Below are positions 1 through 64,000 of a stretch of DNA of 64,000 nt, in pieces. The translations under genes and the position numbers were made by a program. The first letter of the stretch is position 1; the number at the start of each line of letters is the position of its first letter. The DNA lies in assembly GCA_903853385.1 (NCBI GenBank), contig CAINTJ010000110.1, forward strand, positions 1-64,000. Reading direction: 5' to 3'. The notes beneath the pieces were generated by a model. The model did not search any database and was not told the origin of the DNA. It was given only the letters and a program-made list of their open reading frames with translations. Origin of the DNA: an uncultured Gammaproteobacteria bacterium (GTDB lineage: Bacteria > Pseudomonadota > Gammaproteobacteria > Pseudomonadales > Pseudohongiellaceae).

Positions 1-314
1 AGCCTTATATCCAGCCCTATTCTTGCAAAGCCCATTTTCCAGGACTCGAACACGCGGGAGGTAATTGGACGATTCAGGAGTTCAATGACCCCACTGTGGC
101 GCTGGTCCAGGAGAATTCGGGAGTAACACAAATTCAGCTCTTCCCAAGGGCCCTCAATGCACTGGATAAAGTGGCCATCGTTATAAAGCAAGGCGCCTGT
201 GACCGAATGTTCCTCGTTCCACTGCCTAGCCTTTGAAAGTAAATCTTCTAGCGCAAAATTTGAAAAGAGCATTTTGCTGGAACTAACATAAACGATGGTG
301 CGTAGCGAAGACAT
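1..314 (-). CDS. BLUF-domain blue-light sensor (3' part cut by window edge)
   Basis: The 104 visible residues form a BLUF domain, which binds FAD and senses blue light. The residues expected at the flavin site are present: Tyr9, Asn33 and Gln51 (in FIQCIEGP), plus a Trp and Met in the later ESWKMGF stretch. The start is the ATG at 312-314, giving MSSLRTIVYV, which matches the start of the second BLUF protein in this window (9879-10289). By manual count about 60 of 104 residues are identical to that paralog. A TATAAT hexamer lies 34 bases upstream. The gene runs off the left edge, so I cannot tell whether it is a lone BLUF domain or fused to an output domain. It lies in an accessory stretch, downstream of the propeller-protein gene on the same strand. 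Confidence 0.9.
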   Translation of the reverse strand, partial: MSSLRTIVYVSSSKMLFSNFALEDLLSKARQWNEEHSVTGALLYNDGHFIQCIEGPWEELNLCYSRILLDQRHSGVIELLNRPITSRVFESWKMGFARIGLDIR

Positions 315-347
315 TCAGGTAAATCTAACTATATCTGTTCGAAATTA

Positions 348-353
348 ATTATA
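348..353 (-). promoter_or_regulatory. Candidate -10 box for the left BLUF gene
   Basis: On the minus strand these bases read TATAAT, a perfect sigma-70 -10 hexamer, 34 bases before the ATG at 314. No good -35 hexamer lies 16-18 bases further upstream; a TTGACA at 383-388 is 29 bases away, too far for a standard promoter. The surrounding AT-rich block, including a GATTGATC about 90 bases before the start, resembles the DNA upstream of the other BLUF gene. Confidence 0.4.
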
Positions 354-470
354 ACAAATAATTACAAAAATAATCTGATCTGTGTCAAATTTTACGATCA
401 ATCGACGCGTACGTTTGAGCTGGTCCAACATCAACAGCGCGGTTGTGTGACCCAGCCTCTGACTCTTGCA

Positions 471-2165
471 CTACTCCAGCGGCTCAACCTTCATAATCCT
501 CGCAGCGCGCGTGTTGACCATCCACAGCGTCGAGCGGCTCGTGGTCGGATCGTGGGCGATTTTTTTCGAGTCGAAATCGGTCGGGATCTGATACTGGATC
601 ATCTCGCCAGTCTTTGGATCAAGACGAATCAGACGTTCGGCGGTGTTGCTGGTGGCATACACGTAGCCGTTTCTGTCCGGCGCCGACACGGCGTAGGGTG
701 TTGTGTACTTGGGCAGCGTGGGCCATTCCTGAAAAGTTTCCGTGCGCGTGTCGAACATGCCGATCTTGTCACCGGTGTATTCGGCAAACCAGAACCGGTC
801 CTGGGCGTCCATCCGGCTGCGCCGCGGCGACGAATTTGGTGTCGGCACGGGCCAGAATTTCACGACTTTGGTGAGGGCGTCTATGCCGATGATGTGCGAG
901 CCCCGAAAGTCCGGCGCCCACGGATTGCCCTTGGAATCGACCACGGTGAGATCGATATACAAGCCGTGGGGACCCGGCGGCAGGTTCGGTGAGTCCAACC
1001 AGGTGTACCTGCCGTCTACCTCCATCGTCTTCGGATCGATTCGCGACAGCCCAGCCCAGATTTTACCGTCCGGTCCGATCGCAAGGAACTGTCCGCCCAC
1101 TCCCTCAATCGTGCTCAATTCTTCTGTGTTCGGGTTGAACTTCGTCATCGCGATGCCGGGGCCAGGGATGCGCCGCGGAAACCAGATGTTGTCGTTCTTG
1201 TCCACCTGAATATCCCGAGCGCCGGGCACGTCTCCATCAGGCACGGGCGGCAGCGAGTACTCCGTGAACTTGCCGGTCTTCGGATCCATTTTTCCAAACA
1301 TCATCCGGCTTTCGTCCGTGTACCAGATCGTCCCCTTCGAATCGAGATCGAGATCGTGGGACACAGTGTCCGGGCGCGGCATGTCGTATTGAGTGATGAT
1401 GACACGCGTCTCCTTGCCCTTGGGCCGCGGCAGCGTCTTCAGCTCGAACGGCCATGTAGTTCTCCCCTCGCTCAAGTTAAGTGTCGCAAGATAGTCGGCC
1501 AGATCTTGCTTCGGTACGGTTCCCCAGTTCGCGTTCTTCTCGGCGGCTGCAATCCGTTCGGCCGTTTGTTTCTGGCCACGTCCCCGCCCGTCGTTGCTGG
1601 CGGCCGTTCCGTCTGTGTAATACGTCTGCATGCGGGTCATCACGGCAACGAACTCTTCGGCCGTGTGGTTCGACTTCATGATGCGTTGCCAGTTATGACA
1701 GTAGGCGCAGCTGGCAGTTTGATACACCAGTTTGTCCTTCTGCTCGGTCGTCCCGGGGATGCTCATCGCCCACTCCAGGGAGCTCAGTTGAGAAGCGAGG
1801 TCTTTACTTTTTTGGAGCTTGAGATTCACGCTCGCCGTCTTGGCCGCCGTGACGTTGGCCGGGCCGGGATCGCTTACCTCGTACCCCACAGCCCGGATGG
1901 TGACGACGTATTTCCCGGGTTCGAGATGGGTGCGAGGAAAACTGTATTTTCCCTGCGCATCGCTCACCACCGATACCGTAAAGTTGGCGCCATCCCGTCG
2001 AGCGTTGACCACGACGCCTTCCATCTGACCCTCCTCCTGCGAGCTCACCACGCCGTCAAGGGCCACGGGATCCGTGGCCTGTGCTGTGCGGTTACCAAGG
2101 ATTGAGCTGATGACGCCGACAGTAAGAGCCGCGGCCGCGATGACCAGAAGTATTCTTGCTCGCAT
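471..2165 (-). CDS. Secreted carboxypeptidase-regulatory / cytochrome c / beta-propeller protein
   Basis: This 564-residue protein has an N-terminal hydrophobic stretch (about residues 4-22) like a signal peptide. Residues about 37-115 look like a carboxypeptidase regulatory-like beta-sandwich (EGQMEGVVVNARRDG, GKYSFPRTHLEPGKYVVTIRAVGYEV). Residues about 125-230 carry one c-type heme site, C153-A-Y-C156-H157. Residues about 255-560 are a repeated propeller resembling virginiamycin B lyase/SMP-30 proteins, with recurring DSKGTIWYTDE- and DKNDNIWFPRR-type strands. The substrate is unknown, and lyase activity should not be assumed from the fold. From memory this layout is common in soil Acidobacteria and similar bacteria; its GC-rich coding beside AT-rich DNA suggests transfer. 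It probably acts outside the inner membrane, where heme c is attached. Confidence 0.8.
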   Translation of the reverse strand: MRARILLVIAAAALTVGVISSILGNRTAQATDPVALDGVVSSQEEGQMEGVVVNARRDGANFTVSVVSDAQGKYSFPRTHLEPGKYVVTIRAVGYEVSDPGPANVTAAKTASVNLKLQKSKDLASQLSSLEWAMSIPGTTEQKDKLVYQTASCAYCHNWQRIMKSNHTAEEFVAVMTRMQTYYTDGTAASNDGRGRGQKQTAERIAAAEKNANWGTVPKQDLADYLATLNLSEGRTTWPFELKTLPRPKGKETRVIITQYDMPRPDTVSHDLDLDSKGTIWYTDESRMMFGKMDPKTGKFTEYSLPPVPDGDVPGARDIQVDKNDNIWFPRRIPGPGIAMTKFNPNTEELSTIEGVGGQFLAIGPDGKIWAGLSRIDPKTMEVDGRYTWLDSPNLPPGPHGLYIDLTVVDSKGNPWAPDFRGSHIIGIDALTKVVKFWPVPTPNSSPRRSRMDAQDRFWFAEYTGDKIGMFDTRTETFQEWPTLPKYTTPYAVSAPDRNGYVYATSNTAERLIRLDPKTGEMIQYQIPTDFDSKKIAHDPTTSRSTLWMVNTRAARIMKVEPLE

Positions 2166-2607
2166 TGCTACCTTCGAGATTATGGACGGTTGTTAGGGTT
2201 CGGCCGATTCTACCCCGTTTCGCGGGTCTGCTGGGGATAGGGATTTTGGATGATGAGGGGGAGACTTGTGGTGCTGGCTCAAGGGCTGGCTTGCTAGGGG
2301 CTGCGTTGCCGGGGGCAGGATCAGTGTAGTGGTCAACTAATTCCGGACAGTTGTTTAGATAGATTTTCAGCTTTCGCAGGTGCCACCCCATCGTCAAATG
2401 CGGGCGGTCTGCGTCAGTTGTAATAATCCATCAGATAAAGGCTGATATCTATTCCTGATGCTTCTGCAGGTATATAGCCAAGGCTTGGCACCTGGTCTTT
2501 TCTCGCAATATTGAGTTGTCTTTCAGTGGATTTTTTCAGCAGTTGCCGCTTTATTACTCTCTCCATAGGAGAGGCCGCTTTTGGAATTCATGAGTTTGCC
2601 ATTAAAA
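2166..2607. other. Intergenic stretch with one possible 50-codon ORF
   Basis: There is no recognisable gene between the propeller-protein start and the oxygenase stop. A minus-strand ORF of 50 codons (ATG at 2566, TGA at 2414) begins MERVIKRQLLKKS and ends SLYLMDYYN, but has no clear ribosome binding site. A longer open frame from 2397 overlaps the start of the propeller gene and looks spurious. A GC-rich segment at about 2226-2263 recurs imperfectly at about 4252-4291. Some of this may be remnant mobile DNA, but I see no transposase or terminal inverted repeats. Confidence 0.4.
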
Positions 2608-3195
2608 TTAAACTGGTTCTTTCAGCCTCAAATTAAAGGAAATTACTATTCTGCTGTCTCCTTCTTGCGGAAAGGTTGAGTGAGAAGTTTCTGCTCGAAA
2701 CAGCAAAAGCCTACCCTCCATCCCATCATAATAAAATGTCGAATAGTTCAAAGTGTTTAAGACCTCTGGGGGCATTCTTTCCTGTGAGTTGTGGAAGGTA
2801 ATGCCGTCTCTTTCGTCACACTTTACATAAAAGACTCCGGCCATAAATGCCTCACCTCTGTGGGTATGAGGGTAGACAAAATTTCCTTTTTCACCAACAT
2901 TGGTCCACATTTGGGTTATTTCTAGCGTCCAAGATGGGAATCCCAAAGAAACCAAGAATGATTTAGAGCACTTTTGAATAAATGAAACTAACGGTAAAAA
3001 CTCGTCATTTAAATGTAGTGAGTCACTAACTAAATGCGAAGTGTTCACCCTGTGAAAACTATTTTTTGTTCTGTTAATTACTTCTTTTCTTCGTGATATT
3101 TCCAAGCATGCGTCTTGAAGCAGTTTTCTATTACAAAAATCCGCATCATCACATGTTTCAAATACCGGGGTTGGGAATAGCAAGTTAATTTTCAT
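2608..3195 (-). CDS. Putative 2OG-Fe(II) oxygenase (TIGR02466/2OG-FeII_Oxy_5 type)
   Basis: This 195-residue protein resembles the small 2-oxoglutarate/Fe(II) oxygenase-like family found in phages and marine bacteria. The core is visible as EITQMWTNVGEKGNF, then YPHTHRGEAFMAGVFYV, GITFHNSQ and RLLLFRAETSHSTFP, ending SRIVISFNL. Likely iron ligands are among H110, H112 and H172, with R182 as the probable 2-oxoglutarate contact. The substrate is unknown. The start MKINLLFPTPVFET is typical of the family, whose members often begin with a phrase like LFPTPV. The gene is clearly more AT-rich than the core genes in this window, and its neighbours are unassigned DNA, so it looks horizontally acquired. 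Confidence 0.75.
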   Translation of the reverse strand: MKINLLFPTPVFETCDDADFCNRKLLQDACLEISRRKEVINRTKNSFHRVNTSHLVSDSLHLNDEFLPLVSFIQKCSKSFLVSLGFPSWTLEITQMWTNVGEKGNFVYPHTHRGEAFMAGVFYVKCDERDGITFHNSQERMPPEVLNTLNYSTFYYDGMEGRLLLFRAETSHSTFPQEGDSRIVISFNLRLKEPV

Positions 3196-3788
3196 AGATT
3201 ATAAAGTGGATAATATTTGTGAAAGACAAGAGTCAAATTAATTCAATAAATTCCATATATATATCTCCCTGAATGCCTGCCGGCTGGATTGCCCCAAGTT
3301 CTTTAGGCACTTCTTGGCATCAGAAAGCAGCTCTTCCTCAGCTGCATCTTTTGTAGGTTTTGTTTATTGCTCTGACGCCTGACTGAATTTAAAAGCGGCG
3401 CTTTTTAATCAAAACCATCCTGCTGGAGGATATCTTCTTCCTGATTCATTTACGCCGGAATGTCTGCAAAAAGCTCTAGGTGCTGCATTTTCGTGACTAT
3501 TGCCTCTGTGCACCATGTTGGCGATCAAGTCTCTGCCTTTATATGATTGTTAAAGATTTAAATTTTACAAATGGCGGACCAAGTAGTCTTCTCTATTATT
3601 TTTTCACACAATACCATGTCGTTCTGTAATAAATTGCTACATATGATTTTTTTGGAAATTCACAAAATACACCAGTAATTGCTGTGCATTACAGGCAATC
3701 CCCCAATACTTCTTCACCAGCTCAACAATGAACAACCTCAGTCGACCCAATCTCCGGAAAAAGACACTCCTATACAACCTCACCAAAA
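3196..3788. other. AT-rich unassigned stretch with gene fragments
   Basis: No convincing intact gene is visible. On the minus strand a short open frame ending at 3238 encodes an acidic-then-basic stretch (KDAAEEELLSDAKKCLKNLG) but is preceded in frame by a TAA and lacks a start codon, so it looks like a broken gene end. A 92-codon minus-strand frame at 3637-3915 and several short plus-strand frames give no recognisable protein. The base composition is AT-rich like the oxygenase gene, which fits decayed accessory DNA. Confidence 0.4.
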
Positions 3789-4436
3789 ATGCGGCCAACC
3801 GAGATAATGCATTTTCCATATAACGATGTTGAAGCGTGGCTTGAAATTGGGTGTGATGGAAAAGATGCGGAGACGATGTTCTTATGTTTGAAGAAGCTGG
3901 TCCCACGATTACCAAAATGGTTTGGTCCAGCTCGGCACTACTTGAGTTGCCTTGGTATGGGCAGGGTGAGGTTTACTTTCGCTTCCCTCTGAATGGCTCG
4001 TCAGCTGCTGTAATTCAAATAGGAAGCCAATGCAGTAAATACTAAGTTTTTACTTAAATAATAGTTTGGAGCGCAAGCGGGTTGCGATCTGTTGGCTATA
4101 AAATAAAGCAGTTAATTTAGGCTGGCTTTTTAAGCCCGACCATCACCTCGACCACATTACCCTCCCCTCAAACCAATAGCCCCGGTTGTCCACAATAGTA
4201 TGTAGGTAAGGCATAGGGATCCTATCTGACAAGTGGGGGTACCCCGGCGGGTGGGGTGCTTGGGATGGCGTTTTGGATGATGAAGGGGGGAGTATTGACT
4301 GTTGCCTCATACGGCAAAAGTCAAACTGACAAGGCTAAACAGATATTCAAGTACGTTGCTTCAAGCACTCTGCTTATTGGTATGTAGTTGGGTATGTTTA
4401 TTTACCCTATGTAACCAATTGTTTTCAATTAAGTAA
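3789..4436. other. Unassigned stretch up to tRNA-Ser
   Basis: Two overlapping plus-strand frames (3789-3992, and 3884-4045 starting MFEEAGPTITKMVWSSS) both look partly protein-like but neither is recognisable. They could be one small gene broken by a frameshift. From 4046 to 4436 I see no coding potential. An imperfect copy of the GC-rich segment at 2226-2263 lies at about 4252-4291. The stretch ends exactly at the 3' end of tRNA-Ser, a common junction for integrated elements, but I found no copy of the tRNA 3' end further left. Confidence 0.35.
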
Positions 4437-4527
4437 TGGCGGTGAAGGAGGGATTCGAACCCTCGATACGTTATTAGCGTATACACACTTTCCAGGCGTG
4501 CTCCTTCAGCCACTCGGACACCTCACC
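4437..4527 (-). tRNA. tRNA-Ser(GGA)
   Basis: The minus strand folds as a class II tRNA of 91 bases with an encoded CCA. The acceptor strands GGTGAGG and CTTCACC pair with one G-T, the anticodon loop contains CTGGAAA (anticodon GGA), and a long variable arm (TACGCTAATAACGTA) is typical of serine tRNA. The T arm contains GGTTCGAATC. Its 3' end faces the unassigned accessory DNA on the left. Confidence 0.96.
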
Positions 4528-4694
4528 TTTTACTTGGACTACCTTATGTGGACTACCACATCTGGTACTAAAATCTGGCGGCTGCGAAAGAGCGCGCACT
4601 CTATAGCATGCAGACAGCAAACTCAAGCCGGACGCCGGCAACTTCCTGCGTGTTTACCGGGAGTTACGGCAGTTTTCTGGAGCCTTGAGCAGCT

Positions 4695-5240
4695 TCAGCC
4701 GTGCCAGTGCTGTACGAAATCCTGCAGGTTATGCTGCGGCACCGGCCGATCCGGCACTGTGGCAGTGCCCACATACAGGTAACCGACGATCTCGTCAGTT
4801 GCCAGCAATCCCAGCGCCACTTTCACCCGCGGATCGTAGGCGACAGCACCGGTCAGCCAAATCGAGCCATAACCCAGCGCATGACAAGCTACCGACATGT
4901 TCTGGATCGCGGCGGCAACTGAACACACCTGCTCACTCGCCCTCACCTTGCCTTCCTTGATGGTCGCCACTGCCACGATGATCAATGGTGCTCGCAGTGG
5001 CGTGGTGAGCAGTTTCTGTTTGCGCTCTTCGGTTTCCGGCTGAGTGGTGTCGACAAACAGTTGCGCCAGTTTGCGGCGGGCATCACCTTCAATCAGCAGA
5101 TAGCGCCAGGCGCGCAGCATGCCATGATCAGGCGCCCGCAGACCGGCTTTGAGTATCTGTTCCAGTTGAGCAGGGTTCGGCGCCGGCTCGACCAGGCGCG
5201 GAGCGGCGGTGCGGGTTTGCAGGGCAATGAGTGCGTCCAT
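4695..5240 (-). CDS. YdjA-type nitroreductase family protein
   Basis: At 181 residues this matches the compact FMN-dependent nitroreductase subgroup typified by E. coli YdjA. Landmarks are MDALIALQTRTAAPRL at the start, RAPDHGMLRAWRY (FMN phosphate region), VCSVAAAIQNMSVACHALGYGSIWLTG in the middle and a GYLYVGT strand near the end. The natural substrate is unknown for the family. The gene starts 15 bases after the queF stop on the same strand, so it is probably the last gene of the yadG-yadH-queF-ydjA transcription unit. Nothing links it directly to queuosine synthesis. Confidence 0.88.
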   Translation of the reverse strand: MDALIALQTRTAAPRLVEPAPNPAQLEQILKAGLRAPDHGMLRAWRYLLIEGDARRKLAQLFVDTTQPETEERKQKLLTTPLRAPLIIVAVATIKEGKVRASEQVCSVAAAIQNMSVACHALGYGSIWLTGAVAYDPRVKVALGLLATDEIVGYLYVGTATVPDRPVPQHNLQDFVQHWHG

Positions 5241-5255
5241 GGGGACCTCGAAGGG

Positions 5256-6086
5256 TTACTGCCGGTTATAACGCGGGAACAGCACGTAATCCATCATTTC
5301 ACTGATGGAGCGTACCGGATTGATGTCAAGCCCGCCGCGTCGCAGAAAGTTGGCTTCGACGCTGAGGCTGTGCGGACGACAATGCGACTTGATGTCGCAA
5401 AAAATTCGCTCCACACAGTTTTCATGAAAATCGTTGTGCAAGCGGTAAGACACCAGATAACGCAGCAGACTGGCATGATCGATCTGCGGCCCCTGGTAAC
5501 ACACGGTCATTGTGGCCCAGTCAGGCTGGCCGGTGATCGGGCAGCGTGAGCGGAACAGGTCGGTGTACAGCACTTCATCCACCAGCTGTTCAAAGGCGGC
5601 ATCGGTGCCGGTCAATTGCAACAGGGTTGGCTCCACCTCGTAGTGTTCACAGGCCAGATCCAGCTGATCCAGGCAAACCCCGGTAGGCGCATCCAGCACT
5701 TCCTGCATGCCTCTGAAATCCTGCAGCAGCACTTCCACAGTGGCGCCGGCAGCAGTCGACAAATCCTGCTGAATGCACGCACGTGCCGCATTGATATCCG
5801 CGAAGGCATGCTGGTTGAGTGAATTCAGGTACAGTTTGAGCGATTTGGACTCCACCAGCGCCGGACTGGTGCACGGAAAGATAAAGCGGCCACGAGCCAC
5901 CTGCGGCTTGCCGTGTGTATCCAGCCAGGACAATTCAAACGCATTCCAGATATCTGCGCCGCAAAAAGGCAACGCCGCAGCGTCAATGCCGAGTGCCTTG
6001 CGGTTGTCGGCACGCGCAATTGGCACCAGCAGCGCCGCATCATAATGCTGCGGATAAGCCACCTGCTTGCCGAGCGACCCATTCAT
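5256..6086 (-). CDS. queF: NADPH-dependent 7-cyano-7-deazaguanine reductase (long form)
   Basis: QueF reduces preQ0 to preQ1, a late step before the modified base is inserted into tRNA by Tgt. The 276-residue length fits the double-domain (type II) form of gammaproteobacteria. The N-terminal half has the QueF signature ESKSLKLYLNS (about residues 79-89). The C-terminal half has CPITGQPDW with the likely nucleophile Cys182 and acid Asp189. The start ATG shares one base with the yadH stop (TGATG), implying translational coupling with the exporter. queD, queC and queE lie elsewhere in this window. Confidence 0.96.
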   Translation of the reverse strand: MNGSLGKQVAYPQHYDAALLVPIARADNRKALGIDAAALPFCGADIWNAFELSWLDTHGKPQVARGRFIFPCTSPALVESKSLKLYLNSLNQHAFADINAARACIQQDLSTAAGATVEVLLQDFRGMQEVLDAPTGVCLDQLDLACEHYEVEPTLLQLTGTDAAFEQLVDEVLYTDLFRSRCPITGQPDWATMTVCYQGPQIDHASLLRYLVSYRLHNDFHENCVERIFCDIKSHCRPHSLSVEANFLRRGGLDINPVRSISEMMDYVLFPRYNRQ

Positions 6087-6889
6087 CAGTTGCGCAGCCC
6101 TTTGCCGGTGTAAAGCAAACGCAGCGAAAACGTGAACATGACGACGGTGAGCAAGGTCAGCAGGCTCATTGACAGCTCAATACTGACATCACTGATGCCC
6201 AGGATGCCGTAGCGGAAGGCATTGACCATGTAGAAAATCGGATTGAACTGGGAAATGCTGCGTGCCAGTGGCGGCAAGGTATCCACCGAATAGAACACAC
6301 CACCCAGATAGATCAGCGGTGTCAGCACAAAGGTGGGGATGATCGAAATATCATCGAAATTACGGGCGTAAACTGCATTGATGAAACCACCCAGCGAAAA
6401 CACCACCGAACCGAGCAGCACCACAATGATGGTGATGAAGATGTTGTACATGTGCACTCCACTGAAGATCAGCGAGATCACTGAAGCGATCAGGCCCACA
6501 CACAGACCACGCGCGACGCCACCGGTGACAAAACCCAGCAAGATCACATAATTGGGCACGGGCGCCACCAGCAGTTCTTCAATGCTCTTCTGGAATTTCT
6601 GGCTGAAGAACGACGACACCACATTGGCATAGGCATTGTTGATGACCGCCATCATGATCAGGCCTGGCACGATGAATTCCATGTAGGAATAGCCACCCAT
6701 CCTGCCGATGCGTGAACCGATCAGATTGCCGAAGATGACGAAGTACAACGCAATCGTGATCACCGGTGGCACCAACGTCTGCACCCAGATGCGCAGGAAA
6801 CGCCGCACTTCCTTGATAACGATGGTTTGGTAGGCGATGAAGATATAGGAGTTGAGCATGGTCCGGGTGCGGCCGCCATAGGTATTCAT
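6086..6889 (-). CDS. yadH: ABC-2 type transporter permease, YadH-like
   Basis: The 267-residue product has about six hydrophobic segments and the ABC-2 membrane signature in the second half (NFDDISIIPTFVLTPLIYLGG, then ISQFNPIFYMVNAFRYG). It closely resembles E. coli YadH, whose cargo is not established. It begins four bases inside the end of the ATPase gene and ends one base into queF, so all three are probably translated together. With the ATPase it would form an inner-membrane exporter. Confidence 0.92.
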   Translation of the reverse strand: MNTYGGRTRTMLNSYIFIAYQTIVIKEVRRFLRIWVQTLVPPVITIALYFVIFGNLIGSRIGRMGGYSYMEFIVPGLIMMAVINNAYANVVSSFFSQKFQKSIEELLVAPVPNYVILLGFVTGGVARGLCVGLIASVISLIFSGVHMYNIFITIIVVLLGSVVFSLGGFINAVYARNFDDISIIPTFVLTPLIYLGGVFYSVDTLPPLARSISQFNPIFYMVNAFRYGILGISDVSIELSMSLLTLLTVVMFTFSLRLLYTGKGLRN

Positions 6890-7830
6890 TGCACTGCTCC
6901 TGTGGTGACAACTTCGGCCGGCTTGTGCAGCAGCGAAACAAATAATTGTTCGAGCCGGTTGGATTTGTTGCGCATGCTTTTCACGCTGATCTGCTTGTCA
7001 CTGAGCAGTTGAAACACTTCGTTGAGGTTCTGGCCCTTGTCGAGTCCGACTTCCAGCGTGTTTTCATCGACCAGTTTCACCGAGAAGTCATTGAGTATCG
7101 GGGCGGTGGTCATGTGGTTATAGGTATCCAGGACGAACAGCTCCTTGTTCAGCGTTTGCAGCAATTGTTTCATGCTGGTGTTCACGACAATTTCGCCTTT
7201 GTCGATCATCGCAATGTTGCGGCACAGGTTCTCGGCTTCTTCCAGATAGTGCGTGGTAAGGATGATGGTGGTGCCAGCCTTGTTGATCGCTTCCAGAAAC
7301 TCCCAGGTGGAGCGACGCAGTTCAATATCCACGCCGGCGGTGGGCTCATCGAGGATCAGCAGCTTGGGTTCATGCACCAACGCGCGCGCGATCAGCAGGC
7401 GCCGCTTCATGCCGCCCGACAATACCCGCGCCTGCTGGTTGTGTTTTTCCCACAGCCCCAGTTGTCTGAGATATTTTTCCGCCCGCTCTTTTGCCAGTTT
7501 GATTGGCAAACCGTAGTAACCGCCCTGGGTGACGACGATATCTATTACTTTCTCAAACAGGCTGAAATTGATTTCCTGCGGCACGACGCCAAGGTTCAAC
7601 TTGGTCTCATAAACGTGGGTGTCAACATTCTGGCCAAACACTTCGACACTGCCGGCTGTTTTACGCACCAGCGTGGCAATGATGCCGATGGTAGTGGATT
7701 TGCCGGCGCCATTGGCACCGAGCAAAGCAAAGAAATCCCCTTGTTGCACATCAAGGGAAATGCCGTTGAGGGCCTTGAAGCCGTTGGCGTAGGTTTTGTG
7801 AAGATCGCGAATAGTGATGGCTGGAATCAT
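6886..7830 (-). CDS. yadG: ABC transporter ATP-binding protein, YadG-like
   Basis: The 314-residue ATPase has Walker A GANGAGKST, signature LSGGMKRRL, Walker B KLLILDEPTAGVD and the switch histidine in LTTHYLEEAE, followed by a C-terminal extension of about 80 residues typical of exporter ATPases. I place the start at the ATG at 7830 (MIPAITIRDLHKTY), which matches the length of E. coli YadG (308); an upstream in-frame start at 7872 would add 14 residues without family support. It is the first gene of the yadG-yadH-queF-ydjA unit. The 110 bases before it contain a strong hairpin-terminator on the same strand. Confidence 0.93.
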   Translation of the reverse strand: MIPAITIRDLHKTYANGFKALNGISLDVQQGDFFALLGANGAGKSTTIGIIATLVRKTAGSVEVFGQNVDTHVYETKLNLGVVPQEINFSLFEKVIDIVVTQGGYYGLPIKLAKERAEKYLRQLGLWEKHNQQARVLSGGMKRRLLIARALVHEPKLLILDEPTAGVDIELRRSTWEFLEAINKAGTTIILTTHYLEEAENLCRNIAMIDKGEIVVNTSMKQLLQTLNKELFVLDTYNHMTTAPILNDFSVKLVDENTLEVGLDKGQNLNEVFQLLSDKQISVKSMRNKSNRLEQLFVSLLHKPAEVVTTGAVQ

Positions 7831-7934
7831 GGACTGCAAAACGGTTGTGAGTACAGCCGGCAAGCATAACAAACTTGGCTGTCAGATGGGCGTCATCTCT
7901 ATCGTTTCCCGGGTTGCGAAATCGCCACTTCATG

Positions 7935-8035
7935 ACAAAGAAAAGGCAGCTTGCGCTGCCTTTTCAGTGGCCCTGCCAGCAGGGCGCCGCCCCCTGACCC
8001 GGCCGTGTGCTCATGAGCCGGCACTTCCGTGTGCA
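7935..8035 (-). promoter_or_regulatory. Structured leader or small RNA ending in a terminator, upstream of yadG
   Basis: A plausible minus-strand promoter (-35 TTGGCG at 8067-8072, -10 TATGTT at 8043-8048, 18-base spacer) would start RNA near 8035. The next 100 bases are rich in self-complementary segments, including GCCCTGC-TG-GCAGGGC at 7970-7985. They end in a ten-pair hairpin followed by a pyrimidine-rich tail at 7941-7964. The RNA would be either a free small RNA or an attenuator leader for yadG. It does not match any riboswitch consensus I know, including preQ1 classes. Promoter and function are inferred; the hairpins are seen directly. Confidence 0.4.
7941..7964 (-). terminator. Intrinsic terminator hairpin before yadG
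   Basis: The sequence AAAAGGCAGC-loop-GCTGCCTTTT is a perfect ten-pair inverted repeat with a four-base loop; on the minus strand it is followed by CTTTG. It lies in the gap between divergently oriented genes, with yadG downstream on the minus strand and no gene ending here on either strand. It therefore appears to terminate a short RNA or to regulate yadG, rather than to end an upstream gene. Confidence 0.6.
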
Positions 8036-8120
8036 CAATCACAACATAGTCGCCACCCGGCGTTTTCGCCAAAATTCTTGTTAGAATCCCTGCCTCGTCT
8101 TCTGCCCTTGTGTAACGCCT

Positions 8121-8759
8121 GTGCTGTTGTCCGGACTTGTTGTCTTAACTGTTTGCTTGCTGGCACTGCTCGTGTGGTGGCTGCAGCGCCATCAGCGGCA
8201 AAATCGGCTGGAATCCGTGAATCGCAGCGGGGAATTGCCCCCGCTCACCACCAGCCAGTTGCCTGATTTTTCCCGCTTGCAATCACCAGTGCTCGCCCCC
8301 TCGGCACCCGGCAAGCACCCGGAACCTGGCAGTCATGCCTGGCAGGATCAGGTCAAAAAACTGAAGGACTCGGCCGAATATGAACTGGCGCTGGTGTTGT
8401 GCCAGCAACAGTTTCCCAAGGCCCAGGCCTTCCAGCAGGCGGCAATTTTGCTGCGCTTGCAGATGAAACAACTGCTGGAGCGGCAGCAGGACCTGCAGCC
8501 CTTGCTGGTGCGGCTGTACCGCTGTGCTGTGCTGGCCGACTTGTTCCGCTCCGACGCTGCTCTCAAGCCCGTCAACCCGCGTCAGGCCCTCAAGGCGCTG
8601 GCGGCCCATGATTTCCGGTACCAGGAGGTGGGACACCGCCAGCTCAAACTGCTCAGCAAGAGTGATGCCCGCCTGCTGGAGGCACGCTGGGGCGAACCGC
8701 AACAGCACCAGCATGCAGAAACCGCACTTGGATCACTTTGGCAAAACCTGTGCCGCTGA
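8121..8759 (+). CDS. Membrane-anchored protein of unknown function
   Basis: I do not recognise this 212-residue protein. It starts at a GTG with a single N-terminal transmembrane segment (LLSGLVVLTVCLLALLVWWL), then a polar Pro-rich linker. From about residue 75 it is helical and Gln/Leu-rich (QDQVKKLKDSAEYELALVLCQQQFPKA and on), most likely cytoplasmic. A TAGAAT hexamer at 8082-8087 may be its -10 box. It is followed by a 75-residue unknown gene and a dUTPase gene on the same strand. The start is supported mainly by the membrane segment beginning at once; there is no strong ribosome binding site. Confidence 0.65.
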   Translation: MLLSGLVVLTVCLLALLVWWLQRHQRQNRLESVNRSGELPPLTTSQLPDFSRLQSPVLAPSAPGKHPEPGSHAWQDQVKKLKDSAEYELALVLCQQQFPKAQAFQQAAILLRLQMKQLLERQQDLQPLLVRLYRCAVLADLFRSDAALKPVNPRQALKALAAHDFRYQEVGHRQLKLLSKSDARLLEARWGEPQQHQHAETALGSLWQNLCR

Positions 8760-8848
8760 GTTTGCGTCCGTTCTGGCATAATGCGGGGGTCTGCCGGCAG
8801 CAGGGAGCGCTGGCAGCATCGTTGGTCCCGGACCCCATTGGTAATTGA

Positions 8849-9076
8849 ATGCAGGAAGATCGTCGTCATCCGCTGGAAAATGCTGCGCTAACGCCTGAGC
8901 TGGTCAAGCGCGGCAAACAACAACTGGAAAGCGAGATCCGCATTCTGGAGTTGTGGCTGTTGCAACTGGACGAAACCCGCAAGGACAATCCGGAATCCCT
9001 GGCTGCCCGCAAAACCTATGGCGACATGCTGCTTAGCCGCAAGGACTTGCTGAGTACCTTGCAGAAACACGGCTGA
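8849..9076 (+). CDS. Small helical protein of unknown function
   Basis: This 75-residue product is not recognised. It is highly charged and probably two helices, with coiled-coil-like spacing in LVKRGKQQLESEIRILELW and a second helix around LAARKTYGDMLLSRKDLL. It ends 13 bases before the dUTPase start, so the two are probably co-transcribed. The ORF is intact and the codon use looks like that of its neighbours. Confidence 0.6.
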   Translation: MQEDRRHPLENAALTPELVKRGKQQLESEIRILELWLLQLDETRKDNPESLAARKTYGDMLLSRKDLLSTLQKHG

Positions 9077-9089
9077 TATCGGAGTTCCC

Positions 9090-9746
9090 ATGCTAAGCCA
9101 CCCCCAAGCCATCACCATGCTGAACCTGCAGGCGCAGATGAACGCCAAGGTCAATCCCGACTGGGTAAAGGCCGCCTATCCCTATCTGCGTGCTGTAATC
9201 GTGGAAGGCGCCGAAGCCATGGAACACCGCGGCTGGAAGTGGTGGAAAAAGCAGGATTGCGATCTCAAGCAACTGCAGATGGAGCTGGTGGACATCTGGC
9301 ATTTCACGCTGTCGCATATCTTGCTGGCACATGGCGGCGACCAGACCCTTTCCTTGCATGAATTGATGCAAAGCGATGCCGCCGATTCCATCAGCTTCGA
9401 TGGCATCCACTACCCTATCCAATCACTGGATCTGGTGGGCAAACTCGAACTCAACATCGGCCTGGCCGCCGCCCGCCGCATCAGCATTCCGCTGTTCGCC
9501 GCCCTGCTGCATGACTGCGAGATGGACTGGAACGAACTGTATTTGCAATACGTCGGCAAAAACGTGCTGAATTTCTTCCGCCAGGACAACGGCTACAAGA
9601 CCGGCACCTACCGCAAACAATGGGATGATGGCCGCGAAGACAATGAACATCTGGTGGAAATCATGCAGGAGCTCGACAGCGACAAGGCCGATTTCCAGCA
9701 TAGTCTCTATAGCAACCTGCAAGATCGCTATCAGCGCTCGGTTTGA
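9090..9746 (+). CDS. All-alpha dimeric dUTP diphosphatase
   Basis: The 218-residue protein belongs to the all-alpha dUTPase_2 family (related to MazG), not the trimeric Dut family. The metal-binding helices are clear: VEGAEAMEHRGWKWWK (E39, E42) and QMELVDIWHF (E65, D68). The family motif NGYKTGTYRKQWDDGREDN lies near residues 170-190. It should hydrolyse dUTP (and possibly dUDP) to dUMP, limiting uracil in DNA. Ung is encoded elsewhere in the window. The enzyme type is patchily distributed in bacteria. A Dut gene may also exist outside the window. Confidence 0.9.
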   Translation: MLSHPQAITMLNLQAQMNAKVNPDWVKAAYPYLRAVIVEGAEAMEHRGWKWWKKQDCDLKQLQMELVDIWHFTLSHILLAHGGDQTLSLHELMQSDAADSISFDGIHYPIQSLDLVGKLELNIGLAAARRISIPLFAALLHDCEMDWNELYLQYVGKNVLNFFRQDNGYKTGTYRKQWDDGREDNEHLVEIMQELDSDKADFQHSLYSNLQDRYQRSV

Positions 9747-9878
9747 TCAGGCTTTTTGAGCTGAACAAGCATGCTATTCACCTAATAGATTGATCATTTA
9801 AAGCTGACCCATCTTTATCTGATGTTTACAATTTTTTGTTACGGTATCAAAATCCAGAATTAAATGAATTTGGCGGCC

Positions 9879-10289
9879 ATGCCTTCGCTTCGCAGCATTG
9901 TCTACGTAAGTTCCAGTGTAATACCCTTTTCTACTTCTGACCTGGAAGATTTACTATTAAAAGCCAAGGCTTTTAATAGTAAACATTCGATCACAGGCGC
10001 CTTGTTTTATAAAGATGGCAATTTTATCCAGTGCATCGAAGGACCTCCAGCAGAGATGGTTTTGACTTACGACCGAATTCTCAAGGACAAGCGCCACAAA
10101 GGGATCATTCAACTGATAAATCTTCCAATCCCCTTCCGCGCATTCAAGTCGTGGGAAATGGCCTTTGTCAGAATAGGACCGAATAGAAGTCAGGAGCTTA
10201 CTAACGCTCTTTCTAGAACCAGTCCCAATGCCACTAATAAAACACATCCCTCTCTGGTTTTAATGAACAGCTTCATAAGTACTTTATAG
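9879..10289 (+). CDS. BLUF-domain blue-light sensor
   Basis: The 136-residue protein is a nearly bare BLUF domain: Tyr9, Asn33 and Gln51 (FIQCIEGP) line the FAD site, and KSWEMAF supplies the later Trp and Met. After about residue 100 there is only a short Ser/Asn-rich tail. I chose the ATG at 9879 rather than 9864 because MPSLRSIVYVSSS then aligns with MSSLRTIVYVSSS of the paralog at the left edge. Short BLUF proteins usually signal through a separate partner, and the next gene, 41 bases downstream, is a candidate. Coding is more AT-rich than the dUTPase gene before it. Confidence 0.93.
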   Translation: MPSLRSIVYVSSSVIPFSTSDLEDLLLKAKAFNSKHSITGALFYKDGNFIQCIEGPPAEMVLTYDRILKDKRHKGIIQLINLPIPFRAFKSWEMAFVRIGPNRSQELTNALSRTSPNATNKTHPSLVLMNSFISTL

Positions 10290-10330
10290 CGGTTCACATT
10301 CATTTTGGCTGACTCGCCTCGGGCGAACCC

Positions 10331-10654
10331 GTGAAAGTAGACGACTTTTTGAATGCCATTGAAATTTCAAGCGCCTTTAATGAAGTCGCTTTGAATATCA
10401 CCCAGAGGCGCACCTGGAAATCAATGTGCGCATACACGCAGACTGATTATCTCCATGTTCAGTGCTGTAATTCCGGCGATGGAATCGAACCAAATTACTC
10501 AGTTGTTGATCTGCTTGAGGTCCCACCTTTTGCCGACATCATAGCTACGCTTTCAGAGTTGGGGGTCGTACCGTTGATGAACGATGCTGCGCCTTCAACA
10601 GAAGTAGCGAAAACATATCGCAACCCCGGTTGGAAAAGGCGAAAAAAATCCTGA
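10331..10654 (+). CDS. Unknown 107-residue protein after the BLUF gene
   Basis: I do not recognise this protein. It starts at GTG (MKVDDFLNAIEISSAFNE), contains a Cys-rich central part (CAYTQTDYLHVQCCNSGDG) and ends in a basic tail (NPGWKRRKKS). It has no signal peptide or membrane segment, so it is probably cytoplasmic. It lies 41 bases after the BLUF gene on the same strand, with no terminator between them, so co-transcription is likely. A role as a light-signalling partner is inference from position only. Confidence 0.55.
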   Translation: MKVDDFLNAIEISSAFNEVALNITQRRTWKSMCAYTQTDYLHVQCCNSGDGIEPNYSVVDLLEVPPFADIIATLSELGVVPLMNDAAPSTEVAKTYRNPGWKRRKKS

Positions 10655-10712
10655 AATATTATGGGAAAGGCCCAAAGTTAGTGGGCACCATGCCGGGAAG
10701 TCTTGAGGGTAT

Positions 10713-10789
10713 TGGGGTGGCTGACGGGGCTCGAACCCGCGACAACCAGAATCACAATCTGGGACTCTACCAACTGAGCTACAGCCACC
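10713..10789 (-). tRNA. tRNA-His(GTG)
   Basis: The minus strand gives G at -1, acceptor GTGGCTG pairing with CAGCCAC, then C73 and an encoded CCA. The G-1:C73 pair is the hallmark of histidine tRNA. The anticodon loop is TTGTGAT (anticodon GTG) and the T arm holds GGTTCGAGC. It is the last gene of a Pro-Arg-His tRNA cluster read leftward. Confidence 0.97.
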
Positions 10790-10844
10790 ACAATTTTGAA
10801 AAGCGGTTGTTCAAAACAAATTGTCCGTTACCAGGACATATAAA

Positions 10845-10921
10845 TGGCGCGCCCGGCAGGACTCGAACCTGCTACCACCGGCTTAGAAGGCCGATGCTCT
10901 ATCCAAATGAGCTACGGGCGC
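10845..10921 (-). tRNA. tRNA-Arg(TCT)
   Basis: A 77-base tRNA on the minus strand, with acceptor GCGCCCG pairing with CGGGCGC, anticodon loop CTTCTAA (anticodon TCT) and encoded CCA. It is the middle member of the Pro-Arg-His cluster. It reads AGA codons and, less well, AGG codons. Confidence 0.97.
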
Positions 10922-11004
10922 AAACTCAAGACCAGCAGGCATAACCTTCTGATAAACCTGCCTTAAAATGTACAGGCGAATCAGGTGCTGATGTGTGCTG
11001 GAGT

Positions 11005-11081
11005 TGGTCGGGGTAGAGGGATTTGAACTCTCGACATTCTGCTCCCAAAGCAGACGCGCTACCAGGCTGCGCTATACCCCG
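11005..11081 (-). tRNA. tRNA-Pro(TGG)
   Basis: A 77-base tRNA on the minus strand, with acceptor CGGGGTA pairing with TACCCCG, anticodon loop TTTGGGA (anticodon TGG) and encoded CCA. It is the first gene of a three-tRNA cluster. Comparable gammaproteobacterial clusters usually also hold a leucine tRNA, which is absent here. Confidence 0.97.
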
Positions 11082-11153
11082 ATTTGTCTCCAACCAGCGG
11101 GGCGGCATCTTACTTAGATGGGCTGGCTGGGTCAATTGTAAATTGCTTGTAAT

Positions 11154-12548
11154 TCAATCTTGTACTGGCCGCTCAATTCTCCAGCTGCTGACACCGTTGC
11201 GATCCTCTACCACCACATGCAGGGCCTTGAGTTGGTCACGGATGCGATCTGCTTCTGCCCAGTTTTTGCCGGCCCGTGCTGCCAGGCGTTGTGCCAGCAG
11301 GTTTTCCACCAGCGCCGCATCCACAGCCCCGCCCTCGCGCAGGAAAGCTTCCGGCTCGGAATTGAGAATGCCCAGCACACCACCCAGCTTGCGCAACAAG
11401 ACTGCCAGGGCGGTAGCTTGCCCGGTATCAGTGCTGCGCAGCCGGTTGATTTCCCGTGTCAGCTCAAACAACACACCGATGGCTTCCGGCGTATTGAAAT
11501 CGTCCTGCATGGCGGCGTGGAAACGCGCTTCATAACCGGTATCTGCCGGGGCCAAAACGCCGCTCGTGTGCAAGCCTTTGAGCGCGTGATAAAACCGTTC
11601 CACCGCATCGTAGGAAATCTGCAGGGTTTCTTCCGAGTAATTGATGAAACTGCGGTAATGACTCGCCACCAGAAAAAAGCGGACCACTTCCGCCGGATAT
11701 TTCTTCAGCACTTCCCTGACAGTAAAAAAGTTGTTGAGTGACTTCGACATTTTTTCGTCGTTCACCCGCACCGGACCGTTGTGCATCCACAGATTAACAA
11801 AATGCTGGCCGGTGGCGGCTTCCGACTGGGCGATTTCATTGTCGTGATGCGGGAACATCAGATCAGAACCGCCACCGTGGATGTCGAAGGTGTGGCCGAG
11901 GCAGCTGGTCGACATCGCCGAGCACTCGATATGCCAGCCCGGACGCCCCTGGCCCCACGGCGAGTCCCAATGCGGCTCACCCGGCTTGGAGGCTTTCCAT
12001 AACACAAAATCACGCGGATCCTGCTTGGTCTCGTCAACCTCTATGCGGGCGCCGGACAACAATTCGTCAGGATTCTTGCGGGAAAGTCGCGCGTAATTGG
12101 CAAAACTGGGCACCGAGAAATACACATCGCCGTTGTCAGCTGCATAGGCCGAGCCGTTGGCGATCAACTGCTGCACCATGGTGATGATGCCGGCAATATG
12201 ACCAGTGGCACGCGGTTCCATGTCGGGACGCAGCACTTGCAGCGCCGCCTCATCTTCGTGCATGAAACCAATGAAACGCCCGGTCAGTTGCTCAAAACTT
12301 TCCCCATTCTCCTGGGCTCGCCGAATGATCTTGTCGTCGATGTCAGTAATGTTGCGCACATAGGTCACCTGGAAACCCATGGCGCGCAAATAACGCACCA
12401 CCACATCAAACGCCACCAGCATGCGCGCATGGCCGATATGGCAATAATCGTAGGTGGTGAGGCCGCACACGTAGAGGCGTACCTTGCCCGGCTCGATCGG
12501 TATGAATTGTTCTTTCTGCTGGGTTAGCGTGTTGTAGATCTTCATCAT
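11154..12548 (-). CDS. cysS: Cysteinyl-tRNA synthetase
   Basis: CysRS charges tRNA-Cys in the cytoplasm. The 464-residue class I enzyme shows the HIGH motif in [15 protein letters not shown], whose Cys is one zinc ligand; others are in HIECSAM and [11 protein letters not shown]. The KMSKS loop is in [12 protein letters not shown]. Length matches E. coli CysS (461). It begins with tandem ATGs that overlap the glnS stop, so the two synthetase genes are probably translationally coupled; ppiB and lpxH are divergent on the other side of glnS. This four-gene neighbourhood is conserved in pseudomonads as I recall it. Confidence 0.98.
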
Positions 12549-14230
12549 GATTGCTGCTTGGCCCAGGTATCTTTCAGGCCTATCGTCTGGTTGAACACGA
12601 GTGCACCGGGTTTGCTGTCAAAGCGGTCGGTACAGAAATAGCCTTCGCGTTCAAACTGACAACGAAACTCGGCCGGCGTGTTGGCCATCGAGGGTTCCAC
12701 CAGTGCGTTGAGCACCACCAGTGAATTCTTGTTGATGTTGTCGCGGTAGTCGCCTTCTGCCGCATCCGGGCTCGCATGATCGAACAAGCGATCATAGAGG
12801 CGCACTTCCACCGGAACCGCCAGCTGCGCCGGCACCCAATGGATCACACCTTTCACCTTGCGGCCTTCGGCATTCTTGCCGAGTGTGTTCAGGTCGCAGC
12901 TGCAATGCAGTTCAGTGATGGTGCCACTGACGTCCCTGATCACTTGTTCACACTTGATAATGTAAGCGCCGCGCAGGCGCACTTCACCGCCAGTGGTAAG
13001 ACGTTTGAAGCCCGGCGGTGGCACTTCCTCAAAATCATTGCGATCAATGTAGAGCTCGCGCGTGAACGGAATCTCCCGCTCACCCATGCTGGCATCTTTC
13101 GGATGGCGCGCCAGATGCAACACATCAGTCTGGGTAGCCGGGTAATTGGTCAGCACCACTTTCAGCGGCCGCAACACACACATCGCACGCGGGGCGATGG
13201 CATCGAGATCTTCACGCAGGCAGTACTCGAGCTGGCCCACTTCCACCAGCGAGTTGGCTTTGGTGACACCCACCATCTCGCAGAAATTGCGGATTGCGGC
13301 CGGCGTATAGCCCCGGCGACGCATGCCTTCCAGCGTCGGCATGCGCGGGTCGGTCCAGCCGTTGACCAGCTTCTCATCCACCAGTTGCTTCAATTTGCGT
13401 TTGCTCATCACCGTGTAGTTGATGTTAAGACGCGCAAATTCAATCTGCTGCGGATGGCACGGCAGGCCGAGTTGGTCCAGCGTCCAGTCATACAGCGGAC
13501 GATGATCTTCAAATTCCAGCGTGCACAGCGAATGGGTGATGCCTTCCAGCGCATCCGAGATGCAATGGGTGTAGTCATACATCGGGTAGATGCACCATTT
13601 GTCGCCGGTCTGGTGATGATGCTGATGACGAATGCGGTAGATGACCGGATCGCGCAGGTTGATATTGGGCGAGGCCATGTCGATCTTCGCACGCAGCGTG
13701 TAAGTGCCGTCCGGGAACTCACCCTGCTTCATGCGTGTGAATAAATCGAGATTGGCGGCGATTGACCGTTCACGATCCGGGCTGGCTTTGCCGGGCTCGG
13801 TCAGGGTGCCACGATAGAGACGCGCCTGTTCCGGGGTCAGGCTGCATACATAGGCCTTGCCCTGGTTGATCAGCGTAATTGCACATGCATAGAGCTGGTC
13901 GAAATAATCAGAGGCATAGTACAAGCGGTCTTGCCAATCAAAACCCAGCCATTGCACGCTGGCCTTGATCGACTCCACGTACTCCAGGTTTTCCTTCTCG
14001 GGATTGGTGTCATCAAAGCGCAGGTTGCACAGCCCGTTGTATTTGAGCGCGGTGCCAAAATTCAGGCAGATCGACTTGGCATGGCCAATGTGCAGATAGC
14101 CATTGGGCTCCGGCGGGAAACGGGTATGCACCTGCCCCTGGTGCTTGCCGCTGGCAACATCGTCATTGATCATCTGGTGAATGAAATTGACCGGGGTGAT
14201 ACCGGCGGTAGTGCTGACTGGCTCGGACAT
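12545..14230 (-). CDS. glnS: Glutaminyl-tRNA synthetase
   Basis: GlnRS attaches glutamine to tRNA-Gln. The 561-residue class I enzyme has the HIGH motif in [14 protein letters not shown] and a KMSKS equivalent in [26 protein letters not shown] is typical of the GlnRS/GluRS group. I moved the start from 14269 to the ATG at 14230 ([10 protein letters not shown]), because the E. coli protein begins MSEAEARPTNF in the same register. Its stop overlaps the cysS start. ppiB is divergent, with about 125 bases between them. Confidence 0.97.
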
Positions 14231-14355
14231 GGCTTGGCTTCTGGCTGGACTGCTAAAATTGAGGCGCATTATAGCTGGCCAAGCAGGCTTGGCCGAGTAG
14301 AATGTGCACGCTGTTTTCCTTGTTTAACTTCCAATCTCCAAAATCAGGCTTATCC

Positions 14356-14865
14356 ATGATTACATTGCATACCAACCAGGGCGACATCACCGTCGAACTC
14401 GACTTCGCCAAAGCCCCCATGTCAGCAGCCAATTTCCTGCAATATGCGAAGGACGGCCACTACGAGGGCACCATTTTTCACCGCGTGATCGACAATTTCA
14501 TGGTGCAGGGCGGCGGTTTTGAAGCCGGCATGAAACAGAAGAAAACCAAGGCCCCGATCCAGAATGAAGCCGACAACGGCCTCAAAAACGAGATCGGCAC
14601 GCTTGCCATGGCCCGTACCAGCGACCCGCATTCAGCTTCCTGCCAGTTCTTCATCAACGTCGCCAACAACAGCTTTCTCAACCATACCGGCAAAAACGCA
14701 CAGGGCTGGGGCTATGCCGTATTCGCCAAGGTCACCGGCGGCATGGACGTAGTCAACAAGATCAAGGGTTGCAAAACCGGCAACAAGGACGGCCACGGTG
14801 ACGTACCCGCAGAAGACATCGTGATCAATTCCGTGACCATTGATGACAGCAAAATCCCGGCCTAA
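14356..14865 (+). CDS. ppiB: Cytoplasmic cyclophilin-type peptidyl-prolyl isomerase
   Basis: The 169-residue protein is a single cyclophilin domain without a signal peptide, like E. coli PpiB (164). Active-site segments are [13 protein letters not shown] (Arg of the catalytic site), [17 protein letters not shown] and [10 protein letters not shown]. It speeds cis-trans isomerisation at proline bonds. The start is the ATG at 14356 ([15 protein letters not shown]); the upstream in-frame codons add 18 residues that do not belong to the fold. lpxH follows 27 bases later on the same strand. Confidence 0.97.
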
Positions 14866-14892
14866 CCCCAGGTCGATGCGGAGCTCAGCACC

Positions 14893-15627
14893 ATGTCGCG
14901 CCACGCTCGCATCCTGCTGATCTCCGACCTGCATCTGGAAGAGGCACGCGACGATTTGACACTGGCCTTTCTGGCCTGGCTCGACCGAGCAGCCAGCCAG
15001 GCCAGCGCCCTTTTCATCCTCGGCGATTTCTTCAATGTGTGGATAGGCGATGACGATGATCGTCCACTCAATGCCCGCATCAGCACCGCCTTGCGCCGGC
15101 ATGCCGAACAAGGGCTGCAGATATTCCTGATGCACGGCAATCGCGATTTCCTGCTGGGCCAGGACTTTGCCGCCCGCTGTGGCGCCAGCCTGATTGAGGA
15201 ACCCTATGTGCTGACACAGGACAGCCAGCGTTTTCTGCTAATGCACGGCGACAGCTTGTGCACGCAGGATGTCGACTACATGAAGTTCCGGTCGCTGGTG
15301 CGCAATCCGCTCTGGCAGCAGGATTTTCTGCACAAACCACTGGCTGCACGTCGTGCTTTTGCCGATCAGGCCCGCAACCAAAGCCAAAGCATGAACAGCA
15401 ACAAGGCCGCCGACATCATGGATGTAACGCTCAGTGAAGTGGCTTCGCGGCTGGATGCTTTTGGCATCACCACCCTCATCCACGGACACACCCATCGGCC
15501 CCAGGTACATGATTTCATTTCGGAAACCCGGCACTGCCAGCGCATAGTGTTGGGCGATTGGGGAAAATCGGGATGGCAGGTGGCAATCGAGCATGGCAAA
15601 GCTACCCTGCTGCAGTTCACCCTGTAG
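14893..15627 (+). CDS. lpxH: UDP-2,3-diacylglucosamine diphosphatase
   Basis: LpxH cleaves UDP-2,3-diacylglucosamine to lipid X at the inner membrane surface, a lipid A step. The 244-residue metallophosphoesterase carries the metal-binding motifs ISDLHLE, GDFFNVWIGDD, MHGNRD, LMHGDSLCT and IHGHTHRPQ in order. Length agrees with E. coli (240). It follows ppiB closely and is probably co-transcribed. Presence of lpxH implies a normal lipid A pathway, and so a Gram-negative outer membrane. Confidence 0.97.
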   Translation: MSRHARILLISDLHLEEARDDLTLAFLAWLDRAASQASALFILGDFFNVWIGDDDDRPLNARISTALRRHAEQGLQIFLMHGNRDFLLGQDFAARCGASLIEEPYVLTQDSQRFLLMHGDSLCTQDVDYMKFRSLVRNPLWQQDFLHKPLAARRAFADQARNQSQSMNSNKAADIMDVTLSEVASRLDAFGITTLIHGHTHRPQVHDFISETRHCQRIVLGDWGKSGWQVAIEHGKATLLQFTL

Positions 15628-15658
15628 CGGCAATCACGCCGGATCCGGGCAAGGACGT

Positions 15659-15958
15659 TTACAAACCTTTGTAACTGACCAGATCATCGTCGGCCAAATT
15701 GCCGACCGACAACGACAGTTGAAAATCAGCACCCTGCAACAGATCCTTGTTTTCAGGCTGGACTTCGCCAATCCGGTCCAGCCATTGGCCCTGGATCCTG
15801 AATGGTAAATTTTCCGAACCGCGGTGCAGGAAAAAGGCATCATCACTGGTGGTGAGAATCCCGGTGACAATGGCTACATCATCCTGGCCTTTTTCATCTT
15901 TGCCCCAGGCGATTATGGCAAGGGTCCTGTTGAGGGATTCGGGTTTCATGTAGTCCAT
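15659..15958 (-). CDS. Small protein of unknown function next to the PilZ gene
   Basis: The 99-residue product starting MDYMKPESLNRTLAIIAWGKDEKGQ is not recognised. It looks like a compact beta-rich domain without signal peptide or membrane segment, and ends DLVSYKGL. The open frame extends far upstream, but the upstream part overlaps the PilZ gene and is a shadow; the ATG at 15958 lies 33 bases after the PilZ stop. The pair is probably co-transcribed, so a link to PilZ or c-di-GMP signalling is possible but only inferred. Confidence 0.65.
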   Translation of the reverse strand: MDYMKPESLNRTLAIIAWGKDEKGQDDVAIVTGILTTSDDAFFLHRGSENLPFRIQGQWLDRIGEVQPENKDLLQGADFQLSLSVGNLADDDLVSYKGL

Positions 15959-15990
15959 TCTGCGCACCGGCAAACGCAATAATAGCGGGT

Positions 15991-16635
15991 TCAACCTGTT
16001 TGTTGCATAGCCTGCATGAAGGAAAAGCCAATCGACATGACACTGCCGATTTTGCGCTGGGAACACACTTCGCACAGACGGGTGATTTCCACCTTGGTCG
16101 CCGGGTCTACATAACGCAAATACATGGAATTGACCTTCACCTTGACGACTTCCTCCTGCACCATCAGCTCGAAACGGCAGCCGCCCTCGGACAGATCGGT
16201 GATTAGCCCCGGCATTTTTTCGCCACTTTCCTGCTTGAACATCATGCAGGGAATGGTAGTGGCAATGCGCTTGTCCGTCCGCAGTTCGCGGGTTTCCACC
16301 TCTTCTGGATAGGAGGCAAAAAACACCGGATACGGGATTTTCAGAATGCCCTGCACCGATGAATAGAAACCCATGCAATCGCCAGTGGTGCGCTCGCAGA
16401 TGGTACGAATGATCAATTTTCGATCCAGCACCAGCAGATCCTTCACATTGCCGGCGTCCAGTACACTGGGTATTTCCAGGATCAGATAGCTGCCGGTTTT
16501 GCAGCCTATCAGGTGGGTTTTGAAACTTTCGCGATTGGAATTGGCGATTTCCACGCTAATAAACTGCCCTATCGCCACATTCTGGGCAAAATAGTGGATA
16601 TCACGAACTTTGTTGGAACTTTCCATGGGCTGCAT
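15991..16635 (-). CDS. YcgR-like PilZ-domain protein
   Basis: The 214-residue protein has an N-terminal YcgR-like flagellar-brake domain (about residues 1-105, IGQFISVEIANS) and a C-terminal PilZ domain. The c-di-GMP-binding signatures are the arginines in ELRTDKRIATT and the DLSEGGCRFE loop (D-x-S-x-x-G-x). Proteins of this kind bind c-di-GMP and act on motility or surface polymer systems; no flagellar gene is nearby, so the target is unknown. The ATG at 16635 is chosen over a TTG 15 bases upstream. The small 99-residue gene follows. Confidence 0.85.
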   Translation of the reverse strand: MQPMESSNKVRDIHYFAQNVAIGQFISVEIANSNRESFKTHLIGCKTGSYLILEIPSVLDAGNVKDLLVLDRKLIIRTICERTTGDCMGFYSSVQGILKIPYPVFFASYPEEVETRELRTDKRIATTIPCMMFKQESGEKMPGLITDLSEGGCRFELMVQEEVVKVKVNSMYLRYVDPATKVEITRLCEVCSQRKIGSVMSIGFSFMQAMQQTG

Positions 16636-16859
16636 AAGGACATCTTTCAATGATGTTTTGTCTATTTACGGCAGCTAACTGTATTTATTGAGGGTAACTA
16701 TCAAGGCAAGGGCTGGCGTCAGCAAAGGATGCGGTCATTTCGACACCATGTGACCGGATATTCCTGCGGAAAACGCACGCCCAGGCTAAACCTTTGGGCA
16801 CCTCTTTACGTACCTTCGATGTAAGTTTACTGTCCCATGACTTGAGAGGGAGAAAGTCC

Positions 16860-18089
16860 TTGGAATTTAACCGTTACCGACGTGTTGTGCTGGCTGTCAT
16901 GCTGGTGCTTGCCCTTGGCTTCCTGCTGCTGCGACAGTGGCAGGGGCCGGGATTGCCAGGCTATAGAATTGCGCCCATGCCGTTGGTACAGACCGTAGTT
17001 GCCACCGGCAGGATTGTGTCGGTGTCCCGCGCCCAGATTGGCAGCGAATTGACCGGCGTGGTGCTCGAGCGCCGCGTACAGGAAAGCGACAAAGTCAGCC
17101 CCGGCACCATACTGTTGGTGCTGCGCTCCGATGATCTGGCTGCGCAGGTGCGGCAAGCCGAAGCAGCCTTGTCACAACTGCAATCCACCACGCGGCCACA
17201 GGCCAAGGTGACGCTGGACCGCGCGCAATCCCAGCTGGCACAAGCCACGCGGGAAACAGATCGCCGACGCGCACTCGCGGCCCAGAGTCTGGTATCAACC
17301 GAAGCGCTCGAACAAGCCCAGCAGTTCGAAATCCAGGCACGCAGCGCTGCTGATGCTGCCCGTCTGAATGCCAGCGCGCTGGCGCCCGGCCAAACCGAAG
17401 AAACCTTGTTGCGCGAACGCCTGCAATCATTGCGGGCCCAGCTGGCCAGAACCGTGGTACGCGCCGAGAAGGCAGGCACCATACTGACCCGCAATGTCGA
17501 ACCCGGTGATCTGGTACAACCAGGCCGTGTGCTGTTCACGATGGCACTGGATGGCGACACCGAAATACTGGTGCCCTTTGATGAAAAGAATCTGGCCCTG
17601 CTGGCTCTGCAGCAGCCGGCGCTGGCAGTGGCCGATGCCTACCCTGCCCAGCTCTTCCCGGCCGCCATCAGTTTCATTGCGCCAACCATTGATCCGCAGC
17701 GCGGTACCGTAGACGTGCGACTGAAAGTGGAGCCGGTACCGGCTTTTCTGCGTCAGGATATGACGGTGTCGGTGAATATTGAAACCGGACGTCGCCAATC
17801 CGCGCTGGTGATACCCAACGATGCACTGACCGCTGTGCAAGGCAATAATGCTCAGGTAGTGGCAGTACATGACGGTAAGGTGCAGCGGCGCGCGGTGACA
17901 TTGGGCTTGCGTGGTCTGGTGATGTCGGAAATTCTGACCGGCCTGGCTGCAGGTGACAGCGTGCTTGCCGACGCGACCAACAAAATTGCAAACGGTGCAC
18001 GTGTGCGCGTGGCAGAACAAGCGTTACCGGTGGCAGGCAGCAGCGGCTTAGGTGCCTCCCGCAATGAACTGCCGGTAAACCTCAACTGA
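16860..18089 (+). CDS. HlyD/MacA-type periplasmic adaptor of an ABC exporter
   Basis: The 409-residue protein has one N-terminal membrane anchor (VVLAVMLVLALGFLLL). It then has a lipoyl-like half (TGRIVSVSRAQIGSELTGVVLERRV), a long coiled-coil hairpin (about residues 125-210) and beta-barrel and membrane-proximal domains. It should bridge the permease and an outer-membrane channel; no TolC gene is in the window. I propose the TTG at 16860, eight bases after GAGAGGGAG; another in-frame TTG at 16794 has poorer support. Its stop shares a base with the permease start (TGATG), so the operon is coupled. Confidence 0.85.
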   Translation: MEFNRYRRVVLAVMLVLALGFLLLRQWQGPGLPGYRIAPMPLVQTVVATGRIVSVSRAQIGSELTGVVLERRVQESDKVSPGTILLVLRSDDLAAQVRQAEAALSQLQSTTRPQAKVTLDRAQSQLAQATRETDRRRALAAQSLVSTEALEQAQQFEIQARSAADAARLNASALAPGQTEETLLRERLQSLRAQLARTVVRAEKAGTILTRNVEPGDLVQPGRVLFTMALDGDTEILVPFDEKNLALLALQQPALAVADAYPAQLFPAAISFIAPTIDPQRGTVDVRLKVEPVPAFLRQDMTVSVNIETGRRQSALVIPNDALTAVQGNNAQVVAVHDGKVQRRAVTLGLRGLVMSEILTGLAAGDSVLADATNKIANGARVRVAEQALPVAGSSGLGASRNELPVNLN

Positions 18090-19301
18090 TGCGCCGGCTA
18101 CGACGCCTGTGGACCGAGTGGACCATCGCCGTGCATTTTCTGCGCGAGGGCCGATCGCAAACTGCAATGATCATGGTCGGCGTCGCGGTGGGTGTGGCCG
18201 TGATTGTGTTTGTAACCGCGCTGATTGAAGGGCTGCAATCCAACATCATCGAACGCACGCTGGGCACGCAGGCCCACATACGCCTGCTGCCGCCGGACGA
18301 AGTCAATCAGGTACTGCCGGCGCCAGCGGGCACCTTGCAATTGCTGCAGGAGGACAAGCGGGCCCAACGGCTACGCTCGATCAACAACTGGCAGCAAGTA
18401 AGTGCCACACTGGATCTGCAACCGTTACTGACCGCTGTGTCACCGGTGGTATCCGGTCCGGCCTTTGCCAGGCGCGGCGCTGCGTTTGAGTCAGTGGCGC
18501 TGGTGGGCATTGATGTGGAGCGCTATCTGCAGATCATTCCGTTGGGCAACTACATCATAGCCGGACAGCTGCGAGTCGGTGCCGGCGACGCCATGATCGG
18601 CAAACTGCTGGCCGACGAACTGGGCTTGCGGGTAGGTGACAAACTGCGGCTGGAAACCGGTCCGCTGAGTAATGCGGTGGTCAACGTCGCCGGCATTTTT
18701 CAGCTGGGGGTGCGGGAACTGGATGCGCGCTATGTCTACCTTGACCTGAAACAGACGCAGTCGCTGCTTAATCTGCCGGGCGGCGTGACGGTGATCGATC
18801 TACGAGTGGCCGACATATTCACGGCAGAGAGGATAGCCACCCAGATTGCGCGTCTGACCTCACTGAAAGCCGAGAGCTGGATTGCCACCAATTCGCAGCT
18901 GGTAAGTGCACTGACCGCGCAAAGCATGTCCACCAACATGATCATCATTTTCGTGGCCTTGTCGGTGGCCTTCGGCATTGCCAGCGTGTTGTCGGTGAGT
19001 GTGGTACAGCGCACGCGTGAAATCGGCATACTGCGCGCCACTGGCGCATCGCGGAGGCAGATCTTGCGGGTGTTCCTGATTCAGGGCGGCATATTTGGCC
19101 TGCTCGGCTCGGTCTTTGGTGTGGCAGTGAGTTATGCGCTGGTGTGGGTGTTCAACACCTTTGGCCCGCAACTTTTCTACATTCCGATCTCAGGCACGCT
19201 GGTGGTGCTGGCGATGCTGCTGGCCACACTGACTGGCCTGGTGGCAGCAGCAGTGCCCTCGCGCCGGGCAGCAAATCTTGATCCGGTGGTGGCCATCCGC
19301 T

Positions 19302-19309
<8 letters not shown>
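18089..19309 (+). CDS. MacB/FtsX-type ABC exporter permease
   Basis: The 406-residue protein has a first membrane helix ([19 protein letters not shown]), a large periplasmic domain (about residues 45-270) and three C-terminal helices. The FtsX signature is seen in [25 protein letters not shown]. The topology fits mechanotransmission exporters of the MacB/DevC/LolC group. The neighbouring HlyD adaptor favours a MacAB/DevBCA-like exporter over the LolCDE lipoprotein system. It overlaps the adaptor gene by one base and the ATPase gene by eight. Confidence 0.9.
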
Positions 19310-20012
<703 letters not shown>

Positions 20013-20065
20013 ATACCGGACAAGCAGCCACTGCCATAACGTTGTTCCGTTTCATTTGAGCTTGC

Positions 20066-20458
20066 TCACGGCTGGAATGACTGTTCGCCAGTAACTGGTG
20101 CCAAACCCTGCTGAAGGTAGCTGCGCTGCAACTCTGCAAAGCCAAGCCCCAGCAGTTGCATGCTGGCAAACAGCTGTGGCAAATCCACTTCGATGAATTG
20201 CTGGCGTTTGAGTGCCACTGTGTTGGCGTGCGCAGACCCGCTCAGAAAATAACCAATGCCGCGCCGAGCAATGAGGATGTCCTGATCCTGCAACCAGCCT
20301 AACGCTTTGATGACGGTGTTGGGATTCACTGCCGTCAGCGCTGCCAGAGCTTTTACTGCCGGCAGTTTGTCGCCATCGCGCCAGGCCAGCGTCAGCACTT
20401 TTTCGCAGAAGTAATCCGCGACCTGCAGATAGATCGGGTTATTGGGTTTAAAATTCAT
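20066..20458 (-). CDS. GntR-family (YhcF/YtrA-like) transcription regulator
   Basis: The 130-residue protein has a GntR winged helix: NPIYLQVADYFCEKV, then the recognition part ALAALTAVNPNTVIKALGWLQDQ and wing ILIARRGIGYFLS. After it comes only a short helical tail, as in the YtrA subfamily, which often controls ABC exporters. The start is the ATG at 20458 (MNFKPNNPIYL); upstream codons are not family-like. It is convergent with the ABC exporter operon, so control of that operon is plausible but unproven. Its own promoter overlaps a 12-base palindrome. Confidence 0.85.
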   Translation of the reverse strand: MNFKPNNPIYLQVADYFCEKVLTLAWRDGDKLPAVKALAALTAVNPNTVIKALGWLQDQDILIARRGIGYFLSGSAHANTVALKRQQFIEVDLPQLFASMQLLGLGFAELQRSYLQQGLAPVTGEQSFQP

Positions 20459-20540
20459 CCAGCACCTCGCATTCACGCAAACCAGGCAAGCAAGGTGCAA
20501 CCGCCCTGGCTACCCGGAGTCCAGTTTGTCCAGGCGGGCC

Positions 20541-20569
20541 ATCTAACCAGTTTACTAGCTAGCTAGCAA
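20541..20569 (-). promoter_or_regulatory. Promoter with overlapping palindrome before the GntR gene
   Basis: On the minus strand TTGCTA (20564-20569) and TTAGAT (20541-20546) are separated by exactly 17 bases, a good sigma-70 promoter. A perfect palindrome, CTAGCTAGCTAG at 20555-20566, overlaps the -35 box and spacer. That is a suitable place for a repressor operator, so the GntR protein may control its own gene here. Binding is inferred from position. Confidence 0.55.
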
Positions 20570-20640
20570 TGTGGTTTTGAGGCAAAACCCCGCATCCAGA
20601 TAAATAGGACGCCGGCCTCACTCCGCAGGGACCAGCGGTG

Positions 20641-21087
20641 CTAGCGGCCCTCACGGAAATAGCGCTCATGGTGCGCCTCACTCAGCACCTGTAGCTCTTC
20701 ATTGATGCGCAGCAGTACGTCCCGCACCTCTTGGCCACGCCAGGCCGGCAACAGCTCGACCCCGATCTCGTCGAGGCTGTGCAGCCGGTACAAATGCTTC
20801 TGCAACAGCTGGTGCAGCCAGAACAATGGCGAGAGGTCAGGGTCATAAAACACCCGGAAATCCTGCAGCACCTGCTCCAGCTGCGGCTGGGACACAATCA
20901 GGAACTTGTTGCTCATCAGCTGGGTGGTAAACAGGTTGATGCGGGCCTGCACCGCCTGTTTTTGCAGTTCCGTGAAGGTGTTCCAGTAGATCACTTCCTC
21001 GCTGAAGCGTTTGCAGCCACGGCAGATCCTGTCGCCAAGCGAGGTGGTGGAGCAGACGCCAATGCAGGGAGTACGAACAGGTTTCAT
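20641..21087 (-). CDS. DUF1289 cysteine-motif protein
   Basis: The 148-residue protein begins with a DUF1289 motif, TPCIGVCSTTSLGDRICRGC, whose four cysteines suggest a metal or Fe-S site. The remaining 100 residues are helical and not recognised; many DUF1289 proteins are only 60-80 residues, so this one carries an extra C-terminal part. Function is unknown. It is divergent from acnB with about 145 bases between them. Confidence 0.8.
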   Translation of the reverse strand: MKPVRTPCIGVCSTTSLGDRICRGCKRFSEEVIYWNTFTELQKQAVQARINLFTTQLMSNKFLIVSQPQLEQVLQDFRVFYDPDLSPLFWLHQLLQKHLYRLHSLDEIGVELLPAWRGQEVRDVLLRINEELQVLSEAHHERYFREGR

Positions 21088-21232
21088 GCAGATATTGTAC
21101 AGAGTTCTTTAGGGGCAGCAGTGCTCCACAATTTAACCACGAGCTGGCACCACAAGTTCAGTGACTCGCCCGCTAACTGCCCGTAAAATGTTCGGCAGAA
21201 TCCGCTTAAATTTACTGCCTGGAGTAGTTATC

Positions 21233-23830
21233 GTGTTAGAAGCCTATCGCAAGCATGTGGCCGAACGCGCCGCGCTCGGAGTTGTGCCAAAACCACTGGA
21301 TGCAGAGCAAACCGCTGCAGTGGTGGAACTGCTGAAGCATCCCCCCAAGGGCGAAGAAGCCTTTCTGCTCGACTTGCTCAGCAACCGCGTGCCGGCCGGC
21401 GTCGATGAAGCTGCTTATGTGAAAGCCGCCTTTCTCAGCGCCCTTGCCAAAGGCGAAGCCACGTCACCGTTAATCAGCAAGCTGGCAGCCGTCAAATTGC
21501 TCGGCACCATGCTGGGCGGCTACAACATCACCACACTGGTGCAGTTGCTGGATGACCAGGAACTCGGTGTAGAAGCCGGCAAGCAGCTGTCACACACACT
21601 GTTGATGTTTGATGCCTTTCACGATGTGGCTGAAAAAGCCAAAGCCGGCAACGCCAATGCAATCGCCACCATGCAGAGCTGGGCCGATGCGCAATGGTTT
21701 ACCTCCAAACCAAAGTTGCCGGAAGTGCTCACCATCAGTGTGTTCAAGGTGCCGGGCGAAACCAATACCGATGACCTCTCCCCTGCCCCTGATGCCTGGT
21801 CACGTCCTGACATCCCGCTGCATGCCAAAGCCATGTACAAGATGCCGCGGGAAGGCATTACCAATGCCGAGCAACAAATTGTCGACCTGAAAAAACTGGG
21901 CCATCCAGTGGCACTGGTAGGTGATGTAGTAGGCACCGGCTCTTCACGTAAATCTGCCACCAACTCGGTGCTGTGGTTCATTGGTGATGATATTCCGCAT
22001 ATTCCCAACAAGCGTGCCGGCGGGGTGTGCATCGGCAGCCAGATTGCGCCGATCTTTTTCAACACCATGGAAGACGCTGGCGCACTGGCCATCGAGTGCA
22101 ACGTGGCAGCGCTCAATACCGGCGATGTTATCGACATTCATCCTTACACCGGCAAGATCACACGGCATGGCACCGGTGAACTGCTCAGTGAATTCACGCT
22201 GAAAACTGAAATCATTCTGGACGAAGTGCGCGCCGGTGGCCGTATTCCGCTGATCGTGGGTCGCGGGCTTACCGATAAAGCGCGGGCCTTCCTGGGCCTC
22301 AGCCCTTCGCCGGAATTTGTGCGGCCAGCCCCCGAAGTCACCAACACCAAAGGCTTTACCCTGGCCCAGAAAATCGTCGGTCGCGCCTGTGGAGTCGAAG
22401 GCATGCGTCCCGGCATTTACTGCGAGCCGAAGATGACGACCGTGGGCTCGCAAGACACCACCGGCCCAATGACGCGCGATGAACTGAAAGATCTAGCCTG
22501 TCTCGGCTTCTCAGCCGATCTGGTCATGCAGTCGTTCTGTCACACCGCTGCCTATCCAAAACCGGTTGATATTGAAACCCAGCACACTCTGCCTGATTTC
22601 ATCCAGAATCGCGGCGGTGTCAGCTTGCGCCCGGGCGATGGCATCATTCACTCCTGGCTCAACCGCATGCTGATGCCTGACACCGTCGGCACCGGCGGTG
22701 ATTCACACACACGCTTCCCGATCGGCATTTCATTCCCGGCCGGCTCCGGCCTGGTTGCGTTCGCGGCCGCCACCGGGGTAATGCCGCTCGACATGCCCGA
22801 ATCAGTACTGGTGCGCTTCAAAGGCAAGATGCAGCCAGGCATCACCCTGCGCGATCTGGTCAACGCCATTCCTTATGCGGCCATCCAGAAGGGTTTGCTG
22901 ACGGTAGAAAAGAAAGGCAAGAAGAACATCTACTCCGGCAATATTCTGGAAATCGAAGGGCTGCCGGATCTGAAGATCGAACAGGCGTTTGAATTGTCGG
23001 ATGCGTCGGCCGAGCGCTCGGCTTCCGGCTGCACGATCAGATTGAACAAGGAACCCATCATCGAATATCTGAGCTCGAACGTGGTGCTGCTGCGCTGGAT
23101 GATTTCCGAGGGCTACGGTGATCCACGCACACTGGAACGCCGCGCTGCCCAGATGGAAGCCTGGCTGGCGAATCCGCAATTGCTGGAAGCCGATCCGGAT
23201 GCGCAATACAAAGCCATCATCGAAATAGATCTCAACGAAATCAAGGAACCATTGCTGGCCTGCCCGAACGACCCGGATGACATCAAGCCGCTGTCAGCGG
23301 TAGCCGGCACCAAGATCGACGAAGTGTTCATCGGTTCCTGCATGACCAACATCGGCCACTTCCGTGCGGCAGCCACAGTGCTGAGCCAGAGCAAAGGCCG
23401 GATTCCCACCACGTTGTGGATCTCGCCGCCCACCAAGATGGACCAGCACCAGCTGATCGAAGAAGGTGTGTACGGCGTGTTCGGCGCCTCCGGTGCCCGC
23501 ACCGAAATGCCGGGCTGCTCGCTGTGCATGGGCAACCAGGCGCGCGTGGCACCGAAGTCGACCGTAATCTCCACTTCCACCCGCAATTTCCCCAACCGTC
23601 TGGGTGATGGGGCCAATGTGTTCCTTGGCTCGTCAGAGCTGGCCGCCGTGTGTTCACTGCTTGGCCGCATTCCCACCAATGAGGAATATATGAGCTACAT
23701 GGGCAAGCTCGACACCCTGTCATCGAAGATCTATCGCTATCTGAACTTCAACGAAGTAGCGTCGTTCATGAAAGGGGCGGAACGGGCCAAATCCATCCCG
23801 CTGCAGAACATTACTGAAGTATTAATGTAA
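21233..23830 (+). CDS. acnB: Aconitate hydratase B
   Basis: AcnB interconverts citrate and isocitrate in the TCA cycle with a 4Fe-4S cluster. At 865 residues from the GTG at 21233 ([13 protein letters not shown]) it equals the E. coli protein in length; GGAG sits ten bases upstream. The frame is open further upstream, but those codons are not family-like. Order of parts: HEAT-like N-terminal domain (about 1-160), swivelling domain ([17 protein letters not shown]), then the catalytic core with GGDSHTRFP and cluster cysteines, including the pair in [13 protein letters not shown] hairpin follows the stop. Confidence 0.98.
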
Positions 23831-23837
23831 GCGAGCA

Positions 23838-23867
23838 AGTGTCAGGGTCCGGCGGCACCCTGACACT
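23838..23867 (+). terminator. Hairpin after acnB
   Basis: AGTGTCAGGG and CCCTGACACT form a perfect ten-pair stem with a ten-base GC-rich loop, beginning eight bases after the acnB stop. It is followed by GTTTAT, a weak U tract, so it may act as a terminator or as a 3' stabilising structure. It also lies just past the end of the convergent chemoreceptor pseudogene. Confidence 0.55.
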
Positions 23868-23869
23868 GT

Positions 23870-24540
23870 TTATCTGTGCCTGCGACCCACCGCATTACCG
23901 CCGCTCTTGTTGTGGCCGAGATCGAAGAAACTGATCATCTGCTGCAGCGACTCCGCCTGAGTGCCGAGCGCTTCACTGGCCGCAGGCGCCTCTTCTACCA
24001 GTGCGGCATTTTGCTGGGTCATCTTGTCCATTTCAGTGACTGAGCGATTGACTTCATTGAGCCCAGACGACTGTAATCGCCGGCGTCGTATTCGCCGCGA
24101 TTCAATTTGGCCCAGAATTCACGGTAGTCCTGGCTGTTGCGAAACTGGTCATCAATAAAAATGCCATGATGTTTGCCCTGGATTTCCGCTAGTGAATAAC
24201 CGGTTAACGTATGGAATTTTTCATTATCGGCTCAATCAACATCGCCACATTGTGGCCATGCACTTCATTGCCTGCAAAACCGGTAACTTTCAGAAAATTG
24301 TCATTAACAGTCAGGATGGTGCCATCGAGGGCAAACTCCAGCATGATTTGGGAACTGCTGATCGCCGTCATGCGGGCATCGCTGTCGAGCAATTGCGTTT
24401 GCATCGCTGTCAGCTGCTTGCGTAAACCTGCAGTTTCTTCAGCATGGGCGAGTTCCAGCTGCAAGGCCTTATCAACTTCCGGCAGCTTGATTATGGCAAT
24501 ATCCTGGTCAACCCCCAGACGCTTATTAAAAAAAACCCAT
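23870..24540 (-). pseudogene. Decayed PAS-containing methyl-accepting chemotaxis protein
   Basis: Three remnants in order on the minus strand belong to one Aer-like PAS-PAS-MCP receptor. The first remnant is an N-terminal helix and first PAS piece (24204-24464 and upstream: LEFALDGTILTVNDNFLKVTGF), ending in an early stop. The second, in another frame (about 24067-24230), is a second PAS piece (KFHTLTGYSLAEIQGKHHG, NSQDYREFWAKLNRGEYDAG). The third is the MCP C-terminal tail (SVTEMDKMTQQNAALVEEA, ending at 23870). Almost all of the signalling domain is missing. The likely start ATG at 24540, with GGGGAG upstream, is out of frame by one base at a run of eight T. It cannot make a receptor. Confidence 0.85.
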
Positions 24541-24676
24541 CAACTTGCTCCCCTGCATGCAACAAATACTGATTATTACGACTGCCCGGGGAAGAACTCG
24601 AGGACTTGATATCACCCCGCAAGCAGGGACGCGGAGACAGCCAAACAGGCCCCGGCATGTGCGGGGCGCTGGGCCT

Positions 24677-25390
24677 TCAAAACTCGGCGTTGTGATAGAC
24701 GCGTTGCACGTCATCCACGTCATTGAGCATGTCCATGAATTTTTCAAACATGGCCACATCCTCACCACTGATGGTGGCGTAGGTCTGCGGAATGAACTGG
24801 ATTTCATCCACTTCATAGTCGATCTCGCCGAAAGCTGCCGACAGGGCGGCCTTGGCTTTGGCATATTCAGTATAGGGAGCAAACACGGTAATCTTGCCGC
24901 CTTCGTTCTCGATGTCGCTTACATTGACGTCGGCATTGAGCAAGGCTTCCATCACAGCTTCTTCGTCACCTTTGAACGACAGGATGAGGCTGTGATCGAA
25001 CATATGGCTGACCACACCCACGGTGCCAAGCTTGCTGTTGGTTTTGTTAAAGCACTGACGTACATCGACGAAAGTACGGTTGGGGTTGTCAGTCAGGCAT
25101 TCGACGATGACCATGCACGAACCCGGACCAAAGCCTTCATAACGTGCGACCGAGTAATCCTCGCCACCGCCACCTTTGGCCTTGTCGATGGCTTTGTCGA
25201 TCACATGGGTCGGCACCTGATCGCGCTTGGCGCGCTCGATCAGGCTGCGCAGGGCCAGATTGCCGTTGGGATCAAAGCCCCCAGTCTTGGCCGCTACATA
25301 AATTTCGCGCCCATAACGGCCGTAGACGTTGGACTTGTTGGCCGAGGTCTTGGCCATGGATTCTTTGCGGTTTTGATACGCTCTACCCAT
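24677..25390 (-). CDS. YebC/PmpR family regulatory protein (YeeN-like branch)
   Basis: The 237-residue protein matches the YebC family, with [37 protein letters not shown] and [22 protein letters not shown]. It begins [14 protein letters not shown] rather than the MAGHSKW of canonical YebC, which places it nearer the YeeN branch. YebC proteins have been described as transcription regulators and, for some, as ribosome-associated factors that ease proline-rich translation; which applies here is unknown. It is not beside ruvC, where canonical yebC often lies, so a second copy may exist elsewhere. Confidence 0.9.
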
Positions 25391-25432
25391 AGAACTTCTT
25401 TCAACTCTCTTGCTGGAAAAAAAATTACTGCA

Positions 25433-26800
25433 TCAGGCACGTGGGGAGGAAAGCCCGTCGACGAGTTTGTTCTCATCTTTCATGCCACCGGAAGCATTGC
25501 CACGGCCCCATTTCAACTGGGACAACGCTGCGAAAGCCAGTATCGAACCCGTACTCATGATCAAGGAAAGCACCGGCAAACTCATGCCACCTTGCAGGAA
25601 GATGCCGGCGATGATTGGCGACAGTACGGAGCCGCCACGGCCAACACCAATCGCAAAGCCGGTGCCGGAAGCGCGTACATGGGTGGGAAACACCTGCGCC
25701 ACCAGTGAGTACATGCCGACAATGCCCGAATTGATGAAGTAGCCGGCAATGGCTACCAATGCCGACAACACTACCAGATCATTGGTGGTCTGGCCGAACA
25801 GCACAGTGGTCAACCACGAGCATACAAACATGAACAAAGTCAGGTTTTTCAGATCAAAATGCTTGGTGAGAAATCCAAAAGTAAGACAACCAGCCGCCCC
25901 GCCCACACTGGCCCAGGTCAACACACCACCGGCTGAAGAGGGCGAGAAACCCATGTTGACCACCAGTTTCGGCACCCATTTGAGAATGTAGTAGAAAGTA
26001 ACGATGTGCAGGAAATACGAGGCAGTCATGATAACCGTGATGGCCACCAAGCTCTTGCTGAAGATGTCGAGCCAGTTTTTGCGGTCTTCGCTGCCGTTCA
26101 GTTCGGGTAAAACCGCAATGGCCCCGTGACCGAAACGGGCCATCGTGGCATTGATTTTCTCAACTGCACCTGCGGGACGTTTGCGCACCAGCCAGTGCAC
26201 GGATTCCGGCATAATGAAAAAGATCAGCGGAATCATTACTGCAGTTACCGCGGCACCGAAATAAAACACAGAGCGCCAGTCATACACTTTCAGCATTTGC
26301 GTCACTACCATGCCACCAATCACACCACCGATCGGATAGCCGGCTGACATGATCGCGATTGCCATCGGACGACTCTTGTTGCTGGAAAACTCGGCAGCCT
26401 GTGCATTGATTGCAGCCAGCATGCCGCCGATGCCAAGACCGGTTATAAAACGCCAGAACGAGAAAACCAGGACATTGGTGGTAGTGGTGACCATCAACAT
26501 GCCAAGCGCCATCATCAACAAACAGCCTAAAATTGTGGGTCGGCGTCCCATCGAATCAGCAACGCCGCCCAGCACGATCGAGCCTGCTGCCATACCCCAC
26601 AGTTCCATCGACAATATGATGCCAAGCCCGGCCATCGTGGTTTTCCACTCAGCGGCTATGCCCGGCGATGCAAAACTGATCGCCATGACATCGAAACCGT
26701 CCAGGGCATTGAGGGCCACTGTCAGTGCCACCAGCAAATATTGCAGGCGAGTCATGACTGCGCTATTGAGCGTCTCGCGTGGATCATTGGCCATGGGCAC
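25433..26800 (-). CDS. MFS transporter, aromatic acid:H+ symporter type
   Basis: The 455-residue protein has twelve predicted membrane helices. It shows the aromatic acid/H+ symporter signature with NALDGFDVMAISFASPGI in helix 1 (Asp pair typical of PcaK/BenK) and GGVADSMGRRPTIL in the loop after helix 2. The central loop (about residues 200-240) and C-terminal half are complete. The substrate cannot be read from the sequence; no catabolic genes for aromatics lie nearby. Tandem in-frame starts are possible (MPM); the third residue is a second ATG. It lies alone between yebC-like and pepN, with about 40-60 bases on each side. Confidence 0.88.
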   Translation of the reverse strand: MPMANDPRETLNSAVMTRLQYLLVALTVALNALDGFDVMAISFASPGIAAEWKTTMAGLGIILSMELWGMAAGSIVLGGVADSMGRRPTILGCLLMMALGMLMVTTTTNVLVFSFWRFITGLGIGGMLAAINAQAAEFSSNKSRPMAIAIMSAGYPIGGVIGGMVVTQMLKVYDWRSVFYFGAAVTAVMIPLIFFIMPESVHWLVRKRPAGAVEKINATMARFGHGAIAVLPELNGSEDRKNWLDIFSKSLVAITVIMTASYFLHIVTFYYILKWVPKLVVNMGFSPSSAGGVLTWASVGGAAGCLTFGFLTKHFDLKNLTLFMFVCSWLTTVLFGQTTNDLVVLSALVAIAGYFINSGIVGMYSLVAQVFPTHVRASGTGFAIGVGRGGSVLSPIIAGIFLQGGMSLPVLSLIMSTGSILAFAALSQLKWGRGNASGGMKDENKLVDGLSSPRA

Positions 26801-26856
26801 CTCCCTTTTATTCTATGTTATGGGAAGAATTAACCGTCCCATTGTCGCAGCTTAGC

Positions 26857-29526
26857 TTAATCCTGCAAACTCTTGCTCACTATCTCAAACACGTCCGGCG
26901 ACAGCTTGGGCTCGGCCATGACCCGACGCAGTTCCACTTTCATCAAAGCCTGCCGGGTCGTGTCATATTTGCGCCAGCGGGTCAGCGGTGTCAGCTGGCG
27001 CGAGGCAATCTGCGGATTGCTGGCATTAAGTTTGATGACATAGTCGGCCAGGAAGCGGTAGCCGCTGCCATCACCGGCATGGAAGCCGATCAGATTGGAA
27101 TTACAGAATGCCCCTATCACCGAGCGCACTTTGTTGGGATTACGCAGGTCAAAGGCTTCATGCTTGATCAATTGCTGCACTGCCGGCAGGTTGCCCGGCA
27201 CCGGTGCTGCACTTTGCAGTGACAGCCACTGCTCGACCACCAGGGTTTCATGTTGCCACTGCTGGTAGAACGCCGCCACCAGCGTCTCCCGCAAGCTCTG
27301 GTTGGCCGCACACGGGTTATTGACCAGCGCCCGCAGCGCGGCGCTCTGATCGGTCATGTTGGTAGCACTGTCGTATTGCTGTTTGGCTATTGCAAACCAG
27401 TGCGGGTCTTCCAGCAGCATCAGATAATTCAACGCTGTGTTTTTCAGCGTGCGGCCGGCAATGGCGCGGGCTTCATAACGATAGGATTCATTGCTGACAT
27501 TGGCGTGGTAAACCTGAGCGAACAAATCGGCCAGTTCGTGTGCCAGTTGGCGACGCAGCTGTTCCCGGACTGCATGGATGCCCTCCACATCCGCTGGCAC
27601 CGCCAGCTCGGCGAGATAGGCTTCCGGCGGCAGCAACAGCAAGTTCGCCAGCATGGCCTTGTCAGCATTGACGTCGACCAGCGCAGCTTGCAGCACGCTA
27701 CCAAACGCCGTGATCAGCACCGGGTCGACTGTAACCGGCTGGCCGGCAAGTCTGGCCTGCATGCCTTCATTCAGCACTGCCAAAGACAGTTGCTGACCGG
27801 CTTCCCAACGCACGAAACCGTCACGCTCGTGACTCATCAGGAAGCTCAGTTCTTCACGCGTGTAGTCACATTGCAATTTCACCGGCGCTGAAAAACCACG
27901 CAGTAAAGCTGGCACTGGCGCTTCCGGGATGTTGATAAAGGTGAATTGCTGTTCAGCATCAGTCAGCCGCAATACCTTGCTGGTGGCCTGCCCATCGTCA
28001 GCGCCCAGTTGTAACGGCAACTCCTGACCATTACTGTCGAGCAGCGCTACTGTCACCGGAATATAGAATGGCTCCTTGTCCGGCTGGCGCGGTGTGGGCG
28101 GACACTGTTGTTTTATCGTGAGTGTAAACCGGCGCTGTTTGGCATCGTAGTCGCGGCTTACTGTCAATTCGGGAGTGCCGGCCTGGCTATACCAGCGGCG
28201 GAACTGGGTCAGATTGATGCCACTGACTGTTTCCATGCATTGCACAAAATCCTCGGTAGTCACTGCCATGCCGTCAAAGCGCGAAAAATACAGGTCGGTG
28301 CCTTTGCGGAACAGCTCCTTGCCAAGCAGGTTGGCAATCATGCGCACCACTTCCGCCCCCTTCTCATAGATGGTTACGGTATAGAAGTTGGAAATTTCCA
28401 TATAGGACTCCGGCCGCACTGAATGTGCCATCGGTCCACTGTCTTCGGCGAATTGCACGGTGCGCAACATGCCGACGTCTTCAATACGATTGACCGCTCG
28501 TGAACCCATGTCAGCCGAGAACTCGGCATCGCGGAATACCGTGAAGCCCTCTTTCAGGCTCAGCTGGAACCAGTCGCGACAAGTCACGCGATTACCGGAC
28601 CAATTATGGAAATATTCGTGTGCCACAATCGACTCAATACGTGCAAACGAAAAGTCCGTGGAGGTTTCCGGCTTGGCCAGCACACAGGAGGAGTTGAAGA
28701 TATTGAGCCCCTTGTTCTCCATTGCGCCCATATTGAAATCATCAACTGCCACGATCATGAAAATATCAAGATCATATTCGCGACCATAAACCTGTTCATC
28801 CCACCGCATGGCCCGCTTCAGTGCATCCATCGCAAAATCACACTTGTCGAGGTCTTTGGCTTCCACAAAAATTTTCAATTCAACCTTGCGACCGGAACTG
28901 GTGGTAAAACTGTCACTGATATTCTCCAGGTCCCCAGCCACGAGTGCGAACAAATAGCATGGCTTCTTGAATGGATCCTGCCAGGTGGCAAAATGACGCC
29001 CGCCTCCCAGTTCGCCACTGGCCAGCAAGTTGCCGTTCGACAACAGCACTGGATAGCGCAGCTTTTCCGCTTCGATACGTGTGGTGAAGCTGGACAGCAC
29101 ATCCGGCCGGTCCAGGTAATAGGTAATTTTGCGGAAGCCTTCTGCTTCACACTGGGTACAGAACATTACGCGCGATTTGTAGAGCCCTTCCAGTGAAGTA
29201 TTTTCCTGCGGTTTGATACGGGTGCGGCATTCCAGCATGAAGGAGGCTGGCACCCCGGCAATCGTCAGCTGCTCTGCATCAACCTGATAGTCACTGCCGG
29301 CCAACACCTTGCCCGCCAGTTTCACTTCCAGCAGTTCCAGCGCCCGGCCCGACAATACCAGTGGCGCCTGCGGAGTCTGGGCGGCCGGATTACGGCGCAT
29401 TTTCAGCCGCGCACTGACCAGGGTTTGGGTCTCAAACAGCTCGACGATGAGCTGCGTATCATCAATCAGAAAATCCGGCACGCGATAATCACGCAGATAA
29501 ACTGTTTTGCCTTGTGATTCTTTCAT
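26857..29526 (-). CDS. pepN: Aminopeptidase N (M1 family)
   Basis: PepN removes N-terminal residues from peptides in the cytoplasm. The 889-residue enzyme has the substrate-anchoring GAMEN motif (FNMGAMENKGLNIFN) and zinc site HEYFHNW with the downstream Glu in VFRDAEFSADMGSR. Length matches E. coli PepN (870). It starts 12 bases after the DUF2797 gene and is last in the leftward series nadK-rhomboid-yeaC-DUF2797-pepN, an order I also recall from Pseudomonas. Confidence 0.97.
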   Translation of the reverse strand: MKESQGKTVYLRDYRVPDFLIDDTQLIVELFETQTLVSARLKMRRNPAAQTPQAPLVLSGRALELLEVKLAGKVLAGSDYQVDAEQLTIAGVPASFMLECRTRIKPQENTSLEGLYKSRVMFCTQCEAEGFRKITYYLDRPDVLSSFTTRIEAEKLRYPVLLSNGNLLASGELGGGRHFATWQDPFKKPCYLFALVAGDLENISDSFTTSSGRKVELKIFVEAKDLDKCDFAMDALKRAMRWDEQVYGREYDLDIFMIVAVDDFNMGAMENKGLNIFNSSCVLAKPETSTDFSFARIESIVAHEYFHNWSGNRVTCRDWFQLSLKEGFTVFRDAEFSADMGSRAVNRIEDVGMLRTVQFAEDSGPMAHSVRPESYMEISNFYTVTIYEKGAEVVRMIANLLGKELFRKGTDLYFSRFDGMAVTTEDFVQCMETVSGINLTQFRRWYSQAGTPELTVSRDYDAKQRRFTLTIKQQCPPTPRQPDKEPFYIPVTVALLDSNGQELPLQLGADDGQATSKVLRLTDAEQQFTFINIPEAPVPALLRGFSAPVKLQCDYTREELSFLMSHERDGFVRWEAGQQLSLAVLNEGMQARLAGQPVTVDPVLITAFGSVLQAALVDVNADKAMLANLLLLPPEAYLAELAVPADVEGIHAVREQLRRQLAHELADLFAQVYHANVSNESYRYEARAIAGRTLKNTALNYLMLLEDPHWFAIAKQQYDSATNMTDQSAALRALVNNPCAANQSLRETLVAAFYQQWQHETLVVEQWLSLQSAAPVPGNLPAVQQLIKHEAFDLRNPNKVRSVIGAFCNSNLIGFHAGDGSGYRFLADYVIKLNASNPQIASRQLTPLTRWRKYDTTRQALMKVELRRVMAEPKLSPDVFEIVSKSLQD

Positions 29527-29538
29527 GCTCTGCCTCTT

Positions 29539-30366
29539 TCACTCATCAAAACCCAATTCAAGTTCATGCCCGGTATATTTGCGTACATTGAGCACGCCAC
29601 TGTCAAAAATCAGATACTGGCCCTTGATGCCCAGCAACACGCCGGACAAGGTGCCCAGGGTCTCCAGATCCAGCGACACCAGTTTGTCGGGCCAGCGTCG
29701 CACCGGATAGTTGATGTTCAGCGGCTCCACCCCGTTGACCAGACTGAGTGCGTGCAAGCCAAAGCGCTGCTGCAATAGTGCGAACTCAGCGCGGCACAGT
29801 CCCAGCAGACGATCACGCTCGGCCGGCATGTCGAATATTTCCTGTTCACCTTTCAGCATGCCGCGCCAGTTGGTGCGATCAGCCACATGCTGGCGAAACA
29901 TGGCCTCGCACAAACCTGCCTGCTGACGACTACGGGTACGCACCACTGCCAGCGCCTGGGTAGCACCCTGGTCGATCCAGCGGGTTGGCACTTGCGATGC
30001 GCGCGTAATGCCGACTTTGAGACCGGAAGAATTGGCGAAATACACCACATGATCCTGCATGCAGAAGTGGTCACCCCAGACAGGTTCGCGACAGGTACCG
30101 GCTTCATAATGACAAAGTTCCGGCGACACGATGCAGCTGTCACATTGCGCCAGTCTGGTGAAACACTGATAGCAATAACCCTGATTGAAACTTTTATTGG
30201 TAGGGCGATTGCAGTGCACGCAAAATATACGACCAGTGCAGCGCAGGGTTAGCGGTTTCTCCAGCAGCGCGGACATGTCAACCTGCGCGGTGCCTACTGT
30301 TAGCTGGTAACGCACCGGCGTTTCCAGTCGTGCTGTCATTTTTTGTACGGTCCCGCTGTATTGCAT
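29539..30366 (-). CDS. DUF2797 protein
   Basis: This 275-residue protein is of the DUF2797 family, whose function is not known. It has a cysteine-rich segment at about residues 47-110 (FCVHCNRPTNKSFNQGYCYQC, C-x-x-C pairs, CREPVWGDHFC) likely to bind zinc, then a GIY-YIG-like core VVYFANSSGLKVGITR with R/E residues beyond. It starts 11 bases after the yeaC-like gene and ends 12 bases before pepN. Because the family recurs next to pepN, a shared promoter is more likely than a shared function. Confidence 0.85.
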   Translation of the reverse strand: MQYSGTVQKMTARLETPVRYQLTVGTAQVDMSALLEKPLTLRCTGRIFCVHCNRPTNKSFNQGYCYQCFTRLAQCDSCIVSPELCHYEAGTCREPVWGDHFCMQDHVVYFANSSGLKVGITRASQVPTRWIDQGATQALAVVRTRSRQQAGLCEAMFRQHVADRTNWRGMLKGEQEIFDMPAERDRLLGLCRAEFALLQQRFGLHALSLVNGVEPLNINYPVRRWPDKLVSLDLETLGTLSGVLLGIKGQYLIFDSGVLNVRKYTGHELELGFDE

Positions 30367-30377
30367 GCCAGTCTCCG

Positions 30378-30617
30378 TCAGTCGTCACACTGACTTTTTT
30401 GCAGGCCACTGCGGTCGATGAAAGCCGTGCGATCCGTCTCCGGCAGGTACAGTTGATCGTAGGCAATCACTGCCTGCAAACAGTGCTGCTTTTGCTCCGC
30501 ACTCAAGCGCTCACCATTCGGCCATTTGCCCAATTCCACCGCCGTCTTCAGATTCTGGTGTATTTCCGGCGTCATGCCCGCCACCAGTTGTTGCCAGCTT
30601 TGCGGTTTTTCCATCAT
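30378..30617 (-). CDS. DUF1315/YeaC-like small protein
   Basis: The 79-residue product matches the YeaC/DUF1315 family: an N-terminal helix region (WQQLVAGMTPEIHQNLKTAVELGKWPNG, broken here as WQQLVAGMTPEIHQNL) and a conserved AEQKQHCLQAVIAYDQ stretch. Function is unknown. Its tandem ATGs overlap the rhomboid stop, implying translational coupling with the upstream gene. The DUF2797 gene follows 11 bases downstream. Confidence 0.85.
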   Translation of the reverse strand: MMEKPQSWQQLVAGMTPEIHQNLKTAVELGKWPNGERLSAEQKQHCLQAVIAYDQLYLPETDRTAFIDRSGLQKSQCDD

Positions 30618-31501
30618 GGTTTCACCTTGGCGCTGGCCTTACGCATAAGCCGGCTGCTGATTGCAACAATGGCTCCGTAGAACATGCCAGTCAGAAAGCC
30701 GCCCATGTGCGCGGCATTGGCGATCATGTCGAGTCCGAGCAGTGTGAAGATCACCAGTGAAGCCAGCATGAACAAAATCAGCACACCCGGCAACGCCAGT
30801 CCTTTGTGCGGATCGAACAATTGCCAGGTCCAGATATAGGCAAACAAGCCATAGATCACCCCTGACATGCCGCCGAAATTATTGCCGCCCCCATAGAGAT
30901 ATTGGATAGTGTTGGAACACAGCGCGATCACAACCACAGTCAGGGCAAACGACCACGAGCTCTGCACACGCTCAATGCGACGCCCCAATTCCAGCAGCCA
31001 GGTCATGTTGAATACCAGATGCAGCAGCCCCCCATGCAACAGGATCGGGGTAAGCATGGTCGCCAATTGTCGGATGCTGAGCGAAGCCAGCACCTTCGAC
31101 AATACAATGAGTCCGGTGCCAAAACTGAAGTCAGGATAGAGCAAGGCATCAACCACGCGCCCGGGCTGATCCAGAGGCGCCAGCAACCACAACACACTGC
31201 ATACCGCAATCAACAGCACCGTCAACGGTGAATGCCGCACACTTTGCACAAAGGCATTTTTCAGCACCCCGGTATTGACGTAACCGCTCAATGCACTGGA
31301 ATCATCGGCCAGCGGCTGCACCTCGCCCAGCTGCCATTGGCGGAACAACAAGCGGGCTTGCTCGACGTGGTTTGCATCTGCCACCAGCAGCAATTGCTGA
31401 TCGGCCTGCTCAAGGATGTGGTGGGAAAGTTTACGTTGCCAAAGCAGGCGTCTGAATTGGGTCAGATCCAGTGAGCCGGCTAGTTCCAAAGCTAGAAACA
31501 T
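30614..31501 (-). CDS. Rhomboid family intramembrane serine protease
   Basis: The 295-residue protein has an N-terminal cytoplasmic domain (about residues 1-80) and six membrane segments. The catalytic serine is in NNFGGMSGVIYG and the histidine in NAAHMGGFLTG; HGGLLHLVFNMTWL supplies the conserved His and Asn. It should cleave transmembrane helices of substrates that are not known here. GlpG is the E. coli relative. Its gene ends inside the yeaC-like start and begins 15 bases after nadK. Confidence 0.92.
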   Translation of the reverse strand: MFLALELAGSLDLTQFRRLLWQRKLSHHILEQADQQLLLVADANHVEQARLLFRQWQLGEVQPLADDSSALSGYVNTGVLKNAFVQSVRHSPLTVLLIAVCSVLWLLAPLDQPGRVVDALLYPDFSFGTGLIVLSKVLASLSIRQLATMLTPILLHGGLLHLVFNMTWLLELGRRIERVQSSWSFALTVVVIALCSNTIQYLYGGGNNFGGMSGVIYGLFAYIWTWQLFDPHKGLALPGVLILFMLASLVIFTLLGLDMIANAAHMGGFLTGMFYGAIVAISSRLMRKASAKVKP

Positions 31502-31516
31502 GTCAGGAACCTCGGT

Positions 31517-32404
31517 TCAGCTGCGTACCGGGCGCTGGGCCCAGCCCAGTTTGCTGCGGCAGGTGGCGTAATAATCGTAGTCCACCGGGTGCAGCAATTT
31601 CAGCTGCTTGGCTTTACGGCGGATGGTGAAGGTTTCACCGACAGTGGAAGTATGTACAACCAGTCCGTCACAGCTGATTTGCGGGGCTGTGTTATGACGC
31701 TCGCCCACCACCAACCTGATCTCGCTGTTGCTGTCGACCACGATGGGACGACTGCTCAAGCTGTGCGGATACATCGGCACCAACACCAGCACGTCCAGTT
31801 TGGGATGCATGATGGGACCGCCAGCCGACAAGGAGTAAGCCGTGGAACCGGTGGGCGTGGCAATGATGAGTCCGTCGGAAGCCTGATGGCACACAAACTG
31901 GCCATCGACATAGAGATCAAATTCAATCATTTGGGCGGCAATGCCCGGGTGCAGTACGACATCGTTCATCGCAGCGCCCAGCAAGCGGGCCTGCTGCCCC
32001 TCCCCGCTACCCACTTCCAGCAGAAAGCGCGACTCTTCGCGATACTGGCCTGAAAGAATCTGCTCTAGTGCGTGCTCAATGTCATCCGGCAAAATATCGG
32101 TGAGGAAACCCAGACGGCCGCGGTTGACCCCCACCACCGGCACATTCTGTTCGGCCAGTTGATTGGCCACTTTCAGCATGCTGCCGTCACCACCTACCAC
32201 GATTACCAGTTGGCAACGCTTGCCCATCTGTTCACGGGCTAACACCTCGAATTTGTGGGTACCCAGCAGTGCACCCACGGAATCATCTACCACCAGCGAA
32301 GTATCGGCGCGCTGGCTGAGAAAATTTGCCACCTGCGTGAGAGTGTCGACGATGTCACGATTGTCGCGGCGGCTGATCAGCCCTATGGTCGGAAACTGCT
32401 GCAT
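31517..32404 (-). CDS. nadK: NAD kinase
   Basis: NadK phosphorylates NAD to NADP. The 295-residue protein has the GGDGSMLKVA motif with the catalytic Asp, NRGRLGFLTD, the NDVVLHPG substrate loop and TPTGSTAYSLSAGGPI. I place the start at the ATG at 32404 (MQQFPTIGLISRRDN), giving the length of E. coli NadK (292); the frame is open for 14 codons upstream but those are not family-like. It follows the PLP-enzyme gene by 41 bases. Confidence 0.96.
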   Translation of the reverse strand: MQQFPTIGLISRRDNRDIVDTLTQVANFLSQRADTSLVVDDSVGALLGTHKFEVLAREQMGKRCQLVIVVGGDGSMLKVANQLAEQNVPVVGVNRGRLGFLTDILPDDIEHALEQILSGQYREESRFLLEVGSGEGQQARLLGAAMNDVVLHPGIAAQMIEFDLYVDGQFVCHQASDGLIIATPTGSTAYSLSAGGPIMHPKLDVLVLVPMYPHSLSSRPIVVDSNSEIRLVVGERHNTAPQISCDGLVVHTSTVGETFTIRRKAKQLKLLHPVDYDYYATCRSKLGWAQRPVRS

Positions 32405-32445
32405 GGATGCGCGGTTACAATTGAAAACGGGACGGCAGTATACCA

Positions 32446-33279
32446 TCAGGCCAGTGAGCGCCGACCCTGTAACCCGCCGCCATGGATCGCCAGTAAACGA
32501 GCTGCTGGCGGGAAATGGTCCGCGGCAGTCAACGCCACCACTGCCTGCAGCATTTTGGCCGAGTAAACCGGCTCAAGTGGCACGCCGGTATCGGTTTCAA
32601 AGCGTTGCATGAACTCCAGCAATTGCGGGGTGAAACGGGCATAACCACCGCCGTGCCAGTCATCCAGCACTTGCCAGTCGCAGCTGGCCTGCAAACCGTG
32701 TAGTTGCAACAACGCAGCCACATGGCATTGCAAATAACCCGCTCCTTTCAATACCTGGATCCCTGTCACCGGCACGCGGCTGCTGCTGATAACTCCGGCG
32801 ATAGTGGCACCCGTACCACACGCCACTATGATATGGGTGTAATCATGCCCGGCGGGGACCAAGGCCTGGCAACCCACTATGCCAGCCTGGTTGGCCCCGC
32901 CTTCCGGAATCAGGTAATGCGGCCCGAACAAGTTCAGCAACTCAGCGTGCCAGCTTGGATCGTGCCGGCGCTCATAGTCGCGGCGACTGACGAAATGCAG
33001 TTGCATACCCCAGGCTATGGCATCCTGCAGGCAGGCGGTTAGCGGCCCGCCCTGCTCGCCCCGCACCACCCCGATGGTCCGCAGGCCATAGCGCTGTCCG
33101 GCCGCCGCCAATGCATGGAGGTGATTGGACCAGGGGCCGCCAAAGCTGAGGAGTGTGTGATGTTGCTGCTCCCGGGCCAGTTCAATATTGGGCAGCAGCT
33201 TGAAATATTTGTTGCCGGACAGCTGTGCATCAAGCTGATCGGCCCGCAATATGGCCAGCGACAGCTTGTGCTGATGCAC
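32446..33279 (-). CDS. PLP-dependent D-cysteine desulfhydrase/ACC deaminase family protein
   Basis: This 277-residue fold-type II PLP enzyme has the PLP lysine in SGNKYFKLLPN, the FGGPWSNHLHALAAAG segment and the phosphate loop VACGTGATIAGV. The family covers ACC deaminases and D-cysteine desulfhydrases; the exact substrate cannot be decided here. The usable start is GTG at 33279, yet 12 preceding in-frame codons (INIPITPVTAAW) look like the true family N terminus and no ATG/GTG/TTG lies before them until a TAA. An unusual ATT or ATC start, or a lost start codon, is possible. Confidence 0.82.
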   Translation of the reverse strand: MHQHKLSLAILRADQLDAQLSGNKYFKLLPNIELAREQQHHTLLSFGGPWSNHLHALAAAGQRYGLRTIGVVRGEQGGPLTACLQDAIAWGMQLHFVSRRDYERRHDPSWHAELLNLFGPHYLIPEGGANQAGIVGCQALVPAGHDYTHIIVACGTGATIAGVISSSRVPVTGIQVLKGAGYLQCHVAALLQLHGLQASCDWQVLDDWHGGGYARFTPQLLEFMQRFETDTGVPLEPVYSAKMLQAVVALTAADHFPPAARLLAIHGGGLQGRRSLA

Positions 33280-33611
33280 CCAGGCGGCAGTGACCGGTGT
33301 AATGGGAATATTAATTGGGCACCCGGCAGCCGTGATTTACCAGACAAGTCCAGGGCAGCTGGCGGCGCTCGCGCGCGCCGGCACCGCCCCGCTTGGCCCT
33401 GCCGGCACCAGCCATCAACATTGCACCCGCTGCAACCAAAGCTGAACACAACATAATGCTCCCCCGTTACCCAGCAGAAACGTTGATCAACGCCAACAGA
33501 TGACGCCCCCACAGCAGATAAATTATGCGCAGCACGGCGCCCACGACGCAATCGTACCGGCACCGGGGAAACCAAGCTTCAGGAAAAACTACGGGTACTG
33601 CATGAAAGGAA

Positions 33612-33688
33612 TGGCGACCTGGACGGGACTTGAACCCGTGACCTCCGCCGTGACAGGGCGGCATTCTAACCAACTGAACTACCAGGCC
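33612..33688 (-). tRNA. tRNA-Asp(GTC)
   Basis: A 77-base tRNA on the minus strand with acceptor GGCCTGG pairing with CCAGGTC (one G-T), anticodon loop CTGTCAC (anticodon GTC), T arm GGTTCAAGTC and encoded CCA. It is downstream of tRNA-Val on the same strand, 70 bases away, so the two probably share a transcript. Confidence 0.97.
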
Positions 33689-33758
33689 ACTCCGTAAAAC
33701 AGATAGACAGGCATTAAAATTGCGCTGTCAGTATTGCAGAGGGTAAAACCTTAACGCT

Positions 33759-33834
33759 TGGTGGGTGAAGAGGGGCTCGAACCCCCGACATTCGCCTTGT
33801 AAGGGCGACGCTCTACCAGCTGAGCTATTCACCC
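33759..33834 (-). tRNA. tRNA-Val(TAC)
   Basis: A 76-base tRNA on the minus strand with acceptor GGGTGAA pairing with TTCACCC, anticodon loop CTTACAA (anticodon TAC), T arm GGTTCGAGC and encoded CCA. It is the first member of a Val-Asp pair and lies about 95 bases after the cyclase gene. Confidence 0.97.
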
Positions 33835-33928
33835 AAGCGCCGAGGTTGCGCATTTTACCCACAACAGATGGGGAGTCAATAAAAGTTTCTGACAACAAAC
33901 AAGCCTGATTCCCAGCGAATACAGACTC

Positions 33929-36316
33929 TTACTTGGAAGTGTGGCGATAAGTGCCGTCCCAGTCCGGCGGCAGCTGTTGCGTGCGCAGACTGGCAATGCG
34001 GCCCAGATACAAGGTATACAAATAAGTATCAGGATCCTGCTGCCGCAATTGCGCAAAGGCGGTGACGGCAGCATCCCATTGTTGGTGCAGATAAAGCTGG
34101 TAAGCGGCGTGCCAGGCCTCAACCAAAGCCAGCAATTGGGCACTGGCTTCCGACTGTTTGCACAGCGGCTGGTAAATACGAATCGGTACATCCTTGCCCT
34201 TTACCTGCACCTTGTCGACCAGACGGCACAGGATATTGGCAAGTCCATCATGGGTTTGCTCACCGATCAGCAACTGGACTCCGTAATTCTTGGTAATGCC
34301 TTCCAGGCGTGAACCCAGGTTCACAGCATCGCCAATCACTGTGTAAGCACGCCGGAACGTGGAACCCATGTCACCGACGTTCATCATGCCGGAATTGATG
34401 CCAATGCCGATATTCACGTCCGGCAAACCCTGCGCCTTGAACAGCGGCTTCAACTCTTCCACTTTTCTGAGCATGGCCAGTGCCGCCATGACCGAATTTT
34501 CACGATGGCGCGGATCATCCAGCGGTGCGCCCCAGAACGCCATCACCATGTCGCCCACATACTTGTCGATGGTGCCGCTGTGCTCAAAAATAATGCCGGT
34601 GATCGGCGTGAAGAATTCATTCAACAACGATTTCAATTCGGTGGCTTTCAGTTTCTCCGAGATGGCGGTGAAGTTGCGGATGTCGGAAAACAATACGCTG
34701 AGTTGTTTGCTCTCGCCGCTGAAATTGTATTTGTCAGGATCGTTAAGCATGGCGTCAATGTGCGCCGGCGGCACGTACTGGTCGAACATGCCTTTGATGA
34801 CTTTGCGATGCTGGCCTTCTTTCAGAAAACCGTAGGTCATGTTGACCGCGGCAATCACTACTACCAGCAACAGCAGTATCACCAGTGAAATATCGAGGTT
34901 GTAGTTGTTCCACAAGTAGAGATTGAGCACCACCAGACCGGCGATGAAGGTGCTGCCGGACAAGGCCAGCAAGGCCGGTCCCAGATGCGGATATACCAGC
35001 GACAGACACAGGCCGATGACAATGATAATGATGCCGATGGTGCCTTTATCCCAATAGGGCCGGGTCGGGAATGGTGTCAACTTGGCCTTGTCGAGTACCG
35101 CCATCAATTCACCCAGCGTGCCGGTTTTTTGCTGTGTATTTTCATCAATGGTGGTGCGCGGTGCCGAGCTGAGAATGGCATTGAGGATATTGGCGTGGAC
35201 TTCGACACCTGGATAAACCGCTTCCACCGGGGTGGCCCGCAGATCGTACAAGCCGGTGGCAGTGGTGCCCACCAGCACCAGACTGCTTTTCAACAACTGC
35301 CGTTGTTGGTCACTGAGGGTATCGCGCAATACGTCAGTCGCAGAAATGTAGGGAAAACTGCGGGAAGCCCCGATATAGGGCACCCGCACCCGTCCCCGCT
35401 TGTCGGTAGGCAGGAAAGTATCGCCCATCTTGATGCCTGACAATTCCCGGAAAGTACCATCATTGGCGGCCTCGATTACCGGTTCAAACCGGTCCTCCAG
35501 GTTAAAGCGTCGCGCCATATCAAGCGCGAGCGACGGGTAGATCTTTTGCTGGTATTTCAGGATGAGCGGAGTGGAGCGGATTACGCCGTCGGCATCCGGC
35601 ACCGTATCAATAAAACCCGCACCCTCGGCCCCGCTCTGCAAGGTATCGACATTACCGACATAACCCTGCATTTCGGGGAGCTCGATTTCATTATTGTCGC
35701 GATCTGAAACTGCAAACACCGGTTGCGGCAGCACACCGGCCTGGGTTGCCTCATTGTTCTTGAAGGAAAAACCCAAAACCACTTCGGTTGACTGCATGCT
35801 GTCGGCCAAATAGGCATCGCCATCAAACAAGTCAGGATTGGAGATGGAGAGCGACTCCAGATGCTGCAACACGGCATCGGCTGCAGCGCTGGCATCAGCG
35901 CCATTGCGGGCACGCAGGCCGAGTTCCTTCACCAGGTTGCGCTCATATTCGGGAAAGAACACGTCAAATCCTATTACTATCGCGCCGTCGTCTTTGAGTT
36001 TGCGCACCATCTGGCCGATCTTGAAACGCGACCACGGCCACTGCCCTTCCGCTTGCAGGCTGCGCTGGTCGTAGTCAACAATCACAATATTGTTTTCATT
36101 GCTGCGCACACTGTTGTGCGCCACAGTGAAGCGCAGGTCATAGACCACATAGTCCAGACGCTCCAGCAATGATTTCACCAACGGCTGATCGGTTGTGTGC
36201 ATCCAATAGACAAAACAGGTTGCGAGAATGCCCAGATAAGCAGGCAGCCGCGAACCCCGTAACATGGAGCTCCAGAACCGGTTCAGGTATTTTGTCAGGG
36301 TGGCAAGCAGCTGCAT
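33929..36316 (-). CDS. CHASE2-domain adenylate/guanylate cyclase
   Basis: The 795-residue protein has an N-terminal membrane helix near residue 25, then a large extracytoplasmic CHASE2 domain (to about residue 400). Three closely spaced membrane helices follow, then a class III nucleotide cyclase domain. The cyclase core reads SVLFSDIRNFTAISE (metal Asp), GDMVMAFWGAP (second metal Asp) and TVIGDAVNLGSRLE. It should make cAMP or cGMP in response to an external signal that is unknown. The base-selecting residues would decide between the two; I have not assigned them. It is transcribed toward tRNA-Val and is divergent from queD. Confidence 0.93.
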   Translation of the reverse strand: MQLLATLTKYLNRFWSSMLRGSRLPAYLGILATCFVYWMHTTDQPLVKSLLERLDYVVYDLRFTVAHNSVRSNENNIVIVDYDQRSLQAEGQWPWSRFKIGQMVRKLKDDGAIVIGFDVFFPEYERNLVKELGLRARNGADASAAADAVLQHLESLSISNPDLFDGDAYLADSMQSTEVVLGFSFKNNEATQAGVLPQPVFAVSDRDNNEIELPEMQGYVGNVDTLQSGAEGAGFIDTVPDADGVIRSTPLILKYQQKIYPSLALDMARRFNLEDRFEPVIEAANDGTFRELSGIKMGDTFLPTDKRGRVRVPYIGASRSFPYISATDVLRDTLSDQQRQLLKSSLVLVGTTATGLYDLRATPVEAVYPGVEVHANILNAILSSAPRTTIDENTQQKTGTLGELMAVLDKAKLTPFPTRPYWDKGTIGIIIIVIGLCLSLVYPHLGPALLALSGSTFIAGLVVLNLYLWNNYNLDISLVILLLLVVVIAAVNMTYGFLKEGQHRKVIKGMFDQYVPPAHIDAMLNDPDKYNFSGESKQLSVLFSDIRNFTAISEKLKATELKSLLNEFFTPITGIIFEHSGTIDKYVGDMVMAFWGAPLDDPRHRENSVMAALAMLRKVEELKPLFKAQGLPDVNIGIGINSGMMNVGDMGSTFRRAYTVIGDAVNLGSRLEGITKNYGVQLLIGEQTHDGLANILCRLVDKVQVKGKDVPIRIYQPLCKQSEASAQLLALVEAWHAAYQLYLHQQWDAAVTAFAQLRQQDPDTYLYTLYLGRIASLRTQQLPPDWDGTYRHTSK

Positions 36317-36446
36317 GGCAGGGCCGGGTAAGCGTTACTGGCTGGATTATATATACACAATCTGGCTCTGTGCCTAGCGGAAATCCCTTGTAGAGTAGTA
36401 CCGGGTGTCTTTACCATGCCGGCTGTTTTGCATGCCTGTAACTTCC

Positions 36447-36803
36447 ATGGAAATCTACAAAGAATTCAGTTTTGAAGCCGCCCACCTGCTGCCCAATGTG
36501 CCTGCGGGCCACAAATGCGGCCGTTTGCATGGTCATTCATTCCGGGTGGAAGTGCATGTGGCGGGTCCGCTGCATCCCAACCTGGGCTGGGTGATGGACT
36601 ATGCCGACATCAAGCAAATCGTAAAACCGGTGATTGCCCGCCTCGACCATTATTATCTGAATGACATTCCCGGGCTCGACAACCCCACCAGCGAAGTGAT
36701 TGCGCGCTGGCTGTGGCAACAATTGAAACCCTTGCTGCCCGAGCTGTGCCGCATCGTGATCAAGGAAACCTGCACCAGCGGTTGTGTCTATTCCGGCGAC
36801 TGA
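36447..36803 (+). CDS. queD: 6-carboxy-5,6,7,8-tetrahydropterin synthase
   Basis: QueD converts dihydroneopterin triphosphate to carboxytetrahydropterin, the first committed step to queuosine. The 118-residue form from ATG 36447 ([13 protein letters not shown]) has the zinc histidines in FEAAHLLP and GRLHGHSF, the catalytic Cys in GHKCGR, and LDHYYLND and ETCTSGCVY near the end. Other in-frame starts at 36405 (GTG) and 36432 (ATG) exist; none has a clear ribosome binding site. The last 16 bases overlap the 3' end of the convergent ung gene. Confidence 0.94.
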
Positions 36804-37506
36804 GGCAGTTGCCAGTCGATCGGGGGCTTGCCATGTTGCAGCAGCCACGTATTGGTGTGTGAAAAATGGCCGTTACCGATAAAACCCCGATGCGCCGACA
36901 ACGGCGATGGATGCGGTGATTCCAGCACCAGATGCCGCGTGCGGCTGATGTGCTGTCCCTTCTTCTGGGCGTGACTGCCCCACAGCAGGAACACCAGATT
37001 CTCGCCCTGCTCATTCAATATGCTGACAATCCTGTCAGTGAATTGTTCCCAGCCCTTGCCCTGATGGGATGCGGGTTTGTAGCTCTCGACCGTCAGTACG
37101 GCATTCAACAGCAACACGCCCTGCTGCGCCCAGCTTTGCAAATGCCCGTGTTTGGGCGCAATCACGCCCAGGTCGCGCTGCAGCTCCTTGTAGATATTGA
37201 GCAAGGACGGCGGCGGTGCCACGCCTGGCAATACTGAAAAACACAGACCATGCGCCTGGCCCGGATTGTGATAGGGATCCTGACCGAGTATTACCACTTT
37301 CACGCTAGCCAGCGGTGTGGAATTCAGCGCTTTGAAAATCGCAGGACCGGGTGGATAGATCAGCTTGCCGGCCTGTTTTTCCTGTAGCAGAAATTCGCGT
37401 AACTGCAGCATGTAGGGCAAAGTGAATTCCTGCTGCAACACCGCCTGCCAGGACGCTTCCAGTTGCACCGAACGCTGTTGCCCTGTGCCACTCATGAAGT
37501 CCGGCA

Positions 37507-37507
<1 letters not shown>
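36788..37507 (-). CDS. ung: Uracil-DNA glycosylase
   Basis: Ung removes uracil from DNA. The 239-residue family 1 enzyme has the catalytic water-activating motif [14 protein letters not shown], the uracil-binding [10 protein letters not shown], and the DNA-intercalation loop [10 protein letters not shown]. The start at 37507 overlaps the lysS stop; an ATG 12 bases in (MSGTGQQ) is an alternative. The 3' end overlaps queD on the opposite strand. The all-alpha dUTPase elsewhere in the window acts on the same uracil problem. Confidence 0.97.
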
Positions 37508-39006
<1,499 letters not shown>

Positions 39007-39029
39007 TGTTCGCTGTCTTCTGTTGTGTT

Positions 39030-40128
39030 TTATAGACCCATCTTCAGGCTGGCTTGCATGAACTTGTCGAGATCGCCATCCAGCACTACGCCGGTGTTGG
39101 AGGTCTCGACGCCAGTGCGCAAATCCTTGATGCGCGACTGGTCCAGCACGTAGGAACGAATCTGGCTGCCCCAGCCGATGTCGGCTTTGGTATCTTCAAT
39201 TTTCTGCAGACTCTCACGCTTCTTCTGCTCTTCCAGTTCATACAATTTGGCTTTCAACTGCTTGATCGCACTATCGCGGTTCTTGTGCTGTGAACGTTCG
39301 CTCTGGCACTGGACGACAATACCGGTGGGTTCGTGCGTCATACGTATGGCGGAGTCAGTCTTGTTGACGTGCTGGCCGCCCGCGCCGCTGGCGCGGTAGG
39401 TATCTACCCGCACCTTGCTCATGTCGAGATCAATGACAATGTCATCATCAATTTCCGGCGATACAAAGATGGACGCAAACGAGGTATGGCGGCGGTTGCC
39501 GGAATCAAACGGCGACTTGCGCACCAGCCGATGTACACCGGTTTCCGTACGCAGCCAACCGTAAGCGTACTCACCCTGAATGTGCACCGTGGCACTTTTG
39601 ATGCCTGCCACCTCTCCCGCTGACGCTTCCATCAATTCGGTTTTGAAGCCATGGCTATCAGCCCACTTCAGGTACATGCGCAGCAGTATTTCTGCCCAAT
39701 CCTGCGCCTCAGTACCGCCGGAGCCGGACTGCACATCGAGATAGGCATTGTTGGCATCCATTGGACCCGAGAACATGCGGCGGAATTCCAGCTGTTCCAG
39801 GCTGGCCACGGCCTTGTCGAGATCCGCCAGTGCTTCGGCCAGCAGCGCTTCATCATTGTCGCTGTCGGCCAGCGAAATCAGCTCACTGCAATCGGCAAAC
39901 TGGCTTTCCAGCTGCACAATGGTTTTGACGACACGCTCCAGTTCAGAGCGTTCTTTGCCCAGGGCCTGGGCATGTTCGGGGTTGTCCCAGATGTTGGGCT
40001 CACCCAAGTCTGCTTCTACCTCGGCAAGGCGGTCCTGCTTGTGGTCGAAGTCAAAGATACCCCCTGAGCACGCTGACGCGCTCGCTGCAGTCTTTGATGC
40101 GTTGCAGGTGGCCGTTGACTTCTAGCAT
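39030..40128 (-). CDS. prfB: Peptide chain release factor 2, with programmed +1 frameshift
   Basis: RF2 ends translation at UGA and UAA. The first 25 codons (ATG at 40128, [14 protein letters not shown]...RGYL) end at an in-frame TGA (40051-40053). The frame then shifts +1, skipping one T, and reads GAC onward to 39030. The total is 365 residues, exactly the E. coli length. The classical signal is intact: AGGGGG (40060-40065), TAT, CTT, TGA, C. The anticodon tripeptide SPF is in RKSPFDSG and the GGQ motif in [10 protein letters not shown]. Low RF2 would favour frameshifting, giving self-regulation. lysS follows. Confidence 0.98.
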
Positions 40129-40152
40129 GGGGTTACTCCGGAAAAGGGCTGC

Positions 40153-40158
40153 ATTCTA
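40153..40158 (-). promoter_or_regulatory. Candidate -10 box for prfB
   Basis: The minus strand reads TAGAAT, 25 bases before the prfB ATG, with GGAG as ribosome binding site close to the start. A matching -35 box is not clear. Its position argues that the divergent mnmC gene starts further right than the GTG at 40164, since otherwise the two starts would be only 35 bases apart. Confidence 0.4.
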
Positions 40159-40262
40159 GCTGAGTGGCGAGCCAACTGCACCAAGACCAACAGAACCCTA
40201 TAACCGCCAGCCGTGATGCGTTAAATTGTGGGCCATTCCCTATATCCCTGAATCAAACCGCC

Positions 40263-42116
40263 TTGAACCCCACTCTCACCAACGCCAACCTCCTCTGGGA
40301 TGCCGACGGCCTGCCGCATTCGGTCGATTACGACGATATCTATTACTCCAAGGCAGATGCACTCGGTGAAAGTACGCATGTGTTCATCCATGGCAATGAT
40401 TTGCCGGCGCGTTTTGCCCGCTTGCAACACCAGCATTTCGTAGTGGGCGAACTCGGCTTCGGGGCCGGGCTCAATTTTCTCAATTGTTGCCAACAATGGT
40501 GTGACAGTGCGCCGCCTGCAGCCACACTTCACTACCTGGCGTGCGAACTGCATCCCTTAACGTTGACCGACATGCAACGATTGCTGACCCGGTTTCCGCA
40601 ATTGGCGCGCTATCGCGATGCCTTGCTACAGTTATATCCCGACCATACCGCCGGCGTGCATCAACTGGTGTTGCGCTTGCCGCAGCACCGGATCTGCCTG
40701 ACTTTACTGTTTGGTGATGCCAACTCCATGCTCGCCAATTACGGCCAGCAATTCCCGTTCAGTGTGGATGCCTGGTTTCTCGATGGATTTTCTCCCCGGC
40801 TGAATCCGCAACTTTGGCATGCCGGCTTGATGCAACGGCTGGCCCAGCTCAGCCATGCCGGCACCACTGTTGCGAGTTACTCGGTAGCCGGGGGTTTGCG
40901 TAGCGCACTCAAGGACGCGGGTTTTGTATGTGAGAAACGCAAGGGTTTTGCCGGTACCGGCTTTACCAGCAAGCGTCACATGCTTGCGGCTGTGCTGCCG
41001 GGACTACCGTTGCTTCCCCAGCCGGCAAACCGCTCTGTTTGCATCATTGGCGGCGGGCTCTCCGGCTGCAGCACAGCCTATGCGCTGGCTGAGACCGGCT
41101 GGCAGGTAACTGTACTGGAACGCAGCGGTACTTTGGCCCCCGCCGGTTCCGGCAATTTGCAGGGAGTGCTGCATTGCAAACCCGGTGCTGCCGATTCGGT
41201 CGACAATCAATTCAACCTGCATGCCTATCTGTTTGCACAACGCCATTACGCAGCGTTGCAACCACTCGGACTGGAATGGCACCAGTGCGGCATGCTGCAT
41301 GTGGGAGTAGATGCGGAACAGTTGCGCCGCTTTGAGCGCATTGGCAACAGTGGCCGCTTCGACCAGCAAATCATGCAGCAAGTGGATGCCGCGCAAGCGT
41401 CTGCCTTGGCCGGGATTGAATTAAGCCGGGCTTGCCTGTATTTCCCCTTGTCAGGCTGGCTGTCACCTTCGGCACTCTGCCAGTTTTACAGTCAACATGC
41501 TGCCATCACAGTGCATACCGGTGTAACTGCCAGCGCCTTGCAGCAAGGCGCAGACAATCGTTGGGCAATCACCACTGCCAATGGCAGCAGCATGAGTGCC
41601 GACTGCGTGGTGCTGTGCAATGCTGCTGATGTTTATGAGTTCGAGCAGTGCCGGCGCTTGCCCATCATCTGCAATCGCGGCCAGGTGGATGTCTATGAAA
41701 GCACACCCGCCACGATGATACGTACGGTGTTGTGCGGCCAGGGTTATCTGACGCCGAGCACGGGCGGGCGACAAAGCCTGGGTGGCAGTTATTTTGTGGA
41801 AGCCACCAGTGCCGAGCAAAATCGTCAAACCCATTTGCGATTGTTGTCGCGTATGGATGCTGCCATGGCGGAACAATTAGCAGTGCAACGGCCGCTGCAA
41901 CAAAGGGTGGCAGAACGTTGCCAGACGCCTGATCGCATGCCGTTGGCAGGGCTGGTCTTGTCGGATGCTCCCGGCTTGTATATCAATACCGCGCACGGTT
42001 CCAATGGACTTGCCCGCACTCCGATCAGTGCTGCCTGGCTGGCAAGCCGCATGAACAACACACCGGCACCGCTGGCAGATACTCTGGGAAACTTGCTGGA
42101 TCCTGCCAGATTTTGA
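40263..42116 (+). CDS. mnmC: Bifunctional tRNA mnm5s2U biosynthesis enzyme MnmC
   Basis: MnmC completes the wobble modification mnm5s2U34 in tRNAs for Lys, Glu and Gln. The N-terminal methyltransferase half shows LGFGAGLNFLNC and DAWFLDGFSPRLNPQLW. The C-terminal FAD oxidase half shows VCIIGGGLSGCSTAYALAE, then GNLQGVLHCKP and GSRQSLGG-type strands (here GGRQSLGGSY). I use the TTG at 40263, which aligns with the E. coli N terminus; a GTG at 40164 would add 33 residues but crowds the divergent prfB promoter. Length is 617 residues against 668 in E. coli. Confidence 0.9.
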   Translation: MNPTLTNANLLWDADGLPHSVDYDDIYYSKADALGESTHVFIHGNDLPARFARLQHQHFVVGELGFGAGLNFLNCCQQWCDSAPPAATLHYLACELHPLTLTDMQRLLTRFPQLARYRDALLQLYPDHTAGVHQLVLRLPQHRICLTLLFGDANSMLANYGQQFPFSVDAWFLDGFSPRLNPQLWHAGLMQRLAQLSHAGTTVASYSVAGGLRSALKDAGFVCEKRKGFAGTGFTSKRHMLAAVLPGLPLLPQPANRSVCIIGGGLSGCSTAYALAETGWQVTVLERSGTLAPAGSGNLQGVLHCKPGAADSVDNQFNLHAYLFAQRHYAALQPLGLEWHQCGMLHVGVDAEQLRRFERIGNSGRFDQQIMQQVDAAQASALAGIELSRACLYFPLSGWLSPSALCQFYSQHAAITVHTGVTASALQQGADNRWAITTANGSSMSADCVVLCNAADVYEFEQCRRLPIICNRGQVDVYESTPATMIRTVLCGQGYLTPSTGGRQSLGGSYFVEATSAEQNRQTHLRLLSRMDAAMAEQLAVQRPLQQRVAERCQTPDRMPLAGLVLSDAPGLYINTAHGSNGLARTPISAAWLASRMNNTPAPLADTLGNLLDPARF

Positions 42117-42141
42117 GGCCGCGTCGGGCGGGACAACACTC

Positions 42142-43446
42142 TCAGCTATTGAAAAAACCGGTCAGTGCATCGGCTAGATAGCCAATGTCCAGCGTACCAG
42201 CCAGCTCGCGAATCGAATGCATCGCCAATGTCGGCACACCGACATCGACAGTAGCTATCCCCAGCTCAGTGGCAATCAAAGGGCCAATGGTCGAACCACA
42301 ACCCATGTCACTGCGCACCGCGAAACTCTGCAAGGGCACTTGTAGCGCCTGGCACAACTGCCGGAAGCGAGCGCTGGTCTCGCTATTGGTGGCGTAACGC
42401 TGATTGGCATTGAATTTCAGTACCGGCCCGCCATTGAGTAGCGGGCCGTGCTTGCTGTCGTGTTTGTCAGGAAAATTAGGATGGATACCATGGGCGTTGT
42501 CGACTGATACCAAGGTGCTGCGACTCAATTGCTGCCGGTAGCTTTGTTCGCTGCCATCAAGCAGTTTTTCATTGCAGCGGCGCAACACCGATTCCAGAAA
42601 TGGACCTGCTGCGCCGGCGGCAGTGGCGCTGCCTACTTCTTCATGATCAGTGCAAACCAGCAGGCGGTTGCTATGACCGGTGCTGGCAACCAGGCTTTCC
42701 ATGCCGACATGGCAACTCAGCAAATTATCGAGTCGGGCCGAGGCCAGGAATTCTGCACCCATTCCGATCATCGCCGGCGGGTTCATATCGTACAGACTGA
42801 TTTCAAAATCCAGCACTTCCTTCACATCCAGTGCCGGGTATTCAAGCTGCAATTGCACTAACAACAACTCGCGAAAACCGGTCGGAGCATTCGCGCCGGT
42901 TTGCAGCAACAGCGGCGGCAAATCAGTTTGTGGATTAATGCTGCGCTTCTGGTTGACCTCGCGATCAAGATGGATCGCCAGACTGGGGATAACCGCAATG
43001 GCTTTGCGGAAATCGATCAGCGCATGCCGGAGCTGCAGCTGGCTGTCGAGATAATGCACCCGCCCGGCCAATGACAGATCCCGATCGAACCAGGGATTCA
43101 GCAAAGCACCGCCATAGACTTCAACCCCCAGCTGGAAATAGCCGTGGCGCACCAGTTCAGGCTGGGGTTTGACTTTAAGACAGGGACTGTCGGTATGGGC
43201 TCCTACCATGCGCCAGCCGGATGCCAGAGACTGGTCACTGCCGACCCGGAATGCAATCAGGGAGCTTTGGTTACGAGTGATGAAATAACCGCTGCCGGGT
43301 TGTAAAACCCAGGCAGCGGTTTCATCCAATTGCTGGAACCCCGCCTCCTGCAGCCGTGCAGCCATAGCGGCAACGGCGTGGAAAGGCGTGGGCGATGCCT
43401 GCAGGAAACTGCAGAGACCAGTATTATTTCTTCTTGGCTGCGCCAT
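42142..43446 (-). CDS. apeB: M18 family aminopeptidase
   Basis: The 434-residue zinc aminopeptidase has the first metal site GAHTDSPCLKVKP, the catalytic pair in CTDHEEVGS (Glu-Glu) and the last His in VGVPTLAMHSIRE. It resembles probable M18 aminopeptidase 2 of pseudomonads and yeast aspartyl aminopeptidase relatives. It is cytoplasmic, with no signal peptide. I chose the ATG at 43446 (MAQPRRNNTGL), which overlaps the end of the FKBP gene by 23 bases; an earlier start at 43503 would overlap by 80. The 3' end is 25 bases from the convergent mnmC stop. Confidence 0.92.
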   Translation of the reverse strand: MAQPRRNNTGLCSFLQASPTPFHAVAAMAARLQEAGFQQLDETAAWVLQPGSGYFITRNQSSLIAFRVGSDQSLASGWRMVGAHTDSPCLKVKPQPELVRHGYFQLGVEVYGGALLNPWFDRDLSLAGRVHYLDSQLQLRHALIDFRKAIAVIPSLAIHLDREVNQKRSINPQTDLPPLLLQTGANAPTGFRELLLVQLQLEYPALDVKEVLDFEISLYDMNPPAMIGMGAEFLASARLDNLLSCHVGMESLVASTGHSNRLLVCTDHEEVGSATAAGAAGPFLESVLRRCNEKLLDGSEQSYRQQLSRSTLVSVDNAHGIHPNFPDKHDSKHGPLLNGGPVLKFNANQRYATNSETSARFRQLCQALQVPLQSFAVRSDMGCGSTIGPLIATELGIATVDVGVPTLAMHSIRELAGTLDIGYLADALTGFFNS

Positions 43447-44167
43447 CTGCTGCTGGAGCTGCTGGCGCTGCTGGCGCTTCAATGCCCAGCAGTTCCACAT
43501 CAAAAATCAAGACCGAATTCGGCGGGATAGGGCCGGCACCTTGTGCACCATAGGCCAGCTCTGACGGAATGACGAAGTGAAATTTGTCACCTACATTCAT
43601 CAGCTGCACGCCTTCAGTCCAGCCGGGGATAACACCGGCCAGCGGGAATGTAATTGGTTCGCCGCGCTGGATGGAGCTGTCAAACACAGTGCCATTCACC
43701 AGCTTGCCTTCATAGTGCACTTTTACGGTATCGGAGACTTTCGGTTTGGTGGCTTTGGCATCTTTGCCTTTGCTCACTACCGAGTACTGCAAGCCGCTGG
43801 CGGTGGTTTTCACGCCGGCTTCCTTGCTGTTTTTGGCCAGGAAATCCTTGCCGGCTTTTTCGACCACGGCTTGCTGTGCTGCCGCGCGCGTTTGCATCGT
43901 CGTTGACAACTGTTCGAGGGCTTTTTTCATGTCATCTTCTGACATTTTCATTTTGCCGCCGGCAACTGCATCCTGGAGTCCCTGCACCAGTGTTGGCACA
44001 TCAAGATCTTCTTTCAGACCCTGCGAGGCCAGACTGCTGCCGATGTTGACACCAATGCTGTAACTGCCTTTCTGCTTGGGAGACATTTCACCTTGTGCGA
44101 ATACGGCAGTAGCAACGGAAACAGCCAGAATGGCGCTGGCAAGACCATGGAGACGAGACAGTTTCAT
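43424..44167 (-). CDS. Periplasmic FKBP-type peptidyl-prolyl isomerase (FkpA/Mip-like)
   Basis: The 247-residue protein has a signal peptide (ending near VATAVFAQ), a helical dimerisation domain (about residues 27-120) and an FKBP domain with VKVHYEGKLVNGTVFDSS, FPLAGVIPGWTEGVQLM and ELAYGAQGAGPIPPNSVLIFDVEL. The tail is Ala/Pro-rich and ends in AAKKK. It should help fold proteins in the periplasm. The layout fits FkpA and Mip equally, so I give no symbol. The apeB gene overlaps its end. Confidence 0.93.
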   Translation of the reverse strand: MKLSRLHGLASAILAVSVATAVFAQGEMSPKQKGSYSIGVNIGSSLASQGLKEDLDVPTLVQGLQDAVAGGKMKMSEDDMKKALEQLSTTMQTRAAAQQAVVEKAGKDFLAKNSKEAGVKTTASGLQYSVVSKGKDAKATKPKVSDTVKVHYEGKLVNGTVFDSSIQRGEPITFPLAGVIPGWTEGVQLMNVGDKFHFVIPSELAYGAQGAGPIPPNSVLIFDVELLGIEAPAAPAAPAADGAAKKK

Positions 44168-44327
44168 ATAGGATTCCTATGGGTGACGGCCGTTCTGATA
44201 CAGACGTCAATTTATTGATAAAAGCGTTGATAAATCGTTAGAAACAGGGATAAGCGAAAAATACAAGGCGCGCATACTACCGGGAGCCAGTTAGAATTAC
44301 CACTCCACCCCCAGCAGGTCATTCAGC

Positions 44328-44882
44328 TTGTATTCAAAGTTCCCGTTCCATCCCTGCCTTGCCCGCCTGCTGCGGTCGCTGACTGTGTGCGGCACTACCC
44401 TGCTGTTGCTGGCTGCCTGCAAGAACAACCATTTTGTATACACATTCAATGACAATGTGATTAATACCCCTGGGGAACCAGGCCAGCAACTCGCCAATTT
44501 GCTGCGCGATGCCAACCTGCAGGGCTGCCTTAACCAGCTGGTCGAGGCAGGCAAGATTACCGATCTGGCAACGGTGAAATTATTGGCCTGCCCGGGCAGT
44601 GGCGTTCACACCCTTGTCGGCATCGACAAGCTGAGCGGACTCGAACAGCTGGAGCTGAGCGACAACACTATATCCGACCTGTTCCCGCTGGCCGATCTGA
44701 AAAATTTGCGAACTCTGGGGCTGCGCAACAACCCCCTCACCAGCATTGCACCTTTGGCAGACATGCAACTGCTGCGCTTTGTATCCCTGCAAGGCAATGA
44801 TCGCCTGCCCTGCAAGGAACTGGCTGCGCTCAAAGCCCGCCTTGGCAATACCCTGTCGGAGCCGCTTCACTGCGTGGAATAA
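44328..44882 (+). CDS. Leucine-rich-repeat lipoprotein
   Basis: The 184-residue product has a lipoprotein signal (TLLLLAACKN, lipobox LAAC). It then has at least three leucine-rich repeats of the bacterial internalin style: LSGLEQLELSDNTISDLFPL, LKNLRTLGLRNNPLTSIAPL and MQLLRFVSLQGNDRLPC. The role is unknown; such proteins usually bind other proteins. The Asn at +2 region (CKNN) does not show the Asp inner-membrane retention signal, so outer-membrane sorting is expected. The start is a TTG at 44328, the only one that gives a charged n-region. Its last 16 bases overlap miaE on the other strand. Confidence 0.75.
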   Translation: MYSKFPFHPCLARLLRSLTVCGTTLLLLAACKNNHFVYTFNDNVINTPGEPGQQLANLLRDANLQGCLNQLVEAGKITDLATVKLLACPGSGVHTLVGIDKLSGLEQLELSDNTISDLFPLADLKNLRTLGLRNNPLTSIAPLADMQLLRFVSLQGNDRLPCKELAALKARLGNTLSEPLHCVE

Positions 44883-45484
44883 CCCTCAGCGGGTACACCG
44901 CTATGAAACCGGAACAGCGGATCAGGTGTACGGATCAACTGCGCTTCCAATTCAGCAAAGAATTCGATGCGTGGGCTGATGTCTTCCTGGGCATAGAGCC
45001 GCGCCAACTCCAGATAATCGGCAAAATGCCGGGCTTCCGAACGCAATAACGACACGTAGAATTTTTGCAGATCGGCATCCAGCAGCGGTGCTACTGCCGC
45101 GAATCGCTCACACGAACGCGCCTCTACAAACGCCCCGATGATCAGGATATCCACCAGCCGGGCCGGCTCATGGGTGCGGATATGCTCTCTCAAACCGGTT
45201 GCATAACGGGCAGGACCCAGATGATGGTAGGAGATATTACGATTGCGCATGAAACCCACAACCTGCTCGAAATGCAGCAACTCTTCGCGGGCCAGTTGTG
45301 ACAATTTTTCCAGCAGATCCGGTTTGTCCACGTAGCGATACATCATGGACATGGCATTGGAAGCAGCCTTTTTTTCGCAATTGGCATGATCTATCAGCAA
45401 TGTGGGAATTTCGGCGACTGCCACCCTTACCCACTCCTGCGGTGTTGGACAACGCAAAAACGCGGCAACATCAGTCGTCGTCAT
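44867..45484 (-). CDS. miaE: tRNA 2-methylthio-N6-isopentenyl adenosine hydroxylase
   Basis: MiaE hydroxylates ms2i6A37 to ms2io6A37 in tRNA, using a non-heme diiron site and O2. The 205-residue protein has the ferritin-like ligands in HANCEKKAASNAM (EKKA region), REELLHFEQV (E-x-x-H) and FVEARSCERF and RSEARHFADY (E-x-x-H). The start is ATG 45484 (MTTTDVAAFLRC), inside the last bases of rmuC. It needs the miaA and miaB products, which are not in this window. The 3' end overlaps the LRR lipoprotein gene. Confidence 0.94.
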   Translation of the reverse strand: MTTTDVAAFLRCPTPQEWVRVAVAEIPTLLIDHANCEKKAASNAMSMMYRYVDKPDLLEKLSQLAREELLHFEQVVGFMRNRNISYHHLGPARYATGLREHIRTHEPARLVDILIIGAFVEARSCERFAAVAPLLDADLQKFYVSLLRSEARHFADYLELARLYAQEDISPRIEFFAELEAQLIRTPDPLFRFHSGVPAEGYSTQ

Positions 45485-46823
45485 CCCCACCCACCTCATC
45501 ACTCTGGTCGGGCAGCTGTTCCGGCAAGGACTTGCTGGCGCGCACACCCATGGCTTTCAGTTTTTCAGCACGACTTACCAGATTACCGCGCCCGCTGAGC
45601 AGTTTGTTGTGGGCCGAATTCCAGGCGTCCTGGGTTTGACCCAGCCGCTCACCGATCTTGTCGAGGTCCTGGGCAAAAGCGGCAAACTTGTCGTAAAGCA
45701 ACCCGGCCTGACGGGCAATCTCGAGCGCATGTTTGTTCTGGTATTCATAACGCCAGATATTGTGAATGGTGCGCAGTGTGGCCAACAGCGTCGAGGGTCC
45801 GACCAGAATGATATTGTGATCAAACGCCTCGGTGAACAGGGTTTCATCATGTTGCACAGCCAGCGTGAACGCCGACTCCACCGGCAGAAACAGCAGTACG
45901 TAATCCAGGCTGCGGATACCGGCCAGGTTCTGGTAATTTTTGCCGGTCAAATTCTTGATATGGCCACGAATCGAGGCAATGTGCTGCTTGAGCAGCAAGG
46001 CCCGCTCTTCCTCGTCCTGGCTGGAAAAATAGGCTTGATAGGCAGTAAGTGAGACCTTGGAATCAATGACTACATCTTTCTTTTCCGGCAGATGCACGAT
46101 CACATCCGGCTGCCATTTCTTACCGTCTTCATCTTTGAGGCTGACCTGTACCTCGTATTCCCGCCCCTTCTCCAGGCCGGATTTTTCCAGCACTCTTTCA
46201 AGGATCACCTCACCCCAGCTACCCTGGGTTTTGCTTTCACCTTTCAATGCATTGGTCAGACGGGTGGCATCTGCGCTGATGCGGGTATTGAGCTCCAACA
46301 ACGCCTTGATTTCTTTCTCAAGCGAAAATCTTTGCTTGGCTTCCTTGTCATAAGTGTCATCGACTTTCTTTTCGAACAGCTGCAATCGCTCGCCCAGTGG
46401 CTGCAACAACTGCATTAATTGCTGCTGGCTGGCCTCACGGAAAAGTTTGCCTTTGTGTTCAAGAATATCGCCGGCCAGCTGACGGAATTCCAGCGTCATC
46501 TGTTCTCGGGCTTGCAGCAACAGCTGCATTTTTTCATGATGGTTTTGCCGTTCGGCATGCAGATTGCTTTCCAACCGGGCTTGCTGTTCACGCAATTGCT
46601 GGGTGGTTTGCATTTGCTGGTCGAGCTGCCCTTCCAGCAGGGATGATCGCTGCTGCGTCATTTGCAGTTCGGTCTCGCGTGAGGCAATTCTGACCGACTG
46701 TTCACTCACCGTGGCTTGCAGCTCTGCCAGATGCTTGCTTTTGCGACCATGCAGGAACCAGCTGGTCAACAAAGCCGGCAGCAGCAATACCAAGGCTGCC
46801 AGCATCACGAATGTACCATTCAC
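45471..46823 (-). CDS. rmuC: DNA recombination protein RmuC
   Basis: RmuC limits recombination at inverted repeats in E. coli; its mechanism is unclear. The 450-residue protein has an N-terminal membrane helix (FVMLAALVLLLPALLTSWFL), a long coiled coil (about residues 30-200) and the family core with GSWGEVILERVLEKSGLEKG and DVVIDSKVSLTAYQAYF. The tail is acidic (GGDDDD). It is downstream of purC by 12 bases on the same strand and overlaps miaE by 14 bases. Confidence 0.95.
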   Translation of the reverse strand: MNGTFVMLAALVLLLPALLTSWFLHGRKSKHLAELQATVSEQSVRIASRETELQMTQQRSSLLEGQLDQQMQTTQQLREQQARLESNLHAERQNHHEKMQLLLQAREQMTLEFRQLAGDILEHKGKLFREASQQQLMQLLQPLGERLQLFEKKVDDTYDKEAKQRFSLEKEIKALLELNTRISADATRLTNALKGESKTQGSWGEVILERVLEKSGLEKGREYEVQVSLKDEDGKKWQPDVIVHLPEKKDVVIDSKVSLTAYQAYFSSQDEEERALLLKQHIASIRGHIKNLTGKNYQNLAGIRSLDYVLLFLPVESAFTLAVQHDETLFTEAFDHNIILVGPSTLLATLRTIHNIWRYEYQNKHALEIARQAGLLYDKFAAFAQDLDKIGERLGQTQDAWNSAHNKLLSGRGNLVSRAEKLKAMGVRASKSLPEQLPDQSDEVGGDDDD

Positions 46824-46835
46824 ATTCCGCTCCGT

Positions 46836-47561
46836 TTAGTCAGGCAAGCGGGAAAAATCCACTCCCAGGCGTTCCCCCACTTCCTTGTAGGCTTCGATCA
46901 CAGAACCCAGATCCTGGCGAAAGCGGTCTTTGTCCATCTTCTTGCGGGTGACCTTGTCCCAGATACGGCAACCATCGGGGCTGAACTCGTCACCCAGCAG
47001 CACTTCCCCCTGGGACAGGCCGAATTCCAGCTTGTAATCGACCAGCAGCATGCCGGCATCCGCGAACAACTGTTTGAGTACCGCGTTTACCTTGAAGGTC
47101 AGCTCTTTCATCGCCACGATCTGTGCAGGGGTGGCCCATCCGAATGAAACAATGTGGTAATCATTTATCATCGGATCATGCAAAGCGTCGCTTTTCAGAA
47201 AGAATTCGAAAGTGGGCGGATTGATTTCGGTGCCTTCAGCAATGCCATAGCGCTTGCAGATACTGCCTGCTGCCAGATTCCTGACCACACATTCCACCGG
47301 GATCATTTGCAACTTCCTGACCAGGGAATCGTTGTCGTTCACGACTTTCACAAAATGTGACTTGATGCCGGCGGCAGCCAGCTTCTGCATGATGAATGCG
47401 TTGAACAGGTTGTTGACGCGGCCTTTGTCTGCCAGCTGCTCGACCTTGGTTCCGTCAAAGGCAGAGGTGTCATTGCGGTAATGCATGATGAACAGATCGG
47501 GATCATCTGTACGATAAACGCTTTTGGCCTTGCCTTTGTAGATCTCTTCCCGCTTTTCCAT
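46836..47561 (-). CDS. purC: SAICAR synthetase
   Basis: PurC joins CAIR and aspartate in purine synthesis. The 241-residue enzyme has [41 protein letters not shown] and [12 protein letters not shown] as its usual blocks. Start at ATG 47561 ([12 protein letters not shown]) matches E. coli; an ATG 12 bases upstream (MESVMEKR) is possible. bamC lies upstream on the same strand, as in pseudomonads, though there a further gene usually separates them. Confidence 0.97.
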
Positions 47562-47609
47562 TACTGACTCCACTTCAACGTGATTTCACACTTGCTTGCC
47601 TTGCACACA

Positions 47610-48743
47610 TCAGGCAATGGTAATTTTCATCAATTCCAGCAGGCTGTTGCCGGCTTCCTGGGTTGCGGCATCCTTGGTAGGGCCAACCGGGCTTACCACG
47701 ACTTCCACACCCTCTTTGGTCTTAAGCAGCTTCATACGCAAATTATAGACTTTCAGTTTGTCATCGCCGCCTAGCAGTCCGCCGAGCGTCCACACTTTGT
47801 GCAGGAAACCCGGCTTTTCTTTCTTGTCATCTTCAATCTTGCCAGGGATATAGACCACATCAAACACGCCCTGCTCGGCATCCTGGGCTTGTACATCGAT
47901 ACCGGCACGCTGCAGGGCACGACCCAAGGCGGCCCAGCTACGATCGTAATCAGCGCGCAAAACCAGCACTTCACTGCCGCCCGGAGTGCTGGCAATGGCA
48001 GCCTTGCCATTGTTGCTGATATTGCCTGCCAGAAATGACACGGCCGAAGCCTGATAAAGATCAGCCACATCAGCCAGAAATCCGGAAAGTGATGTCAACA
48101 CCGTAAATTCAGTATCCGCATTAATTGATTTTGCCTGGAACGGAATCTGGGCCACCACTGGTACGGCCTGTGGCGCTTCGATCTGCAGCATGTGGATCTC
48201 GGAACTGTTGTCCTGGAAACCTGGTTCTACTACTACCCTGAATTTTTCCTGGGTGGTCACGTTGCCGGCCAGCACAAACCAGCCGGTTTCCATCACACCG
48301 GCATTGGTATTTTCAGATGCAACCACTACATTGTTCTTGCGCCAGTAATCCTTGATGCGGGGCCACACCTGGCTTGGGCTTACTCCCACCACTATCCAGG
48401 CACTTTTATCCATACGCTGAATGACAACTTCACGATCTGATTTCACTTCTATTTCACGTGGAGGGGGAGCGTCAAGGAAGGCCTGTTTTTTCACAATGCC
48501 CGGCAGCTCCGGAATCACCAGCAAATCATCGATGATGAAACTGTCTTTGCCTTGCGGGACTTTGGTACGCGGAATGGTTTCTGCCTTGAGATAATCGCCT
48601 TTATGGTCACGGAATACGCCGTTATCACCAACCACCTTGCCCGCGCCGGGTACTTTGGCCAGCATCGAACATCCGCTGATTGCTGCACATGCAGCAATGC
48701 AGGCGAGCGTAGTGATGGCATATTTGTAGCTGTGCAAATTCAT
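47610..48743 (-). CDS. bamC: Outer membrane protein assembly factor BamC
   Basis: BamC is a lipoprotein of the Bam complex that inserts beta-barrel proteins in the outer membrane. The 377-residue protein has a lipoprotein signal (ACAAISGCSML, Cys about 25), then an extended N-terminal strand that binds BamD (FRDHKGDYLKAETIPRTKVP) and two helix-grip domains (about 110-215 and 240-375). Its ATG overlaps the dapA stop, so the two are coupled. The dapA-bamC pair is conserved in gammaproteobacteria. Confidence 0.93.
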   Translation of the reverse strand: MNLHSYKYAITTLACIAACAAISGCSMLAKVPGAGKVVGDNGVFRDHKGDYLKAETIPRTKVPQGKDSFIIDDLLVIPELPGIVKKQAFLDAPPPREIEVKSDREVVIQRMDKSAWIVVGVSPSQVWPRIKDYWRKNNVVVASENTNAGVMETGWFVLAGNVTTQEKFRVVVEPGFQDNSSEIHMLQIEAPQAVPVVAQIPFQAKSINADTEFTVLTSLSGFLADVADLYQASAVSFLAGNISNNGKAAIASTPGGSEVLVLRADYDRSWAALGRALQRAGIDVQAQDAEQGVFDVVYIPGKIEDDKKEKPGFLHKVWTLGGLLGGDDKLKVYNLRMKLLKTKEGVEVVVSPVGPTKDAATQEAGNSLLELMKITIA

Positions 48744-49645
48744 AGGACTCCAGTGCTTTGCAGGGTAGCGGTCAATCTGCTGTGGAATTTTTCATCAAGT
48801 TCGACCAGGGGCAACCTGAGTGCGCCGGTCATTTTGCCCATTTTGGCCAGCGCCCATTTCACAGGAACCGGGTTGGCTTCCAGGAACAAGTCTTGATGCA
48901 AGGCGGCAATTCTGTCATTCAATGCTCTGGCTTGTTGGGCCAATTGTTGCTGTTGCTTGCCACTGGCTGAATACGCCTGCAAACCCAGACGGCAAATCTG
49001 TGCCATTTGGGCAGGTGCCACATTGGCGGTGACCGAAATGTTGCCTTTGGCACCCAGCAGGATCAATTCAAGGGCCGTGGCATCATCACCGGAATAGATT
49101 GCGAATTCCTGCGGGCAGCGCGCCAACAGCTCGCGACCACGCTCCAGATTGCCGGTGGCCTCCTTGATCCCAATGATGTTGGGCACTTTGGCCAGCGCCA
49201 CCACAGTATCAGGCAGCATGTCACAGGCAGTGCGGCCGGGCACGTTATAAAGGATCTGGGGAATTGCCACACTTTCAGCGATACGCATGTGGTGGGCAAT
49301 CAGGCCGCGCTGGCTGGGCTTGTTGTAATAGGGGGTTACCAGCAGGCAGGCATTGGCGCCAGCCTCTTTGGCGGCCTGAGTCAGTTCAATGGCTTCTGTG
49401 GTGGAATTGGCGCCAGTCCCGGCAATGACAGGCACCCGGCCCGCGCTGACGCGCACCGTTTCCCGGATGACCTTGCAGTGTTCATCAACGCTGAGGGTGG
49501 CAGACTCACCTGTCGTCCCGACCGCCACAATGGCATTGGTCCCGCTGACTACATGCCATTCAACCAGTGCGGCAAGACTCTGGTAATCAACGCTGCCGTC
49601 GCGGGCCATGGGGGTAACCAGGGCAACAATACTGCCTTCTATCAT
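48740..49645 (-). CDS. dapA: 4-hydroxy-tetrahydrodipicolinate synthase
   Basis: DapA condenses pyruvate and aspartate semialdehyde in lysine and diaminopimelate synthesis. The 301-residue aldolase has VGTTGESATLSVDEH, the catalytic Tyr in YNVPGRTACD and the Schiff-base Lys in GIKEATGNLER, plus YSGDDATALELILLGAKG. The start MIEGSIVALVTPM is typical. bamC follows with overlapping codons. About 160 bases without a gene separate it from perM; pseudomonads have bcp in this neighbourhood, but I see no remnant. Confidence 0.97.
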   Translation of the reverse strand: MIEGSIVALVTPMARDGSVDYQSLAALVEWHVVSGTNAIVAVGTTGESATLSVDEHCKVIRETVRVSAGRVPVIAGTGANSTTEAIELTQAAKEAGANACLLVTPYYNKPSQRGLIAHHMRIAESVAIPQILYNVPGRTACDMLPDTVVALAKVPNIIGIKEATGNLERGRELLARCPQEFAIYSGDDATALELILLGAKGNISVTANVAPAQMAQICRLGLQAYSASGKQQQQLAQQARALNDRIAALHQDLFLEANPVPVKWALAKMGKMTGALRLPLVELDEKFHSRLTATLQSTGVL

Positions 49646-49808
49646 GCCAACCTCTAGTGATTGTTTGTTTCAACCCGGCGACTGCTACTGGCACCAATGC
49701 GTGCGCGTACGTGGCGGGGGTAATGCCCAAGCGACCAGTTGTCGGCAGCGGGGGCAGATTCTAGCGCAACGGAATTTGGTTGGCACATGCCAATCCTGCG
49801 CAGGGACA

Positions 49809-50873
49809 TCATTCTTCTGCGGGGAACGGGCTTATTGGCCAGGCTCTGATGATGGCTTTGATGAAAGTTGCCAGGGGAATAGCAAAGAAAACGCCCCAGA
49901 ACCCCCATATGCCGCCAAAAACCAGCACTGCAGCAATGATGGCGATCGGATGCAAAACCAACTTTTCCGAGTACAGGACCGGCACCAGGATGTAACCATC
50001 CAGCACCAGCAAGACCACATATACCATCATTAAATGATACCACTCCGGAGAGAAGCCCCATTGCACAAAACCCACCAGAAACACCGGAATGGCGACAACC
50101 TTGGCACCGACGTAGGGGATGATGATGCAAAAAGCTACCAGCACCGACAACAATAACGGATACCGCAAACCCAGCCAGGAAAACGCCACAAAGCAACATA
50201 CCCCTACCAGAATGATTTCCAGCGCCTTGCCACGCACATAGTTGGCCAGTTGGTCGTTCATTTCGTGCCAGATCTGGGCCATGATCGGCCGCTTTTTCGG
50301 CAACCAGTTTTCCAGCCAGTCCAGCAATCTGGAAGAATCCGTCATCATGAAAAACACCAGGATCGGCACCAGAATCGTATAGACCATCCAGGTGACGATG
50401 CGCGTGAAGCTGGCAAATGAATAACCCAGCAGGGACTGACCGAACGTCGCTACTTGTGACTGGATCGATTTCAGCAACTGCTCCATCTGGTCATTGGTGA
50501 ATACTTCCGGATAGTCCCGGGGCAGCGCCAGCAACAAGGCCCGCAATCGCTCGACCATCTGCGGCAAATTATTCGCGAACGAAGTGATGCTGTTCCAGAT
50601 GAACGGCAAAAACACCAGTATTACTGCCAGCAGCAAGCCGACGAACAGGAAGTAGACCAGATAGACCGCCAACTTATGGGGTACATGCAAACGATCCAAG
50701 CCGTTGACCAGACCTTGCAGCAGATAGGACAGCACCAGGCTCCACAACAGGGGCGCCAACACGCCACCCAGGGTCATGAGCACCAGCACGAGCACGGCAA
50801 TCAGTCCGGTGAAGATGATTGCTTCTTCCTCGGAAAAATAGCGTTTATACAAACTGTGTAAAACTTTTCTCAT
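49809..50873 (-). CDS. perM: PerM/AI-2E family transporter
   Basis: The 354-residue inner-membrane protein has about eight hydrophobic helices, with GLIAVLVLVLMTLGGVLAP near the start and the family core VNVP-like GAKVVAIPVFLVGFVQWG and GYILVPVLYSEKLVLHPIAI. The family includes TqsA and many proteins of unknown cargo; transport of AI-2 should not be assumed. The tusA-like gene lies 28 bases upstream on the same strand. Confidence 0.9.
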   Translation of the reverse strand: MRKVLHSLYKRYFSEEEAIIFTGLIAVLVLVLMTLGGVLAPLLWSLVLSYLLQGLVNGLDRLHVPHKLAVYLVYFLFVGLLLAVILVFLPFIWNSITSFANNLPQMVERLRALLLALPRDYPEVFTNDQMEQLLKSIQSQVATFGQSLLGYSFASFTRIVTWMVYTILVPILVFFMMTDSSRLLDWLENWLPKKRPIMAQIWHEMNDQLANYVRGKALEIILVGVCCFVAFSWLGLRYPLLLSVLVAFCIIIPYVGAKVVAIPVFLVGFVQWGFSPEWYHLMMVYVVLLVLDGYILVPVLYSEKLVLHPIAIIAAVLVFGGIWGFWGVFFAIPLATFIKAIIRAWPISPFPAEE

Positions 50874-50901
50874 AAAGCGGCCATTAAGGCTGGGGTGGGT
50901 A

Positions 50902-51135
50902 TTATTTCTTCATGAGCAAATAGATAAAGCGTTCATCACGCTTTTCTGAACTCAGTAACTGGTTGCCACTCTGCTCGGCAAACACCTGGAAGTCACGTTC
51001 TGACGCCGGGTCGGTTGCCACCACTTTCACAATTGCTCCCGATTGCAAACGGTTCAATGCCTGTTTGGTTTTCAAAAGGGGCATCGGGCAGGTCAGGCCT
51101 GACAAATCCAGTTCAAGAGTAGCTGTTTCGTTCAT
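50902..51135 (-). CDS. tusA: TusA-family sulfur carrier protein
   Basis: The 77-residue protein has the C-P-x-P motif in SGLTCPMPLLKTKQAL, with the cysteine that carries persulfide sulfur, and the typical two-layer fold ending RDERFIYLLMKK. TusA relays sulfur for 2-thiouridine in tRNA, which would link it to MnmC here, but TusA paralogs (YedF-like) serve other uses, so the symbol is tentative. It is upstream of perM and divergent from bepA with about 75 bases between. Confidence 0.85.
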   Translation of the reverse strand: MNETATLELDLSGLTCPMPLLKTKQALNRLQSGAIVKVVATDPASERDFQVFAEQSGNQLLSSEKRDERFIYLLMKK

Positions 51136-51209
51136 TTTTTCATTCTAGCAAGCGACACGGCAAAAACCGAGTTTAAAGCGTCAATATTCTGTATGATTGA
51201 AGGAATTGT

Positions 51210-52700
51210 TTGCATAAACCAACCTGGTCAATTCCCAACCGCCGCATTCCGGGCCGCTACATGCCTTACAAACCCAGACTTTTTTCCATCACTTGCCTGG
51301 CCTTGTTGATCGCGGGTCATCCAGTACAAGCCCAGGTCAATCTGCCGGTGCTGGGTGATGCAGTCTCGGGCACGATCTCCAACCAGGACGAATATGAGTA
51401 TGGCCGCGAATTTTTCCGGTCTGTCCGCAAACAAACCCCCGCATTGAATGATCCGCTCATCGCTGACTATATCTCCAGTCTCACCTACAAATTGGCTGTG
51501 AACAGTGAGCTGACTGATCACCGACTTGAATTCATTTTGATCGACAGCCAGGTGCTGAATGCTTTTGCTGCTCCGGGCGGCATTGTCGGCGTCAATGCCG
51601 GTTTATTCCTCAATGCCACCAATGAGGGCCAATTCGCTTCCGTGCTGGCCCATGAGCTTGCGCATCTTTCCCAGCGTCATTATGCCCGCTCGGTCGAAGA
51701 CAGTCGCAATAACACGCTCCCCAACATCGCCGGTCTGCTGGCAGGCCTGGCAGTGGCAGCCACCGTGGGTGGAGATGCAGGCCAGGCTGCCTTGATGGTT
51801 GGCCAGGCACGCTCTGTCGACAATCAACTGCGTTTCAGCCGCAGCCATGAACAGGAAGCCGATCGTATTGGCATCCGCACGCTGTTCAACGCCGGCTTCA
51901 ATCCCGAGGATATGGCGGGCATGTTTGAAGGAATGCTGCATTCACGCAATTTTGGCGAACGCGTGCCTGAATTCATGTCCACGCATCCACTCGACGAAAA
52001 CCGCATTGCCGACAGCAGGAATCGTGCGAACACCTACCCGAAAGTGGACTACATCCAGAATCCTGAATTTCTGATCATGCGGGAAAGAGTGCGTATCAAC
52101 TATGCCAAAAAGCCGGAGGCTGAAATACTTGAACGCCAGCGGATGTTGCCGCAGCTCAATGGCGCAGCAGCCGATGCCGCCCACTACGGCATCGCATTGG
52201 CACAAATGAAATCCGGCCAGCATCTGGCTGCAACTGAAACCCTGGATCCATTGCTCGCCAAAGAACCCTCCAGAATCAGTTATCTGATGCTGCAGGCCGA
52301 AATCGCCATGTCCGCCAATGAATTCCCGCGCGCCATTGGCGTGCTGGAAGCAGCCCTCAAACTCAACCCCGACAACCACGCACTGACCATGACCTATGCC
52401 ACGGCTCTCACCAAGGCGCGCCGTTACAAGGAAGCAGCTGCCGTGCTCGAGCAGCACGCGATCAAATATCCTGACGACATGCAGCTATGGTCAGATCTGG
52501 CAGAAGTAGAAGGACTGGCTGGCAACATCAGCAAGGTGCACCAGACCCGGGCTGAGTACTTCATCGCAGTGGGCGACTTTGCCCACGCCAAAGACCATCT
52601 CAACTTTGCCATGAACCAGGAAACTGACAAACTGGCCCTCGCCAAGCTGAGACAACGTCTGGATTACATCAGGAATACCGAAAAGAAATACTATCGCTGA
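51210..52700 (+). CDS. bepA: Periplasmic M48 metalloprotease with TPR domain (BepA/YfgC-like)
   Basis: BepA checks and degrades stalled outer-membrane proteins such as LptD. The 496-residue protein has a signal peptide, zinc site [10 protein letters not shown] with the third ligand in [11 protein letters not shown], and C-terminal tetratricopeptide helices (about residues 330-480). The TTG at 51210 follows GAAGGAA by five bases; the ATG at 51261 ([12 protein letters not shown]) gives a tighter signal peptide and may be the real start. The last ten bases overlap nadA on the other strand. Together with bamC this places two barrel-assembly genes close by. Confidence 0.92.
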
Positions 52701-53764
52701 GAGCGGAATTCCAGCATCCGCTGTAATGGTATCAACGCCAGCCGCCCCTGTTCCGCGTCCACTTCTATCCGGTTGTTGTGCTGCTCAAGCGTGGCACGCA
52801 AATTTGACAGGGTATTCATTCCCATCCATGGGCAATTGGCACAACTGCGACATGTGGCCCCTTCACCCGAGGTGGGTGCCATATAGAAGATTTTATCAGG
52901 CGCTTGTTGTTGCAACTTGTAGAAGATGCCGTGATCGGTCGCCACAATGAAGCTCGACTCACTGCGAGCCTGTGCAGCCTTGATGATTTGTGTGGTAGAG
53001 CCTACGACATCGGCCAGCTCCAGCACCCCATAGGGCGATTCCGGATGCGCCAGCACCGCTGCTTCCGGATAGAGATGCATCATGTCCTGCAAAGCCTTCA
53101 CCTTGAACTCTTCATGGACGATGCAGGCGCCATCCCACAACAGGATGTCATCACAACCCAGTTTGCGCTGGATATAGCGCCCCAGATGCTTGTCCGGAGC
53201 CCAGATCACCTGCTTGCCCTGGGACAGCACATGCTCCACCACATCCACTGCGATAGCCGAAGTCACCACCCAATCCGACAACGCCTTCACGGCAACTGAA
53301 GTATTCGCATAGACCACCACTTCATGATCGGGATGCTGTTGGCAAAAAGCTGAAAACTGGTCAGCCGGACAGCCGATATCCAGCGAGCAGGTTGCTTCCA
53401 GAGTAGGCATCAGCACGGTTTTTTCGGGGCTGAGGATTTTGGCAGTCTCGCCCATGAAGCGCACACCGGCCACGACCAGTGTGCTGGCCGCCGACTGTGC
53501 ACCAAATCTGGCCATTTCCAGGGAGTCGGCAACCAGACCGCCGGTTTCCTCGGCCAGCGACTGCAAGGCAGGACTTGTGTAGTAATGCGCCACCAACACG
53601 GCATTGTGCTGCTTCAACAACTGTTTGATGGCAGCGCGATCGGCGGCTTCGTCAGCAGGGGTAACGACAAGGTGCTGTGGCACTCGGTCAAGCCATGCCC
53701 TCACCGTGGCGCGATCAGCCACTGCGTCAGACACATTGGTTGCTGTGGATTCATTTGCAGACAT
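52691..53764 (-). CDS. nadA: Quinolinate synthase
   Basis: NadA makes quinolinate from iminoaspartate and DHAP in NAD synthesis, using an oxygen-sensitive 4Fe-4S cluster. The 357-residue protein has [17 protein letters not shown], cluster cysteines including the one in ATCSLDIGC and those in [14 protein letters not shown], and the HPE motif in [10 protein letters not shown]. Start is ATG 53764 ([11 protein letters not shown]); five codons upstream are open but unlikely. No nadB or nadC is nearby. Confidence 0.97.
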
Positions 53765-53859
53765 GCACGTACTCCGCACTCACTGCCAGCTCTGTAAACT
53801 ACTATCTGAGGGCTACTATTTGACTACTCAAGGACTGCTGCGCTACAGGCAGTAATTAA

Positions 53860-53881
53860 AAAGGCTGCCGAGGCAGCCTTT
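53860..53881 (-). terminator. Intrinsic terminator after tRNA-Lys
   Basis: AAAGGCTGCC and GGCAGCCTTT form a ten-pair stem with a two-base loop, five bases after the tRNA-Lys CCA. On the minus strand the hairpin is followed by TTAATTAC, completing a short U tract. It should end the tRNA transcript before nadA. Confidence 0.85.
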
Positions 53882-53886
53882 GAAAT

Positions 53887-53962
53887 TGGTGGGTCGTGAT
53901 GGATTCGAACCATCGACCAATTGGTTAAAAGCCAACTGCTCTACCAACTGAGCTAACGACCC
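53887..53962 (-). tRNA. tRNA-Lys(TTT)
   Basis: A 76-base tRNA on the minus strand with acceptor GGGTCGT pairing with ACGACCC, anticodon loop CTTTTAA (anticodon TTT), T arm GGTTCGAATC and encoded CCA. It is a substrate class for MnmC, encoded in this window. It lies between queC and nadA. Confidence 0.97.
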
Positions 53963-54078
53963 ATTTTGAGAGGCGCAAATAGTACTCAAAGACAGGAAAA
54001 ATTCAAGCTAAATTACACGTATTGATGCAATGAAATCCGGTTATTGCACCCAAACCTGTGCTGGCAATTTCTTTCGAC

Positions 54079-54762
54079 TCAATATGTGACATAGCGGGTC
54101 GGATCTGTTACTGCAGCTTCCAGGAAGCCTTTCCTCCTGAAGCGACAGCTGTCACATCTTCCGCACGCTTCATTTTTGTCATTCAACTGGTAACACGACA
54201 CCGTCATTGCATAGTCCACACCTGCCGCTATTCCAGCCTTGATTATCCCGGCTTTGTCCATTGCCAGCAGTGGCGCTTCAATTTTCAGCGCATTGCCCTC
54301 GACCCCGGCTTTGGTAGCCAGGTTAGCCATATGCTGGAAGGCTTCAATAAATGCCGGCCGGCAATCAGGATAGCCCGAATAATCCAGTGCATTGACACCG
54401 ATAAAGATCGCTTGTGCCTGCAATACTTCAGCCCAGGCCAGCGCAAATGCCAGAAAGATGGAATTTCTGGCCGGAACATAGGTAATCGGAATACCCACAC
54501 TTTCCTGCTCCGGGATTGTCAGTGAAGCATCAGTGAGCGCTGAACCACCGATGCCGCCCAGATCCATCTTGATGATCCGATGCATGGCCACTTGCATGAG
54601 TGTGGCGATGTTGGCAGCGGCTGCCAGCTCCCCAATATGTCTTTGCCCATAATCAAAGCTGAGTGCATAACACTCATAGCCTTGTTGCTTGGCCAGCGCC
54701 AGGCAAGTGGCGGAATCCAGGCCGCCCGACAACAGTACAACTGCTTTTCGCTTTGGCTGCAT
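54079..54762 (-). CDS. queC: 7-cyano-7-deazaguanine synthase
   Basis: QueC converts carboxydeazaguanine to preQ0 with ATP and ammonia. The 227-residue protein has the PP-loop [17 protein letters not shown] and the zinc cysteines near the end ([20 protein letters not shown]). [18 protein letters not shown] and [14 protein letters not shown] are family blocks. Start is ATG 54762 ([11 protein letters not shown]), overlapping no other gene; the open frame upstream overlaps queE and is spurious. queE ends three bases away, so they form a queE-queC unit. Confidence 0.96.
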
Positions 54763-54764
54763 GG

Positions 54765-55412
54765 CTAACGTCCGGCCGCATCCGCCCACAAATATTTGTG
54801 GAGCTGGATCTGTAATCGCACTGGCAAGCGGTCGCGCAAGATCCACTCAGCGAGCTGGGAGGGCTCCAGCTGGCCATGCACTGGTGAGAACAGGATATCG
54901 CTGACCTTGCCCGTCAACGCGTACTCAGCCAGCCTGGCTTTGGACCAGTCGTAATCGACGGCATCGGTAATGACAAATTTGATCTGATCGGTGGGCAACA
55001 GTCTTGCCAGGTTTTCATGGATATTACGGTGCATTTCGCCTGACCCCGGAGTCTTGATATCCAGCACCTTGCTTACCCGCGCATCCACACCCGAGACATC
55101 AATGGCGCCACTGGTTTCCAGCGACACTGCATAGCCTTGTTCACACAATGCCGCCAGCAAGGGCCAGCAGGCCTTCTGCGCCAGCGGCTCACCGCCGGTT
55201 ACGCATACATAGTGCGGGGACCATGCCGCCACCGTTGTGAGAATTTCTTCAATCGAAAGCAGCATGCCGCCCGAGAATGCATAGGCAGTATCACAATAAC
55301 CGCAACGCAAGGGGCAGCCAGTGAGACGCACGAAGACTGTGGGCAGGCCCACAGTGCGCGCCTCGCCCTGCAACGAGTAAAAAATCTCGGTGATGCGCAG
55401 TTTTTCTGTCAT
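54765..55412 (-). CDS. queE: 7-carboxy-7-deazaguanine synthase
   Basis: QueE is a radical SAM enzyme that makes 7-carboxy-7-deazaguanine from the QueD product. The 215-residue protein has the cluster motif [15 protein letters not shown] (C-x-x-x-C-x-x-C form), [20 protein letters not shown] before it and VTGGEPLAQ after it. It is first of the queE-queC pair, which follows cpoB in pseudomonads too. queD and queF are encoded elsewhere in the window. Confidence 0.97.
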
Positions 55413-55473
55413 TGATATTCAGGACGGTAAGAGGGGACGGTCACGCCGGCCGCCATGGCAAAAATCAGGGCAC

Positions 55474-56331
55474 TCACTTCAGTGCTTTCAGATTTTCTTC
55501 AGATAAACGGATTTCATTGGCGTTTTCCGGGAATTTTATACGAATTTGCTTCCAGGAATCCGCAGCTTTGGCTGTGTCTCCCATCTTCTGGTAGGCAATA
55601 CCGAGCTTGAGCATTGCCCCGGCAGCCTTGGCATCAGCTGGATAGTCGGCCAGCAATCGCATGAATACATCCCTGGCCTTGGCGGGCGCTGCCATCAGCA
55701 AATAGGCTTCACCTTGCCAGTACAGCGCGTTGGTGAACAATTTGCCTTTGGGAAAAGTATCTATGTAGTTCTGGAACAGCGGAATGGCAGCTTCCGCCTT
55801 GTTTTCCTGTAACAGCAGATTGAGGGCGCTGCGATAGAGCTCTTGTTCGTCCATGCCATTGTCAGCAACTGTTGGGGCTTTTTTACCATTAACCGGCCCA
55901 TTGCTGGGGGGGGGTGGCGGCGGCGTTGAAACCGTAGTCGCCGAATTGGTGGCAGCTGAACTGGCCTCCAATGACGGCAGTGGCGGGGGTACAGGCGTCG
56001 CATTCCTGGCCGCATTGGTATTGGGTGCGGGATTCATGGAGCTTAATCGCCTATCTATATCCAGATAGCGATCTTTCTGTTCATTTTGCAGGCGCTTCAA
56101 CTGATAGCCCTGATCTTCCACTACCCCGCGCAAAGTCTGCACTTCCTGCTGGAGGGCTTCCAACTGGTTGTACAGGGTCACCAGCAATTCATTGCTTGCG
56201 GGTGCCTGTGGCTGGGCGGGCACTGGGGAGCCGGCAGTTCTTGAGGTTCCTGCTTCTCGCACCTGCACCTGGGCAACAGCCCCGGTCGAACCAACCAATA
56301 CCAGCAATCCCAACCAATGACGGAGCTGCAT
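55474..56331 (-). CDS. cpoB: Cell division coordinator CpoB (YbgF)
   Basis: CpoB links Tol-Pal with PBP1B during envelope constriction. The 285-residue periplasmic protein has a signal peptide (LGLLVLVGSTGAVAQ), an N-terminal coiled coil (about residues 40-95), a long Pro/Ala/Asn linker with a run of prolines (TPPPPPPSNG), and a tetratricopeptide domain (about 150-285: YRSALNLLLQENKAEAAIPL and on). Start at ATG 56331 (MQLRHWLGLL) is preferred to 56346. A strong terminator lies between it and pal, so its expression may depend on read-through or its own promoter. Confidence 0.92.
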   Translation of the reverse strand: MQLRHWLGLLVLVGSTGAVAQVQVREAGTSRTAGSPVPAQPQAPASNELLVTLYNQLEALQQEVQTLRGVVEDQGYQLKRLQNEQKDRYLDIDRRLSSMNPAPNTNAARNATPVPPPLPSLEASSAATNSATTVSTPPPPPPSNGPVNGKKAPTVADNGMDEQELYRSALNLLLQENKAEAAIPLFQNYIDTFPKGKLFTNALYWQGEAYLLMAAPAKARDVFMRLLADYPADAKAAGAMLKLGIAYQKMGDTAKAADSWKQIRIKFPENANEIRLSEENLKALK

Positions 56332-56346
56332 ATTATTCCTCCACAA

Positions 56347-56378
56347 AAAATTAAGCCGGGCGAACCCGGCTTAATTTT
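56347..56378 (-). terminator. Intrinsic terminator between pal and cpoB
   Basis: A 14-pair perfect inverted repeat, AAAATTAAGCCGGG and its complement, with a TTCG loop on the minus strand, starts about 20 bases after the pal stop and is followed by more T residues (TTTTTTG in all). It should strongly reduce transcription from pal into cpoB. It lies only about 15 bases before the cpoB start. Confidence 0.85.
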
Positions 56379-56396
56379 ACATCGATATTTGGATGA

Positions 56397-56915
56397 TCAC
56401 TTCTTGATCATTTCAACTCGGCGGTTTTTGGAGTAAGCCGCTTCGGTTTTGCCTGGATCAGCAGGACGCTCTTCACCGTAGCTGATGTTTTCCATCTGGC
56501 TGGCGGCTACACCCTGAACTTGCAGGTAGCTGGAAACTGATTTGGAACGACGTTCGCCCAAAGCCAAGTTGTATTCGCGGGTGCCGCGTTCGTCAGCATG
56601 GCCTTCCAGACGGATATGCATGTTCGGATTGGCTTTCAGCTGAGCAGCGTGATAAACCAGCGCATCACGGTCTTCCTGGCTCAGATCGGATTTATCGAAT
56701 TCGAAATAGAACTTGGTTTTGGCCAAGGCTGCATCGCGTTTGGCAATTTCAGCAGCTGACAGGCCACCGGCAGGAGCTGCTGGTTTGGCGGCCGCCGCAG
56801 GTGGGGTAGCGGCAGGAGCTGCTTTCTCAACTGGTTTGTCTGCAGATTTGCAAGCCACCAGCATTACTGACAGCGCAGCAACCATACCTAATTTCATAAA
56901 ACCATAATTTTTCAT
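56397..56915 (-). CDS. pal: Peptidoglycan-associated lipoprotein Pal
   Basis: Pal ties the outer membrane to peptidoglycan. The 172-residue lipoprotein has lipobox MLVACKS, an Ala/Pro-rich linker and an OmpA-like domain: FYFEFDKSDLSQ, the peptidoglycan-binding HIRLEGHADERGTREYNLALGE (shown in part, EGHADERGTREYNLALGERR) and VEMIKK end. AGGAGT precedes the ATG. It is separated from tolB by about 130 bases that could hold a promoter, and is followed by a strong terminator. Confidence 0.97.
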   Translation of the reverse strand: MKNYGFMKLGMVAALSVMLVACKSADKPVEKAAPAATPPAAAAKPAAPAGGLSAAEIAKRDAALAKTKFYFEFDKSDLSQEDRDALVYHAAQLKANPNMHIRLEGHADERGTREYNLALGERRSKSVSSYLQVQGVAASQMENISYGEERPADPGKTEAAYSKNRRVEMIKK

Positions 56916-57047
56916 ATAAAAACTCCTATTTTCACTAAACCGGGGGCTAATAACTGGCGCGCATTTTCTTCAATTTCCTACTATCTTACAAGGGTAAGTT
57001 ACTAAAAAATTGAACTTTTATATGGATTTACTGTCTAGGGCGCCTGT

Positions 57048-58367
57048 TCAATCCAGAAACGGCGACCAAGCCGGCTCCCTGACGTCACCTTCCTTGACCG
57101 GCAACTTGTATTTTATCCGGCCATTGATCGAGACCGCATTCAGTACCGAATGATCCCCCTCCTTGGATGAATACATAACCATACGGGCATTCGGCGCCAC
57201 GGTTGGCGACTCATCCAGTGAAGTATCGGTCAACGCACTGATGGTCCCCCGCTCCAGATTCATGATGGAAACGTGGTCGTCAGACGCCTCTGCCCGGTGA
57301 ATCAACACGATATTCTTGCCATCTGGCAACATCGAAGCCTTGGCATTGTAAGTGCCGTCAAACGTGACCCGTTCCGACCAGTTTGTTTCCAGCGACACCT
57401 GATAAATCTGGGGCCTGAATGTGCCGCCCTGATCAGAGGTATAGAGCAGGGATTTGCCTCCCGGCATCCAGCTCGGCTCGGTATCAATGGCAAAACTGGT
57501 AGTGATTTTGTCCAATTTGCGGGACCGCAAATTCATCACGAAAATATCCTGGTTGCCGTCTTTGGAAAGCACCATCGCCATCTTGGTGCCGTCCGGCGAC
57601 CAGGACGGCCCACTGTTGCTGCTGTTCTGGAAATTGGTCAATTGCTCGCGCGCGCCGGTGCTCAGGTTCTGGATATAGATCTGCGAACGTCCGGACTCAA
57701 AACTGACATAGGCAATCTGGCTGGCATCCGGCGACCACGTGGGTGACATGATCGGCTCTTTCGAGTCGAGCAGCACCTGCGCCCTGCCGCCATCGGCATC
57801 GGCCAGATTGAGCTGGTAATGTGTCACGGTCGGTGAAAGGCGCTGCGAAGTGATATAGAGGATTTTGGTAGCAAAGGCACCGCGCACATGCAGAATCTTT
57901 TCATAAACGACATCACTGATCTGGTGGGAAATGTCGCGCAACTGCTTTTCGGTGCCGCTGATCACTTCACCGACCATGCGCTTTTGCCCTACTACATCGA
58001 ACAATTCATACTGAACCTGGATCAAGGCGCTGTCGGCCGACTTGCTGATTTTGCCGATCAACAGATAGTCCGACCCCAGGAAACGCCAATCCTTGAAATA
58101 GACATCCTTTTCCTGATGCGGTGTGCCCAGCATGTTCTTTTCAGGAATCGGGGCAAACTCACCGCTGTTATGCAGATCATTGGTTACAACACTGGTGATG
58201 TTTTCAGGCAATACACCAAAGCCGGTCCATTCAAACGGGACAATCGCAATCGGGATGGGATTGTCGACCCCCTTGGTGATTTGAATCACCAATTGCTGAC
58301 TCGAAACGGCCTGGGCAACCAGCAAGGCTGCGGCCGCAAGTAAAAGCTTGATCTTGTTCATAATCAT
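57048..58367 (-). CDS. tolB: Tol-Pal system protein TolB
   Basis: TolB is the periplasmic partner of Pal and TolA. The 439-residue protein has a signal peptide (LLLAAAALLVAQAVSS), an N-terminal domain (about 25-165, PIAIVPFEWTGFG) and a six-blade propeller with repeated SPDGTKMA- and SPDASQIAYVS-type strands. Its start overlaps the tolA stop by four bases, coupling translation. Length agrees with E. coli TolB (430). Confidence 0.97.
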   Translation of the reverse strand: MIMNKIKLLLAAAALLVAQAVSSQQLVIQITKGVDNPIPIAIVPFEWTGFGVLPENITSVVTNDLHNSGEFAPIPEKNMLGTPHQEKDVYFKDWRFLGSDYLLIGKISKSADSALIQVQYELFDVVGQKRMVGEVISGTEKQLRDISHQISDVVYEKILHVRGAFATKILYITSQRLSPTVTHYQLNLADADGGRAQVLLDSKEPIMSPTWSPDASQIAYVSFESGRSQIYIQNLSTGAREQLTNFQNSSNSGPSWSPDGTKMAMVLSKDGNQDIFVMNLRSRKLDKITTSFAIDTEPSWMPGGKSLLYTSDQGGTFRPQIYQVSLETNWSERVTFDGTYNAKASMLPDGKNIVLIHRAEASDDHVSIMNLERGTISALTDTSLDESPTVAPNARMVMYSSKEGDHSVLNAVSINGRIKYKLPVKEGDVREPAWSPFLD

Positions 58368-59200
58368 AAATCGCCGGGTTTGAACTCTAGACTGAAATTC
58401 CTGAAATATTTGCTAAAAATTGCGTAATCCAATTCCTTCAAAAAACTGAATCTGCCCGCCTTGTTCACTGCCTGCAAGACTGAACGGTCAAAATTTTCAT
58501 CGCCACTGCCCTGCACTATCCTGCTGGAGACAATCTCACCCGTAGGTGTCAGCTGCAGCTCCACCCTGGCCAGGGTATCTTTGCGGGCACCAGCGGGCCG
58601 ACTCCAGTAGCCTTCAATAAGTTCCCGGATTTTTCCGGTGTAATTCGCCACCAATTGTTGCTCTTCTGTCAGCGCGCGCTGCAGGGCCGCCTGCTGCTTG
58701 GCGAGGTCAGACTGGCGTTGCGCCTCCTCACGAACGGCTTGCTGCTGCTTTTCTTTCTCGCGCTTTTGATCCTGCTCTTTGGCTACTGCTTGCTGTTTCT
58801 GGTCTTGCAGCTTCTGGTCTTGCTGCTTCTGCTGTTGCTGTTTCTGCTCATCCTGTTTGCGCTTTTGATCCTGCTCTTGCTGTTTGTGCAGCTGGACTAT
58901 TTTTTGTCTTTCGACTTCCTCTTTCACCAGGGTTTCCTGGTGTTGACGCTCCTGCTCCTGCACCCTCGCCTTTTCCTGCGCCACTTGTTGCTGCAACTTG
59001 CGCTTGGTCTCCTGCTGGCGCACGCGCTGCGGATTGTCCTTCACCGCGGTGGCCACTATGGCTGCCGGCTGCTCAATACGCAGCAGTTCCTTGCTGTCCT
59101 TGTTCCAGACAAAAATAACTACCAGCAGCAAGGCATGCAACAGCACCGACACCAATATTGCCGGCGGATAACCTTCATTTTTCAGCAGCCACTGCATCAT
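58364..59200 (-). CDS. tolA: Tol-Pal system protein TolA
   Basis: TolA spans the periplasm and transmits TolQR energy to Pal. The 278-residue protein has one membrane helix ([19 protein letters not shown]), a long Gln/Lys/Glu-rich helix (about residues 55-185, with repeats such as [13 protein letters not shown]) and a C-terminal domain (about 195-278, [23 protein letters not shown]). It is shorter than E. coli TolA (421), mainly in the helical stalk. The repetitive stalk codons could allow length variation. It overlaps tolR and tolB. Confidence 0.93.
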
Positions 59201-59652
59201 TTCTTGCCGGAGGGGGAGGCACCAGGAGGCTGGGTAATCAATTGCACACCAGTGGCTCCCGCAGACTGCAACGTGCCCAGCAGACTCATCACCACGCCGT
59301 AATTGTTGGCGGCATCTGCTTCCACATAGACCGGTACCCCCGGATTCTGATTGAGAATCTTGCTGACGTTTTCAGCAATTCTTTCCAGCGCAACCGCCGG
59401 CGCGTTGTCATCCACCTCTTTGCCCAGGCTGATGAAATACTTGCCATCCTTGTTGATGGAGACCACCAGTATCGGCTTGTCATTCGGCTCCATTGTTTTG
59501 GAATCTACCTTGGGCAGCTCCACTTTGATGCCCTGGGTGATCAGCGGTGTGGTCACCATGAACACAATCAGCAGCACCAGCATGACATCGATCATGGGCA
59601 CTACATTGATTTGCGACATGGGTTTGCGACGTGTGCGGCGGGTAGCTTCCAT
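59197..59652 (-). CDS. tolR: Tol-Pal system protein TolR
   Basis: TolR works with TolQ as a proton-driven stator. The 151-residue ExbD-family protein has one helix with the essential Asp in [20 protein letters not shown] and a periplasmic domain with [18 protein letters not shown]. The tail is [10 protein letters not shown]. Start overlaps the tolQ stop and its end overlaps tolA by four bases. Confidence 0.97.
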
Positions 59653-60353
59653 CAGCCTGGTTCCTGGATCCGTTTGCTATGGGCCTGGCGATGAAGGATG
59701 CTGGTGAACTCATCCACGAAGGTGTAATAACTGTGCAGCACTGAATCCAGCTGACTGGCATAACGGTTATAGAACATCAGCGCCGGGATGGCAGCAAACA
59801 AGCCCATCGCCGTGGCAATCAAGGCCTCGGCGATGCCTGGCGCCACTACCTGGATGGAGGCCTGGCTCTGGCCGGCCAGACCAATAAACGAATTCATGAT
59901 GCCCCAGACGGTGCCGAACAAGCCGATGTAGGGGGATACCGACGATACTGTGGCCAGCAGCGAAAGATGCTTTTCCAGCACTTTTTCTTCCCGTGACAGG
60001 GCCACCCGCATCGCCCGCTGGGCTCCTTCCATGACCGCTTCGGATTCAATGCCGGGTTGCTGGCGCAAGCGCGTGAATTCCTTGAAGCCTGACCTGAACA
60101 GATTTTCCAGTCCGATCACGGCAGCGCCTTTCTGCTTGCCCGTGCTCTCGCGGAACAGCTGACTGAGATCCATGCCGGACCAGAAGCGCTTTTCAAAGCC
60201 GCTGACTTCATTTTCGGCATCGTTGAGCACCAGCCATTTCTGGATAACGACGACCCACGACATGACTGACATCGACAACAGCCCGAACATCACCAACTGC
60301 ACCACCAGGCCGGCATTGATGATGAGACTCCAGATACTCATTGATGCGTTCAT
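59652..60353 (-). CDS. tolQ: Tol-Pal system protein TolQ
   Basis: TolQ forms the proton channel with TolR. The 233-residue ExbB-family protein has three membrane helices: [20 protein letters not shown], then [20 protein letters not shown] and [21 protein letters not shown] with the conserved Thr and Pro positions. It is the first gene of tolQRAB. The usual upstream gene ybgC is missing; ruvB ends about 67 bases before the tolQ start. Confidence 0.97.
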
Positions 60354-60420
60354 TAATTCCTCATGATGTTTCAGATTACTGACAAAATGTCCGACCGTAA
60401 CTGCCTAACCGCTGTGCTGT

Positions 60421-61500
60421 TCATTCACCATTAAACAAATCGGCGGCTTCCCCGGACGCCGCAAGCTTCTCATTGGCCGCTTTGGGTACCGGCAGCCCGA
60501 AATGACGGTAGGCAAATTGGGTGGCTATTCTGCCTCTGGGGGTACGCTGAATAAAGCCCTGCTGGATCAAATAAGGCTCCAGCACATCTTCTATGGTGCC
60601 ACGCTCTTCACTCAGCGCAGCGGCCAGACTGTCAGCACCCACCGGGCCGCCGTCGAAACGCTCAATGATGGTCATCAGCAAGCGGCGATCCAGATGATCG
60701 AAGCCGTGCTTGTCTACACTCAGCATGTCGAGCGCCCTGGTCGCCATATCCAGTGAGATCACACCATCGCCCTTCACTTCGGTAAAGTCGCGCACCCGCC
60801 GCAGCAGACGATTGGCAATGCGCGGCGTGCCACGGGCGCGACGGGCGATTTCTTCGGCGCCAGCCTTGTCACAGGTGACTTTGAGGATGGCGGCAGCTCT
60901 CACCACAATGCGGGTCAGCTGTTCAACGGTATAGAACTCCAGTCTTTGCACGATGCCGAAGCGGTCGCGCAACGGCGAAGTCAGCAAGCCGGCGCGCGTG
61001 GTGGCACCGACCAGCGTGAACGGCGGCAAATCCAGCTTCAGTGACCGTGCTGACGGCCCCTCTCCTATCATGATGTCTAGCTGGTAATCCTCCATCGCGG
61101 GATAGAGAATCTCTTCAATGGCGGGACTGAGCCGATGGATTTCATCGATGAACAGCACATCGCCGGATTCCAGGTTGGTCAGCATGGCGGCCAGATCGCC
61201 GGCTTTCTCCAGTACCGGACCAGAGGTAGCCTTGAGACTGACGCCCATTTCATTGGCAATGATGTTGGATAGGGTGGTTTTACCCAGTCCGGGCGGACCG
61301 AAAATCAAACAGTGGTCGAGCGCCTCGCCACGTTTGCGTGCAGCGCTGATGAAGATCTCCATCTGGGCTTTGACGACATCCTGGCCAATGTAGTCAACCA
61401 GGCGCGAAGGGCGGATGGCCCGCTCCAGCTGCTGGTCTTCCTGGTTGCGGGTGCCCGCCGAAATGATTCTGTCTTCGTCTCGCATGGATTTATCAGTCAT
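60421..61500 (-). CDS. ruvB: Holliday junction branch migration helicase RuvB
   Basis: RuvB is the ATPase that drives branch migration with RuvA. The 359-residue AAA+ protein has Walker [14 protein letters not shown], Walker [14 protein letters not shown], sensor [19 protein letters not shown] and a winged-helix C terminus ending [18 protein letters not shown] chose the ATG at 61500 ([11 protein letters not shown]); GTG 61509 and ATG 61485 are alternatives. It lies 17 bases after ruvA in the ruvC-ruvA-ruvB series. Confidence 0.97.
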
Positions 61501-61517
61501 TCGCGTCACTCATCAGA

Positions 61518-62150
61518 CTATGCCGACCGACCCAGGTTTTTGAGGGAAAGGCGGATCAGCGCAGAGGTGTCTGCATTGGTGCCTGCTGTTTCGAGCGTAG
61601 CGGCAGCCAGCGATACGCTTCTGGCGGCTTCCTGCGGTTTGTAGCCGAGCGAGATCAGCGCCGATTCTGCTTCCTGCCAGCTATTGGGGGCTGTCGCGAC
61701 TGGCACGGGTGCAGCAAGCACGGTGCCTTTGCCATACTGCAATTGCCATTCCTGCAGCTTGTCACGCAATTCCACCACCAGGCGTTCGGCGGTCTTGCGC
61801 CCCACCCCCGGCAGTTTGACCAGGGCGTTGACGTCGCCACCTATAACAGCGGCCACGAAGCGCATGGACTCCATGCCCGACAAAATCCCCAAGGCGAGCT
61901 TGGGACCCACACCATTGGCCTTGATCAAAAGCCTGAACAGATTACGTTCGGCCAGTTCGAGAAAGCCGAACAGCAATTGTGCATCTTCACGCACGATGAA
62001 ATGGGTATGCACCACGATTTCCTTGCCGGTTGCGGGCAGCTGGTACAAAGTCGCAGCCGACACTTCCACTTCGTAGGCGATTCCGCCTACATCAACCAAT
62101 ATCACCGCCTCATCCCTGGCGAGCAGTATGCCTTGCAATCTGCCTATCAT
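61518..62150 (-). CDS. ruvA: Holliday junction branch migration protein RuvA
   Basis: RuvA binds four-way junctions and loads RuvB. The 210-residue protein has an OB domain (MIGRLQGILLARDE), two helix-hairpin-helix motifs (LIKANGVGPKLALGILSG and LVKLPGVGRKTAERLVVELR) and a C-terminal domain that contacts RuvB (ESALISLGYKPQEAARSV). Length agrees with E. coli (203). ruvC lies 60 bases upstream. Confidence 0.97.
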   Translation of the reverse strand: MIGRLQGILLARDEAVILVDVGGIAYEVEVSAATLYQLPATGKEIVVHTHFIVREDAQLLFGFLELAERNLFRLLIKANGVGPKLALGILSGMESMRFVAAVIGGDVNALVKLPGVGRKTAERLVVELRDKLQEWQLQYGKGTVLAAPVPVATAPNSWQEAESALISLGYKPQEAARSVSLAAATLETAGTNADTSALIRLSLKNLGRSA

Positions 62151-62210
62151 GCCTTATCGAAACTCAGGTTGCGGAACTTGCCGAGAACGGCAGTGCAACA
62201 TTACGGCCAG

Positions 62211-62741
62211 CTACTTCGGAAGCGAGCGCATGCGTCCACGCCTGCCATTGCGCACACCAGCCAGCCGGATCAATGTGCGCTGGGTGTGAGCATGACACAC
62301 TGCCACAGAAAGTGCATCAGCTGCATCTTCCTTCGGCAACGCCGACAGCTTGAGCAAGCTCTTGATCATCTGCTGCATCTGGGACTTGTCGGCCACTCCG
62401 GTTCCCACCAGCGCCAGCTTGACCTTGCGGGCTGCATATTCGTGTACCGGCAACTGGTGACTACTGCAAGCGACCATGGCAACGCCACGCGCATGTCCCA
62501 GTTTGAGCGCCGACGACATGCTCTTGCCGACAAACACCTCTTCCACCGCGGCCTCATCGGGCGCAAATTCCTTGATGACGTCACACAGGTTGGTAAAGAT
62601 CGCCTGCAGCCGATCGGGAAATTCCAGAGTCTCCACCCTGATCACGCCACTGGCGACGTATTGCAGGTTCATGCCACTGACACTGACCAGGCCGTAACCG
62701 CACTTGCGGGAGCCTGGATCAATGCCGAGGATAAGTGTCAT
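62211..62741 (-). CDS. ruvC: Holliday junction resolvase RuvC
   Basis: RuvC cuts Holliday junctions. The 176-residue RNase H-fold nuclease has the first acidic residue in LILGIDPGSRKCGYG, the second in AVEEVFVG and the final pair in KEDAADALSVAVCHA. Length is normal (173 in E. coli). It begins the ruvCAB series and is 12 bases downstream of aspS. No yebC lies between aspS and ruvC, unlike several relatives. Confidence 0.97.
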   Translation of the reverse strand: MTLILGIDPGSRKCGYGLVSVSGMNLQYVASGVIRVETLEFPDRLQAIFTNLCDVIKEFAPDEAAVEEVFVGKSMSSALKLGHARGVAMVACSSHQLPVHEYAARKVKLALVGTGVADKSQMQQMIKSLLKLSALPKEDAADALSVAVCHAHTQRTLIRLAGVRNGRRGRMRSLPK

Positions 62742-62753
62742 GACTTTGGCCGC

Positions 62754-64000
62754 TTACTGCGGTTCCCGGGCTGGCTTCTCACCGCCGGCAGCGGGTTCGC
62801 CTTTTGGCTCCCCGACCTGCTCACGCAACCTGATATTGAGCTCACGCAGCTGCTTGGCCGGAACCGTGCCCGGCGCGTCAGTCAGCGGACAACTTGCTGA
62901 CTGGGTTTTCGGAAACGCAATCACGTCCCGAATTGATTGCGAACCCGTCATCATCATCACCAGGCGGTCCAGACCGAAGGCAAGCCCGCCATGTGGTGGC
63001 GCACCATATTTGAAAGCGTTGAGCATATGGCCAAACTTCTCCTGAATCTCCTCGGGCCCAATGCCCAGCAGGCGAAATACAGTGGACTGCATGTCGGCCT
63101 TGTTGATCCTGATGGAACCGCCCCCGAGCTCAGTGCCGTTGAGCACCATGTCGTAAGCGAGTGACAGGGCGGCGAGCGGATTGGCTTCCAGCTCTTCCGG
63201 CGAGCAGGACGGCGCCGTGAACGGATGATGCACCGAGGTCACATTGCCTTCCTTGTCTTGCTCGAACATCGGGAAATCCACCACCCACATCGGAGCCCAC
63301 TGGCAAGTGTGCATCTTGAGGTCGTTACCCAGCCGGATGCGCAGCGCACCGATGGCCTCATTGACCACTTTGGCCTTGTCGGCACCAAAGAACAGGATGT
63401 CGCCGGTCTTGGCAGCAACCCGCTCAAGTACGGCTTGCACCACCGGCTCCGGCATGAATTTGATAATGGGTGATTGCAGGCCTTCCATACCGGCAGCCAA
63501 GTCGTTGACTTTGATCCAGGCCAGACCTTTGGCACCGTACTGGGCCACGAAATCAGTGTAGGAATCGATTTGTTTGCGAGACAGCTTTTCGCCACCCCCG
63601 GGCACTTTCAGCACCACCACACGGCTATTGGGGTCGTTGGCCGGCGCGTTGAACACCTTGAACTCGACCTTTTGCATCAGATCCGCAATATCGACCAGTT
63701 CCATCGGGATACGCAGGTCAGGACGGTCAATACCAAAACGACGCATGGCTTCATGGTAGGTCATATGCGGGAATTCGGGCAGTTCCACATTGATGTGTTT
63801 TTTGAACACGCCGCGGATCATGTCTTCAGTGATTTTCATGATCTGCTCTTCCGACATGAACGAAGTTTCAATGTCGATCTGGGTAAACTCCGGCTGGCGA
63901 TCCGCGCGCAAATCTTCATCACGGAAGCACTTGGCGATCTGGTAATAACGGTCGAAGCCGGCCACCATCAGCAGCTGTTTGTATTGCTGCGGCGACTGCG
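62754..64000 (-). CDS. aspS: Aspartyl-tRNA synthetase (5' part outside the window)
   Basis: The visible 415 codons are the C-terminal two thirds of bacterial AspRS, with class II motif 2 ([18 protein letters not shown]), the GAD insertion domain in the middle, and motif 3 ([13 protein letters not shown]). The frame is open to the right edge ([14 protein letters not shown]), so the gene begins beyond 64000; the ATG at 63968 is internal. The C-terminal tail is Pro/Gly/Glu-rich. It is upstream of ruvC on the same strand. Confidence 0.97.

Follow-up and report, generated by a model that had tools for sequence, protein, structure and literature searches.

A putative small RNA gene with a CsrA-type 5' hairpin upstream of yadG in a gammaproteobacterial lineage

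The minus strand upstream of the yadG-yadH-queF-ydjA genes carries promoter-like boxes, a 5' hairpin with an ANGGAX loop and a terminator hairpin. The window, which is the whole stretch of DNA analysed (64,000 nucleotides), contains one such element. We read it as an independent small RNA gene, extending from about position 8036 to 7936, with a 5' ANGGAX hairpin that would bind the CsrA protein of the genome through one or two sites, an explanation which we judge somewhat likelier to be right than wrong. The gene would have its own sigma-70-type promoter and intrinsic terminator, with a divergent gene on one side and, on the other, the yadG operon under a promoter of its own. We infer from the DNA sequence that the RNA is made, that the loop on its stem is bound by CsrA and that the RNA then either titrates CsrA or is held stable by it. 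CsrA occurs widely among gammaproteobacteria, and its best-known small RNA antagonists have many sites and answer to GacA/UvrY. An RNA with one or two sites, in a lineage for which no Csr/Rsm RNA or BarA-type matches were found, would test the minimum number of sites and would offer a way into the control of CsrA in this group.

The two promoter boxes, read from the window letters, are separated by an 18-nt spacer (Table 1). A consensus promoter scan of positions 7000–9500 (9/12 matches needed) called no promoter. At all 16 element loci, the window included, a script trying spacings of 16–19 nt chose 18; the −35 box has 3 to 5 of 6 matches across these loci, 3/6 being weak on its own. The terminator consists of an 11-bp stem with a 4-nt loop followed by the T-rich sequence TTTGTCAT. 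It has the longest stem among the four candidates of a terminator scan of 7000–9500, which overall was not above chance (4 found versus 2.7 ± 1.7 in shuffles). The 108-nt stretch from 8042 to 7935 has a better predicted fold than 199 of its 200 shuffled versions (z = −2.65). A sequence-only reading of the window had described a minus-strand promoter, about 100 structured bases ending in an intrinsic terminator, no gene ending at the hairpin and a yadG start about 110 bases beyond it. All of this is borne out by the boxes, the hairpin and the fold: just a mechanical 57-codon open frame (7899–8072) spans the hairpin, no convincing gene ends there, and the yadG ATG is found at 7830 on the minus strand, 110 nt past the terminator hairpin. 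In a search of the whole window against Rfam, seven matches reached gathering score, all of them tRNAs. For 7800–8200, six weak matches were obtained at E-values up to 10, none near its own gathering score; a 9-bit CsrC match at the element proved to be the terminator itself.

Table 1. Features of the element and its surroundings in the window.
Feature	Position	Strand	Basis or remark
−35 box TTGGCG of the putative small RNA promoter	8067..8072	minus	spacing 18 at 16/16 loci
−10 box TATGTT of the putative small RNA promoter	8043..8048	minus	C3 T4 A5, T9 G10 invariant in 15/15 aligned sequences
Inferred small RNA, about 100 nt	7936..8036	minus	start placed about 7 nt past the −10 box, end at the T tract
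Hairpin 1, GCAC-ACGGAA-GUGC, CsrA/RsmE-type ANGGAX hexaloop	8021..8034	minus	covariation; pair probability 0.13
Hairpin 2, palindrome GCTCATGAGC	8009..8018	minus	shuffle p 0.013 strict, 0.049 with G-U
GC-rich middle hairpin, differing between species	7969..8004	minus	predicted fold
Intrinsic terminator, 11-bp stem and T-rich tail	7940..7965	minus	terminator scan and reading
Extended −10-like site of yadG, TTTGTTATGCT	7863..7873	minus	counterpart at 16/16 loci
yadG, ABC transporter ATPase, first gene of yadG-yadH-queF-ydjA	6886..7830	minus	family match

Comparison of a 276-bp region with 57 genomes (its own included) gave one other strong match, in G001, with 88% identity over 8050–7937, i.e. 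the RNA and its −10 box; the rest of the query gave only a second, short match close to the yadG promoter. Other matches were weak (E 3.5e-4 and above) and often covered the terminator only. When the sequence upstream of yadG was read at seven loci of genus g1 and at 23 further loci, the same promoter-plus-hairpin was found in genera g1, g2 and g3. Model R1 was run over the 137 genomes of the family, and 22 matched at E ≤ 0.1. At 29.7 bits or more it identified 16 loci in 15 of the 137 genomes, all in g1–g3 and all upstream of yadG. Fourteen of the 16 had been part of the model, and G012:C37 is the one independent recovery, since the other non-model locus, G058, hardly differs from a sequence in the model. 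With E-values limited to 1e-120, genera g1–g3 contain 19 yadG loci, with the RNA upstream of 16 and missing at three (G002, G023 and G057:C80). Among 391 genomes from the order (strict filters), nothing outside g1–g3 scored above 25.5 bits. The weaker model matches, eight family loci at 23.9 bits or less and two outside the family at 25.5 and 24.1 bits, were all read, and none of the ten was kept. In the open-licence PMC literature, among the matches listed, no such RNA was described beside yadG or in the lineage.

Some loci deserve separate mention. G057:C303 (L123), G058:C365 (L122), both of g2, and G012:C8 (L121), a second yadG locus in a g3 genome, are nearly identical to each other, and G012:C8 may be an assembly contamination. 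Contig CAMDML010000067.1 (L044), from a MAG record, is titled Klebsiella pneumoniae; its length (14132) and its RNA score of 54.8 bits are the same as those of G003:C67, from the genus of the window, and the title looks wrong. At L165 (G082:C74:5898-5945, minus strand, g5) an exact GCACAGGGATGTGC hairpin lies between two converging open frames and is possibly a moved relative of the RNA. The weak model matches L162 (G020, g4) and L182 (G042) have AGGGA-type loops.

The preserved core of the element is the promoter together with the 5' hairpin CACANGGANGUG; the middle of the RNA is not conserved, and mainly the promoter and two short hairpins are kept. Structural covariation among relatives, named as a test by the sequence-only reading, was seen in alignments of 14 (A3) and 15 (A4) sequences. 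In helix 1, 93.8% of cells are paired, three of the five pairs show changes on both sides and two never vary (the outermost pair fails in 4 of 9 cases). The corresponding figures for helix 2 are 70.9% and two of four pairs. Over the whole structure, ten cells changed on both sides, compared with 4.4 ± 1.5 in shuffles (none of 500 as high), and the covariation score was equalled by one shuffle of 500, the sequences behind this test being related. The number of pairs with a change on both sides was hardly above shuffles (36 of 500 as high) and that of further pair types not above them (356 of 500). All five covariation measures exceeded those of every slid version of the structure.

Outside the −10 region, the invariant columns of A4 are C19, A20, A22, G24, G25, A26, T29 and G30, all in hairpin 1; columns C21 and G28 deviate in G004 only. 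In the loop, A, G, G and A are thereby the same in all 15 sequences and the N positions vary. The pair closing the loop is C-G in 14 of 15 and U-A in G004, and G009 has an AGGGA pentaloop. According to passages of PMC4005645, a high-affinity CsrA/RsmE site is an ANGGAX hexaloop set directly on a stem, with N and X variable and the hexaloop adenines stacked on a closing C-G pair; AGGGA pentaloops are mentioned there as well. By sequence and covariation hairpin 1 is such a hexaloop on a stem, but the predicted fold of the window copy prefers another structure. The pattern CACANGGANGTG at 8033–8022 is the sole match in the window, with 0.20 expected for this pattern, which was picked after seeing the site. 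Fourteen RNAs were folded, two of them with lengths set by the analyst. The probability of the hexaloop-closing pair is 0.13 in the RNAs of the window and of G001, 0.01 in G027 and 0.19 for the G009 pentaloop; it is at least 0.65 in the other ten.

A second GGA hairpin is found at the place of hairpin 2 in G033 and G012:C37, both of genus g3, with probabilities of 0.99 and 0.73. Two accessible GGA hairpins are present in these copies only, of the 14 folded; the window RNA has a single GGA. That single motif, the competing fold of the window copy and an unconserved middle, which leaves nothing else to identify a partner, speak for an independent small RNA whose ANGGA hairpin would serve a different RNA-binding protein, or whose loop would pair with a target, in place of CsrA. 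This alternative appears unlikely to us: the invariant positions are those of the CsrA/RsmE consensus, with a closing C-G pair in 14 of 15 sequences, two g3 copies have a second GGA hairpin, and all of the 25 genomes tested encode CsrA. In our reading, CsrA is the probable partner of the element.

Hairpin 2 is a strict palindrome of 10–16 nt in nine of 15 sequences (p ≤ 0.021 each), and in 11 of 15 if G-U pairs are allowed (p = 0.049 in G000, 0.076 in G001 and 0.131 in G009). The palindrome is absent in the other four, G004, G033, G019 and G012:C37; G004 and G019 have neither a palindrome nor a second GGA hairpin at this place. As evidence the palindrome is weak, because the sequences are related and because any perfect hairpin with a palindromic loop counts. 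The pattern is a weak hint that the RNA pairs with itself and so offers two sites. A CsrA dimer is able to bridge a pair of sites, though one target mRNA with a single site is cited, according to parts of PMC7652899. It is conceivable, if improbable, that we are dealing with a minimal Csr RNA with one CsrA site per molecule, dimerising via hairpin 2 and so presenting two sites to each CsrA dimer, in a lineage whose searched genomes gave no RsmY/RsmZ/CsrB match over cut-off and neither FliW nor a BarA-type sensor domain.

Known components of the Csr/Rsm system were searched for with existing models. The Rfam search that the sequence-only reading had proposed yielded no family over gathering score, either at the window element or across the 34,387 bases of nine related loci. 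When all of Rfam was admitted at E up to 5, the nine loci gave three matches, all at the RNA and all from the Rsm clan (CL00106): RsmZ in L128 and RsmV in L121 and L124 (15.3 to 18.7 bits), each of which alone is no evidence because the E-values are 1.9 to 2.5. The TwoAYGGAY RNA motif had no match in these loci at the same threshold or in the window region at E up to 10. Neither RsmZ nor RsmY was found over cut-off in 25 chosen family genomes, in searches that are without a positive control because no control genome was over cut-off either. Sub-threshold RsmZ and RsmY matches were many, and for either family 8 of the 14 control genomes had them too; 12 of those in the chosen genomes were read, and most resemble ordinary terminators. 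The best RsmY match, L183 (G068:C1:2212565-2212645, minus strand, g4; hairpin at 1534), reached 29.2 bits against a cut-off of 57 and 6.2 bits with model R1. It has a CsrA-type GGACATGGATGTCC hairpin before a terminator, just past the end of a 503-codon open frame.

CsrB was not found over cut-off in 24 chosen family genomes, with one control genome over it; the lone CsrB-like match, L212 (G018:C92:49622-49800, 22.6 bits), is a tandem array of the 7-mer GCAGGAT. The sCache_4 domain of BarA-type sensors (E. coli control positive) and FliW (two controls positive) were each found in none of the 24 chosen family genomes. A GacA box, with up to one mismatch to its consensus, gave three sites in two of 15 genomes, versus two sites for the reversed control, and none in the genome of the window. 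These are absences of known models, and the lineage may still have such regulators.

Among described RNAs, RsmZ, RsmY, RsmX and RsmV of Pseudomonas are, like the element, short and equipped with ANGGA hairpins, as stated in parts of PMC4005645. They have several GGA hairpins, whereas the element has one (two in the two g3 copies), scores below their gathering scores and has no GacA box that we found. RNAs of the CsrB/CsrC and Pf1 type resemble it in carrying GGA in hairpin loops and, presumably, in having CsrA as partner, but have many sites instead of one or two; Pf1, a known Csr small RNA, has 21 GGA motifs according to passages of PMC9927453. CsrR2 of the marine gammaproteobacterium Alcanivorax dieselolei is likewise a predicted CsrA-type small RNA with its own promoter; as far as excerpts of PMC9788540 describe it, it differs in having six unpaired GGA motifs and a ferredoxin neighbour, where the element has yadG beside it and one or two GGA hairpins. 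The E. coli small RNAs McaS and GadY have been proposed to bind and antagonise CsrA (parts of PMC7652899), but they are base-pairing RNAs, and no conserved pairing region was seen in the element. With a single GGA, a loop-closing pair of probability 0.13 and 21 GGA motifs in Pf1 for comparison, the element is therefore not filed as a member of the CsrB/RsmZ class.

The proteins encoded downstream match the ABC transporter ATPase, ABC-2 permease, QueF and nitroreductase families. A site absent from the sequence-only reading, the extended −10-like TTTGTTATGCT, separately precedes yadG, and an extended −10 or TATAAT-like site is found 40–75 nt upstream of the yadG ATG at all 16 element loci; this count is a description and no blind test, because the pattern was written after reading the sequences. 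At G057:C80, which is without the RNA, a similar site, TTTTTGCTATAATGG, still precedes yadG. In genera g4, g5 and g6, a tRNA-Glu gene is located upstream of yadG in 17 of 18 sampled stretches (L189-L203, L205 and L206; G107 is without it), where g1–g3 have the RNA, and the operon therefore does without the RNA there. No tRNA-Glu gene was found in the sampled upstream stretches of G016 (g7) and G023 (g3).

These data bear on the proposal that the element is a leader of yadG, with partial read-through from the upstream promoter and control of yadG in cis by CsrA or by the 5' structure. It would suit such a leader that, at every one of the 16 loci, the −10 region of the element precedes the yadG ATG by 139–248 nt, and that neither the script nor inspection by eye found a T-tract terminator at five of them. 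The promoter-like site in front of yadG, present also at G057:C80 where the RNA is lacking, the operon of g4–g6 and the lack of a strong antiterminator in eight RNAs argue against it, and we rate a leader as still less probable than a partner other than CsrA. For the independent small RNA, promoter boxes are present at all 16 loci, and a T-tract terminator was detected by script at eight (G000, G001, G003, G010, G011, G019, G033 and G012:C37; that of G003 is weak and distant) and by eye at three more, one in G032 and two weak hairpins before T8 in G018 and G027. In G004 and G009 the hairpins are rich in GC but no T tract follows, and G057, G058 and G012:C8 have no terminator. As terminators are present in only part of the copies, the case for a small RNA would be strong just for the window and about half of the copies, and the others may read through into yadG.

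The sequence-only reading had left a choice between an attenuator, a riboswitch and a small RNA, of which the relatives support the last and disfavour the other two. For an attenuator of yadG, upstream pairing of the 5' arm of the terminator is too weak: in eight RNAs it gains 0 to 4.7 kcal/mol, compared with −11.6 to −19.4 for the terminator, with a mean upstream pairing of 0.08 to 0.59. Attenuation is disfavoured because of this weak pairing and of the promoter-like site between terminator and yadG. That queF belongs to the same gene cluster had led to the proposal of a queuosine-precursor signal. We regard a riboswitch for this or another metabolite as highly improbable. The best 80 yadG loci include 66 with all four genes (some others are cut by contig ends) and four, of genus g1, that match the RNA (L054 is weak at 15.4 bits); the RNA is absent from 62 of the 66. 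The terminator is without a strong alternative, and the conserved part, mainly promoter and two short hairpins, leaves little for an aptamer. As already noted from the letters, no preQ1 consensus is visible. The preQ1 families of Rfam gave no match either, neither over gathering score anywhere in the window nor, with E-values up to 10, within 7800–8200. The evidence does not support the queuosine lead, which is thus removed.

On the other side of the element, a plus-strand open frame begins at 8121 and diverges from it; for its protein, Pfam gave no match at E 0.001. This frame has an extended −10-like site, TGTTAGAAT at 8079–8087 (plus strand), which lies back to back with the putative small RNA promoter, and a ATTCTAGCA-like sequence recurs, by eye, in several relatives.
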